Positions 1 to 64,000 of a stretch of 64,000 nucleotides of DNA are shown one piece after another (within the stretch, counting starts at the first letter, position 1; every line of letters begins with the position of its first letter). Source of the stretch: Comamonadaceae bacterium (GTDB lineage Bacteria; Pseudomonadota; Gammaproteobacteria; Burkholderiales; Burkholderiaceae_C); assembly GCA_003599455.1 (NCBI GenBank), contig QZKF01000041.1, positions 1 through 64,000 of the forward strand, written 5' to 3'. The notes beneath the pieces are model-generated. The model ran no database searches. It was not told the origin of the DNA and saw only the letters and a program-made list of their open reading frames with translations. A program made the position numbers and the translations under genes.

Positions 1-193
1 GCGTCTTGCCCGAAGGCACCTTCACCCAGCGCTCGCTGATGCAGTACTCGGTCACGTCGAAGCGCTCCTTGCCGTTGAAGCGGATGCCGATGTCGTGCTC
101 GAACACCGCGGCCACGTGGTGCGGGCTGCGCGGGTCGATCGCCAGGCGGTCGGGCAGGGGAGGTCGGTCGGGGGTGGTCGTGGTGTCGCTCAT
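1..193 (-). CDS. DUF3297 family protein (3' end outside window)
   Basis: Sixty-four N-terminal codons are visible, reading leftwards from an ATG at 191-193; the rest lies beyond the window edge. The peptide contains RLAIDPRSPHHVAAVFEHDI and then IGIRFNGKERFDVTEYCIS, which I recognise as the conserved core of the small DUF3297 proteins of Proteobacteria. No function is established for the family. It lies just downstream of the YebC-like gene on the same strand (38-base gap), so the two may be cotranscribed. Confidence 0.8.
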   Translation of the reverse strand, partial: MSDTTTTPDRPPLPDRLAIDPRSPHHVAAVFEHDIGIRFNGKERFDVTEYCISERWVKVPSGKT

Positions 194-231
194 GGCGGGA
201 TTGTCGTTCAGTTTGCGGGGCGTTTGCCCGC

Positions 232-945
232 TCAGCCGCCCAGGCCGGCGAACACGTTCTGCACGTCTTCGCTCGCGTCCAGCGCGGCCAGGAAAGCCTC
301 CACCTCTTCCAGATGCTCGGCGCTCAGGCTGGCCGGGTCGATCGGGTTCTTCGGTTTGTAGCCCAGCCGGGACGACAGCACCGTGAAGCCCTGCGCCGGC
401 AGGGCACGGCTCACCAGGTCGAGGTCGGTCGGGTCGGTCAGGAACACCGTCACGCCCTCGTCGTGGCCGGGGTGGAAGTCCTGTGCACCCGCTTCAATGG
501 CGGCCAGCTCGGGGTCGGCGCCTTTCTTCGCGGGCTCGGCCTCGATCATGCCCACGTGGTCGAAGTCCCATGACACCGTGCCCGAGGTACCGAGCTGGCC
601 CTTGCGGAACAGCACGCGCATGTCGGATGCCGCGCGGTTCACGTTATCCGTCAGGCACTCCACCATCACCGGCACGCGGTGCGGCGCGAAGCCCTCGTAG
701 ACCACGTGCTCGAAATGCACCGTCTCGCCGGTGAGCCCCGCGCCCTTCTTGATGGCGCGGTCCAGCGTTTCCTTGGGCATGGAGACCTTGCGCGCCTGCT
801 CCACCACCAGCCGCAGCCGCGAATTCGCCGCCGGGTCGGCGCCGTGGCGCGCGGCGATCATGATGTCCTTGGCCAGCTTGCCGAACAGCCTGCCCTTGGC
901 GTTCGCGGCGAGGTCCTTGTGCTTGGCTTTCCATTGCGCACCCAT
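232..945 (-). CDS. YebC/PmpR-family regulatory protein, YeeN-like
   Basis: 237 residues. The protein begins [19 protein letters not shown] and continues with a YebC-type core ([20 protein letters not shown], then [13 protein letters not shown]). The N-terminus lacks the AGHSKW start of classical YebC and is closer to the YeeN subgroup. YebC proteins are DNA-binding regulators or translation factors that relieve ribosome stalling; the role of the YeeN-like branch is unclear. The ATG at 945 is preceded by an AAGGAG-like site; a longer frame upstream is only the antisense-like extension into dbpA. It follows dbpA closely (23-base gap). Confidence 0.88.
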
Positions 946-968
946 GGTGTGTCTCCTTCGTGATGTTT

Positions 969-2363
<1,395 letters not shown>

Positions 2364-2379
2364 CCCCGATTATCGGCGC

Positions 2380-3216
2380 TCAGGTCTGGTGCATCGCGGC
2401 CAGCTCGGCGTCGCTGAACCCCGCCGCGCGCCGCGCCGCGTCGTTGAACGGCGGCTTCAACCGCGGCGCCGAATGGGCCCGCGCGAGCTGGCGGTAGTGG
2501 GACAGGGGCTCGATGCCCTGCTGCGCGCACAGCCAGCCGTACCAGCGGTTGCCCACCGCCACGTGGCCGATCTCGTCGCGCAGGATCACGTCGAGGATCT
2601 CGACCGCGCGCAGGGCCGCGGGCGTGCCCACCTTGCGCAGGCGCGCCTGCATGGGCGGCGTGGCGTCCAGGCCGCGCGCCTCCAGCGTGCGCGGCACCAG
2701 CGCCATGCGCGCGGTGATGTCGTCCTGCGTTCGCACGCACATCTCCCACAGGCTGTTGTGGGCCGCGAAATCGCCGTAGTCGTGTCCCAGGCTGTTCAGG
2801 TGCGCGCGCAGCAGGCCGAAGTGGATGGCCTCCTCGTGCGCCACGCGCAGCCAGTCGGTGTAGAACTGCTCGGGCATGCCGGGGAAACGCCAGACGGCAT
2901 CGAGCGCGAGGTTGATCGCGTTGAACTCGATGTGGGTGACCGCATGCAGCAGCATGGCCAGGCCCTCGGGCGTGAAGGGCGAGCGCTGGGGTACGGCGAC
3001 CGGGGCCAGCAGCACCGGGCGCCCGGGCCGCCCGGGCAGGGCCGTGGCGGCGTCGGGCAGCAGGTTTTCGGCGGCTTCCAGCCGGGTGTGGCCGGCCTGC
3101 CAGGCCTCGAACAGGGCATGGGTGGCGGCCACCTTGTGGCCCGGGTCGGTGAGGCACAGCGCCTGCAGGGCCTGGGCGCGCAGGGACACCGGGGACAGGG
3201 GCGCGGGGGCTTGCAT
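2380..3216 (-). CDS. DUF455 ferritin-like protein
   Basis: 278 residues from an ATG at 3216. The central part has paired carboxylate/histidine motifs of a ferritin-like di-iron fold: THIEFNAINLALD, AHEEAIHFGLL (ExxH) and LRDEIGHVAVGNRW (ExxH). These match DUF455 (distant MiaE/rubrerythrin-type fold). The substrate is unknown. An upstream in-frame ATG at 3261 would overlap the divergent carbonic anhydrase gene, so the shorter start is preferred. The gene ends 16 bases before dbpA starts. Confidence 0.82.
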   Translation of the reverse strand: MQAPAPLSPVSLRAQALQALCLTDPGHKVAATHALFEAWQAGHTRLEAAENLLPDAATALPGRPGRPVLLAPVAVPQRSPFTPEGLAMLLHAVTHIEFNAINLALDAVWRFPGMPEQFYTDWLRVAHEEAIHFGLLRAHLNSLGHDYGDFAAHNSLWEMCVRTQDDITARMALVPRTLEARGLDATPPMQARLRKVGTPAALRAVEILDVILRDEIGHVAVGNRWYGWLCAQQGIEPLSHYRQLARAHSAPRLKPPFNDAARRAAGFSDAELAAMHQT

Positions 3217-3254
3217 CCCTACAATTCTAGGTTTCGCGACCGGAGACCCTTCAG

Positions 3255-3779
3255 ATGGCAATTTACGAACTCGATGGCACCGCGCCCCGCGTGGCCGACA
3301 CGGCCTGGGTGGCCGACAGCGCGCAGGTGATGGGCAACGTGGTGCTGGGGAACGACAGCAGCGTGTGGTTCGGTGCGGTGCTGCGGGGCGACACCGAGAC
3401 CATCACGGTCGGTGAGGGCAGCAACATCCAGGACGGCAGCGTGCTGCACGCCGACCATGGTTTTCCCATGACCGTGGGCCGGCACGTGACCGTGGGCCAC
3501 CAGGTGATGCTGCACGGCTGCACCATCGGCGACGGCTCGCTGATCGGCATTGGCGCCACCGTGCTCAACGGCGCGAAGATCGGCAAAGACTCCCTGGTGG
3601 GTGCGGGTTCTCTGGTGACCGAGGGCAAGGAATTTCCCGATGGCAGCATGATCATCGGCAGCCCGGCCAGGGTGGTGAGGTCGCTCACGGCGGAGCAGAT
3701 CGAGGGCCTGCGCCGCAGCGCGATGCACTACGTCGAGAACGCCGGGCGCTACCGCAAGACCTTGAAAAAGATCGCCTGA
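3255..3779 (+). CDS. Gamma-class carbonic anhydrase family protein
   Basis: 174 residues of left-handed beta-helix hexapeptide repeats (VADSAQVMGNVVLGNDSS onward). His65, His82 and His87 (in LHADHGFP and VGHQVMLHG) sit where the metal-binding histidines of the Cam/CaiE/YrdA family lie. Many YrdA-like members have not been shown to hydrate CO2, so the activity is inferred. The ATG follows CGGAGAC. It is divergent from the DUF455 gene with a 38-base gap and precedes hslO. Confidence 0.88.
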   Translation: MAIYELDGTAPRVADTAWVADSAQVMGNVVLGNDSSVWFGAVLRGDTETITVGEGSNIQDGSVLHADHGFPMTVGRHVTVGHQVMLHGCTIGDGSLIGIGATVLNGAKIGKDSLVGAGSLVTEGKEFPDGSMIIGSPARVVRSLTAEQIEGLRRSAMHYVENAGRYRKTLKKIA

Positions 3780-3820
3780 CCCCGATCTGTGACGATTCGA
3801 TTGTCTGAAAGAAGTCCCGC

Positions 3821-4798
3821 TTGTCCGAACTCCACAAATTCGTCTTTGAAGGCATGCCGGTGCGCGGCATGCTCGTGCGCCTGACCGACGCCTGGCAGGA
3901 GATCCTGCAGCGCCACCGCGACGGTGGCGGCTACCCCGCGGCCGTGACCGAGCTGCTGGGCGAGATGACGGCGGCCGCCACGCTGATGCAGGCCAACATC
4001 AAGTTCAACGGTGCGCTGATCATGCAGATCATGGGCGACGGGCCGGTGAAGCTGGCCGTGGCCGAGGTGCAGCCCGACCTGAGCCTGCGCGCCACCGCCA
4101 CGGTGGTGGGCGAGGTCGCGGCCGACGCGCCGCTCTCGCACATGGTCAACGTGACCAACCAGGGCCGCTGCGCCATCACGCTCGACCCCAAGGACCGCCT
4201 GCCCGGCCAGCAGCCCTACCAGGGCGTGGTGCCGCTGTTTGGCGACAAGCGCGAGAAGCTGGAAAAGCTCAGCGAGGTGATCGAGCACTACATGCTGCAG
4301 AGCGAGCAGCTCGACACGCGGCTGGTGCTGGCGGCCAACGACCAGATGGCCGCGGGCCTGCTGATCCAGCGCCTGCCGCTGCAGGGCGCGACCAACCTGG
4401 CCGGCAGCTCGCACCAGCGCGACGAGGACCAGATCGGCCAGAACGAGGACTACAACCGCATCGCGATCCTGGCGGCCAGCCTCAAGCGCGAGGAGCTGCT
4501 GACGCTGGACGCCGACACCATCCTGCACCGCCTGTTCTGGGAAGAGGACCTGCGCCGTTTCGAGCCCATGACCGGCGAGCACGGCCCGCGTTTCGCCTGC
4601 ACCTGCTCGCGCGAGCGCGTGGGCGGCATGCTGCGCAGCCTGGGGCGCGACGAGGTCGAGTCCATCCTGAGTGAACAGGGCCAGGTGGAGGTGGGTTGCG
4701 AGTTCTGCGGCGCGCAGTACCGGTACGACCCGGTGGACGCGGCGCAGGTGTTCCTGCAGCTCGCGCAGCAGGCGCCGGCGAGCGACCAGAAGCACTGA
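3821..4798 (+). CDS. hslO: Redox-regulated chaperone Hsp33
   Basis: 325 residues from a TTG start (MSELHKFVFEGMPVRGML). The C-terminal zinc switch is present: CTCSRERV followed by CEFCGAQY, giving the CxC...CxxC pattern that binds zinc when reduced and releases it on oxidation to switch on holdase activity. It lies 41 bases after the carbonic anhydrase gene on the same strand, and converges on the NadR-like gene. Confidence 0.95.
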   Translation: MSELHKFVFEGMPVRGMLVRLTDAWQEILQRHRDGGGYPAAVTELLGEMTAAATLMQANIKFNGALIMQIMGDGPVKLAVAEVQPDLSLRATATVVGEVAADAPLSHMVNVTNQGRCAITLDPKDRLPGQQPYQGVVPLFGDKREKLEKLSEVIEHYMLQSEQLDTRLVLAANDQMAAGLLIQRLPLQGATNLAGSSHQRDEDQIGQNEDYNRIAILAASLKREELLTLDADTILHRLFWEEDLRRFEPMTGEHGPRFACTCSRERVGGMLRSLGRDEVESILSEQGQVEVGCEFCGAQYRYDPVDAAQVFLQLAQQAPASDQKH

Positions 4799-4804
4799 AG
4801 CCAC

Positions 4805-5464
4805 TCAGACGCGCGAGAGCAGCCCGGTGAACAGCCGGTGCTCGCACTCGGGGTCGCTGCAGTTGTCGCACGACCAGGGGCGCAGGCCGGTGGCCAGCGA
4901 CGGGTCGTCGTGCACCAGCGGCCGGCCCAGCGCGGTGCCGACCGCGCGCAGCGCCTGCTGCAATCGCGCTCCTCCCTGGCCGTACACCGTCTGGAAGCCG
5001 ATGCCGGCGGCCTGCAGCTCGCGGCGCAGCAGCGCATCGGTCGCTTCGCGCATGTCGGGGCCGTCGCGAAACAGGCCGTCGGGCTGCCAGGGAATGTCCA
5101 GTCCCATCAGCAGGCTCAGGTCGTACCACCGCTGCTGTTCCAGCGCGGGCGGCAGCAAGGCCGTGTCGTTGAACACCAGCGCGCTGTAGGCCGCGACCAT
5201 CAGCGCCGTGGTGTCGGCGATCACCACCGCCACGCCGGGCAGTTGCCGCGCCGCTTGGATGAGCCGCGTCTGCTCGGCGGCGATGGCCGCCTGTTCGTGG
5301 ACTTCGGGGGCGCGGCCCCAGGCCTCGCACCAGGCGCGCAAATGCTCGGGCACCACCGCGCTGCGGATGCCGTGGGCGTCATGGAGGGTCTGGTGCAGGG
5401 CGGTTGCCAGCGCCGTCTTGCCGCTGGACTCGCCCCCGAGCAATGCCACCGTGAGGGTGACCAT
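4805..5464 (-). CDS. NadR-like P-loop ATPase/kinase
   Basis: 219 residues. An N-terminal Walker A (LLGGESSGKTALA, about residues 9-21) is followed by a segment resembling the ribosylnicotinamide kinase domain of NadR (VPEHLRAWCEAWG, later IADTTALMVAAYS). The C-terminus has CDNCSDPECEHR, a possible small metal site. No nucleotidyltransferase HIGH domain is present, so it is a stand-alone kinase-like module of the AAA_28/NadR type. The substrate is unproven. It lies 3 bases after ftsB on the same strand. Confidence 0.72.
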   Translation of the reverse strand: MVTLTVALLGGESSGKTALATALHQTLHDAHGIRSAVVPEHLRAWCEAWGRAPEVHEQAAIAAEQTRLIQAARQLPGVAVVIADTTALMVAAYSALVFNDTALLPPALEQQRWYDLSLLMGLDIPWQPDGLFRDGPDMREATDALLRRELQAAGIGFQTVYGQGGARLQQALRAVGTALGRPLVHDDPSLATGLRPWSCDNCSDPECEHRLFTGLLSRV

Positions 5465-5467
5465 GGA

Positions 5468-5752
5468 TCAGCGCTTGTTCTGCGCGATCTGCACGAAGAT
5501 TTCGTTGGGCTTGACCATGCCCAGCTCCGCGCGGGCGAGTTCCTCGACCATGTCCAGGCCCTCCTGCAGGTCGCGCACCTCGCTGACCAACTGGTCGTTG
5601 CGCAGCTGCGCGTCGCGGTTGGCCAGTTCCTGCGTGGCGAGCTGCTGCTTCATGCTCGCCACCTTGGGCACACTGCCCCGCCCGAACCACAGCTGTGCGT
5701 GCACGACGAGCAGCAGCGCGATCAGCAGGGCAGGGATGAAGCGGTGGGCCAT
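5468..5752 (-). CDS. ftsB: Cell division protein FtsB
   Basis: 94 residues: one N-terminal membrane segment (about 7-24), then a coiled coil (SMKQQLATQELANRDAQ) and the DivIC/FtsB family region ending ELGMVKPNEIFVQI. FtsB bridges FtsL and FtsQ in the divisome. Linkage to eno on the same strand, 11 bases downstream, is the standard arrangement in Proteobacteria and supports the call. Confidence 0.93.
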   Translation of the reverse strand: MAHRFIPALLIALLLVVHAQLWFGRGSVPKVASMKQQLATQELANRDAQLRNDQLVSEVRDLQEGLDMVEELARAELGMVKPNEIFVQIAQNKR

Positions 5753-5763
5753 GGAGGCGGAGA

Positions 5764-7065
<1,302 letters not shown>

Positions 7066-7086
7066 TCAGAAACAAGAAAAGGGAAA

Positions 7087-7944
7087 TCAGGCGCTGAAGT
7101 GGTCTTCGAGGAAACCGTTCTTCTTGGTCACGGCGTCCAGCGCGAGCAGGGTTTCCAGCAGCGCCTTCATGTGCTGCAGCGGCACGGCGTTGGGCCCGTC
7201 GGAGAGCGCCCTGGCCGGGTCGGGGTGGGTTTCCATGAACAGGCCGGCCACGCCCACGGCGACCGCCGCGCGCGCCAGCACCGGCACCATCTCGCGCTGG
7301 CCGCCGCTGCTCGTGCCCTGCCCGCCGGGCAGCTGCACGCTGTGGGTGGCGTCGAACACCACCGGCGCGCCGGTCTCGCGCATGATGGCCAGGCTGCGCA
7401 TGTCGCTCACCAGGTTGTTGTAGCCGAAGCTCGCGCCGCGCTCGCAGGCCATGAAGCTGTCTTCGTTCAGGCCAGCCTCTTTCGCGGCGGCGCGCGCCTT
7501 GTCGATCACGTTCTTCATGTCGTGCGGCGCGAGGAACTGGCCCTTCTTGATGTTCACCGGCTTGCCGCTCTGCGCCACGGCGCGGATGAAATCGGTCTGG
7601 CGGCACAGGAAGGCTGGCGTCTGCAGCACGTCGCAGACCCTCGCGGCATCGGCGATGTCGTCCTCGCTGTGCACGTCGGTGAGCACCGGCACGCCGAGCT
7701 CGCGCCTGACCTTGGCCAGGATCTCCAGGCCTTTTTCGCGGCCCGGGCCGCGGTAGCTGGTGCCGCTGCTGCGGTTGGCCTTGTCGAAGCTGCTCTTGAA
7801 GATGAAGGGAATGCCCAGGCTGCCGGTGATCTCCTTGAGACGCCCGGCCACGTCCATCTGCAGCTGCTCGGACTCGATCACGCAGGGGCCGGCGATCAGG
7901 AAGAAGGGCCGGTCCAGGCCGATGTCGAAGCCGCAGAGTTTCAT
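7087..7944 (-). CDS. kdsA: 3-deoxy-8-phosphooctulonate synthase
   Basis: 285 residues. KdsA hallmarks are [10 protein letters not shown] near the N-terminus, [12 protein letters not shown], and TDVHSEDD. It condenses phosphoenolpyruvate with arabinose 5-phosphate to form Kdo-8-phosphate for lipopolysaccharide. It lies 22 bases after pyrG and before eno on the same strand, the usual Burkholderiales operon. Confidence 0.97.
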
Positions 7945-7966
7945 GGGGTGTTTCCGGGGTGGGAGG

Positions 7967-9690
<1,724 letters not shown>

Positions 9691-9761
9691 ACCCCCCACC
9701 GCAGCCGGCCATGCCGGCCACGCCGCCCGTCCGGGCAGGGTCAAGCTGCTACATTGCGCCC

Positions 9762-10988
9762 ATGAACGAACTCGCCGGAAAACACATCGTGCTGGGCCTC
9801 TCGGGCGGCATTGCCTGCTACAAGGCGGCCGAACTCTGCCGTGCCCTGGTCAAGGACGGCGCCACGGTGCAGGTCGTGATGACCGAAGCCGCCGAGCAGT
9901 TCGCCACCGCGGTGACGCTGCAGGCGCTCTCGGGCCGACCGGTGTTCACCTCGCAGTGGGATGCGCGCACCTCGGGCGGGGCCGACAACAACATGGCCCA
10001 CATCAACCTCAGCCGCGAGGCCGACGCCATCGTGGTGGCCCCGGCCAGCGCCGATTTCATGGCCAGGCTGGTGCACGGCCGGGCCGACGACCTGCTCAGC
10101 CTGATGTGCCTGGCGCGCCCGATCGAGCGCGTGCCGCTGATCCTGGCGCCCGCCATGAACCGCGAGATGTGGGCCCACCCCGCCACCCAGCGCAACGTGA
10201 AGCAGCTGCGCGCCGACGGGGCCACCGTGCTCGACGTGGGCGCGGGCGAACAGGCCTGCGGCGAAACCGGCGACGGCCGCATGCTCGAACCCGACGAGCT
10301 GCTGTACGACATCGCGCGCTTCTTCATGCCCAAGCCGCTGGCCGGCCAGCACGTGCTGGTGAGCGCCGGGCCGACCTTCGAGGCCATCGACCCGGTGCGC
10401 GGCCTGACCAACCTGTCCAGCGGCAAGATGGGTTTTGCCATCGCGCGCGCGGCGCACGAGGCCGGCGCCCAGGTCACGCTGGTGGCGGGCCCGGTGGGCC
10501 TGGCCACGCCGCGCGGCGTGGGGCGGGTGAACGTGAAATCGGCGCTGAACATGCAGAAGAGCCTGGACCTGCTGGTGCCCGGCTCCACCGTGTTCATCTC
10601 GGCCGCCGCCGTGGCCGACTGGCGCCCGGCGCACACGCAGGAGCAGAAGATCAAGAAAGACGGCTCGGGCGCGGTGTCCACGCTGTCCTTCGTGGAGAAC
10701 CCCGACATCCTGGCCGCCATCGCGGCCTCGCCGCGCGCGCGCAGCGGCGAGCTCTACTGCGTGGGCTTCGCGGCCGAGAGCCACGACCTGGAGGAGCACG
10801 CGCAGGCCAAGCGCCTGCGCAAGGGCGTGCCGCTGCTGGTGGGCAACATCGGCCCGGCCACCTTCGGCCAGGACGACAACGCCCTGCTGCTGGTGGACGA
10901 CAAGGGCATGACCGAGCTGCCGCGGGCGTCCAAGCTGGTGCTGGCGCGGCAGCTGGTCGCGGAAATCGCGCGGCGTTTGCCGGGCTGA
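9762..10988 (+). CDS. coaBC: Bifunctional phosphopantothenoylcysteine decarboxylase / phosphopantothenate-cysteine ligase
   Basis: 408 residues from the ATG at 9762 (MNELAGKHIVLGLSGGIACY); the frame is open further upstream, but that part overlaps pyrG. The CoaC half has the flavin site GGIACYKAAEL, the catalytic-loop PAMNREMW and ACGETGDGRM. The CoaB half starts near VLVSAGPTFEAIDPVR and has LSSGKMGFAIA. It makes 4'-phosphopantetheine for CoA in two steps. It converges on the tup regulator (14-base gap). Confidence 0.96.
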   Translation: MNELAGKHIVLGLSGGIACYKAAELCRALVKDGATVQVVMTEAAEQFATAVTLQALSGRPVFTSQWDARTSGGADNNMAHINLSREADAIVVAPASADFMARLVHGRADDLLSLMCLARPIERVPLILAPAMNREMWAHPATQRNVKQLRADGATVLDVGAGEQACGETGDGRMLEPDELLYDIARFFMPKPLAGQHVLVSAGPTFEAIDPVRGLTNLSSGKMGFAIARAAHEAGAQVTLVAGPVGLATPRGVGRVNVKSALNMQKSLDLLVPGSTVFISAAAVADWRPAHTQEQKIKKDGSGAVSTLSFVENPDILAAIAASPRARSGELYCVGFAAESHDLEEHAQAKRLRKGVPLLVGNIGPATFGQDDNALLLVDDKGMTELPRASKLVLARQLVAEIARRLPG

Positions 10989-11002
10989 AAAACGGATTGC
11001 TC

Positions 11003-12127
11003 TCAGTCCCACCAGGGCAGCAAGCGCTTCATCGCGGCCACTTCGCCGCAGTGGTCGGCCGCGTAGCCCGGCAGGCTGCCCAGGCGGTCGTGCCAGGCGC
11101 GGCTGCGCAGGCGCTGCAGCAGGCGCTGCACGCCGGGCTGGTCCAGCGCGGTCTTCAGGCACACCAGCAGGTATCGCTCTTCGGTCAGCGGCACGAAGCC
11201 CAGGCCCTGGCTGCGCGCCGCGTACTCGGTGCCCAGGCCCACGTCGGCGCTGCCGCTGGTCACCGCCTGCGCCACCGCCGCGTGTGAACTCTCCACACGA
11301 CTGAAACCAGCGATGTCCTCGGGCAGCAGGCCAGCCTGCGCCAGCAGCTCGTCCAGCAACAGGCGCGTGCCGGTGCCGATGGCGCGGTTCACGAAACGCG
11401 CCTGCAGGCGCGCCACGTCGGCAATGTCGTGCAGGCGCAGCGGGTTGCCGGGCGCCACCATCAGCCCCTGGGCGCGGCGCGCGAAGCCGATGATCTTGTG
11501 CAGGCCCGGCTTGAGCAGCGGCCGGTAGGTGCGCGCGCTCAGGCTGCCGGCCGCAGCGAAGGGCTGCGTGTGAAAGCCCGCGAGTGCGCAGCGGCCCTCG
11601 TTGAGCGCGCGGATCGCGTCCACGCTGCCGCAGAAACGGATGTCCAGGTGCAGCGGGCTGCCATTCTTGCCGGGGATGGCCTGCGCCGCGTGCTCCTGCA
11701 ATTCGGTCAGTGCGTGGTCGTGGCTGGCGTAGAGCGTGAGCACCTCGCCCGCGCCTTCGCTCTTCGCGTCGTCGAAGGCCATCGCAAAGGCACGCTCCAG
11801 CTCGGCGCGCAGGCCTTCGAGCTGCGGGCCCAGGCGCGCCTGGGCGAGCCGCTCGGCCATCAGCAGGCGCTCGCCGAAGGGGGTGAGGCGCGCGGCCTGG
11901 CCCCGTTCCCAGAACAGCAGCGGCTGGCCCAGGTCGACCTCCCAGTCCTTGAGCTGGCCCCAGACGTGGCGGTAGGACAAGTCCAGCGCGCGCGCCGCGC
12001 CCGAGATGGAGCCGCTGCTGCGCACCGCGTGCAGCACGTCCATCATCGGATTGCGCAGCAGGGCGTGGCCGCTGGCGCCACCCGACGCGCGGGCGGCGAA
12101 CGAATACGACAACTCGATCTGCTTCAT
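11003..12127 (-). CDS. LysR-fold HTH regulator with periplasmic-binding-protein-like domain (tungstate/molybdate-type)
   Basis: 374 residues from an ATG at 12127. The N-terminus is a ModE/LysR-type winged helix (MDVLHAVRSSGSISGAARAL, SYRHVWGQLKDWE). Instead of Mop/TOBE domains, the C-terminal two-thirds resembles a substrate-binding protein of the PBP_like (PF12727) class (LTLYASHDHAL, FVNRAIGTGTRLLLDELL, GSADVGLGTEYAA). Regulators of this build often accompany tungstate or molybdate transporters. It is divergent from tupBCA with a 150-base gap, so control of those genes by tungstate is the likely job; that is inference. Confidence 0.82.
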   Translation of the reverse strand: MKQIELSYSFAARASGGASGHALLRNPMMDVLHAVRSSGSISGAARALDLSYRHVWGQLKDWEVDLGQPLLFWERGQAARLTPFGERLLMAERLAQARLGPQLEGLRAELERAFAMAFDDAKSEGAGEVLTLYASHDHALTELQEHAAQAIPGKNGSPLHLDIRFCGSVDAIRALNEGRCALAGFHTQPFAAAGSLSARTYRPLLKPGLHKIIGFARRAQGLMVAPGNPLRLHDIADVARLQARFVNRAIGTGTRLLLDELLAQAGLLPEDIAGFSRVESSHAAVAQAVTSGSADVGLGTEYAARSQGLGFVPLTEERYLLVCLKTALDQPGVQRLLQRLRSRAWHDRLGSLPGYAADHCGEVAAMKRLLPWWD

Positions 12128-12277
12128 GGCCGCGAGTGTGCCCCAAGCCGTGGGCCTGCCCCTGCGTGCCCGCATCGCCTCCGCGCGGGTGTATGCAATG
12201 CATTGCCTATGTCCGTCGTTTCATACCGCGTCAGTACGTACTCCCAAGCGGCCCGGTGGCCCCTATGCTGCGCCGCA
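12128..12277. promoter_or_regulatory. Divergent tup control region with two perfect palindromes
   Basis: This gap separates the PBP-like regulator from tupB. It holds a perfect 12-base palindrome GCAATGCATTGC at 12195-12206 and a perfect 10-base palindrome AGTACGTACT at 12233-12242, 36 bases apart centre to centre. Either could be an operator for the adjacent regulator. I see no clear Mo-box like the one in front of modA. Confidence 0.45.
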
Positions 12278-13015
12278 ATGAATACCTTTTCCGACAGCGT
12301 GGCCACGGCGCTGCAACTGATTCTTTCGGGCGATCCCGGCCTTTGGGCGGTGGTCATGCGCTCGATGGCGGTGAGCGCCACCGCCTGCCTGCTCGCTTGC
12401 GGGCTCGGCCTGCTGCTGGGCTCGTGGCTGGCGGCCGCGCGCTTTGCCGGGCGCGGCGTGGTGCTCACGGTGCTCAACACCTTGCTCGCGATCCCCTCGG
12501 TGGTGGTCGGCCTGGTCATCTATCTCCTGCTGTCACGCTCGGGTCCCTTGGGTTTTCTCGGCTGGTTGTTCAGTTTCCAGGCCATGGTGCTGGCGCAGAC
12601 GGTGCTCGTGCTGCCGCTGGTGACCGCGCTCACGCGCCAGGTGGTGGAAGACGCCGACCGCAGCCATGGCGAGCAGCTCTCGTCGCTGGGCGCGGGCGCC
12701 ACGCTGCGCAGCCTGCTGCTGGCCTGGGACGAGCGCTATGCGCTGCTCACCGTGCTGCTCACCGCCTTCGGGCGTGCCGTGTCCGAGGTGGGCGCCGTGA
12801 TGATCGTGGGCGGCAACATCGAAGGCTTCACGCGCGTCATGACCACCGCCATCGCGCTCGAAACCAGCAAGGGTGACCTGCCGCTGGCGCTGGGCCTGGG
12901 CGTGGTGCTGCTGGCGGTGGTGCTGCTGCTCAACGCCCTGGTGTCCCTGCTGCGCCGCTGGCGCGAGCGTGCCGACGGCGCGGCCAGCGCCGCCACCGCG
13001 ATGGTGGCCGCATGA
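12278..13015 (+). CDS. tupB: Tungstate ABC transporter permease TupB
   Basis: 245 residues, six or so hydrophobic segments, the length typical of single-domain TupB/WtpB permeases. The inner-membrane coupling region is visible near EQLSSLGAGATLRSLLLAW, and the segment SEVGAVMIVGGNIEGFTRVM is shared by tungstate and molybdate permeases. It forms the channel of TupBC. First gene of tupB-tupC-tupA, preceded by the divergent regulator. Confidence 0.88.
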   Translation: MNTFSDSVATALQLILSGDPGLWAVVMRSMAVSATACLLACGLGLLLGSWLAAARFAGRGVVLTVLNTLLAIPSVVVGLVIYLLLSRSGPLGFLGWLFSFQAMVLAQTVLVLPLVTALTRQVVEDADRSHGEQLSSLGAGATLRSLLLAWDERYALLTVLLTAFGRAVSEVGAVMIVGGNIEGFTRVMTTAIALETSKGDLPLALGLGVVLLAVVLLLNALVSLLRRWRERADGAASAATAMVAA

Positions 13016-13076
13016 GCGCAGCGCCGGGCCGCCCCAAGCCAGCTCGCACCGCAGTGCGCCGCACGGAGGTCTGCAC

Positions 13077-13856
13077 ATGAGCGGTTTGCCCACGCAAAAC
13101 CCGGTGGTGCCCGCGCCTTGCTTCGAGCTGCGCGGCGTGCAGGTCCATCTGGGCCCGGCCGCGCGCCTGCAGGCGCTGAGCGACGTGTTCCTGCGCATCC
13201 AGGAGGGCGAGCGCGTGGCGCTGGTGGGTGCCAACGGCAGCGGCAAGAGCACGCTGCTGCGCACCCTGCATGGCCTGCAGCGCCCCAGCGCGGGTGAATT
13301 GCACACCCCCGCGCACCAGCGCGTGGCCATGCTGTTCCAGCGGCCCCACATGCTGCGCATGAGCGCGCGGCGCAACCTCCAGCTCGGCCTGTGGTTGCAG
13401 GGTGTGCCCTGGCGCGACACCCGCGTGCTCGCCCTGCAGGCGCTGCAGCGCGTGGAGATGGCCCCGCTGGCCGAGCGCAACGCGCGGGCGCTCTCGGGTG
13501 GCCAGCAGCAGCGCCTGGCGCTGGCGCGCGCCTGGGCGCTGCGCCCGGCCGTGTGGCTGCTCGACGAGCCCACCGCCAGCCTGGACCCGCACGCCAAGCG
13601 CGAGGTGGAAGGCCTGATCGCCGAGTTCACCACCGCGGGCCAGCGCGACGTGTCGGGCCAGCCCACCGGGCGGCCCACCACGCTGGTCTTCAGCAGCCAC
13701 AACCTGGGCCAGGTCAAGCGCCTGGCCAGCCGCGTCATCTACCTCGAGCAGGGCCGCCTGCTGGCCGACCTGCCGGTGCACGATTTTTTCAACCACGACC
13801 TGCTGCGTTCCCTGTGTCCGCAGGCCCATCTGTTTGTTCAAGGAGAAAGTTTGTGA
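13077..13856 (+). CDS. tupC: Tungstate ABC transporter ATP-binding protein TupC
   Basis: 259 residues. Walker A GANGSGKST is at 51-59, the signature is ALSGGQQQRLALARA and Walker B is VWLLDEPTASLDP, followed by the switch histidine (VFSSHNLGQ). It powers tungstate import through TupB. The ATG after CACGGAGGTCTGC has a good ribosome site; there is a 61-base gap from tupB. Its stop codon overlaps the tupA start by four bases. Confidence 0.9.
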   Translation: MSGLPTQNPVVPAPCFELRGVQVHLGPAARLQALSDVFLRIQEGERVALVGANGSGKSTLLRTLHGLQRPSAGELHTPAHQRVAMLFQRPHMLRMSARRNLQLGLWLQGVPWRDTRVLALQALQRVEMAPLAERNARALSGGQQQRLALARAWALRPAVWLLDEPTASLDPHAKREVEGLIAEFTTAGQRDVSGQPTGRPTTLVFSSHNLGQVKRLASRVIYLEQGRLLADLPVHDFFNHDLLRSLCPQAHLFVQGESL

Positions 13857-14668
13857 ATGCATTGCGCCGTCTGACCCTCACCGCCGCCCTCGGCACCGCC
13901 TTGCTGGCCAGCACAGGCGCCTGGGCGCAGCAAAGCATCGTGGTGGCGTCCACCACGTCCACCGAGCAGTCGGGCCTGTTCTCGTTCCTGCTGCCCGAGT
14001 TCAAGAAGGCCAGCGGCATCGACGTGAAGGTCGTTGCGCTGGGCACCGGCCAGGCGATCGACATGGCGCGCCGGGGCGATGCCGACGTGCTGTTCGTGCA
14101 CGACAAGGTGGCCGAAGAGAAATTCGTGGCCGACGGCTTCGCCGCGAAGCGTCAGGAGGTCATGTACAACGACTTCGTGCTGATCGGCCCCAAGGCCGAC
14201 CCGGTGAAAGCCAGGGGCAACGACATCGTGGCCGCCATGAAGAAGGTGGCCGCGGCGAACGCCGAGTTCATCTCGCGCGGCGACAAGAGCGGCACGCACG
14301 CGGCCGAACTGCGCTTCTGGAAGATGACCGACACGGACGCCAACAAGGGCACGGGCTACAAGGAATGCGGCTGCGGCATGGGCCCGGCGCTCAACATCGC
14401 GGCCAGCAGCGGGGGCTATGTGCTGGCCGACCGCGGCACCTGGCTCAACTTCAAGAACCGCGCCGACCTCGCGGTGCTGGTGGAGGGCGACAAGCGCCTG
14501 TTCAACCAGTACGGCGTGATGCTGGTGAGCGCCGCCAAACACCCGCAGGTGAAGACGGCCGAAGGCCAGAAGTTCGTCGACTGGGTCACCGGCGCGGCCG
14601 GCCAGGCGGCGATCGCCGGCTACAAGATCGGTGGCGAACAGCTGTTCTTCCCGAACGCGGCGAAGTAA
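13853..14668 (+). CDS. tupA: Tungstate-binding periplasmic protein TupA
   Basis: 271 residues from a GTG that overlaps the tupC stop (GTGA), with AAGGAG just upstream. A signal peptide ends near TGAWAQ. The mature start SIVVASTTSTEQSGLF and the later ARRGDADVLFVHDK and GDKSGTH match TupA, whose TTS motif and ARRG segment distinguish it from ModA. It captures tungstate with high selectivity in family members. Supplying the AOR operon at 46.5 kb is the obvious inferred purpose. Confidence 0.92.
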   Translation: MNALRRLTLTAALGTALLASTGAWAQQSIVVASTTSTEQSGLFSFLLPEFKKASGIDVKVVALGTGQAIDMARRGDADVLFVHDKVAEEKFVADGFAAKRQEVMYNDFVLIGPKADPVKARGNDIVAAMKKVAAANAEFISRGDKSGTHAAELRFWKMTDTDANKGTGYKECGCGMGPALNIAASSGGYVLADRGTWLNFKNRADLAVLVEGDKRLFNQYGVMLVSAAKHPQVKTAEGQKFVDWVTGAAGQAAIAGYKIGGEQLFFPNAAK

Positions 14669-14743
14669 AAGGCGGGGGCCGGGGCTAGCGCTTCGTGCCG
14701 GCCAACTGCGGCATCGTGCGCTGACGCGCCCGACCAGAGGCGT

Positions 14744-15505
14744 TCAGGCGCCGCCCTTGCCGAGCTGGCGCAGCACCTCGGCCTGGAAGTCGCTGCCCTG
14801 GGCCTGCGCCATGAAGGTGACGATCGCGCCCTCGAAGCGCACCGTGCCCTGGTGCAGCAGCATCAGGCGGTCCGCGGTGTGCACTTCCTCGATCAGGTGC
14901 GTGGCCCACAGCACGCCCATGCCGCGCGTGCGGCACAGGCCGCGCACGGTGTCCAGCAGTTGCTGGCGCGAGGCCGGGTCCAGGCCCACGGTGGCCTCGT
15001 CCATGAGCAGCACGCGCGGCTCGTGCAGCAGCGCGCGGATCAGTTCGACCTTGCGCCGCGTGCCACCCGAAAGGCTGCGCACCACCGCCCTGGCCTGATC
15101 GCCCAGGCCCATGGTGTCGAGGTGCGCGGCGATGCGCTCGCGCGCCAGCGCGCGCGGCATGCCGTGCAGGTCGGTGTGGAACAGCAGGTTGGCCATCACC
15201 GTCAGGTCCATGTCGAGCGCGCTCTGCTGGAACACCACACCCAGCCCGGCCAGCGCGCGGCTGGGCTCGCGGCGCATGTCGTGGCCAAGCACCTCAATGC
15301 GGCCCTGGTCGGGGCTGAACAGGCCGGTGAGCAGCTGCAGCAGTGTGGACTTGCCCGCGCCGTTGGGTCCGAGCAGGGCCAGCATCTCGCCGGCGCGCAG
15401 CGCCACGTCCACGCCCTTGAGCGCGGGCTTGCCGCCATAGGCCTTGTGCAGGCCGGTCGCATTCAGCAGCAGCGGTGGCGTGTCGTCGCGGGTGTCGGCG
15501 GTCAT
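14744..15505 (-). CDS. ABC transporter ATP-binding protein, PQQ-alcohol-dehydrogenase-linked type
   Basis: 253 residues. Walker A LLGPNGAGKSTLLQLL, signature SLSGGTRRKVELIRAL and Walker B VLLMDEATVGLDP are intact. It resembles ABC-2 (NodI/PedC-like) ATPases and probably pairs with the ABC-2 permease at 18926-19768, which has no other ATPase beside it. It lies 7 bases after the Bug-protein gene on the opposite strand to that permease, so the transporter is encoded by two divergent units. Cargo unknown. Confidence 0.78.
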   Translation of the reverse strand: MTADTRDDTPPLLLNATGLHKAYGGKPALKGVDVALRAGEMLALLGPNGAGKSTLLQLLTGLFSPDQGRIEVLGHDMRREPSRALAGLGVVFQQSALDMDLTVMANLLFHTDLHGMPRALARERIAAHLDTMGLGDQARAVVRSLSGGTRRKVELIRALLHEPRVLLMDEATVGLDPASRQQLLDTVRGLCRTRGMGVLWATHLIEEVHTADRLMLLHQGTVRFEGAIVTFMAQAQGSDFQAEVLRQLGKGGA

Positions 15506-15512
15506 GCGGGGT

Positions 15513-16553
15513 TCAGGTTCCGGCGGGGCGCGCCAGCAGGTTCATGCGCTGCAGCAGGCGCTTCTCGCGCTCCACCGTGTCCAGCACGGCCTGCCGGTAG
15601 TCGCGCGTGTTGAGGTAGTCGAGCGTCTGATCGTAGCGGGCCAGCTCGCGCAGGTGGCGCTCGCTCTGCATGGCGCGCGCAAACGCGTCGTGCAGTTTCT
15701 TCACCACCGGCTCGGGCGTGCCGCGCGGCGCGGCGATGCCCCAGGGCGAGGTGTAGACCGACTGCAGGTAGCCCAGCTCGCGCAGCGTGGGCGCATCGGG
15801 CCAGCGCGGGCTGCGCTGCGCGCTGAAGATCGCGAGCAGGCGGATCTTGCCCTGGTCCACCCAGGGCGCGAAGCCGGTGGAGTTCACGCCCGCCATCAGC
15901 TGGCCGCCGGCCACCGCGAGCATCTGGTCGGCCGTGCCGCGGTAGGGCACGTGCACATAGCGCACCTGGTGCTGCAGCAGGATCTCTTCCATCGCGAGGT
16001 GGGCCGTGGTGCCGATGCCGGTGGAGCCGAGGATGAGCTCGCCCGGGTGGCTGCGCGCCCAGTCCAGCATCTCGTTGAAGTGCTTCCACGGGCTGTTGCT
16101 GGGCACCAGCACGCCGAAGGTGGTGCCCGAGACCTGCACGATGGGGCTGAGGTCGGCCACCGGGTCCCAGGGCACGGCGTTCATGAGCGCGTGGCGGTAC
16201 ACGGTGATCGGCACCTGCCCGATGGTGTGGCCATCGGGTTCGGCCGCTTTCAGCAGCGGCGCCACCTGCGTGCCGGCCGCGCCGGGCCTGTTGATGACCA
16301 CGATGGGCTGGCCCAGCAGCGGTTCGGTCTCTTCGCACAGGATGCGCAGCGTGAGGTCGGTCGCGCCACCGGCGGGCCAGGGCACGATGAGTTGCAGCGG
16401 TCTGGTGGGCCAGGCCGCGCCGCCGTTCTGTGCCGCCAGGGCCGAGGCCGGCGCGGCCGCCAGCGCGAGGCTCCAGCCCAGCCAGCGGCGGCGTGTCACG
16501 GGGATGTGTTCCGTGGTGGAACAGTGGATTTCGCCGAGGGGCTGTGGTGTCAT
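15513..16553 (-). CDS. Bug-family (TctC-like) extracytoplasmic solute receptor
   Basis: 346 residues from the ATG at 16553; an internal GTG at 16499 (VTRRRWLGWSLALAAA) could be the true start, giving a Tat-like or Sec signal right at the N-terminus. The body shows Bug signatures: WPTRPLQLIVPWPAGGATDL and GTTAHLAMEEI. Such receptors serve tripartite tricarboxylate transporters, but no tctA/tctB genes are nearby, as is common in Comamonadaceae where Bug genes are numerous orphans. Ligand unknown. Confidence 0.88.
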   Translation of the reverse strand: MTPQPLGEIHCSTTEHIPVTRRRWLGWSLALAAAPASALAAQNGGAAWPTRPLQLIVPWPAGGATDLTLRILCEETEPLLGQPIVVINRPGAAGTQVAPLLKAAEPDGHTIGQVPITVYRHALMNAVPWDPVADLSPIVQVSGTTFGVLVPSNSPWKHFNEMLDWARSHPGELILGSTGIGTTAHLAMEEILLQHQVRYVHVPYRGTADQMLAVAGGQLMAGVNSTGFAPWVDQGKIRLLAIFSAQRSPRWPDAPTLRELGYLQSVYTSPWGIAAPRGTPEPVVKKLHDAFARAMQSERHLRELARYDQTLDYLNTRDYRQAVLDTVEREKRLLQRMNLLARPAGT

Positions 16554-16737
16554 GCGAAGGGGCGCGGCAGCGCCGGTGTCTCAGGGTTTGTCCGTATCCG
16601 CGCAGGCTTGTGCGGTGTGTTTTTATCGTGGGCAGGCCATATTCATCCCGCGCAACGCCGGCACCGAATCTGCACCAGAGCAGCGCTTGTGTCCATCGGG
16701 GCACCGGCTTCACCACAACGACACAACAGGAGACCAC

Positions 16738-17733
16738 ATGATCCGCGCCTGCCGCCCTTTGTTCCTTTGTCGCGCGCTGCGCCTGCTGGCCTTCGGTGCC
16801 GTGCTCGGCGGCGCCACGCTGGCGCTGGCGCAGGGCAAGGTGTACGTGTCGAGCGAGAAGGATAACAAGCTCTACGTGTTCGATGCGAAGGGCGAACGCC
16901 TCTCGGCCATCGACGTGTGCCAGCGCCCGCGCCACATGATGTTCAACGCCAGCCGCAGCCAGCTCTACGTGTGCTGCGGCGACAGCAACCAGCTCGGCGT
17001 GGTGGACACCGCCAGCGGAAAAATGACGGGCACTGTGCCATTGGGGGACAGTCCGGAGATCTTCGACCTGAGCCCCGACGGCAAGACCGCCTATGTGTCG
17101 ATCGAGGACGAGAACGTGATGGCCGCCTACGACCTGGCCACGAAGAAGCCGCTGTTCGAGGTGAAGACCGGCGGCGAGCCCGAGGGCGTGCTGCTCACGG
17201 CCGATGGCAGGTTCGCCTACGTCACCTCCGAGGTGGCCAATGTGGTTCATTACATCGACCTCGGCCAGAAGAAGGTGCTCAGGAACATCAAGGTCGGCAA
17301 GCGCCCGCGCCGCTTCGTGCTGGCCGCGGGTGGCGCCGAGCTGTGGGTCACCAACGAGCTCGACGCCACGGTGAGCGTGGTCGACACGAAAGACCACAGC
17401 GTCAAGGCCACGGTGAAGTTCGCGGTCAAGGGCATGCGGGAGGCCGACATCACGCCCGTGGGCATGGCGCTGAGCCCCGACGGCAAGACCCTGTGGGTGG
17501 GCCTGGGCAAGGCCAACCATGTGGTCGAGGTCGACGTGGCCACGAAGAAGGCCGGCCGCCAGGTGCTAGTGGGCAAACGCGCCTGGGGCCTCACGATGCA
17601 CCCCGATGGCAAGACCCTGTACGTCACCAACGGCCTGTCGGACGACATGACCCTGGTCGACACGGCCGACGCGAAGGCCATCAGGACGGTGGCCGTGGGC
17701 CGCGTGCCGCACAGCGTGCTGGTGATGCCCTGA
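16738..17733 (+). CDS. YVTN beta-propeller protein, PQQ-dependent catabolism-associated
   Basis: 331 residues with a signal peptide ending near ALAQ, then seven-bladed propeller repeats (KVYVSSEKDNKLYVFD, LSPDGKTAYVSIEDEN, LWVTNELDATVSVVD). It matches the propeller family found beside PQQ-dependent alcohol dehydrogenase systems. It is periplasmic; the exact role is unknown. A strong ribosome site AACAGGAGACCAC precedes the ATG. Its TGA shares a base with the next gene's ATG. Confidence 0.85.
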   Translation: MIRACRPLFLCRALRLLAFGAVLGGATLALAQGKVYVSSEKDNKLYVFDAKGERLSAIDVCQRPRHMMFNASRSQLYVCCGDSNQLGVVDTASGKMTGTVPLGDSPEIFDLSPDGKTAYVSIEDENVMAAYDLATKKPLFEVKTGGEPEGVLLTADGRFAYVTSEVANVVHYIDLGQKKVLRNIKVGKRPRRFVLAAGGAELWVTNELDATVSVVDTKDHSVKATVKFAVKGMREADITPVGMALSPDGKTLWVGLGKANHVVEVDVATKKAGRQVLVGKRAWGLTMHPDGKTLYVTNGLSDDMTLVDTADAKAIRTVAVGRVPHSVLVMP

Positions 17734-18944
17734 TGCGCGGACCCCGCGCTGTTGTCCGATGCGCTGGCGGCGTGCTGGCCCTGGCCGCGCTGCTCGGCGG
17801 GCCGGTGGCGTCGCAGGCCGCCACCACCCGGCTCACCCTGGCCGTGGTCTCGCTGGCCGACGACCCGCGTTACGCGAACCGCCGCATGGAGCGCGGTTAC
17901 CCCGGGCATCCGCAGGGCCGGGCGGTGCAGGGCGTGCGGCTCGCGGTGGAAGAGGCGGCGTTCGAACTCGACACCGCGGGCCTCGAGCTGGTGGTGCGCG
18001 ACGTGGTGCTGCCCGATGCGGCCGCGCTGCCCCGGGCGCTCGCCGAACTCAAGGCCGCGAAGGTGCAGCACCTTGTGGCCGACCTGCCGCTGGCCGAGCT
18101 GCGCCAGTTGGTGCAGGCCGCGCCGGCCGCGCTGGGCGGCGCGGTGGTGTTCAACACCGGCCTGGACGACGACAGCCTGCGCGCGCAGCACTGCGCCGCG
18201 CACCTGCTGCACACCCTGCCCAGCCGGCACATGGCCAGCGACGCGCTGGCGCAGTACCTCGCCGCGCGCAACTGGCGCAAGGTGTTGCAGCTGCAAGGCC
18301 CGGAGCCGGGCGACCTGCTGATGGGCGAGTCCTTCGCGCGTGCAGCCAAACGCTATGGCCTGAAGTTCACGCAGACCAGACCCTTCAAGCTCAGCGGCGA
18401 CCCGCGCGAGCGCGACCTGGCCAACACGCGACTGCTGACCGGCGAGCGCGAGCACGAGGTGGTGGCGGTGATGGACGCCCACGGCGAGTTCGCGCGCACC
18501 GTGCCCTACGCCACCCAGTGGCCGCGTCCGGTGGTGGGCGCCAGCGGCCTGGTGGCCACGGCCTGGCACCCGCAGTGGGAACGCAACGGCGGGCCGCAGC
18601 TCACGCGGCGCTTCCAGAAACTCGCGCAGCGCCCGATGCAGGGCCACGACTGGGCCGCCTGGGCCGCGGGCAAGGCGGTGGCCGCGGTGCTGGTCGACGA
18701 CCCCAAGGCCGGCGTGCCGCAGCAACTGAAGAAGCTGCGCGGCGGCACGGTCTACATCGATGGCTTCAAGGGGCCGCGCCTGTCGTTCCGCGCCTGGGAC
18801 GGCCAGTTGCGCCAGCCCGTCTTCGTGAGCCATGTGGACGGCGTGGTGGGTGTGGCGCCGCTCGAAGGCGTGCTGCATCCGAAAGAGGTGCTGGACACGC
18901 TCGGCGTGGACGAACAGGAGAGCGCGTGCAGGCAACGACCGTGA
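17733..18944 (+). CDS. ABC substrate-binding protein, PQQ-alcohol-dehydrogenase-system type
   Basis: 403 residues, with an N-terminal signal (VLALAALLGGPVASQA). The fold is a type I branched-chain-amino-acid-binding-like protein: GVRLAVEEAAFEL, VVFNTGLDDDSLRAQHC, MASDALAQYLAARNW. This is the binding protein that usually travels with the PQQ propeller and an ABC-2 permease. The start is coupled to the propeller gene (TGATG), and the 3' end overlaps the permease by 19 bases. Confidence 0.82.
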   Translation: MRGPRAVVRCAGGVLALAALLGGPVASQAATTRLTLAVVSLADDPRYANRRMERGYPGHPQGRAVQGVRLAVEEAAFELDTAGLELVVRDVVLPDAAALPRALAELKAAKVQHLVADLPLAELRQLVQAAPAALGGAVVFNTGLDDDSLRAQHCAAHLLHTLPSRHMASDALAQYLAARNWRKVLQLQGPEPGDLLMGESFARAAKRYGLKFTQTRPFKLSGDPRERDLANTRLLTGEREHEVVAVMDAHGEFARTVPYATQWPRPVVGASGLVATAWHPQWERNGGPQLTRRFQKLAQRPMQGHDWAAWAAGKAVAAVLVDDPKAGVPQQLKKLRGGTVYIDGFKGPRLSFRAWDGQLRQPVFVSHVDGVVGVAPLEGVLHPKEVLDTLGVDEQESACRQRP

Positions 18945-19768
18945 CCACCACCGCAGCCCCTTCCTTGCCGCTGCACCTGGCGCGCGCGCTGCGCGCCGTG
19001 GTCGGCCGCGAGATCGGCCGCTTCCTGCGCCAGCCCACGCGGCTGGGCTCGGCGCTGGTGCGCCCGCTGCTGTGGTTCGTGGTGTTCTCGGCGGGCTTTC
19101 ACAACGTGTTCGGCGTGGCCATCGTGCCGCCCTACGAGACCTACATCGAATACAAGGTCTACATGGTGCCGGGGCTGCTGGGCATGGTGGCGCTGTTCAA
19201 CGGCATGCAGAGCTCGCTGTCGATGGTGTACGACCGCGAGATGGGCGTGATGCGCCTGCTGCTCACCGCGCCGCTGGCGCGCGGCTGGCTGCTGGGCTTC
19301 AAGCTGCTGGGCAGCACGGTGCTCTCGGTGCTGCAGATGGTGGTGTTCCTGCTGATCGCCTGGGCCTTCGGGGTCGAGATCCCGCTCGGTCACCTGCCCG
19401 GCCTGCTGGTGGCCATGGCCTGTGGCGCCACGCTGCTGGCCGCGCTGGGCCTCATGCTCTCGGTGTACGTGAAGCAGCTGGAAAACTTCGCGGGCACCAT
19501 GAACTTCGTGATCTTCCCGATGTTCTTCATCAGCCCCGCGCTGTACCCGCTGTGGAAGCTCGAGGAGTCGGGCGCGCTCTGGCTGCTCAGGCTGGCCGAA
19601 TTCAACCCCTTCACCCATGCGGTGGAGGCCATGCGTTTCGCCATGTACGGCCAGTTCAACACCACCGCGTGGGCGGTGGTGCTGGTGTGCAGCGCGGTGT
19701 TTTTCGTGCTCGCGCTGCGGGGCTACGACCCGCAACGCGGCTGGATCCGCCAGAAGGGCGGTGGCTGA
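18926..19768 (+). CDS. ABC-2 type permease of the PQQ-linked transporter
   Basis: 280 residues from a GTG with ACAGGAG upstream, inside the end of the previous gene. Six hydrophobic segments; MVPGLLGMVALFNGMQSSLS and MVYDREMGVMRLLL are ABC-2 (NodJ/DrrB-like) family features. It should work with the ATPase encoded at 14744-15505. In Pseudomonas-type clusters such transporters accompany alcohol oxidation; no alcohol dehydrogenase is in this window. Confidence 0.82.
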   Translation: MQATTVTTTAAPSLPLHLARALRAVVGREIGRFLRQPTRLGSALVRPLLWFVVFSAGFHNVFGVAIVPPYETYIEYKVYMVPGLLGMVALFNGMQSSLSMVYDREMGVMRLLLTAPLARGWLLGFKLLGSTVLSVLQMVVFLLIAWAFGVEIPLGHLPGLLVAMACGATLLAALGLMLSVYVKQLENFAGTMNFVIFPMFFISPALYPLWKLEESGALWLLRLAEFNPFTHAVEAMRFAMYGQFNTTAWAVVLVCSAVFFVLALRGYDPQRGWIRQKGGG

Positions 19769-19800
19769 CCGCGGTGCGGCGTCGCGCTGGCCCGGCGCCC

Positions 19801-20496
19801 TCAGGCCACGAAGCGGTAGCCGATACCGGTCTCGGTGACGAGGTGGCGCGGCATCGAGGGCTGGGCCTCGATCTTCTTGCGCAGGTTGGCCATGTGCACG
19901 CGCACATAGTGAGAGTCTTCGGCGTGTCCGGGGCCCCACACCGCCTTGAGCAGTTGCGCGTGGGTGATCACACGGTCGGGTTGCGCGGCCAGGTGCGTCA
20001 GCAATTTGTATTCGATGGGTGTGAGGTGCAGCACCTCGCCCGCGCGTTCCACCACGCGGCGCACGAGATCGATGCGGATGTCGCCAAACGCCATCTGTGG
20101 TGCGCCACCCGGCGTCTGCTGCTGGTGGCGGCGCAGCTGGGCGCGCACGCGCGCGCTCAGTTCGCCCGAGCCGAAGGGCTTGACGAGGTAGTCGTCTGCG
20201 CCCGCGTCGAGCGCGGCGATCTTGCTGGCCTCGGCGCTGCGCGCCGAGAGCACGATCACCGGCATGCTGGACCACTGCCGCAGCTCGCGGATCAGGTCCA
20301 CGCCGTCCCCGTCGGGCAGGCCCAGGTCGAGCACCACCAGGTCGGGCCGGCGCGTGCCGGCTTCGATCAGGCCGCGCTGGTAGTTCTCGGCCTCGTGCAC
20401 GGTGTGGCCTTCGGCTTCCAGCGTGAGGCGCACGAAACGGCGGATGTGGGCCTCGTCTTCAACGATCAGGATCTGGCTGCCGGGTGGGTTGCTCAT
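19801..20496 (-). CDS. kdpE: Response regulator KdpE
   Basis: 231 residues. The receiver domain has the phospho-acceptor Asp57 (VVLDLGLPDGDG) and the conserved LSARSAEASKIAALDAGADD and lysine in VKPFG. The OmpR-type winged helix follows, ending MPRHLVTETGIGYRF. It activates kdp transcription when K+ is limiting. Its ATG overlaps the kdpD stop (ATGA), so expression is coupled to kdpD. Confidence 0.95.
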   Translation of the reverse strand: MSNPPGSQILIVEDEAHIRRFVRLTLEAEGHTVHEAENYQRGLIEAGTRRPDLVVLDLGLPDGDGVDLIRELRQWSSMPVIVLSARSAEASKIAALDAGADDYLVKPFGSGELSARVRAQLRRHQQQTPGGAPQMAFGDIRIDLVRRVVERAGEVLHLTPIEYKLLTHLAAQPDRVITHAQLLKAVWGPGHAEDSHYVRVHMANLRKKIEAQPSMPRHLVTETGIGYRFVA

Positions 20497-23201
20497 GGGG
20501 TGGCCGTGTCCTCGTTCGTGGCGGTGGTGCCCAGGTCTCGCGGGGGCGTGCCGCGGGGCAGGGTGATGACGAAACGCGCGCCCTGCACGGCTCCGTCCTG
20601 CTCGCGGTTGTGGCCCTCGATGGTGCCGCCGTGCGCTTCCACGATGGCCCGGCAGATCGCCAGCCCCAGGCCCACGCCGGGCGTGGCGCTCTCGCGCTGG
20701 CCGCGCTCGAATTTCTCGAACACCCGCGCCTCGCGCCCTTTGGGCAGGCCCGGGCCGTGGTCGTCCACCAGGATCGTCAACGTGTCGCTGCGCGAGCGCG
20801 CCGCGATCTGGATGGCACTGCCGGCGGGCGTGTACTTGGCGGCGTTTTCCAGCAGGTTGACCAGCACACGCTCGATCAGCACCGTGTCCAGGTGCAGCAG
20901 CGGCAGACCGTCGGGCAGGTCGATGCGGATGTCGCGCCCTTGCAGCGTGGTGCCACACGCGGCGAGTGCACTGCCCACCACCTCTTCCAGCGGCTGCCAG
21001 GCCCGGTTGAGCTGCACCGCGCCGGCCTGCAGGCGGGCCATGTCCAGCAGGTTGTTCACCAGCGCGTTCATGCGCTGGGCGGATTGCCGCATGGCGCCGA
21101 CCACCTCGCGCTGCGGGTCGCTCAGCGTGTGTGGCGTGAGTTCGAGCGCATCGGCCAGGCCGACCAGCGAAGCCAGCGGGGTGCGCAGGTCGTGCGAGAT
21201 GGCTGAGAGCAGCGAGTTGCGCAGCCGCTCGGATTCGATCTGCACCGTGCTGCTCTGCGCCACTTCGATGTAATGGATGCGTTCGAGTGAAATCGCCAGC
21301 AGCGAGGCGCAGGTCTGCAGCAGCCGGCGCTGCTCGATGCCCCAGGGCCGCGGGTCGACGGGCTCGACCACCAGCACGCCGCGCACGCGCATCGGCGCCT
21401 TCAGTGGCAGCACCAGGCAGGCGCTGGCGGGCAGGGTGTCGGTGCCGCGCCCGGCTTCTTCACCGCGGTCGAAAGCCCATTGCGCCACGGCGGTGTCCAC
21501 CGGCGCCGTGCCGCCCTCGATGGTCTGGAGCCGGTCCTGCTCGTCGGCCACCAGCAGGGTCGAGCGCGCACCGAACTCGCCGCTGAGGAAACGCGCGCCG
21601 ATGTCGGCCACCTGCGTGTTCAGCAGCGCCGCCGACAGGTCGCGCGACATGTCGTACAGGCTGCGCACGCGGTGCTCGCGCTGCGTGGCGGCCTCGGCCT
21701 GCAGCTTGAGGCCTGCGGTGAGCTGGCCCACCACCAGCGCGACCACCAGCATCACGCCGAAGGTGATGAGGTACTCCACGTCGCTCACCGCGAAGTTGAA
21801 GCGCGGCGGCACGAAGAAGAAGTCGAACAGGGCCACGCCGAGGAAAGCCGCGAGCACGGCCGGGCCGCGCCCGTGCACCAGGCCCACGCCGACCACCGCC
21901 AGCAGGAACAGCATGACGATGTTGCTGAGTTCGATCACGTCCAGCAAAGGTGTTGCGACCAACGCGGTGAGGCCGCAGACCGCGGTGGCCCACAGGTAGC
22001 CGCGCCACGCTCGCTCGCCGCGCTCGGGTTCGGTGGCGGCGGGTCGCGGCCCGATCGACGTGGGCAGCCCCACCTGCACCAGGTCCAGGTCTTCGGCGCG
22101 GTCGGCGATGCGGTCGGCCACGCTGCGCTGCCAGAGCCATCGGCGGGCGCGCCGGCCCAGCACGAGGCGCGCCAGATTGTGTTCGCGCGCGTAGCGCACC
22201 AGCGCCGTGGCGGCATCGGGGGCGGAGAGGGTGGCTGTGGTCGCGCCCAGGGACTCCGCGAGCTGCAGCGTGCGCTGTGTGGCCTCGCCCATGGGCCGCC
22301 CGGGCGCCTCCACATGCACCGCGTGCCACGCCACATCGAGCTGGGCCGCCATGCGCGCGCTGCTGCGCACCACCTTGTCGCCATGAGCGCCAGGCCCCAC
22401 AGCGGCCAGCAGCGCCTCGCGGTTGGGCCAGACCGGCTTGTCCGCGCCGCCGCGGCGGTAGGCGCGCATCTCGTCGTCCACCCGGTCGGCGGTGCGGCGC
22501 AGCGCGAGTTCGCGCAACGCAAGCAGGTTGCCCTTGCGGAAGAAGTTGGCGGCCGCGCGCTCGGCGCGGTTGTCGTCGGCGCGCGGCAGGTAGACCTTGC
22601 CGGCCTTGAGCCGTTCCAGCAGCTCGTCGGGCGGCAGGTCCACCACCACCACCTCGTCGGCGTCGTCGAAGAAGCGGTCAGGCACCGTTTCCCAGACGCG
22701 GATGCCGGTGATGCCGCTGACGATGTCGTTGAGGCTCTCCAGGTGCTGCACGTTCATCGTCGACCAGACGTCGATGCCCGCGTCCAGCAGTTCCTCGGCA
22801 TCCTGCCAGCGCTTGGGGTGGCGCGAGCCGGCCACGTTGCTGTGCGCCAGCTCGTCGAGCAGCACCAGGGCGTTGTCGTGCTGGGCGCCGAAGGCCAGCG
22901 CGGCGTCGAGGTCGAACTCGCTCAGCTGCTGGCCTCGGTAGGGCATGGCCTTGAGTGGCAGGCGCGGCAGGTCGCGCGCCAGCGCCTCGGTATCGGGTCG
23001 TCCGTGCGTTTCCACCACGCCGATGGTGACCGGCGTGCCCTGGGCGTGCGCCACGCGCGCCGCCGAGAGCATGGCGTAGGTCTTGCCCACGCCGGCCGAG
23101 GCGCCGAAGAAGATCTTCAGGCTGCCGCGGTGCGCGCGCGCTTCCTCTTGCTGCACCTGGGCGAGCAGGGCGTCCGGATCGGGGCGGGTGGGTTCGGGCA
23201 T
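20493..23201 (-). CDS. kdpD: Osmosensitive K+ channel histidine kinase KdpD
   Basis: 902 residues, full length. Domain order: N-terminal KdpD domain with Walker A FGASAGVGKTYAML (about 32-45), a Usp-like domain, a four-helix membrane core near 400-500, a GAF-like region, then the kinase with the phospho-histidine in SAISHDLRTPLASL and the ATP lid DDHGPGLPKG. It senses low K+ or osmotic upshift and phosphorylates KdpE. It starts 20 bases after the 54-residue micropeptide gene. Confidence 0.96.
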   Translation of the reverse strand: MPEPTRPDPDALLAQVQQEEARAHRGSLKIFFGASAGVGKTYAMLSAARVAHAQGTPVTIGVVETHGRPDTEALARDLPRLPLKAMPYRGQQLSEFDLDAALAFGAQHDNALVLLDELAHSNVAGSRHPKRWQDAEELLDAGIDVWSTMNVQHLESLNDIVSGITGIRVWETVPDRFFDDADEVVVVDLPPDELLERLKAGKVYLPRADDNRAERAAANFFRKGNLLALRELALRRTADRVDDEMRAYRRGGADKPVWPNREALLAAVGPGAHGDKVVRSSARMAAQLDVAWHAVHVEAPGRPMGEATQRTLQLAESLGATTATLSAPDAATALVRYAREHNLARLVLGRRARRWLWQRSVADRIADRAEDLDLVQVGLPTSIGPRPAATEPERGERAWRGYLWATAVCGLTALVATPLLDVIELSNIVMLFLLAVVGVGLVHGRGPAVLAAFLGVALFDFFFVPPRFNFAVSDVEYLITFGVMLVVALVVGQLTAGLKLQAEAATQREHRVRSLYDMSRDLSAALLNTQVADIGARFLSGEFGARSTLLVADEQDRLQTIEGGTAPVDTAVAQWAFDRGEEAGRGTDTLPASACLVLPLKAPMRVRGVLVVEPVDPRPWGIEQRRLLQTCASLLAISLERIHYIEVAQSSTVQIESERLRNSLLSAISHDLRTPLASLVGLADALELTPHTLSDPQREVVGAMRQSAQRMNALVNNLLDMARLQAGAVQLNRAWQPLEEVVGSALAACGTTLQGRDIRIDLPDGLPLLHLDTVLIERVLVNLLENAAKYTPAGSAIQIAARSRSDTLTILVDDHGPGLPKGREARVFEKFERGQRESATPGVGLGLAICRAIVEAHGGTIEGHNREQDGAVQGARFVITLPRGTPPRDLGTTATNEDTATP

Positions 23202-23221
23202 GGGTCGGTGGGGCCAGGTCT

Positions 23222-23386
23222 TCAGGAGGCGTCGTGCCGGCCGTGTGCATTGTCACCCGGCCCGCGCTTCTTTCGGTCCGGGCGCCGCACCCCGCGGACC
23301 ACCAGCCACCAGGCCAGCAACAGCGGCAGCACGATCACCATGATGGCGGCGAGGGGTTCCCACCAGCCGTGCACACCGTCGCTCAT
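23222..23386 (-). CDS. 54-residue single-pass membrane micropeptide in the kdp operon
   Basis: 54 codons from ATG at 23386 to TGA at 23222. The ATG overlaps the kdpC stop by four bases (ATGA), the arrangement used for translational coupling throughout this operon. The peptide starts [20 protein letters not shown], has one hydrophobic helix (about residues 11-30, rich in Leu/Val/Trp) and then a basic, polar tail ([12 protein letters not shown]). It fills the kdpC-kdpD gap almost exactly. I do not recognise a named family; a small Kdp accessory or regulatory peptide is a guess. Confidence 0.6.
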
Positions 23387-24003
23387 GGCCTGGCTTGCGC
23401 ACGGAGCGCGAGGTTCAGCGCCAGCACGTTCACGCGCGGCTCGCCCAGGAAACCGAACAGGCTGCTCTCGGTGTGCTGATCGACGAGGGCGTTCACCGCC
23501 GCGGGTGCCAGGCCACGCGCACGGGCCACGCGCGCCACCTGGTAGCGCGCAGCGGCCAGGCTGATGTGCGGGTCCAGGCCACTGCCTGACGCGGTGACCA
23601 GGTCCACCGGCACCGGCGCGGTGTTGCCCGGGTCGGCGGAGCGCAGCGCGTCGATGCGTGCCTTCACCGCCTCAGCCAGCGCGGGACTGCCGGGCCCGAG
23701 GTTGGAGCCGCTGGAGGCGCCGGCGTTGTAGGCCATCGGCCCGGTCGCCGAGGGGCGGCTCCAGAAGTTCTCTGGCATGGCGAACGGCTGGCCGATGAGT
23801 TCGGAGCCCACGGTCTGGCCGTCGCGCTCGATCAGGCTGCCGTTGGCCTGGTGCGGAAACACCGCCTGCGCCACGCCGGTGACAAGCAGTGGGTAGAGCA
23901 GGCCGGTGACCAGGGTCAGCACGGCGAACAGCACCAGGGCCGGGCGCAGCACCGATCCCTCGGTGGCAGGTTCGCTGGGGGTGGTTTGAAGTTGCGTGTT
24001 CAT
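23383..24003 (-). CDS. kdpC: K+-transporting ATPase subunit KdpC
   Basis: 206 residues, with one N-terminal membrane segment ([20 protein letters not shown]) and a periplasmic domain with conserved [18 protein letters not shown] and [10 protein letters not shown]. KdpC stabilises the KdpFABC complex and raises ATP affinity. It lies 17 bases after kdpB and its stop overlaps the following micropeptide start. Confidence 0.96.
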
Positions 24004-24020
24004 GACAGGTCCTTGGAATT

Positions 24021-26087
<2,067 letters not shown>

Positions 26088-26097
26088 GGTGTTTCTT

Positions 26098-27870
26098 TCA
26101 GCGTGCCCACAGCATCAGATGCTCGGCCACCGGGCCGAGCGCCAGCGCGGGCACATAGTTCAGCAGGCCGACCAGCAACACGGTGCCGATCAGCAGGGCC
26201 ACGAACAGCGGGCCGTGGGTGGGAAGCGTGCCGTCGGTGGCGGCGGCGCGCTGCTTGGCGGCCAGCGAGCCGGCCATGGCCAGCACCGGCACGATCACCC
26301 CAAAGCGGCCGAACACCATCGCCAGGCCCAGCAGCACGTTGTAGAACGGTGTGTTGGCCGACAGGCCGGCGAAAGCGCTGCCGTTGTTGTTGGCGGCCGA
26401 GGACAGCGCGTACAGCACCTCGGTGAAACCGTGCGCGCCCGGGTCCTGGATGCCGGCGCGGCCAGCCTCGGTCAGCACCGCCACCGCCGTGCCCACGAGC
26501 ACCAGCAGGGGCGTGACCAGGATGGCGATGGAGACCATCTTCATCTCGCGCGCCTCGATCTTCTTGCCCAGGTAGGCCGGCGTGCGCCCGATCATGAGGC
26601 CGGCGATGAACACCGCCATGATCGCGAACACCAGCATGCCGTAGAGGCCTGCGCCGACGCCACCGAACACCACCTCGCCCAGCTGCATCAGCACCAGCGG
26701 CACCATGCCTCCCAGCGGGGTGAAGCTGTCGTGCATGGCGATCACGGCGCCACAGCTGGCCGCGGTGGTGATCACCGCGAACAGGCTGGACGCGTTGATG
26801 CCGAAGCGCACTTCCTTGCCTTCCATGTTGCCGCCGGATTGCAGCGCGCTGGTGGCCTGGTCCGCGCCGAGCGTGGCCAGCACCGGGTTGCCTTGCTGCT
26901 CGAAGGTGGTGGCCGCGACCACGGAAGCCACGAACAGCACCGTCATCGCGGCGAGCACCGCCCAGCCTTGCCGGTGGTCACCCACCATGCGGCCGAACAC
27001 GAAGCACAGTGCGGCGGGTATCAGGAAGATGCTGAGCATCTGCACGAAGTTGGAGAGCGGCGTGGGGTTCTCGAACGGGTGCGCCGAGTTCGCGTTGAAG
27101 AAGCCACCGCCATTGGTGCCCACCATCTTGATCGCCAGCTGCGAGGCCACCGGCCCCATGGCCAGGGTCTGCGTGGTGCTGCTGTGCGCCTCGGTTTTCG
27201 TCTGATGGCCTTCGGCGTCGGGCGTCGAGGTTTCCCAGTTCACGGCTTCCACCGTCTGCACCTCGGTGTAGGGCGAGAGGTTCTGGATCACGCCCTGGCC
27301 GGCGAAGAACACCGCCAGCACCAGCGACAGCGGCAGCAGCACCCACAGGGTGGCGCGGGTCAGGTCCACCCACACGTTGCCGATGGACTTCACCGAGTGG
27401 CGCGAGAAGCCGCGCACCAGCGCGATCACCACCACGATGCCGGTGGCGGCCGACAGGAAGTTCTGCACCGTCAGGCCCATCATCTGGGTCAGGTAGCTCA
27501 TGGTGGACTCGCCGCCATAGCCCTGCCAGTTGGTGTTGCTCATGAAGCTGATGGCGGTGTTGAACGCCGAGTCGGGCGTGACCGCACCGAAGGCCTGCGG
27601 GTTCAGCGGCAGCCCCTGTTGCAGGCGCTGCAGCGCATACACCGCGAGCACCCCCAGGCCGTTGAACACCAGCAGGCCGAGCGCGTAGCGCAGCCAGCCG
27701 GTTTCGCGCCCGGGCTGAACGCCGGCCAGGCGCCACAGCGGCGCCTCGATGCGCTGGCCGAAAGCGAAGCGGCCGGCCATCACCGCGTCGATGCCGCGCG
27801 CCAGCGGCCAGGCCAACGCGAGCAGCAGTGCGAGGAAGACCGCGAGCTGGAGCCATGCAACGGCGCTCAT
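26098..27870 (-). CDS. kdpA: K+-transporting ATPase channel subunit KdpA
   Basis: 590 residues from the ATG at 27870, which overlaps the kdpF stop. Four selectivity-filter-like regions of the SKT channel superfamily are visible, including [14 protein letters not shown] and [18 protein letters not shown]. It carries K+ selection and entry in the KdpFABC complex. The frame is open further upstream, but that extension overlaps kdpF and the 34-residue gene. Confidence 0.97.
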
Positions 27871-27959
27871 GAAAAATCCTCCGGCCGCAGCAGCACGGCC
27901 ACCAGGTAGATCAGCAGCCCGCCCGAGAGGGCGGCTGCCAGCAGGGTCCAGCCGCTCAT
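27867..27959 (-). CDS. kdpF: K+-transporting ATPase subunit KdpF
   Basis: 30 residues ([20 protein letters not shown], ending LRPEDF followed by one serine). The single membrane helix and LRPE(D/K)F tail are characteristic of KdpF, which stabilises the complex. Its start overlaps the upstream 34-residue gene and its stop overlaps kdpA, both by four bases. Confidence 0.92.
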
Positions 27960-28060
27960 GAGCGTCCCCCGCCCGTGGGTTGCAGGCGCTGGCAGACCAG
28001 TGCCAGCCCCCAGACGACCAGGCCGCAGGCCAGGCCCAGGCTGAAATAGATGAGGTCCAT
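27956..28060 (-). CDS. 34-residue membrane micropeptide at the head of the kdp operon
   Basis: 34 codons from ATG at 28060, with ACGGAG six bases upstream, to TGA overlapping the kdpF ATG. It begins [20 protein letters not shown], a single hydrophobic helix, and ends in a short polar tail ([12 protein letters not shown]). From memory, similar tiny MDLIY-type frames occur ahead of kdpF in other bacteria, usually unnamed. It is the first gene of the operon, so it marks the leader end and probable start of translation. Confidence 0.65.
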
Positions 28061-28310
28061 GGGTTTCTCCGTTCAAGACAAGCCACCGATGCTAGGAACG
28101 GGCGCGTCAAGACGGGCGCAAGACTTCGGGGCCCGGTATCAAGAAGGCATCAAGATCGCCGCGGGCCGCGGGCCGCGCGAGAGCCCAGGGCCCGGCGGCG
28201 AGAAGCGGCGCGGCCAGGCTCGGCAGTTCACAACGGGTAACGACACCCCTCGCACGTGCGGCGCTTGCGGGGCTGGCATGCACGCTTGTTCACGACACGG
28301 AGGTTTCCCC
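28061..28310 (-). promoter_or_regulatory. kdp operon promoter region with tandem direct repeats (candidate KdpE sites)
   Basis: On the plus strand TCAAGA occurs at 28073, 28107, 28139 and 28150, with a one-mismatch GCAAGA at 28118. They form two pairs, 28107/28118 and 28139/28150, each with exactly 11 bases between copies, the pairs lying 32 bases apart. OmpR-family regulators such as KdpE bind direct repeats one helical turn apart. I see no good -35/-10 pair. Nothing convincing is coding here. Confidence 0.5.
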
Positions 28311-28575
28311 ATGGCAGCAGCCCACCGCAACCTGCTCCAGTCCACCTTCTCGCTGGCGCCGCTGGGCGCCGTGGCCGCCATCGCCCTCACAGCGCCCACC
28401 TCCCCGAGCGCCACCCAGCAGAGCTTCGCCACCGAGATTGCCAAGGCCGACCTGGCCCAGGACGGCATCACCAACCCCGCCGAAGCATCCGCCGGGCTTG
28501 CCTGGATGGAGCGTGTGTGGCCATACTGCCGCTCACGCTCTTTTTTTTCACTGTCACACCACCAAGGAATCCGCC
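28311..28575 (+). other. Leader/intergenic stretch before the DUF3597 gene, with an open 5' coding remnant and a terminator
   Basis: An ATG at 28311 has ACGGAGG upstream and opens a plausible N-terminus (MAAAHRNLLQSTFSLAPLGA), but the frame has no stop before it runs through the whole DUF3597 gene, where its composition becomes shadow-like. It may be a truncated gene, a leader or nothing. An intrinsic terminator at 28509-28548 ends this stretch, so some plus-strand transcript probably stops here. Confidence 0.35.
28509..28548 (+). terminator. Intrinsic terminator upstream of DUF3597 gene
   Basis: Stem GAGCGTG (28509-28515) pairs with CACGCTC (28534-28540), with an inner GGC/GCC pair, and is followed directly by eight T (28541-28548). 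It is 27 bases before the DUF3597 ATG and has no complete gene in front of it on this strand, so it may end a small RNA or act as a leader attenuator. Confidence 0.65.
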
Positions 28576-28977
28576 ATGGGAATCTTCAGCAACATCCTCG
28601 AAAAACTCGGCATGTCCTCGGCCGCAGCCGCCCCCGTCATCGCGCCGCCGGCCGCGCCCACGGCCGCTGCGCCCGCGCCGGCACCCGCTGCCGCACCGGC
28701 CGTGGCCTCGATCACCATGGTCGACGTGATGGCGCTGATGGAGAAGAAGGCCGCCGCGAACCCGCAGAAGCTCAACTGGCGCACCTCCATCGTCGACCTG
28801 CTCAAGCTGCTCGACCTCGACAGCAGCATCACCGCGCGCAAGGAACTGGCCAAGGAGCTGTATTGCCCGGACGAGCTGATGGGCGACTCCGCGAAGATGA
28901 ACATGTGGCTGCACAAGAACGTGCTGGCCCACATCGCCGCCAACGGTGGCAACATCCCCAAGGACCTGCTCGACTGA
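28576..28977 (+). CDS. DUF3597 domain-containing protein
   Basis: 133 residues from an ATG with AAGGAA upstream. It starts MGIFSNILEKLGM, then a proline/alanine linker (about 16-45), then a helical domain with LNWRTSIVDLLKLLDLDSS and ARKELAKELY, the DUF3597 core found in small bacterial proteins often compared with LysM-domain or peptidoglycan-associated partners. Function unknown. It appears monocistronic, with 117 bases before the MoxR gene. Confidence 0.82.
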   Translation: MGIFSNILEKLGMSSAAAAPVIAPPAAPTAAAPAPAPAAAPAVASITMVDVMALMEKKAAANPQKLNWRTSIVDLLKLLDLDSSITARKELAKELYCPDELMGDSAKMNMWLHKNVLAHIAANGGNIPKDLLD

Positions 28978-29094
28978 TGGCCGCGTGAGGCGGCCCGGGC
29001 CCGAAAAAGACGGTGCCCCGTTGCGGCTACATTCTTGGCAGGGAGCCACCGCGGGAGCGCGGTGGCCTTGTCAAGGATCAGGGAGCCATCGCAG

Positions 29095-30030
<936 letters not shown>

Positions 30031-30037
30031 GCGGGCG

Positions 30038-31204
30038 ATGGAACGCTGGCTGTCCAAGGCAAGGGTCCTGATCGGCTTGAGCGCCGTGCTGCTGATCGCG
30101 GCGCTCAACCGCCAGGATCCGATGCTGTACCGCATGTTCCTGTTCCTGGCCACGCTGAGCGCGCTGGGTTATGCGCTGCCGTGGCTGTCGCTGCGCTCGC
30201 TGCGCGTGCAGCTCGAAGCCGGCCGCTACCTCGAAGTGAACGAAGGCGCGCCGCTGGCCATCGGCATCCTGATCGAGAACGTCTCGCGCTGGCCTTCCTT
30301 CATGGTGGAGGTGCGGACCGAATGGACCGGGTCGGGCCACACCTTGACGGCCAGCGAGACCCTGGGCGTGATCCGGCGCGGCCGGGTGCCCGATCTCGCG
30401 CACGGCATGCAGCTCGACTGCCGCGGGGAATACGTGCTCACGGCCGTGCGCCTGGGCAGCGGTTTTCCGCTCGGCCTGACGCGCGCGACGCTCACACTGG
30501 AGCGGCCCGATGCGCGCGTGCTGGTGCTGCCTCGGCCGCTGGCCACGCAGTGGCCCTTCCCGTGGGACACGGCGGAAGACCACCGCGGCGAACTCACCAC
30601 GCGGCGCCTGGGCCAGTCGCTGGAGCCCGGCATCCTGCGCCCGTACGAGCACGGCGAGCCGGTCGGGCGCGTCAGCTGGGGTGCGTCGGCGCGCGCCGGT
30701 GAACTGATCATCCAGCACTACCAGCAGCAGGGCGCCCGGCGCCTGCGCGTGGTGGTGGACCGGCCCCCGAGGGCCGATGCGGGCGACGCCGACAGCGCGG
30801 GCGAGCAGGCGATCCGCCACGCCGCCGGCCTGGTGCTCGCCTGCGTGCAACAGGGCGTGCAGACCTTCACCCACGTGCCCGACCAGGCCGAGCCGGTGCG
30901 CCGTGCCGCGCCGCTGCTGCCGGCGCTGGCCCGCGTGCGCACCGGCGAATCGGCCCTGGCCGCACTGCTGGCGCGGGTCGCGGCCGAGGTCAAGGCGGGC
31001 GAGCAGGTGGCGGTGGTGGTGAGCGCCGCGACGCGGCCCGAGCTGCTGCTGGCCGCGCTGGCCCCCCCGCGCCTGCGCACCGTGCGGGTCGCGGTCTGCA
31101 TCGTCACGCGGCGGCGGGCCGCGCCGCCCGAGTGGGTGCAGGCCAAAGCGCTGCAGGACGCGCTGGCGGACGCCGGCTGGCCGGCCTGGACGGAGGCCTC
31201 ATGA
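30038..31204 (+). CDS. DUF58 domain-containing membrane protein
   Basis: 388 residues. Two N-terminal hydrophobic helices (RVLIGLSAVLLIAAL, and MFLFLATLSALGYAL) precede a soluble region with the DUF58 motif LRPYEHGEPVGRVSWGASAR, the von Willebrand-like part that partners MoxR. It overlaps the next gene by four bases (ATGA). Probably part of a cell-envelope complex; function inferred only from linkage. Confidence 0.88.
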   Translation: MERWLSKARVLIGLSAVLLIAALNRQDPMLYRMFLFLATLSALGYALPWLSLRSLRVQLEAGRYLEVNEGAPLAIGILIENVSRWPSFMVEVRTEWTGSGHTLTASETLGVIRRGRVPDLAHGMQLDCRGEYVLTAVRLGSGFPLGLTRATLTLERPDARVLVLPRPLATQWPFPWDTAEDHRGELTTRRLGQSLEPGILRPYEHGEPVGRVSWGASARAGELIIQHYQQQGARRLRVVVDRPPRADAGDADSAGEQAIRHAAGLVLACVQQGVQTFTHVPDQAEPVRRAAPLLPALARVRTGESALAALLARVAAEVKAGEQVAVVVSAATRPELLLAALAPPRLRTVRVAVCIVTRRRAAPPEWVQAKALQDALADAGWPAWTEAS

Positions 31205-32487
31205 GCGACGGCCTGCGCAGCCGCACGGTGGTGGCCTTGACGGGCGCCAGCTTCCTGTGCGCGGGGCTCTCGTTCTCCTACCTGCACCGCATGTACGGCA
31301 CGCTCCAGGTCGAGTTCCTGCTGTGGGGGGTGTGGACCGTGCTGGGCTTCGGTGGCGCCTGGTGGCGCATGGACCGCAACCCGGCCGCATCGCGCACGCA
31401 CTGGAAGTGGCAGGGTTTCATCGGCGTGGCCTTCGCCCTCTACCCCGGCTTCTTCATGTTCAACCTGGCGCGCTGGATGGCCTTGCTGCTGATGCTGGTG
31501 ATCGGTGCGCGCGCGGTCATCATGCACACGCGGCGCGATTTTTACCTCACGCTGACCGCGATCTTCGTGGTCAGCTTCCTGTCGGCCACGCATGGCAACG
31601 CGGACTGGACGCTGTGGGTCTACCTCGGCCCCTGCTGGCTGTTCGCCGGCCTGGCCCTGACCTGGGACCACACGGCAGGCGCCCGCATCGCCCCCTGGAC
31701 CAAGGCGCTGCTCAACGGTGGCTTCGTGGTGCTGTGCCTGGTGGTCGCGCTGGCGATCAACGCGCTGGTCCCGCGGCCGAACGTCATGGGCTTCGGCTTC
31801 CTGCCGCCGGGCACCGAGCACCCGGGCCTGTTCAAGACCCCCTCCACGGGCACGCCCGGCAACGGGCGCGTGCCGGGCGCGGGCGGTGCCGGGGGCAGCG
31901 GCGAGGGTGTTGGGGCGCAGGCGGGTGGGGGCTGGGCCGATGGCTGGACGCAGGGCATCCAGGAACTGCGCCGCTCCCTGGGCGACAGCTTCATGCCCGG
32001 ATGGCAGCGCGACGCGCTGGGCCGCTTGCTCGACGCCATGGAGCACGGCACGCAGGCGCTCTCGCAACTGGGCCAGCTGCTGTCGAAGCTGTCCAGCGCC
32101 CTGAGCCTGTGGCATCTGCTGTGGCTGCTGCTCATGGCCCTGGCGGCCTGGCTGCTCTGGCGCCGGCGCTACCGCATCGGCATGCGCCTGGCCATGGCAC
32201 TGGCCTGGGTGCTGCGCCGCCGCTACCCGCTGGCGTCGATGCGCGTGAGCGCCGCGGCACTGGGCTGGGCGCTGCATGTGCAGGGACACCCCCAGCGCAA
32301 GGGCCAGTCGGTGCGCGAGCACTGGAACAGCCTGCCGCAGGCGCCGCAGGCGGTGCGCAGCTGGCTGCGCACCGCCACGGACCTCTATGGCGCGGTGCGC
32401 TTTGGCGGGCAGGCGCCCACCGCCGAAGCGGCGGACCAGCTGCGCCAGCTGGCCACCGTCACGGCCGATGCCTTGTTGAGGCGCTGA
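31201..32487 (+). CDS. TgpA-like (DUF3488) membrane protein lacking the transglutaminase domain
   Basis: 428 residues. The N-terminal half has about six membrane helices resembling the TgpA N-terminal domain (MALLLMLVIGARAVIMHTR, RRDFYLTLTAIFVVSFL). A glycine-rich linker (about 215-240) follows, then one more membrane helix near 305-325 and a DUF4129-like C-terminus (REHWNSLPQAPQAV). The catalytic transglutaminase core (Cys-His-Asp) expected between them in TgpA is absent, and the protein is about 230 residues shorter than TgpA. Third gene of the MoxR operon. Confidence 0.75.
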   Translation: MSDGLRSRTVVALTGASFLCAGLSFSYLHRMYGTLQVEFLLWGVWTVLGFGGAWWRMDRNPAASRTHWKWQGFIGVAFALYPGFFMFNLARWMALLLMLVIGARAVIMHTRRDFYLTLTAIFVVSFLSATHGNADWTLWVYLGPCWLFAGLALTWDHTAGARIAPWTKALLNGGFVVLCLVVALAINALVPRPNVMGFGFLPPGTEHPGLFKTPSTGTPGNGRVPGAGGAGGSGEGVGAQAGGGWADGWTQGIQELRRSLGDSFMPGWQRDALGRLLDAMEHGTQALSQLGQLLSKLSSALSLWHLLWLLLMALAAWLLWRRRYRIGMRLAMALAWVLRRRYPLASMRVSAAALGWALHVQGHPQRKGQSVREHWNSLPQAPQAVRSWLRTATDLYGAVRFGGQAPTAEAADQLRQLATVTADALLRR

Positions 32488-32497
32488 GCGCGCGGGT

Positions 32498-32950
32498 TCA
32501 GGGCTTGAGCTGGGCGCGGATCTCGCCGCCCTTGTGCGCGTTGGAGTGCACGTTCACGTACAGCGAACCCGACTTGAAGGCCGCCAGCTGCGCCGGCGTG
32601 AGCCTGGTGCCGGCGGGCACCGACCACTCGTTGTCGCCTGCCTTGGTGAGGGTGACGATCACCGGGCCGTTCTGCCCGGCCGGGCCGATGTGGATGTGCG
32701 CCATGGTCGCCACCACGCCGGTGGTCTTGACGTTGCCGGCCACCGCGCCGTCGGACGCCACGGCGATGAAGGACGTGCCGCTGGCCGAGGTGGTCACCGG
32801 CGGCACTTCCTGGGCGCCGGTCAGCGGCACGCCGCTGCCGGTGGCCTGGCTGAAGAGGCTGCTGACGTTGGCGCAGCCCGCCAGGGCGGCGATCGCGGTG
32901 CCGGCCAGCAGGGTGGTGAGGGTGCGGCGCTGGAAGAAGGAGGTGTTCAT
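32498..32950 (-). CDS. CHRD domain lipoprotein
   Basis: 150 residues from the ATG at 32950. The signal ends in a lipobox LAGC (Cys26), so the protein should be a lipoprotein. The CHRD domain follows: LTGAQEVPPVTTSASG, MAHIHIGPAGQNGPVIV and the end LYVNVHSNAHKGGEIRAQL. CHRD domains occur in chordin and in many bacterial secreted proteins; their role is unknown. It converges on the TgpA-like gene with 10 bases between. Confidence 0.9.
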   Translation of the reverse strand: MNTSFFQRRTLTTLLAGTAIAALAGCANVSSLFSQATGSGVPLTGAQEVPPVTTSASGTSFIAVASDGAVAGNVKTTGVVATMAHIHIGPAGQNGPVIVTLTKAGDNEWSVPAGTRLTPAQLAAFKSGSLYVNVHSNAHKGGEIRAQLKP

Positions 32951-33042
32951 GGGGTGGGGCCTTTCGTTGGAGGGGTGACCGCATGACATTGAGCCATGCG
33001 CGCGGTCCGGTCAAGGGTGTTGGTCCCGATAGGCGCCGCGCT

Positions 33043-34143
33043 TCATCGCACCATCGCCACGCCCTTGATCTGGGCGAACACCGGCAGGCCCGGCGCGATA
33101 CCCAGCCGGCGCGCCGAGAGCTGGCTGATGCGCGAGAGCAGGCGCACGGGCCTGGGGCCCTCACCGAGCAACAACCCCACCAGCACCTGGCCGGGCGTGT
33201 CGTCCACGATGTCGGCCACGGTGGCGGGCAGGATGTTGAGCACGCTGGTCTGCTGCGGCATCTGCAGCGACAGGCTCACGTCGCGCGCCTGGATGCGGAT
33301 GCGCACCGCGGTCTGCGGCGTCAGCAGGGGCGCGCTGGCTTGCGGCAGCAGCAGGCGACCGCCATCGAATTCGAGTTCATTCAGGGCATCGGCCGGCGAA
33401 TGGCCGACGGCGCGCGCGTCGATCAGCGAGGCCGCGGTGTCGCCGTGCGCCAGCGGCAGGTCGAGCCGCGTCATGAGCTCCATCACCGGGCCTTGCGCGC
33501 GCACGCGGCCGGCCTCCAGCAGCACCAGGTGGTCGCCCAGGCGGGCCAGTTCGTCGGGCGAGTGCGTGACGTAGACCACCGGCGTGTCCAGCCGCTCGTG
33601 CAACTGCTCGAGCCAGGGCAGGATCTCGGCCTTGCGCGCGGCGTCGAGCGAGGCCAGGGGTTCGTCCATCAGCAGCACGCGCGGGCTGGTGGCGAGCGCG
33701 CGCGCGATCGCCACGCGCTGGCGCTCACCGCCCGAGAGCTCGTGCGGCATGCGCTGCAGCAGGTGGGCGATGCCCAGCAATTCCAGGCCGTGGTCCCAGC
33801 CGTGGCGGCGCTCGGCCGCCGGCGTGCGCTGGTGGCCGAACATCAGGTTGCCCCGCACGCTCAGGTGCTCGAACAGGCTGGCTTCCTGGAACACGTAGCC
33901 CAGCGCGCGCCGGTGCACCGGCCGCATGAGGCGCTGCGCGCTGTCCTGCCACAGCGCGCCACCCACGCGCACCACGCCGCTGGCCTGCGGCTCCAGGCCG
34001 GCGAGCACGCGCAGGCAGCTCGTCTTGCCCGAGCCCGAGGGGCCGAACAGCACGCTCACGCCGCGCGCGGGCAGGCGCAGGTCCACGTCGAGCAGGAAGC
34101 CGGGGCGTTGCAGCCGCGCGGTGAGTTGCAGGTCTTCGCTCAT
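33043..34143 (-). CDS. modC: Molybdate ABC transporter ATP-binding protein ModC
   Basis: 366 residues. Walker A GPSGSGKT is at 34-41; the signature [16 protein letters not shown] and Walker [13 protein letters not shown] follow. The C-terminus is a Mop/TOBE domain ([20 protein letters not shown]), which binds molybdate in ModC and is absent from TupC above. Its start overlaps the modB stop by four bases. Confidence 0.95.
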
Positions 34144-34820
34144 GCCGCCCCCGCGCGCCGGCGCCGGTTGTAGAACTGCAGGGCGAGCAGCACCGCGAAC
34201 GAGAAACCCAGCATGACGGCCGCGAGGCGGTGCGCGTCGCCGTACTCGAGCGCTTCGACGTGGTCGTAGATCTGCACCGAGATCACGCGCGTCACGCCGG
34301 GGATGTTGCCACCCACCATGAGCACCACGCCGAACTCACCCACGGTGTGCGCGAAGCTCATGATGACGCCGGTGACCAGGCCGGGTCGGCACATCGGCAG
34401 CACCACATGAAAGAAGGTGTCGACCGGCGAGGCGCGCAGGCTGGCCGCGGCCTCGAGCGGGCGCGTGCCCAGCGCCTGCATGGCGTTGAGCACCGGCTGC
34501 ACCATGAAGGGCAGCGAGTAGAACACCGAGGCGATCACCAGGCCGGTGAAGCTGAAGCTGAGCACGCCCAGCCCGAGCGCCTGCGTGAACTGGCCCACCG
34601 GCCCGTTCGGGCCCATGAGCACCAGCAGGTAGAAGCCCAGCACCGACGGCGGCAGCACCAGGGGCATGGACACCAGCGCGGCCACTGGCCGGCTCCACAC
34701 CGAGGGGCTGCGCGCCAGCCACCACGCCAGCGGCACACCCACCACCAGCAGGACCAGCGTGGTGAGGGTGGCCACTTGCAGCGTGAGGGCTATGGCCTGC
34801 AGGTCGGAGGGCGTGAGCAT
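34140..34820 (-). CDS. modB: Molybdate ABC transporter permease ModB
   Basis: 226 residues, five to six hydrophobic segments. The coupling loop [14 protein letters not shown] followed by [11 protein letters not shown] is the EAA region, and [18 protein letters not shown] is the conserved ModB segment. It sits between modA and modC in a tightly packed operon. Confidence 0.95.
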
Positions 34821-34826
34821 CGGGCG

Positions 34827-35582
34827 TCAGATGTCGTAGCCGTAGGAGCGGATCAAGGTCTTGATGTTCGGACTCCTGAGCAACTGCATGAGCGCCTTGG
34901 CGGCTTCGTTGTTCGCCGCGCGCCTGAGCAGCACGGCGTCCTGCCGGATCGGCGCGTAGAGGTTCTGTGGCACGACCCACATCGAACCGCTTTTGAGCCG
35001 GCCGCCTTCGAGCACCTGCGACATCGCCACGAAGGCGATCTCGGCGTTGCCGGTGAAGGCGAAGTTGTAGGTCTGGCCGATGCTCTCGCCCTGCACCAGC
35101 TTCGGTGTGAGCGCGGCCGTGAGTCCGAGCTTGTCCATCACGTCCACCGCGGCCGCACCGTAGGGCGCGGTCTTCGGGTTGGCGATGGCCAGCTTGCGGA
35201 AGCCCCCGGTCTTGAGCACCGCGCCCCGGGCATCGACCCGGGCCGGGTCGGCCGACCAGAGCACCAGCTTGCCGGTGGCATAGGTGAAACGGCTGCCCGG
35301 CTGCGCCAGGCCGTCGGCCTCCAGCTGCTCCGGCGCGCGGGTGTCGGCGGCGAGCAGCACGTCGAAGGGCGCGCCGTTTCTGATCTGCGCGTACAGCCGG
35401 CCGGTGGCCCCGACCGTGACCTGCAGCGTATGGCCAGTGGTCTTTTCCAGCACCGCGGCAATGGCCTTGATCGGCTCGGCAAAGTTGGCGGCCACGGCCA
35501 CCTGGGTCTCGGCGGCGTGCAGCGCGCCGCCGACCAGGGCCAGGGCCAGCACGGGCCAGCGCAGAAGGGAACGTGCGAACAT
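34827..35582 (-). CDS. modA: Molybdate-binding periplasmic protein ModA
   Basis: 251 residues from the ATG at 35582, with AAGGAG ahead of it. A signal peptide ends near GGALHAA. Mature features are VAVAANFAEPIKAIAA, GATGRLYAQI, PFDVLLAADT and the C-terminal IRQDAVLLRRAANNEAA, typical of the AvModA-like ModA group. It delivers molybdate to ModBC. The promoter carries a Mo-box, so repression by ModE-molybdate is expected. Confidence 0.95.
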   Translation of the reverse strand: MFARSLLRWPVLALALVGGALHAAETQVAVAANFAEPIKAIAAVLEKTTGHTLQVTVGATGRLYAQIRNGAPFDVLLAADTRAPEQLEADGLAQPGSRFTYATGKLVLWSADPARVDARGAVLKTGGFRKLAIANPKTAPYGAAAVDVMDKLGLTAALTPKLVQGESIGQTYNFAFTGNAEIAFVAMSQVLEGGRLKSGSMWVVPQNLYAPIRQDAVLLRRAANNEAAKALMQLLRSPNIKTLIRSYGYDI

Positions 35583-35606
35583 CGGGCGCTCCTTGTGTTG
35601 AAATAT

Positions 35607-35629
35607 CGCTATTCCGATATGGAATAGCG
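35607..35629. promoter_or_regulatory. Mo-box (ModE operator) between modA and modE
   Basis: A perfect 9-base inverted repeat, CGCTATTCC then GATAT then GGAATAGCG. It fits the ATCGCTAT...ATAGCG pattern of ModE operators in other Proteobacteria (the preceding bases are AT). It is 25 bases from the modA ATG and 31 bases from the modE ATG. On the modE side it overlaps a possible -35 TTCCGA with -10 TATAGA at 35635-35640, so ModE may also control itself. Confidence 0.75.
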
Positions 35630-35659
35630 CCAAGTATAGATCGACCCTCGACCCCAGCC

Positions 35660-36451
35660 ATGGCTTCCAGAAAGTCCCCTGCCCGCAAGGCCTTGAACCA
35701 TCTGCCGCAGGCGCTGACCGACAGCAGCGCCGACAAGCGCCTGGACGTGCTGCGCCAGGTCGCCGCGGGCTGCTCCATTTCACAGGCCGCGCGCGAGGTC
35801 GGCATCAGCTACAAGGCGGCCTGGCAGGCGATCGACACGCTGAGCAACCTGAGCGGCCAGCCGCTGGTGGCGCGCACCGTGGGGGGTGTGGGTGGCGGCG
35901 GGGCGTGCATCACGCCGCAAGGGCTGCAACTGCTCGCCATGGCCGACGAACTGGCGCGCGCGCGGCAGCAGGTGCTGGCGCGCTTCACAGGTGGTGGTGC
36001 CCTGGCGGCCGGTCTGAACCTGCGCACCAGCATGCGCAACCAGCTGCCCTGCACGGTGCAACGCTGCGAGGCCGTGGCCGACAACGACCCCACGGTGTGG
36101 GTGCATGTGCAGACGGCCGGCGGTGCCGCGCTGGTGGCCTTCGTGACGCGTGAGAGCGCCGACCTGCTGGCGCTGGTGCCGGGCCGGGCCGTGTTGCTGC
36201 TGTGCAAGGCGACTGCGGTGGGCGTGGCGGCCGGCGCTGCACCGCGCCAGGCGCCCGAGCCGGGTCACTGCCGCCTGACGGGACATGTCGAGCGCATCAC
36301 ACCCGGCGGCACGCGCGACGAGGTGGTGCTGGCCCTCAAAGGGGGTGGACACTGGGTGGGCTTTGCGCCGCACCCCTTGGCGCTGAAAACCGGGGCACGG
36401 GCCACGGCCTTCATGGGCGCTGCGTCGCTGGTGGTGGCCTTGCCGGACTGA
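35660..36451 (+). CDS. modE: Molybdate-responsive regulator ModE
   Basis: 263 residues from ATG at 35660. The N-terminal winged helix (AAGCSISQAAREVGISYKAA) is followed by two Mop/TOBE repeats, seen as LNLRTSMRNQLPCTVQRCEA and later CRLTGHVERITPGGTRDEV. The glycine-rich stretch GGVGGGGACITPQG ends the wing. It represses modABC when molybdate is bound. Divergent from modA across the Mo-box and convergent with the AcoR-like gene. Confidence 0.95.
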   Translation: MASRKSPARKALNHLPQALTDSSADKRLDVLRQVAAGCSISQAAREVGISYKAAWQAIDTLSNLSGQPLVARTVGGVGGGGACITPQGLQLLAMADELARARQQVLARFTGGGALAAGLNLRTSMRNQLPCTVQRCEAVADNDPTVWVHVQTAGGAALVAFVTRESADLLALVPGRAVLLLCKATAVGVAAGAAPRQAPEPGHCRLTGHVERITPGGTRDEVVLALKGGGHWVGFAPHPLALKTGARATAFMGAASLVVALPD

Positions 36452-36463
36452 GGTGGCGCCCGT

Positions 36464-37624
36464 TCAGCCGCGCGACGAACGCGGCGCGCCGAGCTTGCGG
36501 TACACCGTGGCGCGGCTGATGCCGAGCGCGCGCGCCGCTTCCTTGACGTTGCCGCGCGCTTCTTCCACCGCCTTGCGGATCAGCGCGGTCTCCACGTCCT
36601 TGAGCGGCACGCCGTGGCCGGCGCCGTGCACCGGGGTGCGCTCGCCGCCCTGGTTGAGCTGGGCCAGCACGCTCAGGCGCAGGCCCGACCACAGTGGCAC
36701 CTCGACCGGGCCGCGCTGCGCGCGCGCGGCGTCGAACAGGGTTTCCACCGGCACCGCGAACAGCTCGCTGCAGTGGCCGGGCGACAGGCCGGGCACGACA
36801 CCCAGCATCTCGGCGGCGGGGCGGTTGAGCGCGGTCACGTTGCCGTCGGCGTCGACACAGACCAGGCCGTCGCTGTCGTCGCCGTGCACGCGGCCGGGCC
36901 AGTTCAGGCACAGCAGCAGGCGGTGCGGCCGGGCCATGGCCAGCGCGTTCTCGATGCTGCGCGCCGACTGCGTGACCAGGTGCTTGAGCGCCGGTTGTTC
37001 GATCACGTTCACGCCGGTGAGGTCGAGCATGCCCACGCACTGGCCGTCGGGCCCCCAGATCGGCGCGCCGGCGCAGCTGTAGACGCTGGTGTCGTCGTAG
37101 AAATGCTCGCCGCGGTGCAGCCAGACCGGCTGCAGCTCGGCGAGCGTGGTGCCGATGGCGGTGGTGCCGACCGCGCGCTCGGACAGGTCCACGCCCACGC
37201 GCGCGATGCTGGAGGCCTGCGGGTTGTGGCGGTCCACCGGGCCGTTGACGTCGATCACCAGGCCGCGCGCGTCGGTGAGGATGGCGAAGTAGCGGGTGTG
37301 CGCCATGGCGCGCGAGAGCGACTGGATCACCGGCGCGGCGGCGCGCAGCAGCGGCTGGTTGGCCTCGATTGCGTGGCGCATGGTGCTGGTCGCCACGGCG
37401 TCGAACGCGATGTGGTGGCGCGGCTCGAAGCCGAGTTCGAGGCAGCGGCGCCACGAGCGTTCGACCCAGGGCGCCAGCAGAGGTGGGGTCTGGGGCGCAC
37501 GGGTGTCGAGCACCGCCTTGCGCGCCTGTTCGATCAGGGCCAGCCGTTGCTGGTGGGACACCGGCGGGGGCGTGGAGGGCAGCGGGTGAGGGGTCACGGT
37601 CAGCAGAAAAATGGGCTGGGCCAA
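36464..37624 (-). CDS. AcoR/DhaR-like regulator without AAA+ domain (GAF-PAS-Fis)
   Basis: 386 residues. The N-terminal part has a GAF sensor of the AcoR type (WRRCLELGFEPRHHI, RAVGTTAIGTTLAELQPVW, IWGPDGQCVGMLDLTG). A PAS-like segment follows (DGLVCVDADGNVTALNRPAA) and a C-terminal Fis-type HTH_8 (ALIRKAVEEARGNVKEAARA). The sigma-54-contacting AAA+ domain with GAFTGA is missing, so it cannot itself drive open-complex formation at sigma-54 promoters. It lies downstream of the Mo-hydroxylase operon, same strand, 96 bases away. The precise start is uncertain. Confidence 0.85.
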   Translation of the reverse strand: MAQPIFLLTVTPHPLPSTPPPVSHQQRLALIEQARKAVLDTRAPQTPPLLAPWVERSWRRCLELGFEPRHHIAFDAVATSTMRHAIEANQPLLRAAAPVIQSLSRAMAHTRYFAILTDARGLVIDVNGPVDRHNPQASSIARVGVDLSERAVGTTAIGTTLAELQPVWLHRGEHFYDDTSVYSCAGAPIWGPDGQCVGMLDLTGVNVIEQPALKHLVTQSARSIENALAMARPHRLLLCLNWPGRVHGDDSDGLVCVDADGNVTALNRPAAEMLGVVPGLSPGHCSELFAVPVETLFDAARAQRGPVEVPLWSGLRLSVLAQLNQGGERTPVHGAGHGVPLKDVETALIRKAVEEARGNVKEAARALGISRATVYRKLGAPRSSRG

Positions 37625-37720
37625 GGGCCGGGCTGGTGAATCTGTGGTGCGCGTTCGTGCCGGTGAACGTGTGTCATTAGAGCAGCGTTTGCCGGCCTGC
37701 GCATGCCGGTCGGGATAGTG

Positions 37721-38359
37721 TTAACCCGGCCAGCGCCAGGTCCAGCGGGTTTCCCGCGCCAGCGCGTTGAGGTCGTCCGGCGTGTCGAGGTCGCGCGTGT
37801 AGTGGGGGTTGTCCACCGCCCACAGGCTCACCGCCTCGGGGTGCGCGGCGCGCCACTGGCGCAGGCTGGGGTGCTCGGGCGCGATCAGGTCGGCGCGCAC
37901 CCGGGCGTCGAAGATCACCGGGTGCCCGGGCTGCCCGTGCACCATCGGCACCTGCACCCGGATGCCGGGCCCGCGCGCCTCGAAAGCCCGCCGGGCGGCT
38001 TCGATGTCGTTGCCGTCGATCAGCGGCTGGTCGGCCAGCAGCACCACGGTCTGGTCGACGTTGCGCGCCAGCGCGCGCAGGCCGGCGCGCAGCGACGAAG
38101 CGGTGTCGTCTTCCGGGCGCGGGTTGATCACGCACAGCGGCGCCAGCTCGTCGGGCAGCTGCGCCAGGTGTGCCTGGATGTCGGCGGCGTGGTGGCCCAG
38201 CACCAGCACCAGGTCGTGCCGCGCCGCGCCGCGCAGCGGCTGCAGCTGGCGCAGCAGGCGCTCCAGCAGGCTGCTGCCGTTGAGCTCGAGCAGGCATTTC
38301 GCGACGCCACCCATGCGCCGGCCGGCGCCCGCCGCGAGGATGACGAAGCCGGTTTTCAC
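37721..38359 (-). CDS. MobA/MocA-like nucleotidyltransferase (Mo-cofactor cytidylyltransferase type)
   Basis: 212 residues from a GTG overlapping the xdhC stop (GTGA). It begins VILAAGAGRRMGGVAKCLLE, the nucleotide-binding loop of the MobA/MocA family, with later LLADQPLIDG and VHGQPGHPVIF. MocA makes molybdopterin cytosine dinucleotide, the cofactor form used by CODH-type hydroxylases, which fits this operon. The frame is open far upstream only as an antisense-like extension through xdhC. Confidence 0.85.
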   Translation of the reverse strand: MKTGFVILAAGAGRRMGGVAKCLLELNGSSLLERLLRQLQPLRGAARHDLVLVLGHHAADIQAHLAQLPDELAPLCVINPRPEDDTASSLRAGLRALARNVDQTVVLLADQPLIDGNDIEAARRAFEARGPGIRVQVPMVHGQPGHPVIFDARVRADLIAPEHPSLRQWRAAHPEAVSLWAVDNPHYTRDLDTPDDLNALARETRWTWRWPG

Positions 38360-39432
38360 GGTGCCACGAAACAGGTGGGGGCGGAGGCCGATGCGGCCGA
38401 GAGCGTGTTCTTCGCGCTGGCCACGTCCATGTCGCGCGGCAGCGGCACGCCGTTCTTCACCGCCAGCACCTCGGCCATGATGCTGACCGCGATCTCGGGC
38501 GGCGTCTTGCTGCCGATGTAGATGCCGATCGGCCCGCGCAGCCGCGCCAGGCTCTCGGCGGTCTGGTCGAAGTGCTCGATCATGCGGGCGTGCCGCGCCT
38601 CGTTGTTGCGCCGCGAGCCGATCGCGCCGACATAGAAGGCCTCGGTCTCCAGCGCCTCGAGCAGGGCGAGGTCGTCGAGCTTGGGGTCGTGCGTGAGCGC
38701 GATCACGCAGCTGCGGCGGTCGACCTTGAAGTCGCGCACCACGTCGTCGGGCATGTCGGTCAGCAGGGTGACGCCGGGCACCGACCAGGCGGTGCGGTAT
38801 TCCTCGCGCGGGTCGCACACGGTGACGGCGAAGCCGCTGAACAGCGCCATGGTCGCGAGGTACTCGGTGAGCTGGCCGGCGCCGATCAGCAGCATGCGGT
38901 ACTCGGGCCCGAAGGTGTTGCTGAGCCACAGCCCGTCGTCGGCCAGCGAGGCCGGCGCGGTGGCCGCGCGCAGGGCCACGCGGCCGCTGGCCAGCTCGGT
39001 GCGGCGCTCCATCATCTGCCCGCCCGCCAGGGCCTGCACCAGCTCGGCCAGCGAGCCCGCGTCGGGGTTGAATTCGAGCACCAGTTCCAGTGTGCCGCCA
39101 CAGGGCAGGCCGAAGCGGTGCGCCTCGTCGGCGCTCACGCCGTACTTCACGCGCTCGGGTGGGCCGTCGGGGATCTCGTGCGTGATGCCGGCGGGCACGG
39201 TGCTGCCCTGCACCGCGCCGTGCGCGCGGCTGTAGCGGTAGATCAGGTCGTCCTCGATGCAGCCGCCCGAGACCGAGCCGACCACCGCGCCGTTCTCGCA
39301 CAGCGCCATGATGGAGCCGACCGGGCGCGGCGACGAGCCCCAGGTGCGCACCACGGTGGCGATGAGGGCGCGCCGGCCTTCGTTGCGCCAGCCGAGCAGG
39401 GTGCGCAGGACGGTGACGTCGAGGTTTTCCAA
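38356..39432 (-). CDS. xdhC: XdhC/CoxF family maturation protein
   Basis: 358 residues. N-terminal XdhC_CoxI motif: TWGSSPRPVGSIMALCENG and GSVSGGCIEDDLI. C-terminal Rossmann-like XdhC_C domain: LLIGAGQLTEYLATMALF and GAIGSRRNNEARHARM. XdhC proteins bind the Mo-cofactor, promote its sulfuration and insert it into hydroxylases. It lies 12 bases after coxG and is translationally coupled to the MocA-like gene. Confidence 0.93.
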   Translation of the reverse strand: MENLDVTVLRTLLGWRNEGRRALIATVVRTWGSSPRPVGSIMALCENGAVVGSVSGGCIEDDLIYRYSRAHGAVQGSTVPAGITHEIPDGPPERVKYGVSADEAHRFGLPCGGTLELVLEFNPDAGSLAELVQALAGGQMMERRTELASGRVALRAATAPASLADDGLWLSNTFGPEYRMLLIGAGQLTEYLATMALFSGFAVTVCDPREEYRTAWSVPGVTLLTDMPDDVVRDFKVDRRSCVIALTHDPKLDDLALLEALETEAFYVGAIGSRRNNEARHARMIEHFDQTAESLARLRGPIGIYIGSKTPPEIAVSIMAEVLAVKNGVPLPRDMDVASAKNTLSAASASAPTCFVAP

Positions 39433-39444
39433 ATCCGATCTCCT

Positions 39445-40017
39445 TCAGTTCCGGGTGGCCATGTAGATCAGCGCGGCCACCACGGCGGCGATGGCGCCCC
39501 AGGCCCAGGTCGGCATGCCGGCGCCCGGCCGCGGCATGGGCTGGAGGTCCGGTGCCACCGGCACGGCGCCGGGGTAGCGGCGTTGCAGTTCTTCGTCGAA
39601 GCGGCGGAAGAAGTCTTCCGCCAGCGACTTGGCCGCGCCGTCGATCAGGCGCTGGCCGAGTTGTGCAATCTTGCCACCGACGGTGGAGTGCACGGTGTAA
39701 CTGAGTTCGCAGCCCGTGCCCGAGGGCGTGAGCTGCACGCTGGACTCGCCCTTGCCGAAGCCGGCCACACCGCCCTGCGCGTCGAAGCCGAGTTTGTACG
39801 ACTGCGGCGGCACGATGTCGGAGAGCACCACGCGCCCGTTGAAGCGCGCGGCCACCGGACCGATCTTGATCGCGGTGCCCACGCTGTAGGTGTTGGCCTC
39901 GGTGAGCTCGAACTTGTCGCAGCCCGGGATGCAGGTCTTGAGGACCTCCGGGTCGTTGAGGGCTTCCCAGGCCTGTTGTTGGGTGACGGCGAGCGGCCGG
40001 CTGCCTTGCATGTCCAC
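39445..40017 (-). CDS. coxG: CoxG-like SRPBCC protein
   Basis: 190 residues. The START/SRPBCC fold is seen in MDMQGSRPLAVTQQQAWEAL, LKTCIPGCDKFEL and the C-terminal membrane helix near residues 169-188. CoxG anchors CO dehydrogenase to the membrane in Oligotropha; here the same may hold for the form II enzyme. It lies between the VWA gene (46 bases upstream) and xdhC. Confidence 0.9.
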   Translation of the reverse strand: MDMQGSRPLAVTQQQAWEALNDPEVLKTCIPGCDKFELTEANTYSVGTAIKIGPVAARFNGRVVLSDIVPPQSYKLGFDAQGGVAGFGKGESSVQLTPSGTGCELSYTVHSTVGGKIAQLGQRLIDGAAKSLAEDFFRRFDEELQRRYPGAVPVAPDLQPMPRPGAGMPTWAWGAIAAVVAALIYMATRN

Positions 40018-40063
40018 GTTGGAATCTCCTGAAGGGTTGAAATGATGAATGAAAACCGGGGGG

Positions 40064-41239
40064 TCAGCCGCGCCGCATCAGCTCGGCCATGGATCGCGCG
40101 AGGTCTTCCAGGCGGCTGAGGTTGTGCACGGCGAGCATGCCGTGGGCGTGGCGGTGCAGCACGCTGGCGCCGCTGGCCAGCGGCGCGTAGCCGTCGAAGC
40201 GCAGCAGGGGGTTGAGCCAGAGCAGTTGCCGGGTGTGCCGGCCCAGCCACTGCAGTTCCTGTTCAAGCACCTCGGGGGCGCCGGTGTCCAGGCCGTCGGT
40301 GATGAGCAGCACCACGGTGCGCCGGCCCACCAGGCTGCGCCGGTGGTCGGTGCGCAGGCGCGCCAGCGAGGCGCCCAGGCGGGTGCCGCCGGCGAAGTCG
40401 TCGATGGCGTCGTTGGCCATGGCCAGCATCTGGTCGGTGTCGCTGTGGCGGAAGGCCGCGCGCAGGTCGGTCAGGTCGGTGCCGAAGGCGAACGCGGCGC
40501 GTGGCGTGCCGCGCGTGGCCTGGTGCAGGAAGGCCAGCAGCAGGCGGGCGTAGCGCTCCATCGAGCCCGAGATGTCGACCAGGATCAGCAGCGGCAGCGG
40601 TTGGGGGCGGCGGGCGAGCCGGGGGATCTCGAGCAACTCGCCGTCGTGCCGGCGCGCCTGCTGCAGCGCACGCGGCCAGTTCGGGCGGTGGCCGCGCGTG
40701 CCGGCGCGTTCGCGGCGCGAGCGCACCGGCGGCAGCGGCAGGGGAATCTCGCGCACCAGCTGCTCGACCAGGCGGAACTCGCTGGCCGACAGGCCCGCGA
40801 AGTCGGCGTGGCGCAGGCGCTGCTGGTCGCTCGCGGTCATGGCGGCGTCGAACTTCAGTTCGGTCTCGCCCTGGTTCGGCGTGCGCGCCTTGAGGCCGGC
40901 CACGCTCAGGGCCTCCTGCACGCGCGCCTTGCGCCGCACCGGGTGGGCTTTGGCGGCCTTGGGCAGCATCTGCGCGAGCAGCTGCTGCGCGAGCTCGGGG
41001 TTGCGAAAGAAGGCGTCGAACATCTCGCCGAACACGGCGATGTCCTGCTGCCGGCACACCAGCACGGCCTCGAGCGCGGCGCGCAGGTCGTCCTTGCGCT
41101 CCACGCCCACGATTTCCGCGGCGGTGATCGCGCTGGCGATGCGCGTGCTGTCCACCGGCACGCCGGCGCGGCGCAATGCGCGGCCGAAGGCGGTGATGTG
41201 GTCGGGCAGCTTCCCGCTTCTGGCGTCGCCGAGGATCAT
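40064..41239 (-). CDS. coxE: CoxE-like VWA domain protein
   Basis: 391 residues from the ATG at 41239. The C-terminal half is a VWA domain of the CoxE group with the metal site DISGSM (in LLILVDISGSMERYA) and later GTRLGASLARL and LITDGLDTG. CoxE works with the CoxD ATPase to build the CuSMoO2-type centre in true CODH; in form II clusters its role is presumed to be maturation too. A longer frame upstream lies in the repeat-like spacer and is not convincing. Confidence 0.9.
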   Translation of the reverse strand: MILGDARSGKLPDHITAFGRALRRAGVPVDSTRIASAITAAEIVGVERKDDLRAALEAVLVCRQQDIAVFGEMFDAFFRNPELAQQLLAQMLPKAAKAHPVRRKARVQEALSVAGLKARTPNQGETELKFDAAMTASDQQRLRHADFAGLSASEFRLVEQLVREIPLPLPPVRSRRERAGTRGHRPNWPRALQQARRHDGELLEIPRLARRPQPLPLLILVDISGSMERYARLLLAFLHQATRGTPRAAFAFGTDLTDLRAAFRHSDTDQMLAMANDAIDDFAGGTRLGASLARLRTDHRRSLVGRRTVVLLITDGLDTGAPEVLEQELQWLGRHTRQLLWLNPLLRFDGYAPLASGASVLHRHAHGMLAVHNLSRLEDLARSMAELMRRG

Positions 41240-41513
41240 GTCTTTTCTACGGGCCTTTTTGTGCCTGCACCTCGCGCTGACGGCTGGCGTGGTCCGCGTT
41301 CTCCGGCGGCGCGCCTGGGTGCTGCTGGGGTCGATGGGGTGGGTGCCCGGGCGCAGGCGCCATTCGCGGTGGCCACAGAGCAAGCGCGCCAATGCCGGTG
41401 TTGACGAAGCGGTGCATGAGCGCCCGGGCCTCCGCCCGCGACCGTGCGCCGGAGAACGGGCACCCACCCCATCGGCCCGGAGGCAATGCAAGCGAGCAAG
41501 ACACCCATCACAC
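41240..41513. repeat. Intergenic inverted-repeat element between coxD and coxE
   Basis: A 274-base gap interrupts the otherwise tightly packed operon. An 18-base perfect inverted repeat bounds its core: CGATGGGGTGGGTGCCCG at 41332-41349 and its exact complement at 41457-41474, enclosing 107 bases. Outside the left arm, GTTCTCCGGCGGCGC (41298-41312) partly matches the complement of the right arm's neighbour (GCGCCGGAGAAC). The core is open in several frames, but none has a good ribosome site. It looks like a non-coding mobile or dispersed repeat unit. Confidence 0.5.
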
Positions 41514-42412
<899 letters not shown>

Positions 42413-42416
<4 letters not shown>

Positions 42417-43204
42417 CCATTCGCCTGCGCGACCGCCGCCTGGGTCTGCACCGTGACCAGGTGCGCCCGGTAGGCGGCGCTGGCGTGCAGGTCGCCGCTG
42501 ATGTCGCTGGCGTCGATCTTCACGTCTTTCACCGCATCGGGCGTGAAGCTCTTGCTCAGTGCCGCTTCCAGGCCCTTGTGGCGGAACACGCCGTTGCCGG
42601 TGCCGGTGACCGCCACGCGCGCGCCGGCGCTGGTGAGGGCCACGAACACGCCCACCAGCGCGAAGCGCGAGGCCGGCTGGCGGAACTTGGCGTAGGCCGC
42701 CTTGCTCGGGATGGGGAAGCGGATCGCGGTGATGAGCTCACCGGGCTCCAGCGCCGTGGTGTACAGGCCCTGGAAAAAATCGTCGGCCGCGATCTGGCGC
42801 CGGTCGGTGACGACGGTGGCGCCCAGGCCGAGCACCGCGCTCGGGTAACAAGCGGCCGGGTCGTTGTTGGCCACCGAGCCACCCAGGGTGCCCATGGCGC
42901 GGACCTGCCGGTCGCCGATGCCGTCGGCCAGCGCGGCCAGCCCCGGGATGTGCTTGCGCACGTCGGCGTTGTTGGCCACGTCCTGGTGGCAGGTCATGGC
43001 GCCGATGACGAGGTTCTGACCCTCGACCCTGACGCCGCGCAGCTCGGCCACGCCGCCGAGGTCCACCAGGTTTTCGGGCCGCATGAGGCGCTGCTTCATC
43101 GAAGCGATCAGGGTCTGGCCACCGGCCAGGGCTTGCGCGCCGCCCGCCGTGAGGCGCTTGGCGTCGGCCAGGGTCTTGGGCTGTTCGAGTGTGAATGCAT
43201 ACAT
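42413..43204 (-). CDS. FAD-binding medium subunit of form II CODH-like molybdenum hydroxylase
   Basis: 263 residues. The FAD-binding half has AGGQTLIASMKQRLMRP and RAMGTLGGSVANNDPAA, the two conserved FAD motifs of the CoxM/XdhB family; the C-terminal CO_deh_flav_C part follows. It passes electrons from the Fe-S subunit to an acceptor. It lies 11 bases after the large-subunit gene and is coupled to coxD. Confidence 0.92.
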
Positions 43205-43215
43205 GGTCGGTCTCC

Positions 43216-45597
43216 TTACTTCTTGGCCGATTGGATGGCGGTCCACACACGGTTCGGGCTGGCCGGCATGTCCAGCTCCTTCACGCCCAGCGGCGCCAGC
43301 GCGTCGAGCACGGCGTTGATCACCGCCGGCGGCGAGCCGATGGCGCCGGCCTCGCCGCAGCCCTTGGTGCCCAGCGGGTTGGTGGTGCAGGGGGTGCACA
43401 CATGGCCCAGCGTGAAGTCGGGCACGTCGTCGGCGCGCGGCATGGCGTAGTCCATGAACGAGCCGGTCACGAGCTGGCCGGTCTCGCGGTCGTACACGCA
43501 GTGTTCCAGCAGCGCCTGGCCGATGCCCTGCACCAGCCCGCCATGCACCTGGCCCTCGACGATCATCGGGTTGATGATGGTGCCGAAGTCGTCCACCGCG
43601 GTGAAGCGGTCGATGCGCACCACGCCGGTGTTGGGGTCGATCTCGACCTCGCAGATGTGCGTGCCGGCCGGGAAAGTGAAGTTGGTCGGGTCGTAGAACG
43701 CGGTCTCGTTCAGGCCCGGTTCCAGCTTGTCCAGCGGGTAGTTGTGCGGCACGTAGGCGGTGAGCGCGACCTGGCCGAAGGTGACCTTCTTGTCGGTGCC
43801 CTTCACGGTGAACTCGCCGTTTGCGAAGTCCACGTCGGCGTCACCGGTTTCCATCAGGTGGGCCGCGATCTTCTTGGCCTTGGCCTCGATCTTGTCGAGC
43901 GCGCGCATGATGGCCGCGCCGCCCACCGAGATGGAACGCGAGCCGTAGGTGCCCATGCCGAAGGGCACGCGGCCGGTGTCGCCGTGCACGATGTCCACCT
44001 GCGACGGGTCCAGGCCCAGGCGCGAGGCCACGACCTGCGCGAAGGTGGTCTCATGGCCCTGGCCGTGGCTGTGCGAGCCGGTGAACACGGTGACGCTGCC
44101 GGTGGGGTGCACCCGCACTTCGCCGCACTCGAACAGGCCGGCGCGCGCGCCGAGCGCCCCCGCGATGTTGCTGGGCGCCAGGCCGCAGGCCTCGATGTAG
44201 CTGGAGTAACCCACGCCCCGCACCAGGCCCTTGGCCGCGGACGCCGCCTTGCGCGCCGGCAGGCCGGCGATGTCGGCGAGCTGGTTGGCTTTCTCCATGC
44301 AGGCCGGGAAATCGCCGGTGTCGTACTGCAGGGCCACCGGCGTCTGGTACGGGAACTCGGTGATGAAGTTGCGGCGGCGGATCTCGTCCTGCGTGAGGCC
44401 GGTCTCCCAGGCCGCGCGGCTCACGATGCGCTCGAGCAGGTAGGTGGCCTCGGGCCGGCCGGCGCCACGGTAGGCGTCCACCGGCGCGGTGTTGGTGAAC
44501 CACGAGTCGACTTCCACGTACACCTGCGGCGTCTTGTACTGGCCCGCCAGCAGCGTGGCGTACAGGATGGTCGGCACCGCGGTGGAGAAAGTGGAGAGGT
44601 AGGCGCCGAGGTTGGCGTCGGTGTGCACCTTGAAGGCCAGGAATTTGCCGTCCTTGTCGAGCGCCATCTCGGCGTGCGTCACGTGGTCGCGGCCGTGCGC
44701 GTCGCACAGGAAGGCTTCCGACCGGTCGCAGTTCCACTTGATCGCGCAGTTGAGCTTCTTGGAGGCCCAGGTCAGGCACACGTCTTCGGCGTACAGGTAG
44801 ATCTTGGCGCCGAAGCCGCCGCCCACGTCGGGCGCGATCACGCGCACCTTGTGCTCGGGCAGGCCCATCACGAAAGCGGTGAGCAGCAGGCGCTCGACGT
44901 GCGGGTTCTGGTTCGACACGTAGAGCGTGTAGTCCTCGCCGGCGCGGTTGTACGAGGCGATGGCCGCGCGCGGCTCCATCGGGTTGGGTGCGAGCCGGTT
45001 GTTGAGCAGGTCGATCTTTGTCACGTGCGCGGCCTTGGCGAACGCGGCGTCCACCTGGCCCTTGTCGCCGATGGCCCACTTGTAGCAGTGGTTGTCGGGC
45101 GCGGCCTCGTGCAGCGCGGGCGCGCCGGCCTTCATCGCATCGCGCACATCGACCACGGCCGCCAGCGGCTCGTAGTCCACGTCCACCAGCTCGGCGGCGT
45201 TCTTCGCGTTCTCCAGCGTGTCGGCCACCACCATGGCCACGTGGTCGCCCACGTAGCGCACCTTGCCGAAGGCCAGGATGGGGTGGGGCGGCTCCTTCAT
45301 GGGCTGGCCGTTGACGTCGGTGATCAGCCAGCCGCAGGGCAGGCCGCCAATCTTGTCGGCCGCGACGTCGTTGCCGTCGAAGATGCCGACCACGCCGGGC
45401 GACTTGAGCGCGGCGGCCTTGTCGATCTTGCGGATGTGGGCGTGCGCGTGCGGCGAGCGCACGAACACCGCGTGGTGCATGTTGGGCAGCACGATGTCGT
45501 CGGTGTACTGGCCGGCGCCGGTGAGGAAGCGGTAGTCCTCCTTGCGCAGCAGCGATTCACCGATGTGCGGGAGTTTGGAGAAGTCGGATGCACCCAT
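43216..45597 (-). CDS. Molybdopterin-binding large subunit, form II CODH-like hydroxylase
   Basis: 793 residues, normal for the XdhB/CoxL family. The active-site loop at residues 375-381 reads AYRGAGR, the form II signature; the AYXCSFR of true (form I) CO dehydrogenase is absent. Other motifs are DVGGGFGAKIYLYAEDV and GSHSHGQGHETTFAQV. The expected cofactor is Mo-MCD. Substrate is unknown: CO, aldehydes and N-heterocycles are used by different relatives. Subunit order S-L-M on the transcript also marks a form II operon. Confidence 0.93.
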   Translation of the reverse strand: MGASDFSKLPHIGESLLRKEDYRFLTGAGQYTDDIVLPNMHHAVFVRSPHAHAHIRKIDKAAALKSPGVVGIFDGNDVAADKIGGLPCGWLITDVNGQPMKEPPHPILAFGKVRYVGDHVAMVVADTLENAKNAAELVDVDYEPLAAVVDVRDAMKAGAPALHEAAPDNHCYKWAIGDKGQVDAAFAKAAHVTKIDLLNNRLAPNPMEPRAAIASYNRAGEDYTLYVSNQNPHVERLLLTAFVMGLPEHKVRVIAPDVGGGFGAKIYLYAEDVCLTWASKKLNCAIKWNCDRSEAFLCDAHGRDHVTHAEMALDKDGKFLAFKVHTDANLGAYLSTFSTAVPTILYATLLAGQYKTPQVYVEVDSWFTNTAPVDAYRGAGRPEATYLLERIVSRAAWETGLTQDEIRRRNFITEFPYQTPVALQYDTGDFPACMEKANQLADIAGLPARKAASAAKGLVRGVGYSSYIEACGLAPSNIAGALGARAGLFECGEVRVHPTGSVTVFTGSHSHGQGHETTFAQVVASRLGLDPSQVDIVHGDTGRVPFGMGTYGSRSISVGGAAIMRALDKIEAKAKKIAAHLMETGDADVDFANGEFTVKGTDKKVTFGQVALTAYVPHNYPLDKLEPGLNETAFYDPTNFTFPAGTHICEVEIDPNTGVVRIDRFTAVDDFGTIINPMIVEGQVHGGLVQGIGQALLEHCVYDRETGQLVTGSFMDYAMPRADDVPDFTLGHVCTPCTTNPLGTKGCGEAGAIGSPPAVINAVLDALAPLGVKELDMPASPNRVWTAIQSAKK

Positions 45598-45610
45598 GAT
45601 GTGTGGCTCC

Positions 45611-46078
<468 letters not shown>

Positions 46079-46130
46079 GCTTGTCTCCTTGTGGTTGAAC
46101 AGGCGCAGTGGAGCATGGCTGGACGGGCCT

Positions 46131-46159
46131 GAATTGAGGGTTAACACCCAGTTCAATTC
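46131..46159 (-). promoter_or_regulatory. Bulged inverted repeat in the coxS leader
   Basis: GAATTGA-GGGT (46131-46141) faces ACCC-AGT-TCAATTC (46146-46159) across TAAC; all eleven arm bases pair except for a 3-base AGT bulge. It lies 53-81 bases before the coxS ATG, so it could be an RNA hairpin in the leader or a protein-binding site. Confidence 0.4.
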
Positions 46160-46174
46160 CACCGCTTCAAACAT

Positions 46175-46187
46175 TCTCAAATTGAGA
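46175..46187. promoter_or_regulatory. Palindrome TCTCAAATTGAGA, coxS side
   Basis: A perfect 13-base palindrome (six-base arms around one A), 97-109 bases before the coxS ATG. It shares TCTCA-N3-TGAGA with the site on the aorA side, which suggests one regulator for both operons. Confidence 0.5.
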
Positions 46188-46376
46188 CGCTGGCGCCGCG
46201 GGCAGAACGCCGGCCCGGTGGCCTGTTTTCCAGCGGCGCAGGGGCTCCTCGCCGCCTGCAGCCGGGCGCCACTTGTGAAACAGATTGCACACCCTGTCGG
46301 GGCCCGTGGAGCGGGCCGGGCGGACGCGGTCCAAGGCCTGGCCTGCGCACCGTTTTTCGGGGCATTTTTCCCCCGT

Positions 46377-46391
46377 GTCTCAATCTGAGAC
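46377..46391. promoter_or_regulatory. Palindrome GTCTCAATCTGAGAC, aorA side
   Basis: Six-base perfect arms around ATC, 135-149 bases before the aorA ATG, differing from the coxS-side palindrome at two of 13 shared positions. It is followed by TTTTT, so a weak terminator-like stem is the alternative reading. Confidence 0.5.
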
Positions 46392-46525
46392 TTTTTCGGT
46401 CGGCCGCGCGGAAACACGGGTAAACCCTGAATGTGAAAACCGGCTCGGGGCAAAAAATCGTATGAGCAGACGTGCATAAGCGCCGCCCCACGCGCACCGC
46501 GTCTGTCACCCACACGGAGACAACG

Positions 46526-47002
46526 ATGCAAAAAATCCTTCACATCAACCCGGACAAGTGCACGGGCTGCCTGCAGTGCGAAATGGCGTGCTCGTTCGAG
46601 AACTACGGCACCTACGCGACCTCGAAGTCGCGCATCAAGGTGTTCGACTTCCACCACACCGGCAAGAAGGTGCCATACACCTGCACGCAGTGCGACGAGG
46701 CCTGGTGCCTGCACGCCTGCCCGGTGGAGGCGATCACGGTGGACAAGGTGACCGGCGCGAAAGTGGTGAACGAGACCACCTGCGTGGGGTGCAAGGTCTG
46801 CACCATCGCCTGCCCCTTCGGCACCATCAACTACGTGCAGGAAACCGGCAAGGTCCAGAAGTGCGACCTCTGCGGTGGCGAGCCGGCCTGCGCCGAGGCC
46901 TGCCCCACGGCCGCCATCACCTTCATCGATGCCAACTGGACCGGCATGGACAAGATGAAGCAATGGGCCGACAAGCTGGGCAACCAGCCCGCCGCCGCCT
47001 GA
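46526..47002 (+). CDS. aorA: AorA-like polyferredoxin subunit of tungsten aldehyde oxidoreductase
   Basis: 158 residues with 16 cysteines in four CxxCxxCxxxC-type groups: [11 protein letters not shown] (Cys12-22), [24 protein letters not shown] and [14 protein letters not shown], enough for four [4Fe-4S] clusters. The build equals AorA of Aromatoleum, the electron-carrying subunit that polymerises with AorB into filaments in that organism. It has a strong ribosome site (CACGGAGACAACG). First gene of the operon, 28 bases before aorB. Confidence 0.9.
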
Positions 47003-47030
47003 CCCCACCCACCCACACAGGAGCATCAAC

Positions 47031-48878
47031 ATGTCATGGGCTGGAAAAATCCTCCGCGTCAACCTGACCGCGGGCACCGTCAAGTCCGAACCGCTGAACA
47101 CCGAGTGGGCGCGTGCCTACATCGGCTCGCGCGGGCTGGGCAGCAAATACCTGGTGAGTGAAGTCGACCCCAAGGTCGACCCGCTCTCGCCCGAGAACAA
47201 GATCATCTGGGCCACCGGCCCGCTGACCGGCACCATGGCCTCCACCGGGGGCCGCTACACCGTCATCACCAAGGGCCCGCTGACCGGCGCCATCGCCTGC
47301 TCGAACTCGGGCGGCTACTGGGGCGCCGAGCTCAAGATGGCCGGCTGGGACATGATCATCTTCGAGGGCAAGAGCCCCAAGCCGGTCTACCTCTACATCA
47401 ACGACGACGAGGCCGAGCTGCGCGACGCCGGCCACCTGTGGGGCCAGAGCGTCTGGAAGACCGAGGAGGTCCTCAAGTCCAGCCTGCAGGACCCGCTGGT
47501 GCGCGTGTCGAGCATCGGCAAGGCCGGTGAAAACGGCGTGCTGTACGCGGCCGTGGTCAACGACCTGCACCGCGCGGCCGGCCGCTCGGGCGTGGGCGCG
47601 GTGATGGGCAGCAAGAACCTCAAGGCCATTGCCGTGCGCGGCACCAAGGGCGTGGGCAACATCCGCGACCCCAAGGCCTTCATGAAGACCACCTTCGAGA
47701 AGAAGAAGATCCTGGCCGAGAACGCCGTGACGGGCCAGGGCCTGCCGGCCTACGGCACGCAGGTGCTCATGAACGTGATCAACGAGATCGGTGCGCTGCC
47801 CACCCGCAACCACCGCGACGTGCAGTTCGAGGGCGCGAAGGACATCTCGGCCGAGGCCATGGTCACGCCGCGCGAGAGCGACGGCAAGAAGCACCTGGTG
47901 ACCAACCAGGCCTGCTTCGGCTGCACCATCGCCTGCGGTCGCATCAGCAAGATGGACGAGGGCCACTTCACCGTGGCCAACAAGCCGCAGTACTGGGGCG
48001 CCAACGGCGGCCTGGAATACGAGGCGGCCTGGGCACTCGGTGCGGCCAACGGCGTGAACGACCTTGAAGCGCTGCAATACGCCAACCTGCTGTGCAACGA
48101 AGAGGGCTTCGACCCGATCAGCTTCGGCGCCACCGTGGGCGCGGTGATGGAGCTCTACGAGATGGGCGTGCTCACCAAGGAGCAGCTCGGCATCGACGCG
48201 AAGTTCGGCTCGGCGCAGGCGCTGGCCCACTTCGCCGAGATCACCGCCAAAGGCGAAGGCTTCGGCAAGGAAATCGGCATGGGCTCGGCCCGCCTGACGA
48301 AGAAGTACGGCTACCCGGACCTGTCCATGAGCGTCAAGGGCCAGGAATTCCCGGCCTACGACGGCCGCGCGATCCAGGGCATCGGCCTGGCCTATGCCAC
48401 CAGCAACCGCGGCGCCTGCCACCTGCGTGGCTACACCATCGCCTCCGAGGTGCTGGGCATTCCGGTCAAGACCGATCCGGTCGAGAGCGAAGGCAAGCCG
48501 GAGCTGGTGAAGGCCTTCCAGGACGCCACCGCCGCGTTCGACTCTTCGGGCCTGTGCGTGTTCACCACCTTCGCCTGGGGCGTGGCCGATCTGGCACCGC
48601 AGCTGCAGGCCGCGTGCAACGAAGAGTTCACCACCGAAGAGCTGGAGAAGATCGGTGAGCGCATCTGGAACATGGAGCGCGAGTTCAACAACGCCGCCGG
48701 CTTCACGTCCAAGGACGATTCGCTGCCCAAGCGCCTGCTGACCGAAGCCGCCAAGACCGGTGCCTCCAAGGGCATGGTCAGCAAGCTGCCCGAGATGCTG
48801 CCCAAGTACTACGCCGTGCGCGGCTGGGACCCGGAAGGCCGCCCGACGGCCGCGACCAAGGCCCGCCTGAGCCTCTGA
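47031..48878 (+). CDS. aorB: Tungsten-dependent aldehyde:ferredoxin oxidoreductase, catalytic subunit AorB
   Basis: 615 residues, the usual AOR length. The N-terminal domain begins [20 protein letters not shown] and has the cofactor-binding run [16 protein letters not shown]. The [4Fe-4S] ligands are Cys295, Cys298 and Cys302 (CFGCTIAC) plus Cys509 ([10 protein letters not shown]). The family oxidises aldehydes to acids using a tungsto-bispterin; relatives with AorA and AorC subunits reduce NAD+ or run in reverse to reduce acids. TupABC in the same window can supply the metal. Confidence 0.95.
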
Positions 48879-48912
48879 GGCCCGGACCCTTCCACGCCTT
48901 GGCCTGAAACCC

Positions 48913-48948
48913 AGGGGGCAGTCACCACGCTGCCCCCTTTCTTTTTTT
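48913..48948 (+). terminator. Strong intrinsic terminator/attenuator between aorB and aorC
   Basis: AGGGGGCAG (48913-48921) pairs perfectly with CTGCCCCCT (48930-48938) across an 8-base loop and is followed by TTCTTTTTTT (48939-48948). Directly behind it is the aorC ribosome site (AGGAG at 48951-48955) and its ATG at 48962. It is inside the operon, so it should lower aorC relative to aorAB unless read through. Confidence 0.85.
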
Positions 48949-48961
48949 CGAGGAGACCGAC

Positions 48962-50308
48962 ATGCACCACCTCATCCTGGGCGCCGGCCCCGCCGGCGTC
49001 ATCGCGGCCGAGACCATCCGCAAGCACGCGCCCGCCGACACCATCACCCTGGTGGGCGACGAGGCCGAGCCGCCGTACTCGCGCATGGCCATTCCCTACC
49101 TGCTGATCGGCAACATCAAGGAAACAGGCACCTACCTGCGCAAGAGCCTCACGCACTACAGCGACCTGCGCATCGACCAGGTGGGCGGGCGCGCCACCGC
49201 GGTGGACGTGAAGGCCCGCACGGTCACGCTGGACAACGGCAGCGCGCTGAAATTCGACCGCCTGCTGATCGCCACCGGCTCGCACCCGGTGCGCCCGCCG
49301 ATTCCCGGCATGGACTCGCCCGGTGTGCACCCGTGCTGGACGCTCGAGGACGCGCGAGCCATCGCGGCACTCGCCAAGCCGGGTGCGCGCGTGCTGCAGA
49401 TGGGCGCGGGCTTCATCGGCTGCATCATCATGGAAGCCTTGGCCGCGCGCGGCGTGGAGCTCTCGGTGGTGGAGATGGGCGACCGCATGGTTCCGCGCAT
49501 GATGGGGCCGACCGCGGGCACCATGATCCGCGAATGGTGCGAGAAGAAGGGCGTGAAGGTCTACACCGGCACCAAGGTCGAGGCGATTGAAGTGGCGGGC
49601 GACCACGGCGGTGGCGTGATCGGCAAGATCGCCAGCGCCATCGGCCTGGGCTCGTCCGAGCCGGCCGGCAAAGGCCTGCGCGTGAAACTCTCCGGCGGCC
49701 AGACGGTGGAGGCCGATCTCGTGATCAGCGCCACCGGCGTGCGCCCGGCCATCGGCTTCCTCAAGGACTCGGGCATCACCTGCCTGCTGGGCGTGCTGAC
49801 CGACGAATACCTGCAGACCAACGTGTCCGGCATCTACGCCGCGGGCGACTGCGCCGAGGCCTTCGACAAGGTCAGTGGCAAGACCATCGTGAGCGCGATC
49901 CAGCCCAACGCCGCCGAGCAGGCGCGCGTGGCCGCGCTCAACATGGTGGGCCAGAAGGCCGACCTCAAGGGCGTGACGCAGATCAACGTGCTCGACACCC
50001 TGGGCCTGGTCTCCACCAGCTTTGGCAACTGGGAGGGCGTGCCCGGTGGCCAGCACGCCGAGCTGACCGACAAGGCCGGCGGACGCCACCTGAGCCTGCA
50101 GTTCCAGGGCGACGTCATGGTCGGCTGCAACTCGGTCGGCTGGACCGAGCACGTGGGCGTGATGCGCGGCCTTGTCGAAGGCCAGGTGCACCTGGGCGAA
50201 TGGAAGGACCGGCTGCTGCACGACCCGACCAGACTCATGGACGCCTACCTCGCGAGCGCGCAGGGGCAGGGTCAATGGGCGGGTGCGGCCGACGCGCGCC
50301 GTCGTTGA
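48962..50308 (+). CDS. aorC: AorC-like FAD/NAD(P)-dependent oxidoreductase subunit
   Basis: 448 residues. It has two Rossmann motifs, LILGAGPAGVIAAE at the N-terminus for FAD and LQMGAGFIGCIIMEAL near 145-160 for NAD(P)H, and the FAD tail GIYAAGDCAEAF. It matches the flavin subunit that links AorAB to NAD+ in Aromatoleum. It lies 83 bases after aorB beyond the terminator. Confidence 0.9.
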   Translation: MHHLILGAGPAGVIAAETIRKHAPADTITLVGDEAEPPYSRMAIPYLLIGNIKETGTYLRKSLTHYSDLRIDQVGGRATAVDVKARTVTLDNGSALKFDRLLIATGSHPVRPPIPGMDSPGVHPCWTLEDARAIAALAKPGARVLQMGAGFIGCIIMEALAARGVELSVVEMGDRMVPRMMGPTAGTMIREWCEKKGVKVYTGTKVEAIEVAGDHGGGVIGKIASAIGLGSSEPAGKGLRVKLSGGQTVEADLVISATGVRPAIGFLKDSGITCLLGVLTDEYLQTNVSGIYAAGDCAEAFDKVSGKTIVSAIQPNAAEQARVAALNMVGQKADLKGVTQINVLDTLGLVSTSFGNWEGVPGGQHAELTDKAGGRHLSLQFQGDVMVGCNSVGWTEHVGVMRGLVEGQVHLGEWKDRLLHDPTRLMDAYLASAQGQGQWAGAADARRR

Positions 50309-50313
50309 TCACA

Positions 50314-50577
50314 ATGCCTCTCATGAACATCACCTTCAAGCTGTTTGCCACCCTCACCGACTACCTGCCCGCCGAGGCCCGCCGCAGCAACCAGGTGTCG
50401 CTCGACATCGACCCGGACACGCCCATCAGCCAGATCATCGAGCCCTTCGGCCTGCCGCCCAAGCTGGTGCACCTGGTGCTGGTCAACGGCAAGTACATCC
50501 AGCCGGAGGACCGCCTGTGCGCCACCCTGGTCGAGGGCGACGTGCTGGCCATCTGGCCGCCGATCGCCGGAGGCTGA
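50314..50577 (+). CDS. aorD: MoaD/ThiS-like sulfur carrier AorD
   Basis: 87 residues from the ATG at 50314 (the ATG at 50323 is an equal alternative; neither has a clear ribosome site). The beta-grasp protein starts MNITFKLFATLTDYLP and ends in the Gly-Gly tail (PPIAGG) that is thiocarboxylated in MoaD. A dedicated copy in the AOR operon suggests it feeds sulfur to the tungsten pterin cofactor. It lies 5 bases after aorC. Confidence 0.88.
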   Translation: MPLMNITFKLFATLTDYLPAEARRSNQVSLDIDPDTPISQIIEPFGLPPKLVHLVLVNGKYIQPEDRLCATLVEGDVLAIWPPIAGG

Positions 50578-50582
50578 GCGCA

Positions 50583-50882
50583 GTGCAGTCCAGTTACAGC
50601 GAGAGTTTCGAGCGCGACATGGGTTGCACCGAGGCCGAGTGGCTGGGCTGGTTGCCCGCGGCCATCGGTGCCTGCAGCTGGCGGCGCGAGGGCAGCCATG
50701 CGGTGGTCGAGGTGCCGCCCGGGCGGCTCGCGCTTCGCTGGGCCGCCCAGCCGCCGCGGGTGATCGCGCTCATGCGCATGCCGGTGCTGCGCGTGCACTT
50801 CGCCTTCAGTGGCCTGGATGCGGCGCAGCGCTACGCCTTCATGCGGCGCTTCGACCTCTACATGCAGCGCGGCGGCGGCTGA
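50583..50882 (+). CDS. Small conserved-looking protein at the end of the aor operon
   Basis: 99 residues from a GTG at 50583 (MQSSYSESFERDMGCTEAEW), five bases after aorD; no strong ribosome site, so coupling to aorD is likely. It has alternating hydrophobic and charged segments (GWLPAAIGACSWRREG, FAFSGLDAAQRYAFMRRFDL) but no motif I can name and no membrane helix. Its position after aorD suggests a tungsten-cofactor or AOR assembly role; that is inference from linkage. Confidence 0.68.
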   Translation: MQSSYSESFERDMGCTEAEWLGWLPAAIGACSWRREGSHAVVEVPPGRLALRWAAQPPRVIALMRMPVLRVHFAFSGLDAAQRYAFMRRFDLYMQRGGG

Positions 50883-50888
50883 GGCGGC

Positions 50889-51383
50889 TCAGAGCCGGTC
50901 GCTCTGGCGCGGCACTTCCACGGCGTAGCGCAGGCTCACGGTGCGGCCCTCCAGCACCTGCAGGCGCACGCTGGTGCGGCGGTACGACCACTGGCGGTCG
51001 ATCGCCACCGTGAGCGCGTCCTTGCGGCTCTTGCTGCTCAGCTCCAGCCCGTAGCGGGCGCGCAGCGACGCCGTGAGGTTCTGGGCCACGTCGCGCGCCT
51101 GCTCGGCCGAGCCCGCGTCCGCCAGCAGCAGGACGCTGGCCAGCCGCTCGCGCTCGAACAGGAAGCTCACCGCGAAGTCGGCACCCGCGAGCTCGAAGCG
51201 CGGGATCGCCAGCAGGGCGCGGCCGTCGCGCGCCAGCAGCTCCGCCGGCGCGGGCAGCGCCTCGGGAATCAGGGCCTGCACCTCGGCCGGGCTGGCGCCC
51301 GCGGGCACACCGCGCCACAGCGCCTGGGCCGAGGCGAGGGCGCACACGCACAGCAGGGCGATGCCGATGAAGAAGCGTTTCAT
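50889..51383 (-). CDS. Secreted hypothetical protein
   Basis: 164 residues. A signal peptide (MKRFFIGIALLCVCALASAQ) is cleaved near ASAQ. The mature part (ALWRGVPAGASPAEVQALIP, then an alpha/beta segment, FERERLASVLLLADAG) has no family I recognise. It converges on the last aor gene with six bases between and lies 104 bases after the DUF1579-like gene. Confidence 0.7.
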   Translation of the reverse strand: MKRFFIGIALLCVCALASAQALWRGVPAGASPAEVQALIPEALPAPAELLARDGRALLAIPRFELAGADFAVSFLFERERLASVLLLADAGSAEQARDVAQNLTASLRARYGLELSSKSRKDALTVAIDRQWSYRRTSVRLQVLEGRTVSLRYAVEVPRQSDRL

Positions 51384-51487
51384 GTGGAGCGTTGGACAGC
51401 GGGCCCGCCACAAAGTTTTGAAGCGGGGGCTTCCCGCGGGCGTGGCCCCACTGTAAGCCAGCGCCCGCGCGGGGTGCGCTCGCGGCC

Positions 51488-51985
51488 TCAGCGGGCAGGG
51501 CCGGCATCGGTGGCCATGCGCCGGAAGCGCATCGTCCAGTTGGCTTCCCAGTGGGCGCCGCCGTCGGCCGAGAACGCCTGCTCCCAGCACGGCGAGGGCG
51601 TGCCGGTGTCGGTCCAGCGGAAGCGCACGCGGATCGCGCGGCCGTCGAGCACGTCGTCGGCGAAGAAGCTGCCCACGCCGTGCTCGAAGGCGCCGACCAC
51701 GGGCACGTCGAGCCGGTGCGGGTGGCGGCCATCGAGCCACCAGATGGACCAGCGACCGGTCTGCGGGTCGTGGGTGCGCAGCGTGGCGGCGCGGTAGCTG
51801 CCGGCGGGCAGGTGCAGCAGGTTGTCGTCGACGTTGCCGCCGCCGCCCAGGATGGCCTGCGCGGAACAGCTGCCGTCGAAGCTCTGCCAGTCGGCGTTGC
51901 CGCACAGGCGCTCGCGCAGCCGCCGGTGGCTGACGTGCCAGTGGCCGTGCAGGAAATCGAAATCGTGTGCGCTGGAGGGGGTCAT
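51488..51985 (-). CDS. DUF1579-like small protein
   Basis: 165 residues. HDFDFLHGHWHVSHRRLRE at the N-terminus and WSIWWLDGRHPHRLD and FSADGGAHWEANWTMRF later resemble DUF1579-type beta-barrel proteins. No signal peptide. It is 24 bases after the NIPSNAP gene on the same strand, so both may belong to the transcript facing the WYL regulator. Function unknown. Confidence 0.72.
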   Translation of the reverse strand: MTPSSAHDFDFLHGHWHVSHRRLRERLCGNADWQSFDGSCSAQAILGGGGNVDDNLLHLPAGSYRAATLRTHDPQTGRWSIWWLDGRHPHRLDVPVVGAFEHGVGSFFADDVLDGRAIRVRFRWTDTGTPSPCWEQAFSADGGAHWEANWTMRFRRMATDAGPAR

Positions 51986-52009
51986 GCGGGGTCCTTTCGG
52001 GTGGGGGTG

Positions 52010-52741
52010 TCAGGCGTGCAGCGCCGAGCGCGGCGTGGGCACGAGTCGGTGGCTTTCGGTGGGGCCGGCCAGCCAGCGCGCCAGCGCGGGCTGCGCGTCG
52101 CGTGCCCAGGTGCCGCCGCGGGCGAAGGCCTCGACAGCGGCGGGGTCGTCGAACAGGGCCAGGCCCACCAGCACCTGCTCGCCCTCGCGCACCGGCAGGC
52201 GCGGGAAGGGGTTGGCGCCGGGTTCGGTGACATACCAGCCGAGCCGGCGCGCGCCGCCGCGCCGCAGCACGGGCGCCAGCACCTCGCGGCACAGCGTCAG
52301 GAGGTCGCCGCCGGCGGGTTCGCGCAGGGGAAAGATGCTGGCGTCGAGCAGGCCGGGCGGCGTGGTGCGAGCGCCCGGTGCGGCGCGCGTGCCTGCTTGC
52401 AGCGGGATGGCCGCGCCCGGCCAGGCCGGCCGCAGCAGCAGCACGTTGTCCGAGTCGAGCATGGTGGCGTTGGCGGCCTCGCGGTGCGCCTGCCAGACCG
52501 GGCCGCCGTAGAAGGCTTCGAGGCTGGCGCGCCGGCTCTCCATGTTGTCAAAACCGCGCAGCCAGACGAAACGCTGCCCGTCGTCCAGGTCGCGGAACTG
52601 GCCGAGCACGCGCATGCCGGCCGCTTCCTGCGTCTCGACGAACGCGCGCTCGAAGAGCTCGATCAGGGTGTCGCGCTGGCCGGGGTGCAGCGTGTACTGG
52701 CGCAGTTCGACGATGGCGCATTCGGTGGGGCTGGGGGTCAT
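52010..52741 (-). CDS. NIPSNAP family protein
   Basis: 243 residues with the NIPSNAP fold start IVELRQYTLHPGQRDTLIEL and the mid-region FVWLRGFDNMESRRASLEAF. The ferredoxin-like fold suggests a dimeric small-molecule or antibiotic-monooxygenase-like domain, but no activity is known. Divergent from the WYL regulator across a 79-base gap that holds an inverted repeat. Confidence 0.85.
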   Translation of the reverse strand: MTPSPTECAIVELRQYTLHPGQRDTLIELFERAFVETQEAAGMRVLGQFRDLDDGQRFVWLRGFDNMESRRASLEAFYGGPVWQAHREAANATMLDSDNVLLLRPAWPGAAIPLQAGTRAAPGARTTPPGLLDASIFPLREPAGGDLLTLCREVLAPVLRRGGARRLGWYVTEPGANPFPRLPVREGEQVLVGLALFDDPAAVEAFARGGTWARDAQPALARWLAGPTESHRLVPTPRSALHA

Positions 52742-52785
52742 GGCGAGGAGGTCCTTTCAGGTGGTGCACCAATGATCCGCCGCCT

Positions 52786-52808
52786 AACACGACAGCTTGT
52801 GTCATGTT
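52786..52808. promoter_or_regulatory. Candidate operator of the WYL regulator
   Basis: AACACGACA (52786-52794) and TGTCATGTT (52800-52808) form an inverted repeat with one mismatch in nine around GCTTG. It is 13 bases before the regulator's ATG and between the two divergent genes, the usual place for an autoregulated operator. Confidence 0.5.
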
Positions 52809-52820
52809 TAAATCGACGCC

Positions 52821-53810
52821 ATGAAAGCCAGCCGGCTGCTCTCGATCCTGATGCTGCTGCAGGCGCGCGGCCGTTTGACGGCGGGCGCGCTGGCGCAGGC
52901 CATGGAGGTGTCGGAGCGCACCATCCTGCGCGACATCGACCAGCTCTCGGCCGCCGGTGTGCCTCTCTGGGGCGAGCGCGGGCGCCAGGGCGGCTTCCAG
53001 CTGCGAGAGGGCTGGAGCACGCAGCTCACCGGCATGACCGAACCCGAAGCCAACGCGCTGCTGCTCGCAGGCCTGCCGGGCCCCGCCACCGAGCTGGGCC
53101 TGGGGGCGGCCGCGACCTCGGCGCGCCTGAAGATGGTGGCCAGCCTGCCCAGCGGCTGGCGCGAGCAGGCCGACCGCGTGGGCGAGCGCCTGCACATCGA
53201 CCCGGTGGACTGGTACCGCGCGCAGGACGCGCCGAGGTTCCTGCGCGAGGTGGCCGACGCGGTGTGGCGCGCGCGGCGCATCGAGGTGCACTACGAGAGC
53301 TGGCGCGGCGCGGCCTGGCGCTCGCTCGAGCCCCTGGGCCTGGTGCTCAAGGCGGGCGCGTGGTACCTGGTGGCCCGCGTGGCCGGCCAGCCGGATGTGC
53401 GCACCTGGCGGCTGGCGAGCCTGCTCGATCTCAAGGGCCAGGGCCCGGCGTTCAAGCGTCCGAAAGGGTTCACGCTGGAGCGCTTCTGGCGCGAATCGGC
53501 GACCCGTTTCGAGGCGGAGCTGCGGCCGGTCGAGGTGCGCGCCCGGGTATCGGCCCGCTGCCTGGTGTGGCTGCGCAACGCGCGCATCCCGCACGCGGAG
53601 GTGGCTGCATCGAATGCGCCCATGCCGGCGGGCTGGCACGGTGTGCGGCTGGCCGTCGAGTCGGTCGAGCAGGGTGCGCGCCACCTGCTGGGCTTCGCGG
53701 CCGAGATCGAGGTCCTGCAGCCGCTGGCGCTGCGCGCCGAGCTGGCGCGGCAGGCCGAACGCGTGGCGGCCCTGTACCGGGCGGGCGCCAGGACACGGCG
53801 CGGTGCTTGA
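52821..53810 (+). CDS. YafY-type WYL-domain transcriptional regulator
   Basis: 329 residues. It has an HTH_11 DNA-binding domain (LTAGALAQAMEVSERTILRD), a linker, and a WYL-like ligand domain (ARRIEVHYESWRG, LEPLGLVLKAGAWYLVARV). The family senses nucleotides or small metabolites. Divergent from the NIPSNAP and DUF1579-like genes, which it probably controls. Confidence 0.88.
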   Translation: MKASRLLSILMLLQARGRLTAGALAQAMEVSERTILRDIDQLSAAGVPLWGERGRQGGFQLREGWSTQLTGMTEPEANALLLAGLPGPATELGLGAAATSARLKMVASLPSGWREQADRVGERLHIDPVDWYRAQDAPRFLREVADAVWRARRIEVHYESWRGAAWRSLEPLGLVLKAGAWYLVARVAGQPDVRTWRLASLLDLKGQGPAFKRPKGFTLERFWRESATRFEAELRPVEVRARVSARCLVWLRNARIPHAEVAASNAPMPAGWHGVRLAVESVEQGARHLLGFAAEIEVLQPLALRAELARQAERVAALYRAGARTRRGA

Positions 53811-53895
53811 CCTGCGTCAAGCCGGCGCGAGGCCTTCTGTGCGAACGTGCAGGGGTGCAGAACGGCTGCACCTGCATACACCCCGCGAGAGCACC

Positions 53896-54342
53896 ATGAG
53901 CGACAACGCCAGCGTCACCATCACCCGCCAGTCGGGCTATCAGTTTCTCGTGGATTTCGGTGCCGGCATCCCGCTGCTGCCGGTGGACGAGCCCGCGCCG
54001 CTGGGGCAGGGCGAGGGCCCCGCGCCCGATCAGCTGCTGCTGGCGGCGGTGGCCAACTGCCTGTGCGCCAGTCTGCTGTTTGCCCTGCAGAAATTCAAGC
54101 AGGACCCGGGCGTGCTCAAGGCCACGGCCACGGCCGAAGTCGGGCGCAACGAAGACAAGCGCCTGCGCATCACCGGGATCGCGGTGCAGCTGGAACTGGG
54201 GCGGGCGGCGGCGAACATCGAACACCTGGACCGCGTGCTCTCGCAATTCGAGGACTTCTGCACCGTGTCGATGAGCGTGCGGCAGGGCATCGCCATCCGG
54301 GTGCAGGTGGCGGACGGATCGGGCGCCCTGATCAAGGGCTGA
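53896..54342 (+). CDS. OsmC family peroxiredoxin-like protein
   Basis: 148 residues from the ATG at 53896. The first catalytic cysteine is Cys55 (VANCLCASLLFAL; an extra Cys57 follows) and the second lies in EDFCTVSMSVRQG. OsmC/Ohr-like proteins reduce organic peroxides with thiols. It lies 85 bases after the WYL gene on the same strand and converges on crcB. Confidence 0.88.
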   Translation: MSDNASVTITRQSGYQFLVDFGAGIPLLPVDEPAPLGQGEGPAPDQLLLAAVANCLCASLLFALQKFKQDPGVLKATATAEVGRNEDKRLRITGIAVQLELGRAAANIEHLDRVLSQFEDFCTVSMSVRQGIAIRVQVADGSGALIKG

Positions 54343-54369
54343 ACGGCCCGCCGCCGGGGCGGCGGCGAC

Positions 54370-54753
54370 TCAGTTCGAGCCCAGCCACCACCCGGCCGTC
54401 TTCATGCCCGCCATCGTGAGCAGCAGCGAGCCGAACAGGTGCAGGCCGGCGGTGCCGACGGCCAGCAGCCAGCGGCCGTGCTGCAGCATGGACATGACCT
54501 CCACCGAGAAGGTCGAGAAGGTGGTGAGCGCGCCCAGGAAGCCGGTGATGATGGCCAGCCGCCAGGCCGGGTCGATCTGGGTCTGGCTCTGGAAGTACAC
54601 CACCGCCAGGCCGATCACGTAGGCACCGATCCAGTTGGCCGCCAGCGTGCCCCAGGGCAGCAGGGCCGTGCCCTGGTTCAACCAGAGGCTCAGGCGCCAG
54701 CGCGCCAGCGCGCCGAGCACGGCACCGAGGGAGATGGCGATGACGCTGTGCAC
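54370..54753 (-). CDS. crcB: Fluoride ion exporter CrcB
   Basis: 127 residues with four membrane helices and the Fluc signature GFLGALTTFSTFS. CrcB forms dual-topology dimers that let fluoride out of the cell. It lies 22 bases after rdgC; there is no room for a fluoride riboswitch, so it is probably transcribed with rdgC. Confidence 0.93.
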   Translation of the reverse strand: MHSVIAISLGAVLGALARWRLSLWLNQGTALLPWGTLAANWIGAYVIGLAVVYFQSQTQIDPAWRLAIITGFLGALTTFSTFSVEVMSMLQHGRWLLAVGTAGLHLFGSLLLTMAGMKTAGWWLGSN

Positions 54754-54775
54754 GACCCGTGAACCTCAGGGTGGA

Positions 54776-55771
54776 TCAGAACGGCGGGCCGTCGTCGTCC
54801 GCGTCGGCGGTCACCGCTTCGCGTTCGGGTGACGTGGCGGTACCGTCGGCGGGCGCGGTCGCCGCGGCACCGAAGGCCATCTCGCCGCCGAGCGCCTCTA
54901 CCAGCTCGGGCAGCAGCTTCTGCAGTTCACCGGTGGAGAGCGCCACGTCGGCGTCGAAACCGTTCTCACCCTCGTCGGGCCGGCCGTCGAACACGCCTTC
55001 GAGGAAGTTGATCTTTTTCAACTGCAGCGATTCGGTGAGCAGGAAGCCGATGCGGCCTTCCCAGCTCAGCGCCAGGCGCGTGGGCAGCTTGCCCTCGGTG
55101 ATGTGCTTGCGCACCTCGTCGGTGGCGAGGTTGTGGCGCGTGAACTTCACCGACGACTTTTCCTCGTCGCCGGACTTGAGTTCGCACTCGCGCTCCACCG
55201 CGAAACCGCCCGGCCATTCGTCGGGCGTGGTGGCCGAGAGCCACTGCGTCATCGCGGTCTGCGGCGTCACGGCGGTCTGCAGCAGGGTGATGGCCAGGCC
55301 GTCGAAGGCGCGCACCAGCGCGGTCACCACCTCGTCGAGCTTGCCCTGGCTGCTGGCGTCGGTGACGAGCCAGCCGTTCTCGAGGTCGATCCAGACCCAC
55401 ACGTTCATCTGCCGCGCGAAGGCCTGCGGCAGCAGGGCCAGCAGCGCGTCCTCGCGCAGGGCTTTGGTTTCCTTCTTGCCGGGCTTGCGGCCGGTGGTGG
55501 CCTCGATGTGGTCGGCTTCTTCCTGCGCCTTCTTTTTCACCACCGAGCCGGGCACGCCCTTGGTCTCGATCTGCAGCTTGAGGATGCGCTGGCCGGCCAC
55601 CGATTCCACCAGCGGGCCATGGGCCTCGCCGCGCGGCTCGACCCAGCCGACCGATTTGTCCTGCGTCGCGCCGCAGGGTTTGAATCTGGCTGCGTCGAGC
55701 GCGGCCTCCATGTCTTCCAGCGTCGCGGCCCAGCCGGGCGCGATGCGGTAGATCGTCACATTCTTGAACAC
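54776..55771 (-). CDS. rdgC: Recombination-associated protein RdgC
   Basis: 331 residues from a GTG at 55771 (start MFKNVTIYRIAPGW in family members). Diagnostic parts are SVGWVEPRGEAHGPLVESV and LIETKGVPG-like LQIETKGVPGSVVKKKA. RdgC forms ring dimers on DNA and limits RecA. It starts just beyond the terminator of the TRAP operon, with GAAGG as a ribosome site. Confidence 0.93.
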   Translation of the reverse strand: MFKNVTIYRIAPGWAATLEDMEAALDAARFKPCGATQDKSVGWVEPRGEAHGPLVESVAGQRILKLQIETKGVPGSVVKKKAQEEADHIEATTGRKPGKKETKALREDALLALLPQAFARQMNVWVWIDLENGWLVTDASSQGKLDEVVTALVRAFDGLAITLLQTAVTPQTAMTQWLSATTPDEWPGGFAVERECELKSGDEEKSSVKFTRHNLATDEVRKHITEGKLPTRLALSWEGRIGFLLTESLQLKKINFLEGVFDGRPDEGENGFDADVALSTGELQKLLPELVEALGGEMAFGAAATAPADGTATSPEREAVTADADDDGPPF

Positions 55772-55783
55772 GGGGATACCTTC

Positions 55784-55819
55784 AAAAAACAAGCCCTGCA
55801 CCCGGGGCGGGTGCAGGGC
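55784..55819 (-). terminator. Intrinsic terminator of the dctPQM operon
   Basis: GCCCTGCACCC (55793-55803) and GGGTGCAGGGC (55809-55819) pair perfectly across five bases. Reading leftwards the stem is followed by TTGTTTTTTG (the T run at 55789-55784). It lies 35 bases beyond the dctM stop and directly before the rdgC ribosome site, so it separates the two transcripts. Confidence 0.88.
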
Positions 55820-55853
55820 CTGCATATCTTAGAGGATGGCCTTCTTCCGTCTG

Positions 55854-57149
55854 CTACATGCGCGAGGGCAGCCAGCTCACGATCTGGGGGAACCACCACA
55901 GCAACAGCAAGGCCAGCACCATGATGAAGAAGTAGGGCATGCAGACCCTGGCGATCCAGGTGATCTCTCGCTTGGTCATGCCCTGCAGCACGAACAGGTT
56001 GAAACCCACGGGCGGCGTGATCTGCGCCATTTCCACCACGACCACGATGAAGATGCCGAACCAGATCAGGTCGATGCCGGCGGCGGTGACCGTGGGCAGG
56101 ATCACGCCCATGGTCAGCACGATCATGGAGATGCCGTCGAGGAAGCAGCCAAGCACGATGTAGAACAGCGCGATCGCGATCAGCAACACGGCGGGCGAGA
56201 GGTTCAGCCCGGTGACGAACTCGGCCAGGTGGCGCGGCAGGCCGATGTAACCCATGGACAGCGTGAGGAAGGCCGCGCCCGCGAGGATCAGCGCGATCAT
56301 GCAGTACAGACGTGTGGCGCCCAGCAGCGAGTCTCGGAAGGTGGTCCAGTTCAGCGAACCCTGCGCGGCCGAGAGGATGAGTGCGCCCACCACGCCGACG
56401 GCGGCGGCCTCGGTGGCGGTGGCGATACCGGTGTAGATGGTGCCGATCACGCCGCCGATGAGCAGGACCACCGGGATCAGGTGGCGCGACTCGTTGAGCT
56501 TCTGCGCCAGCGTCATGCGGGTGTCGCTCAGGGGCACCTTGTCGGGGTTGAGCAGGGCCCACACCATCAGGTGGCCGCTGAACAGCGCGGCCAGCATCAG
56601 GCCGGGCAGCACACCGGCGACGAACAGCTTGGCGATCGACACCTCGGCCGCGACGCCGTAGACGATCATGATGATCGAGGGCGGGATCAGCAGGCCCAGC
56701 GTGCTGGCGCCACCGAGCGATCCCACGATTTTTTCGGGCGGGTAGCCGCGTTTCGTGAGCTCGGGAATGCTCATCTTGCCGATGGTGGCGCAGGTGGCGG
56801 CCGACGAGCCCGAGACCGCGGCAAAGATGGTGCTGCCCAGGATGTTGGTGTGCAGCAGGCGCCCGGGCAGGGCATTGACCCAGGGTGCGAGGCCTCGGAA
56901 CATGCTTTCCGACAACTTGGTGCGGAACAGGATCTCGCCCATCCACACGAACAGCGGCAGGGCGGTCAGCGTCCAGCTGCTGGCCGCGCCCCAGATGGTG
57001 ATGGCCATGGCGTCGCCCGCCGCGCGCGAGGAGAACAGCTCCATGCCGATCCAGGCCACGCCCGCGAGCGTGAGGCCGATCCAGACGCCGCTGCCGAGCA
57101 GGGCGAACAGCGAGACGATCAACAGCGTGGTGATGACGACATCATTCAT
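55854..57149 (-). CDS. dctM: TRAP transporter large permease DctM
   Basis: 431 residues, about 12 membrane helices. Family features are AAVSGSSAATCATIGKMSI and STLGLLIPPSIIMIVYGV near the centre and VEMAQITPPVGFNLFV near the end. It carries solute with Na+ together with DctQ. The ATG at 57149 overlaps the dctQ end by eight bases. Confidence 0.94.
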   Translation of the reverse strand: MNDVVITTLLIVSLFALLGSGVWIGLTLAGVAWIGMELFSSRAAGDAMAITIWGAASSWTLTALPLFVWMGEILFRTKLSESMFRGLAPWVNALPGRLLHTNILGSTIFAAVSGSSAATCATIGKMSIPELTKRGYPPEKIVGSLGGASTLGLLIPPSIIMIVYGVAAEVSIAKLFVAGVLPGLMLAALFSGHLMVWALLNPDKVPLSDTRMTLAQKLNESRHLIPVVLLIGGVIGTIYTGIATATEAAAVGVVGALILSAAQGSLNWTTFRDSLLGATRLYCMIALILAGAAFLTLSMGYIGLPRHLAEFVTGLNLSPAVLLIAIALFYIVLGCFLDGISMIVLTMGVILPTVTAAGIDLIWFGIFIVVVVEMAQITPPVGFNLFVLQGMTKREITWIARVCMPYFFIMVLALLLLWWFPQIVSWLPSRM

Positions 57150-57645
57150 GGCGGGTCTCCACGCTGCCATGCGAGCGTTTGCGCCGCAGCTCGAGCACCC
57201 ATTCGTCGATGAAGGCAATCAGCAGCACCGTGGTGCCCAGGCCCATGAGGATCTGCGGAATCCACAGTGGCGTGGCGTCGGCGGCGGTGGAGATGTCGTG
57301 GAACTGGTGCGACTGCCAGGCCAGCCGCCAGGCGTAGGCCGCGAGCAGGCCGGCCAGCAGCACCGCCACCGACAGCGACCACAGCTCCAGCCCGCGCCGC
57401 GCGCCGCCCGTGAGCTTGCCGATCACCAGCGTGACGCGGATGTGCTCGCCGCTCTTGAGCGTGTGGGCCAGCGCCAGGAAGCCCGCGCCGGCCATGGCGT
57501 AGCCGGCGTAGGCGTCGGTGCCCGGTATGTAGAACTGGAACATGCGGCCCAGCATGGACAGCAGCACCATCACCAGCACACCGATCATGAACAGCGCGGC
57601 CAGCCAGGCCGCGCCGGTGTAGAGCGCGTCGAGCGATTTCCGCAT
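57142..57645 (-). CDS. dctQ: TRAP transporter small permease DctQ
   Basis: 167 residues with four membrane helices. The GHTLKSGEHIRV-type segment (ALAHTLKSGEHIRVTLVIGK) and PLWIPQILMGLGT near the C-terminus match DctQ. It abuts dctP without a gap and overlaps dctM, so all three are one unit. Confidence 0.92.
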   Translation of the reverse strand: MRKSLDALYTGAAWLAALFMIGVLVMVLLSMLGRMFQFYIPGTDAYAGYAMAGAGFLALAHTLKSGEHIRVTLVIGKLTGGARRGLELWSLSVAVLLAGLLAAYAWRLAWQSHQFHDISTAADATPLWIPQILMGLGTTVLLIAFIDEWVLELRRKRSHGSVETRHE

Positions 57646-58611
57646 TTACTTCCTGTACGCGTCGAGCATGGCCTGGCCTTCGGGCCCGGCCTTCTCCAGC
57701 CATTCCTTGACCATGGTCTCGCCGACCTTCTGCATGTCGGCCTTGAGCGCGGCCGAGGGCGGCTCGACCGCCATGCCGTTGGTCTTGAGGATGGCCAGCG
57801 TGTCGGTGTTGACCTTCTGCGAGGCGGCCCAGCCGCGCGTCTCGGCGTCGGCCGCGGCCTTGAGCAGGGCGTCCTGCGTGGGCTTGTCCAGCGCGTCGAA
57901 GGCCTTCTTGTTGACGATCACCGCGTTCTTGGGCAGCCAGGCCTGCACGTCGTAGTAGAACTTCAGGTGTTCGTAGAGCTTGCTGTCCACGCCGGTGGCG
58001 CCCGAGGTCATGTTGGCCTCGACCACGCCGGTGGCCAGGGCCTGCGAGAGCTCGGCGGCCTGCACGGTGACGGGCTGCGCGCCCACCAGCTCGGCGATGC
58101 GCGAGGTGGCCGGGCTGTAGGCGCGCCACTTGCTGCCCTTGAGGTCGGCCGCGCTGGCCAGGGCCTTCTTGCTGTAGATGCCCTGGGGCGGCCAGGCCAC
58201 GGTGTAGAGCAGCTGCATGCCCTGCTCGGCGAGCTTCTTCTCCAGGATCGGCTTCTGGGCCTTGTACAGCTTCATCGAGTCGGCGTAGCTGGTGGCCAGG
58301 AAGGGCAGGCCGTCGGCGCCGAACATCTGCCACTCGTTCTGGTAGGCCGCGAGCAGGATCTCGCCGGCCTGGGCCTGGCCGCCCTGCACGGCGCGCTTGA
58401 TTTCGGGCGCCTTGAACAGCGAGGCACCGGGGTGCACCGTGATCTTGAGCTTGCCCGCGGTGGCCTTGTCCACGTCGGCCGCGAAGCTGGCGAGGTTGAC
58501 CGAGTGGAAGTTGGTGGCCGGGTAGGCCGCCGGCAGGTCCCATTTGGTCTGCGCGTGGGCGGTGGTGGCCAGTGCGAGGGCGGCGGCGATCATTCCAAAA
58601 GCGTGCTTCAT
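57646..58611 (-). CDS. dctP: TRAP solute-binding protein DctP
   Basis: 321 residues from the ATG at 58611. A signal peptide ends at HAQ. The mature protein has the DctP features KLKITVHPGASLFKAPEIKR and WRAYSPATSRIAELVGAQPV; the conserved arginine of the latter binds ligand carboxylates. It strongly resembles the binding protein at 60609-61574 (both start TKWDLP), so a related organic acid is likely. Divergent from the LysR gene. Confidence 0.93.
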   Translation of the reverse strand: MKHAFGMIAAALALATTAHAQTKWDLPAAYPATNFHSVNLASFAADVDKATAGKLKITVHPGASLFKAPEIKRAVQGGQAQAGEILLAAYQNEWQMFGADGLPFLATSYADSMKLYKAQKPILEKKLAEQGMQLLYTVAWPPQGIYSKKALASAADLKGSKWRAYSPATSRIAELVGAQPVTVQAAELSQALATGVVEANMTSGATGVDSKLYEHLKFYYDVQAWLPKNAVIVNKKAFDALDKPTQDALLKAAADAETRGWAASQKVNTDTLAILKTNGMAVEPPSAALKADMQKVGETMVKEWLEKAGPEGQAMLDAYRK

Positions 58612-58705
58612 GGTTTCTCCGGGACAATGGTGGGATGAAGAGGCTATCGAGCATAAATGCAAATACCGGGCCAGGCGCCAGGGTGTTTTCCCCGGGGGGT
58701 GCGGC

Positions 58706-59665
58706 ATGAACCTGCGCTTCGTCGAGGCCTTCTACTGGGTGGCCTCGCTCAAGAGCGTCACGCGCGCGGCCGAGAAGCTCTTCCTCACGCAGTCGGCCAT
58801 GTCCAGCCGCATCGCGGCACTGGAAGAGGAACTGGGCGTGCTGCTGCTGGACCGGCGCGACAAGCAGTTCCGCCTCACGGTGGCGGGCACGCGCTTCTTC
58901 ACCTACGCGCAGCGCCTGCTGGAGCTGCAGCGCGAGGTGAAGGCCGAAATGGGCTCGGGCGCGCCGCTGGCGGTGTCGCTGCGCATCGGCGCCATCGAGT
59001 CGGTGCTGCATTCGTGGTTGATCCCGTGGATCGAGCAGCTGCGCGCCGAGCACCCGGCGCTGGCGCTGGAGCTCACGGTGGAAACCACGCCCATTCTGGT
59101 CGAGCAGGTGCAGCGCGGCACGCAGGACATCGTGTTCGCCGCGCTGCCGGCCGCGGCCGATGGCGTGCGCAGCCGCAGCCTGCCGCCAATGGCCATGGTG
59201 TTCATGGGGCATGCGCAGCTGCACCGCAAGCGCCGCTATGCGCTGGCCGACCTGGCCGCGCTGGAACTGCTGACCTTCCAGCGCGGTTCGCACCCGCACG
59301 TGGCGCTGCTCGACCTGTTCCGGCAGGAGGGCGTGGAGCCCGGCCGGGTGCACACCATCTCGTCGATCTCGGCCATGGTGCAGCTGGTGCAGGGTGGTTT
59401 TGGCGTGGCCACGTTGCCGCTGCATGCCGTGCAACGCATGCAGAACTACCCCGACCTGCGCGCACTCACCAGCGACGCCGCCCTGCAGCCGCTGCCGATC
59501 CACGCCAGCTACCGCAGCGACCCGAGCACCGACGCGGTCGAGACGGTGCTCAAGTCCGCCCTGGCGTTCGTGGACGCACAGCCGGGCATGAAAGGCCGCG
59601 CTGCCAGCGCACCATCCGGGCGCGTCGCGCCCCGTTCCAGAGCATCGAAAAAATCGATGAGCTAA
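58706..59665 (+). CDS. LysR-family transcriptional regulator
   Basis: 319 residues. The N-terminal winged helix is MNLRFVEAFYWVASLKSVTR followed by TQSAMSSRIAALEEELG; the rest is a LysR effector domain (LRIGAIESVLHSWLIPWIEQ). It is divergent from dctPQM (94-base gap) and upstream of the second TRAP set, so it probably controls one or both. Confidence 0.92.
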   Translation: MNLRFVEAFYWVASLKSVTRAAEKLFLTQSAMSSRIAALEEELGVLLLDRRDKQFRLTVAGTRFFTYAQRLLELQREVKAEMGSGAPLAVSLRIGAIESVLHSWLIPWIEQLRAEHPALALELTVETTPILVEQVQRGTQDIVFAALPAAADGVRSRSLPPMAMVFMGHAQLHRKRRYALADLAALELLTFQRGSHPHVALLDLFRQEGVEPGRVHTISSISAMVQLVQGGFGVATLPLHAVQRMQNYPDLRALTSDAALQPLPIHASYRSDPSTDAVETVLKSALAFVDAQPGMKGRAASAPSGRVAPRSRASKKSMS

Positions 59666-59756
59666 GCGAAAAATTTTGAATTTGAACTGCCACTGATCGC
59701 GCTCCACAATCCGCCCACGGTCATCAGCTTGACATGTGGAACCAACAGGAGTCGCG

Positions 59757-60581
59757 GTGGAATCAGCTTCGGAATCGGCGGTGGTGGTGTTCGGGCAGGA
59801 CGGCATGCAGAGCGCCTCGCATGTGCGCCGCCTGATCCGCCAGGGCCTGTGGACCTCGCACACCAGCGGCCTGGCCGACGAGCACGTGCAGGGCAACGTG
59901 GTCATCCTGCCGCAGTCGTTGGCAGGTGACTTTCTGCGCTACTGCCAGCGCAACCCCAAGCCCTGTCCGGTGCTCGCGGTGTCCGAGCCGGGCGAACGCC
60001 TGCTGCCCGCGCTGGGCGCCGACATCGACATCTGCACCGACGTGCCGCGCTACCGCGTCTGGCGCGATGGCGAGCTGGTGGACGAACCGACCGACATCGC
60101 CGCCCTGTGGCGCGACGACCTGGTGAGCTTCGTGATCGGTTGTTCCTTCTCGTTCGAGCAGGCCCTGATGGAAGCCGGCCTGCCGCTGCGCCACGTGGAG
60201 CAGGGGCGCAACGTGGCCATGTTCCGCACCAGCATCGCCACCGAGGCGGCAGGGCCGTTCAGCGGGCCGCTGGTGGTGACCATGCGGCCGCTGCGCGCGG
60301 CCGACGTGATCCGCGCGGTGCAGGTGACCTCACGCTTCCCCAACGTCCACGGCGCGCCGGTGCACATCGGCGACCCGTCCCTGATCGGCATACACGACCT
60401 CGCGCGGCCCGACTACGGCGACGCGGTGGACGTGATGCCCGATGAACTGCCGGTGTTCTGGGCCTGCGGCGTGACGCCGCAGGCCGCGATCCAGCAGGCC
60501 CGCCCCGCGTTCTGCATCACCCACGCCCCCGGCGCGATGCTGATCACCGACCTTCTCAACCACCAGCTGGCCAGTTTCTGA
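59757..60581 (+). CDS. UPF0317/DUF1445 putative hydro-lyase (D-glutamate cyclase family)
   Basis: 274 residues from a GTG at 59757 with ACAGGAG six bases upstream. Family motifs are [29 protein letters not shown] and [15 protein letters not shown] near the end. One mammalian relative is a D-glutamate cyclase; the bacterial activity is unproven. It is the first gene of a TRAP operon here, so it probably acts on the imported acid. Confidence 0.87.
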
Positions 60582-60608
60582 GCCGGTGCCCGCACCAGGA
60601 GCCTCCCG

Positions 60609-61574
60609 ATGAAAAAGATGATGTTCTGCCTTTCCGCGATCGCCTTTGCCAGCCTGGCCTCGGCCCAGACCAAATGGGACCTGCCCACTGGCTACTCGGC
60701 CAACAGCTTCCAGACCCAGAACGTGCAGCAGTTCGCCAACGAGGTGGACCAGCTCACCGGCGGCAAGCTCAAGATCACGCTGCACCCCGGCGGCTCGCTG
60801 TACAAGGCCAACGAGATCAAGCGCGCGGTGCAGACCGGCCAGGTGCCGGCGGCCGAGTTCATCCTCTCGGGTTCGGCCAACGAGAACCCGCTGTTCGGCC
60901 TGGACTCGATCCCTTTCCTGGCCACCAGCTACACCGCCGCGAAACGCCTGTACGAGGCCGGCAAGCCGGCGCAGGACAGGCTGCTGGCCTCACAGGGCAT
61001 GAAGGTGCTGTTCACCGTGCCGTGGCCGGGCCAGTCGCTGTACTCGATCAAGCCGGTGAACACGCCGGCCGACCTGGCGGGCACCAAGATGCGCGCCTAC
61101 AACCCGGCCACCACGCGCATCGCGCAGCTGCTCAAGGCGCAGCCGGTGACGATCCAGCTGGCCGAGCTGCCGCAGGCCCTGGCCACCGGCGGCGTGCAGA
61201 ACTTCCTGACCTCCAGCGCCAGCGGGGTCGAGAGCAAGCTGCATGAGCAGGTGAAGCACTTCTACCCGGTCAGCGCCTGGCTGCCGCGCAACGCCACCGT
61301 GGTGAACCAGAAGGCCTTCGACGCGCTCGACAAGCCCACGCAGGAGGCCGTGCTCAAGGCGGCCGCGGCGGCCGAGCAGCGCGGCTGGATCACCAGCGAA
61401 CGGCTCGACGGCGAGTTCATCAAGGAACTCGGTGCCAAGGGCATGACGATTGCCGCACCGTCGGACAGCATCAGGAAGGAGCTCGCCGCCATCGGCGAGA
61501 CCATGACGGCCGACTGGCTCAAGACCGCCGGTCCCGAAGGCCAGGCCGTGATCGACGCCTACCGCAGCCGCTAA
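60609..61574 (+). CDS. dctP: TRAP solute-binding protein DctP (second copy)
   Basis: 321 residues. The signal peptide ends near SLASAQ. It has KLKITLHPGGSLYKANEIKR and KMRAYNPATTRIAQLLKAQP, parallel to the first DctP. It lies 27 bases after the UPF0317 gene and 73 bases before dctQ, with a hairpin in that gap. Confidence 0.93.
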   Translation: MKKMMFCLSAIAFASLASAQTKWDLPTGYSANSFQTQNVQQFANEVDQLTGGKLKITLHPGGSLYKANEIKRAVQTGQVPAAEFILSGSANENPLFGLDSIPFLATSYTAAKRLYEAGKPAQDRLLASQGMKVLFTVPWPGQSLYSIKPVNTPADLAGTKMRAYNPATTRIAQLLKAQPVTIQLAELPQALATGGVQNFLTSSASGVESKLHEQVKHFYPVSAWLPRNATVVNQKAFDALDKPTQEAVLKAAAAAEQRGWITSERLDGEFIKELGAKGMTIAAPSDSIRKELAAIGETMTADWLKTAGPEGQAVIDAYRSR

Positions 61575-61585
61575 GCCGCTGCCCC

Positions 61586-61610
61586 GCAGCGGGCCATGCC
61601 GGCCCGCTGC
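61586..61610 (+). terminator. Stem-loop between dctP and dctQ (stabiliser or partial terminator)
   Basis: GCAGCGGGCC (61586-61595) and GGCCCGCTGC (61601-61610) pair perfectly over ten bases around ATGCC. The following TCCCCTTTCGTTTCTTC is only loosely T-rich, so it probably protects or over-represents the binding-protein message instead of ending the operon. Confidence 0.6.
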
Positions 61611-61647
61611 TCCCCTTTCGTTTCTTCAACCGAACCAGGAGCGTGCG

Positions 61648-62157
61648 GTGCTTCAACTCGTCTCGCGTTTTTACCAGGGGCTGCTGTTCCTGTCGTGCGT
61701 GTCCATGGTCGCGGCCTTCGGCGCGGTGCTGCTCGGGGTGGTGGCGCGGGAGGTGCAGTGGGACATTCCCGGCCTCGACGCCTACGCCGGCTACGCCATC
61801 GCCTGCGCCCTGTTCCTGGCATTGCCCGCCACGCTGCGCCACGGCGAGCACATCCGCGTGACCTTGCTGCTGGACCGCCTGCCAGCCGAGGTGCGCGGCG
61901 CGCTGGAATGGATCTGCCTCGCCATCGGGCTGGGCATCGCGCTGGCCATGGCCTGGTACGCGAGCCGGCTGGTCTGGGTGTCCTGGACCACGCACGACAT
62001 CTCGCCGGGGGCGGACGCCACGCCGCTGTGGATTCCGCAGATCGGCATGGCCCTGGGTTGCGCCGGTTTTGCGCTGTCCTTTGCCCAGGCGCTGGTGATG
62101 CGCTGGCAGGGCAGCCACTTCATCGCCGTCAACGCCGACGCCGCCCGCACCGAATGA
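61648..62157 (+). CDS. dctQ: TRAP transporter small permease DctQ (second copy)
   Basis: 169 residues from a GTG at 61648 with CCAGGAG upstream. Four membrane helices; LPATLRHGEHIRVTLLLDRL and PLWIPQIGMALG match DctQ. It lies 25 bases before its dctM. Confidence 0.92.
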   Translation: MLQLVSRFYQGLLFLSCVSMVAAFGAVLLGVVAREVQWDIPGLDAYAGYAIACALFLALPATLRHGEHIRVTLLLDRLPAEVRGALEWICLAIGLGIALAMAWYASRLVWVSWTTHDISPGADATPLWIPQIGMALGCAGFALSFAQALVMRWQGSHFIAVNADAARTE

Positions 62158-62182
62158 ACCGACCACCACCGAAGGAATTGCC

Positions 62183-63481
62183 ATGGATGTCTTGATCGCT
62201 GCAGGCCTGATGCTGTTGCTGCTCGCCCTGCTGGGTGGTGGCTTGTGGATCGGCCTCTCGCTGCTCGCGGTGGCGCTGATCGGCATGGAGTTGTTCACCG
62301 CGCGCCCGGTGGGCGACAGCATGATGCTGACCATCTGGGGGTCGACGTCGAGCTGGACGCTGACCGCGCTGCCGCTGTTCCTGTGGATGGGCGAGATCCT
62401 GTTCCGCAGCAAGCTCTCGGACGACATGTTCAAGGGCCTGGCGCCCTGGCTGGACCGCCTGCCGGGCCGGCTGCTGCACACCAATGTGGTGGGCTGCACC
62501 ATCTTCGCGGCGATCTCCGGCTCGTCGGCCGCCACCTGCGCCACCATCGGCAAGATCACGCTGCCCGAGCTGAAGAAGCGCGGCTACCCCGACGACATCT
62601 CGATCGGCACGCTGGCCGGCGCGGGCACGCTGGGCCTGCTGATTCCGCCCTCGATCATCATGATCGTTTACGGCGTGGCCGCCAATGTGTCGATCGCCAA
62701 GCTGTTCCTGGCCGGCGTGATCCCGGGCCTGCTGCTGGCCGCGCTGTTCATGGGCTACATCATCGTCTGGGCGCTGCTGAACAAGGACAAGGTGCCGGCG
62801 GCCGACGCGGCCATGAGCTTCGGCCAGAAGATCCATGCCTCGCGCCATCTCATACCCGTGGTGTCATTGATTGCGCTGGTGCTGGGCGGCATCTACAGCG
62901 GCATCGCCACCGCCACCGAAGCGGCGGCGCTGGGCGTGGGCGGCGCGCTGCTGCTCGCGAAGATCGAAGGCTCGCTGGACTGGGCGCGCTTCAGGGAGGG
63001 CCTGGTCGCCGCCTGCCGCGTCTACTGCATGATCGGCCTGATCCTGGCGGGCGCCGCCTTCCTCACGCTGGCGATGGGCTTCATCGGCCTGCCGCGCCAC
63101 CTGGCCGAGTTCATCGGCGGATTGAACCTCTCACCGTTCAACCTGATGCTGCTGCTCATCGTGTTCTTCATCGTGCTGGGCTGCTTTCTGGACGGCATCT
63201 CCATGGTGGTGCTGACCATCGCGGTGCTGCTGCCCACGGTGGAGGCCGCCGGCTTCGACCTGATCTGGTTCGGCATCTTCATCGTGCTGGTGGTCGAGAT
63301 GGCGCAGATCACACCACCGGTGGGCTTCAACCTGTTCGTGATCCAGGGCCTGACGCGGCGCGAGGTCACCTGGATCGCACGCACTGCATTGCCGCTGTTC
63401 CTGCTGATGCTGGTGGCGGTGTTCCTGACCTATTTCGTGCCCGACGTGGTGCTGTGGCTGCCCCGGCAGATGCAGAACTGA
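62183..63481 (+). CDS. dctM: TRAP transporter large permease DctM (second copy)
   Basis: 432 residues. Features AAISGSSAATCATIGKITL, GTLGLLIPPSIIMIVYGV and VEMAQITPPVGFNLFV are almost identical to those of the first DctM, so the two systems are close paralogues. ATG at 62183 with AAGGAA upstream. A second dctP gene follows 30 bases later. Confidence 0.94.
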   Translation: MDVLIAAGLMLLLLALLGGGLWIGLSLLAVALIGMELFTARPVGDSMMLTIWGSTSSWTLTALPLFLWMGEILFRSKLSDDMFKGLAPWLDRLPGRLLHTNVVGCTIFAAISGSSAATCATIGKITLPELKKRGYPDDISIGTLAGAGTLGLLIPPSIIMIVYGVAANVSIAKLFLAGVIPGLLLAALFMGYIIVWALLNKDKVPAADAAMSFGQKIHASRHLIPVVSLIALVLGGIYSGIATATEAAALGVGGALLLAKIEGSLDWARFREGLVAACRVYCMIGLILAGAAFLTLAMGFIGLPRHLAEFIGGLNLSPFNLMLLLIVFFIVLGCFLDGISMVVLTIAVLLPTVEAAGFDLIWFGIFIVLVVEMAQITPPVGFNLFVIQGLTRREVTWIARTALPLFLLMLVAVFLTYFVPDVVLWLPRQMQN

Positions 63482-63511
63482 GACCGCGTCACAACGCTGA
63501 GGGAGACCCCC

Positions 63512-64000
63512 ATGAAGCTGTTCCTGCTGGTCGCGCTGGCCGCGGCCTCGGTGGCGCACGCCCAGACGCGCTGGCAACTGGCCACCGGCTACCGCACCGA
63601 GTCCTTCCACACGCAGAACATCGCGCAGTTCGCGAGCGAGGTGGAACAGGCCACGGCGGGCGCGCTGCGCATCGAGGTGCGCCCGAACAACACGCTGTTC
63701 AAGCTGGCCGAGATCCGCCAGGCGGTGCAGGACGGCAAGGCCGAGGCGGGCGAGACCATCATGACCAGCATGGTGGGCGAGATACCGATCGCGGGCGCCG
63801 ACGCCGTGCCCTTCGTGGTGCACAGCTACCGCGACGCGCGCCGCCTGTGGGACCTGCAGCGCCCGTTGATCGACAAACACCTGGCGGCGCGCGGCCTGCA
63901 GGCGCTGTACGCCGTGCCCTGGCCGCCGCAGGGCCTGTTCACCAGCGCGCCGGTGCGCTCGGCCGCCGACTTCCAGGGCACGCGCATGCGCACCTACAAC
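63512..64000 (+). CDS. dctP: TRAP solute-binding protein DctP (third copy, 3' end outside window)
   Basis: 163 codons are visible from the ATG at 63512. A signal peptide ends near SVAHAQ; the mature part has TRWQLATGYRTESFHTQNIA and ALRIEVRPNNTLFKLAEIR, aligning with the other two DctP proteins but clearly more divergent. The fragment stops within the RMRTYN ligand motif. With the copy at 60609 it makes two binding proteins for one DctQM. Confidence 0.9.
   Translation, partial: MKLFLLVALAAASVAHAQTRWQLATGYRTESFHTQNIAQFASEVEQATAGALRIEVRPNNTLFKLAEIRQAVQDGKAEAGETIMTSMVGEIPIAGADAVPFVVHSYRDARRLWDLQRPLIDKHLAARGLQALYAVPWPPQGLFTSAPVRSAADFQGTRMRTYN

Follow-up and report, generated by a model that had tools for sequence, protein, structure and literature searches.

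A putative leaky terminator between aorB and aorC in the tungsten aldehyde oxidoreductase operon of a Comamonadaceae bacterium

Introduction

At rplL-rpoB and rpsU-dnaG of E. coli, partial termination inside the operon lowers expression of the distal gene, as is proposed here for aor, although at those junctions the genes are different and the spacers larger. The hairpin of the puf operon acts through mRNA decay with RNase E cleavage and is not known to act through termination at a U-tract. Internal terminators have also been described in the ABC-importer operons of Ruminiclostridium cellulolyticum, where their measured efficiencies range from 20.7 to 96.1% (PMC9045158).

The complex of interest here is the aldehyde oxidoreductase (AOR) of Aromatoleum aromaticum. 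AorA forms the core of the filament, for which its C-terminal helix is needed, and AorC both caps and nucleates the filament (PMC10413684). Two to four protomers were seen and longer filaments are presumed; Aor(AB)2C predominated among the species prepared, free AorAB was also seen, and the grade of oligomerisation in vivo is given there as not known (PMC10413684). An earlier note on the DNA studied here had spoken of many AorAB units per AorC. That a single AorC caps repeated AorAB is known for A. aromaticum, but the wording exceeds the two to four protomers seen (PMC10413684). In the native enzyme, P was below the expectation for an alpha2beta2gamma2 composition, which the authors accounted for by partial FAD occupancy (PMC6365974). 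Because P ranged from 5.2 to 9.9 in recombinant batches (PMC9295118), the low value is weak evidence of stoichiometry. As to published RNA or protein ratios for the aor genes, a term search in the main text of PMC9765128, a systems-biology study of A. aromaticum, gave one mention of the pathway and a reference; a search of the RNA-seq literature on Hydrogenophaga gave nothing relevant-looking among the matches listed.

The operon analysed here resembles that of A. aromaticum in its orthologous subunits and in the order A, B, C, followed by aorD (PMC6365974). It differs at the junction of aorB and aorC, where A. aromaticum has a gap of 114 nt without a T-run.

Materials and Methods

The window is the whole stretch of 64,000 nt analysed, which belongs to a draft genome of 4.29 Mb in 106 contigs. 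Related junctions were taken from 333 loci with an aorB relative, namely 80 named records (the best 80 of 437 matches), 114 loci from four genome searches and 139 fetched stretches (79 + 60). Not included in this set are matches that were truncated or partial and some entries of the class-level and f21 lists; f21 is the family holding A. aromaticum. Usable were 327 of the 333 loci. We dropped L050 and L067, in which aorB runs off the contig, L295, which has no aorC in 1497 nt, and L215-L217, which are 58% paralogues without a recognised aorC. L215, L216 and L217, which come from three genomes, hold a second aorB-like gene (about 58-60% identity), with no recognisable aorC in the next 1.5 kb. 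Removal of identical junctions left 304, with gaps of less than 40 nt in 72, of 40-264 nt in 228 and longer in 4. The family set consists of the GTDB family of the window (f1) and the 80 named matches, which were included as a block.

A site was called terminator-like when a hairpin of -8 kcal/mol or better had at least 5 T in the next 8 bases. A crude gene caller, run on 117 sources that comprise the window together with loci from its family and order, supplied the control gaps; matched controls for f21 and the other orders are limited to the shuffles. Carafa-type scores were computed over 122 elements (median 4.8, 56% above zero). The AorB tree was built with FastTree, and tree pairs were taken on supported branches with a threshold of -5.0 for the Shine-Dalgarno (SD) duplex, which was our choice.

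Results

Judged by its sequence, the cluster in the window would encode a three-subunit tungsten AOR of the AorABC type, whose AorA carries the C-terminal filament helix (Table 1). In PDB 8c0z, the AOR of A. aromaticum, the chains matched by AorB, AorC and AorA are A, E and C, respectively. In addition, the aorB product has the Pfam domains AFOR_N and AFOR_C, the ATG of aorC aligns with residue 1 of 8c0z_E, and the C-terminal WTG... tail of AorA is present in the sequence. Among the matches listed, the closest named relatives of AorB are those of Hydrogenophaga. The intergenic gaps inside the operon are 28, 83, 14 and 5 nt; that of 83 nt, between aorB and aorC, is the sole one long enough for an element of the kind described below, and the 14 nt between aorC and aorD are too short for such a hairpin. 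The last open reading frame has no match in Pfam or NCBIfam and perhaps occupies the place of aorE. Divergent from aorA, on the minus strand at 42.4-46.1 kb, lie the three genes of a molybdenum hydroxylase cluster, which judged by eye encode large, medium and small subunits of the CO-dehydrogenase-like type.

Table 1. Features of the aor operon in the window
Feature	Positions	Strand	Description
aorA	46526..47002	+	158 aa polyferredoxin subunit; 8c0z_C match, E 1.4e-77
aorB	47031..48878	+	615 aa tungsten aldehyde oxidoreductase catalytic subunit; 8c0z_A match over 1-615
GC-rich hairpin AGGGGGCAG TCACCACG CTGCCCCCT	48913..48938	+	arms AGGGGGCAG/CTGCCCCCT, read from the sequence
T-run TTCTTTTTTT	48939..48948	+	tail of the hairpin, putative U-tract; 9 T in 10 nt
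aorC Shine-Dalgarno GAGGAG	48950..48955	+	after a single C; anti-SD duplex -8.9 kcal/mol
aorC	48962..50308	+	448 aa FAD/NAD subunit; 8c0z_E match, E 1.8e-155
aorD-like MoaD/ThiS-family gene	50323..50577	+	84 aa; Pfam Ub-Mut7C + ThiS
Small ORF, last of operon	50583..50882	+	99 aa, GTG start

The earlier note had placed a 9-base GC-rich stem with a T tail between aorB and aorC, before the ribosome site of aorC, and this description is exact. The hairpin, with 9 Watson-Crick pairs and one possible U-G, begins 34 nt past the stop codon of aorB. It has a free energy of -19.6 kcal/mol when taken alone. For the 83-nt gap together with the ATG the value is -31.1 kcal/mol (z -2.4), which was equalled by 3 of 200 shuffles. 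The predicted structure is that of an intrinsic (Rho-independent) terminator, a GC-rich hairpin followed by a U-tract. Its Carafa-type score (28.4) is higher than 90% of the 122 scored. Terminator-like sites as a whole class are not enriched around the operon (8 in 40-56 kb versus 6.9, sd 2.6, in shuffles); the aor site is the second strongest of the 8 by pairs. A search of the draft genome for the exact arms with a loop of 3-12 located the stem at a single position, and on this ground we ruled out a dispersed repeat or REP-like element. No Rfam family reaches threshold in 46.0-51.5 kb. Three sub-threshold matches there, one of which (Chloroflexi-1, 20.3 bits versus 80) overlaps the stem, are regarded as chance, and a known RNA family was rejected. 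Elsewhere in the window, on the minus strand at 55789-55823, a stronger terminator-like hairpin (-32 kcal/mol) stands after a TRAP-transporter gene and likewise borders on the start of the gene that follows, which appears to be rdgC (both by eye); comparable gaps occur in L005, L019 and L021.

The earlier note had proposed comparing the aorB-aorC gap in related operons, where the lack of a stem would have told against it. The comparison showed instead a stem that is common in them, gathers at this junction and is selected for its structure. A terminator-like site was found in 121 of the 228 gaps of 40-264 nt. The family set contributed 89 of 125 gaps (5.2 in shuffles), other families of the order 9 of 14 (1.0), f21 20 of 72 (3.0) and other orders of the class 3 of 17 (0). 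With a cutoff of -12 kcal/mol, applied to the first 145 gaps, 94 were terminator-like versus 0.8 in shuffles. When all gaps came from the same caller, 62 of 81 aorB-aorC gaps were terminator-like versus 27 of 171 other co-directional gaps, and a site at most 30 nt from the downstream start was present in 53 of 81 versus 7 of 171. Because the rows are related and not independent, the corresponding Fisher values (p 5e-21 for any position, 5e-26 within 30 nt) are only indicative. Four of the seven near-start control sites (in the window, L005, L019 and L021) appear by eye to be homologous copies of a single region upstream of another gene. No terminator-like site was detected in the 12 aorA-aorB gaps or in the 33 aorC-aorD gaps of at least 40 nt, the remainder of the 173 and 213 gaps, respectively, being too short and unscored. 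When the gaps were clustered by sequence, 69 of 150 clusters were mostly terminator-like, as were 41 of the 71 clusters confined to the family set. Thus, the element at the aorB-aorC junction is not due to chance.

Structure is shared more widely than the T-run. The median fold z of the gaps was -2.45, -2.54, -2.90 and -3.42 for the four groups, whereas the 171 control gaps had a median of -0.74. In f21, hairpins of -12 kcal/mol or better near the aorC start were present in 46 of 72 gaps, versus 9.3 in shuffles and 29 of the 171 control gaps, which come from the window's family and order. A T-run (at least 5 T of 8) followed 58 of 93 near hairpins in the family set versus 6 of 46 in f21.

A homologous stem, GCGGY...RCCGC, was found in 25 of 62 aorB-aorC terminators of the family set versus 2 of 41 other terminators. 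Picking rows by the 5' arm alone gave 62 of 124 gaps, 60 of them distinct (the family filter omits one of the 125 rows). In these 60 rows, 94% of positions were paired in an 8-pair consensus, compared with a mean of 84 and a maximum of 87 in shuffles. Double changes filled 65 cells versus 0 to 8 once the register had been slid by 1, 2 or 3 positions, the register slid by +3 having 79% paired and zero double changes; the consensus structure was derived from the same alignment and is to that extent favoured over the slid registers. These compensatory changes in the GCGGY...RCCGC stem indicate that its structure is under selection. The stem of the window, GGGGGCAG, differs from it in sequence. 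In protein trees of 41 close relatives, two unrelated stem types of Hydrogenophaga alternate within supported clades, as seen for L007 and L016 with L008 and L009 in the AorB tree (support 100/95) and for L020 with L010 in the AorC tree (99/95). It follows that the sequence of the stem has been replaced while hairpin and T-run were kept.

The same trees show a divergent aorC clade inside Hydrogenophaga, comprising L006-L011, L013, L014, L016, L018 and L020. In these loci AorB is 94-97% identical to that of the window, and the first 173 residues of AorC are 69-73% identical. In L006, AorB groups with the clade of the window (91/90, a moderate support) and AorC with the divergent clade (100/99 with L018), a mosaic that we read as a sign of possible exchange between aorB and aorC.

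The anatomy of the junction bears on how aorC is transcribed. From the end of the stem to the aorC start the median distance was 22 nt (quartiles 20-24, 10-90% 18-37; 101 junctions), and to an SD-like motif, present in 91 of 98 near terminators, it was 9 nt (quartiles 7.5-11). In the window, 23 nt separate the stem from the ATG, and most of them are T-run and SD. No -10-like hexamer was seen by eye in this interval, and a sigma-70 scan of 40-56 kb, covering this one promoter type, gave 0 sites versus 0.8 expected, other promoter types being judged by eye. On this anatomy a promoter of aorC behind the stem was considered very unlikely, and any promoter farther upstream would have to cross the hairpin, so that aorC should depend on readthrough and should be transcribed through the hairpin.

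Were AorC required to stay below AorAB, an operon that lacks the hairpin would be expected to reduce AorC by different means. The hairpin was absent, and the gap under 40 nt, in 72 of the 304 operons. In general, the SD of aorC was weaker than that of aorB in 158 of 173 operons, equal in 2 and stronger in 13; the window is an exception to this trend (-8.9 for aorC versus -6.6 for aorB). Within the family set, the median SD of aorC was -3.9 in 35 short-gap operons versus -6.4 in 88 with a terminator (p 1e-8). The short-gap value was also weaker than that of other close-spaced genes in these loci (median -6.1 for 53 genes; p 0.009); an earlier version of this control, with the aor genes included, had a median of -7.4. 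The state of the gap changes at least 44 times over the AorB tree. Among 33 independent tree pairs, the short gap went with the weaker SD in about 20 and with the stronger one in 3, and 10 showed no difference (median p 0.0009). Short-gap operons thus tend to have an unusually weak aorC SD, as if they lowered AorC by another route. A finer trade-off of terminator strength against SD strength, in which a stronger terminator would be matched by a stronger SD, was not robust: the family set showed a weak inverse link (rho -0.21, p 0.04), and this was gone without the Hydrogenophaga-like rows (rho 0.07). We also considered the hairpin as a marker of filament-forming enzymes. Among operons with an aorA sequence, however, the C-terminal motif of AorA was present in 34 of 46 with a short gap, in 70 of 72 with a terminator and in 46 of 55 others, and its retention in short-gap operons leaves this idea unsupported.

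The A. aromaticum operon is represented by L309, whose AorB is identical to that of 8c0z over the 204 residues compared. Its 114-nt gap shows extensive pairing that is not significantly better than that of shuffles (z -1.48) and has no T-run; the SD of aorC (-5.9) is weaker than that of aorB (-8.7). Since both the T-run and a significant fold are missing in L309, partial termination cannot be the universal way of setting AorC against AorAB. The proposal of the earlier note, that partial termination makes their ratio unequal, is therefore limited in its reach; it keeps the support of a stem that is widespread, placed at the junction, selected, and so situated that readthrough is implied.

Discussion

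We consider it probable that the element is a leaky internal terminator, which would also cap the aorAB mRNA and would lower aorC relative to aorAB. RNA polymerase would transcribe aorA and aorB of the aorABCD operon before meeting it. The hairpin lies beyond the ribosome that terminates on aorB and could form while the U-tract is being made, and a fraction of the polymerases would then release at the U-tract. Their product would be an aorAB mRNA with its 3' end protected by the hairpin, and the polymerases that read through would make the full aorABCD mRNA, the sole source of aorC. As a result, the mRNA of aorC (and aorD) would be less abundant than that of aorAB, which fits repeated AorAB protomers capped by one AorC. 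What is observed is the element itself, its position, its concentration between aorB and aorC, the conservation and turnover of its structure, and how little space is left behind it for a promoter. What we infer beyond this is termination in vivo, its efficiency and the ratio of transcripts, and selection on the stoichiometry of the filament. The terminator of the window looks strong, so that readthrough might be too low for a ratio of 1:2 to 1:4. Also weighing against this reading are the junction of A. aromaticum, the rarity of T-runs in f21, the AorA motif kept by most short-gap operons, the strong aorC SD of the window, the fragile link between terminator and SD strength, and the terminators found in control gaps.

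The main role of the hairpin could instead be to stabilise 3' ends produced by RNase cleavage, in a segmental decay like that described for puf and for selective RNA processing and stabilisation (SRPS), the whole operon being transcribed, the aorC-aorD part decaying faster and the stem protecting aorAB. This account, for which puf, cip-cel and differential decay in E. coli provide precedents (PMC6238624, PMC4423207, PMC5927463), draws on the gap folds of all four groups, in which the trait most widely shared is structure and not the T-run, and on the near hairpins of f21, mostly without a T-run. With hairpins common and T-runs rare in f21, decay control is a possible reading there. In the family set, however, most near hairpins do have a T-run, which decay control would not need, and it stands directly 3' of the stem. 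We therefore hold segmental decay to be unlikely as the main role, though it deserves some weight.

A terminator next to a ribosome site resembles the expression platforms of attenuators. Readthrough might accordingly vary with growth state, electron acceptor or tungsten, so that the AorC:AorAB ratio is adjusted and not fixed, and a trans-acting factor would be compatible with this. But, judged by eye, the sequence of the gap ahead of the stem shows no conservation from clade to clade, and the Rfam search over the operon likewise counts against regulated attenuation, which seems improbable to us. We give less credit still to a translational role, in which the hairpin would shield the ribosome site of aorC against other structures or against ribosomes coming off aorB: the fairly fixed distance between stem and SD is as this role would have it, but the enrichment of T-runs would go unexplained. 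Finally, terminators also occur in other co-directional gaps, as an ordinary boundary between transcription units would lead one to expect, with aorAB ending at the hairpin and aorC having a promoter of its own. The space between stem and ATG, the promoter scan and the need of any farther promoter to cross the hairpin make such a boundary scarcely credible.

More tentatively, and with somewhat more doubt than belief, we suggest that the length of this nanowire may be written in RNA, in that readthrough of the terminator would fix the ratio of protomers to caps and lineages without the hairpin would repeatedly use a weak ribosome site for aorC, AorC staying below AorAB by either route. If the terminator limits the supply of caps, the length of AOR filaments can be tested and tuned. 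Across hundreds of natural variants, the stoichiometry of the complex seems to be kept by interchangeable devices, namely a terminator, a hairpin without a T-run or a weak ribosome site.

In the literature consulted we found no description of such an element in aor operons. The mechanism already has precedents, and its instance in aor operons appears to be new. By analogy, the element would act as internal terminators do in the operons of clostridial ABC importers, with which it shares an intergenic stem-loop and U-rich tail. The preceding gene is needed in excess there and presumably here, and readthrough, on which the downstream subunit genes depend, sets the ratio of the flanking transcripts there and, by anatomy, would do so here (PMC9045158). 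The two cases differ in that a solute-binding protein is set against a translocator in Clostridia, and a protomer against a filament cap in Betaproteobacteria. Moreover, the aor stem lies directly beside the next ribosome site, and it has a recurrent alternative in the short gap with a weak SD. As in the SRPS of the cip-cel cellulosome operon, intergenic stem-loops would tune the stoichiometry of a complex and turn over in evolution; in cip-cel, however, a U-run is found in only 5 of the 33 stem-loops and the sites of processing have been mapped, whereas the T-run is common at aor junctions in the family of the window (PMC4423207). The puf operon of Rhodobacter likewise has a hairpin between genes for more and less abundant parts of one photosynthetic apparatus (PMC6238624, PMC5927463), and aor hairpins that have no T-run perhaps act like those of puf or SRPS.
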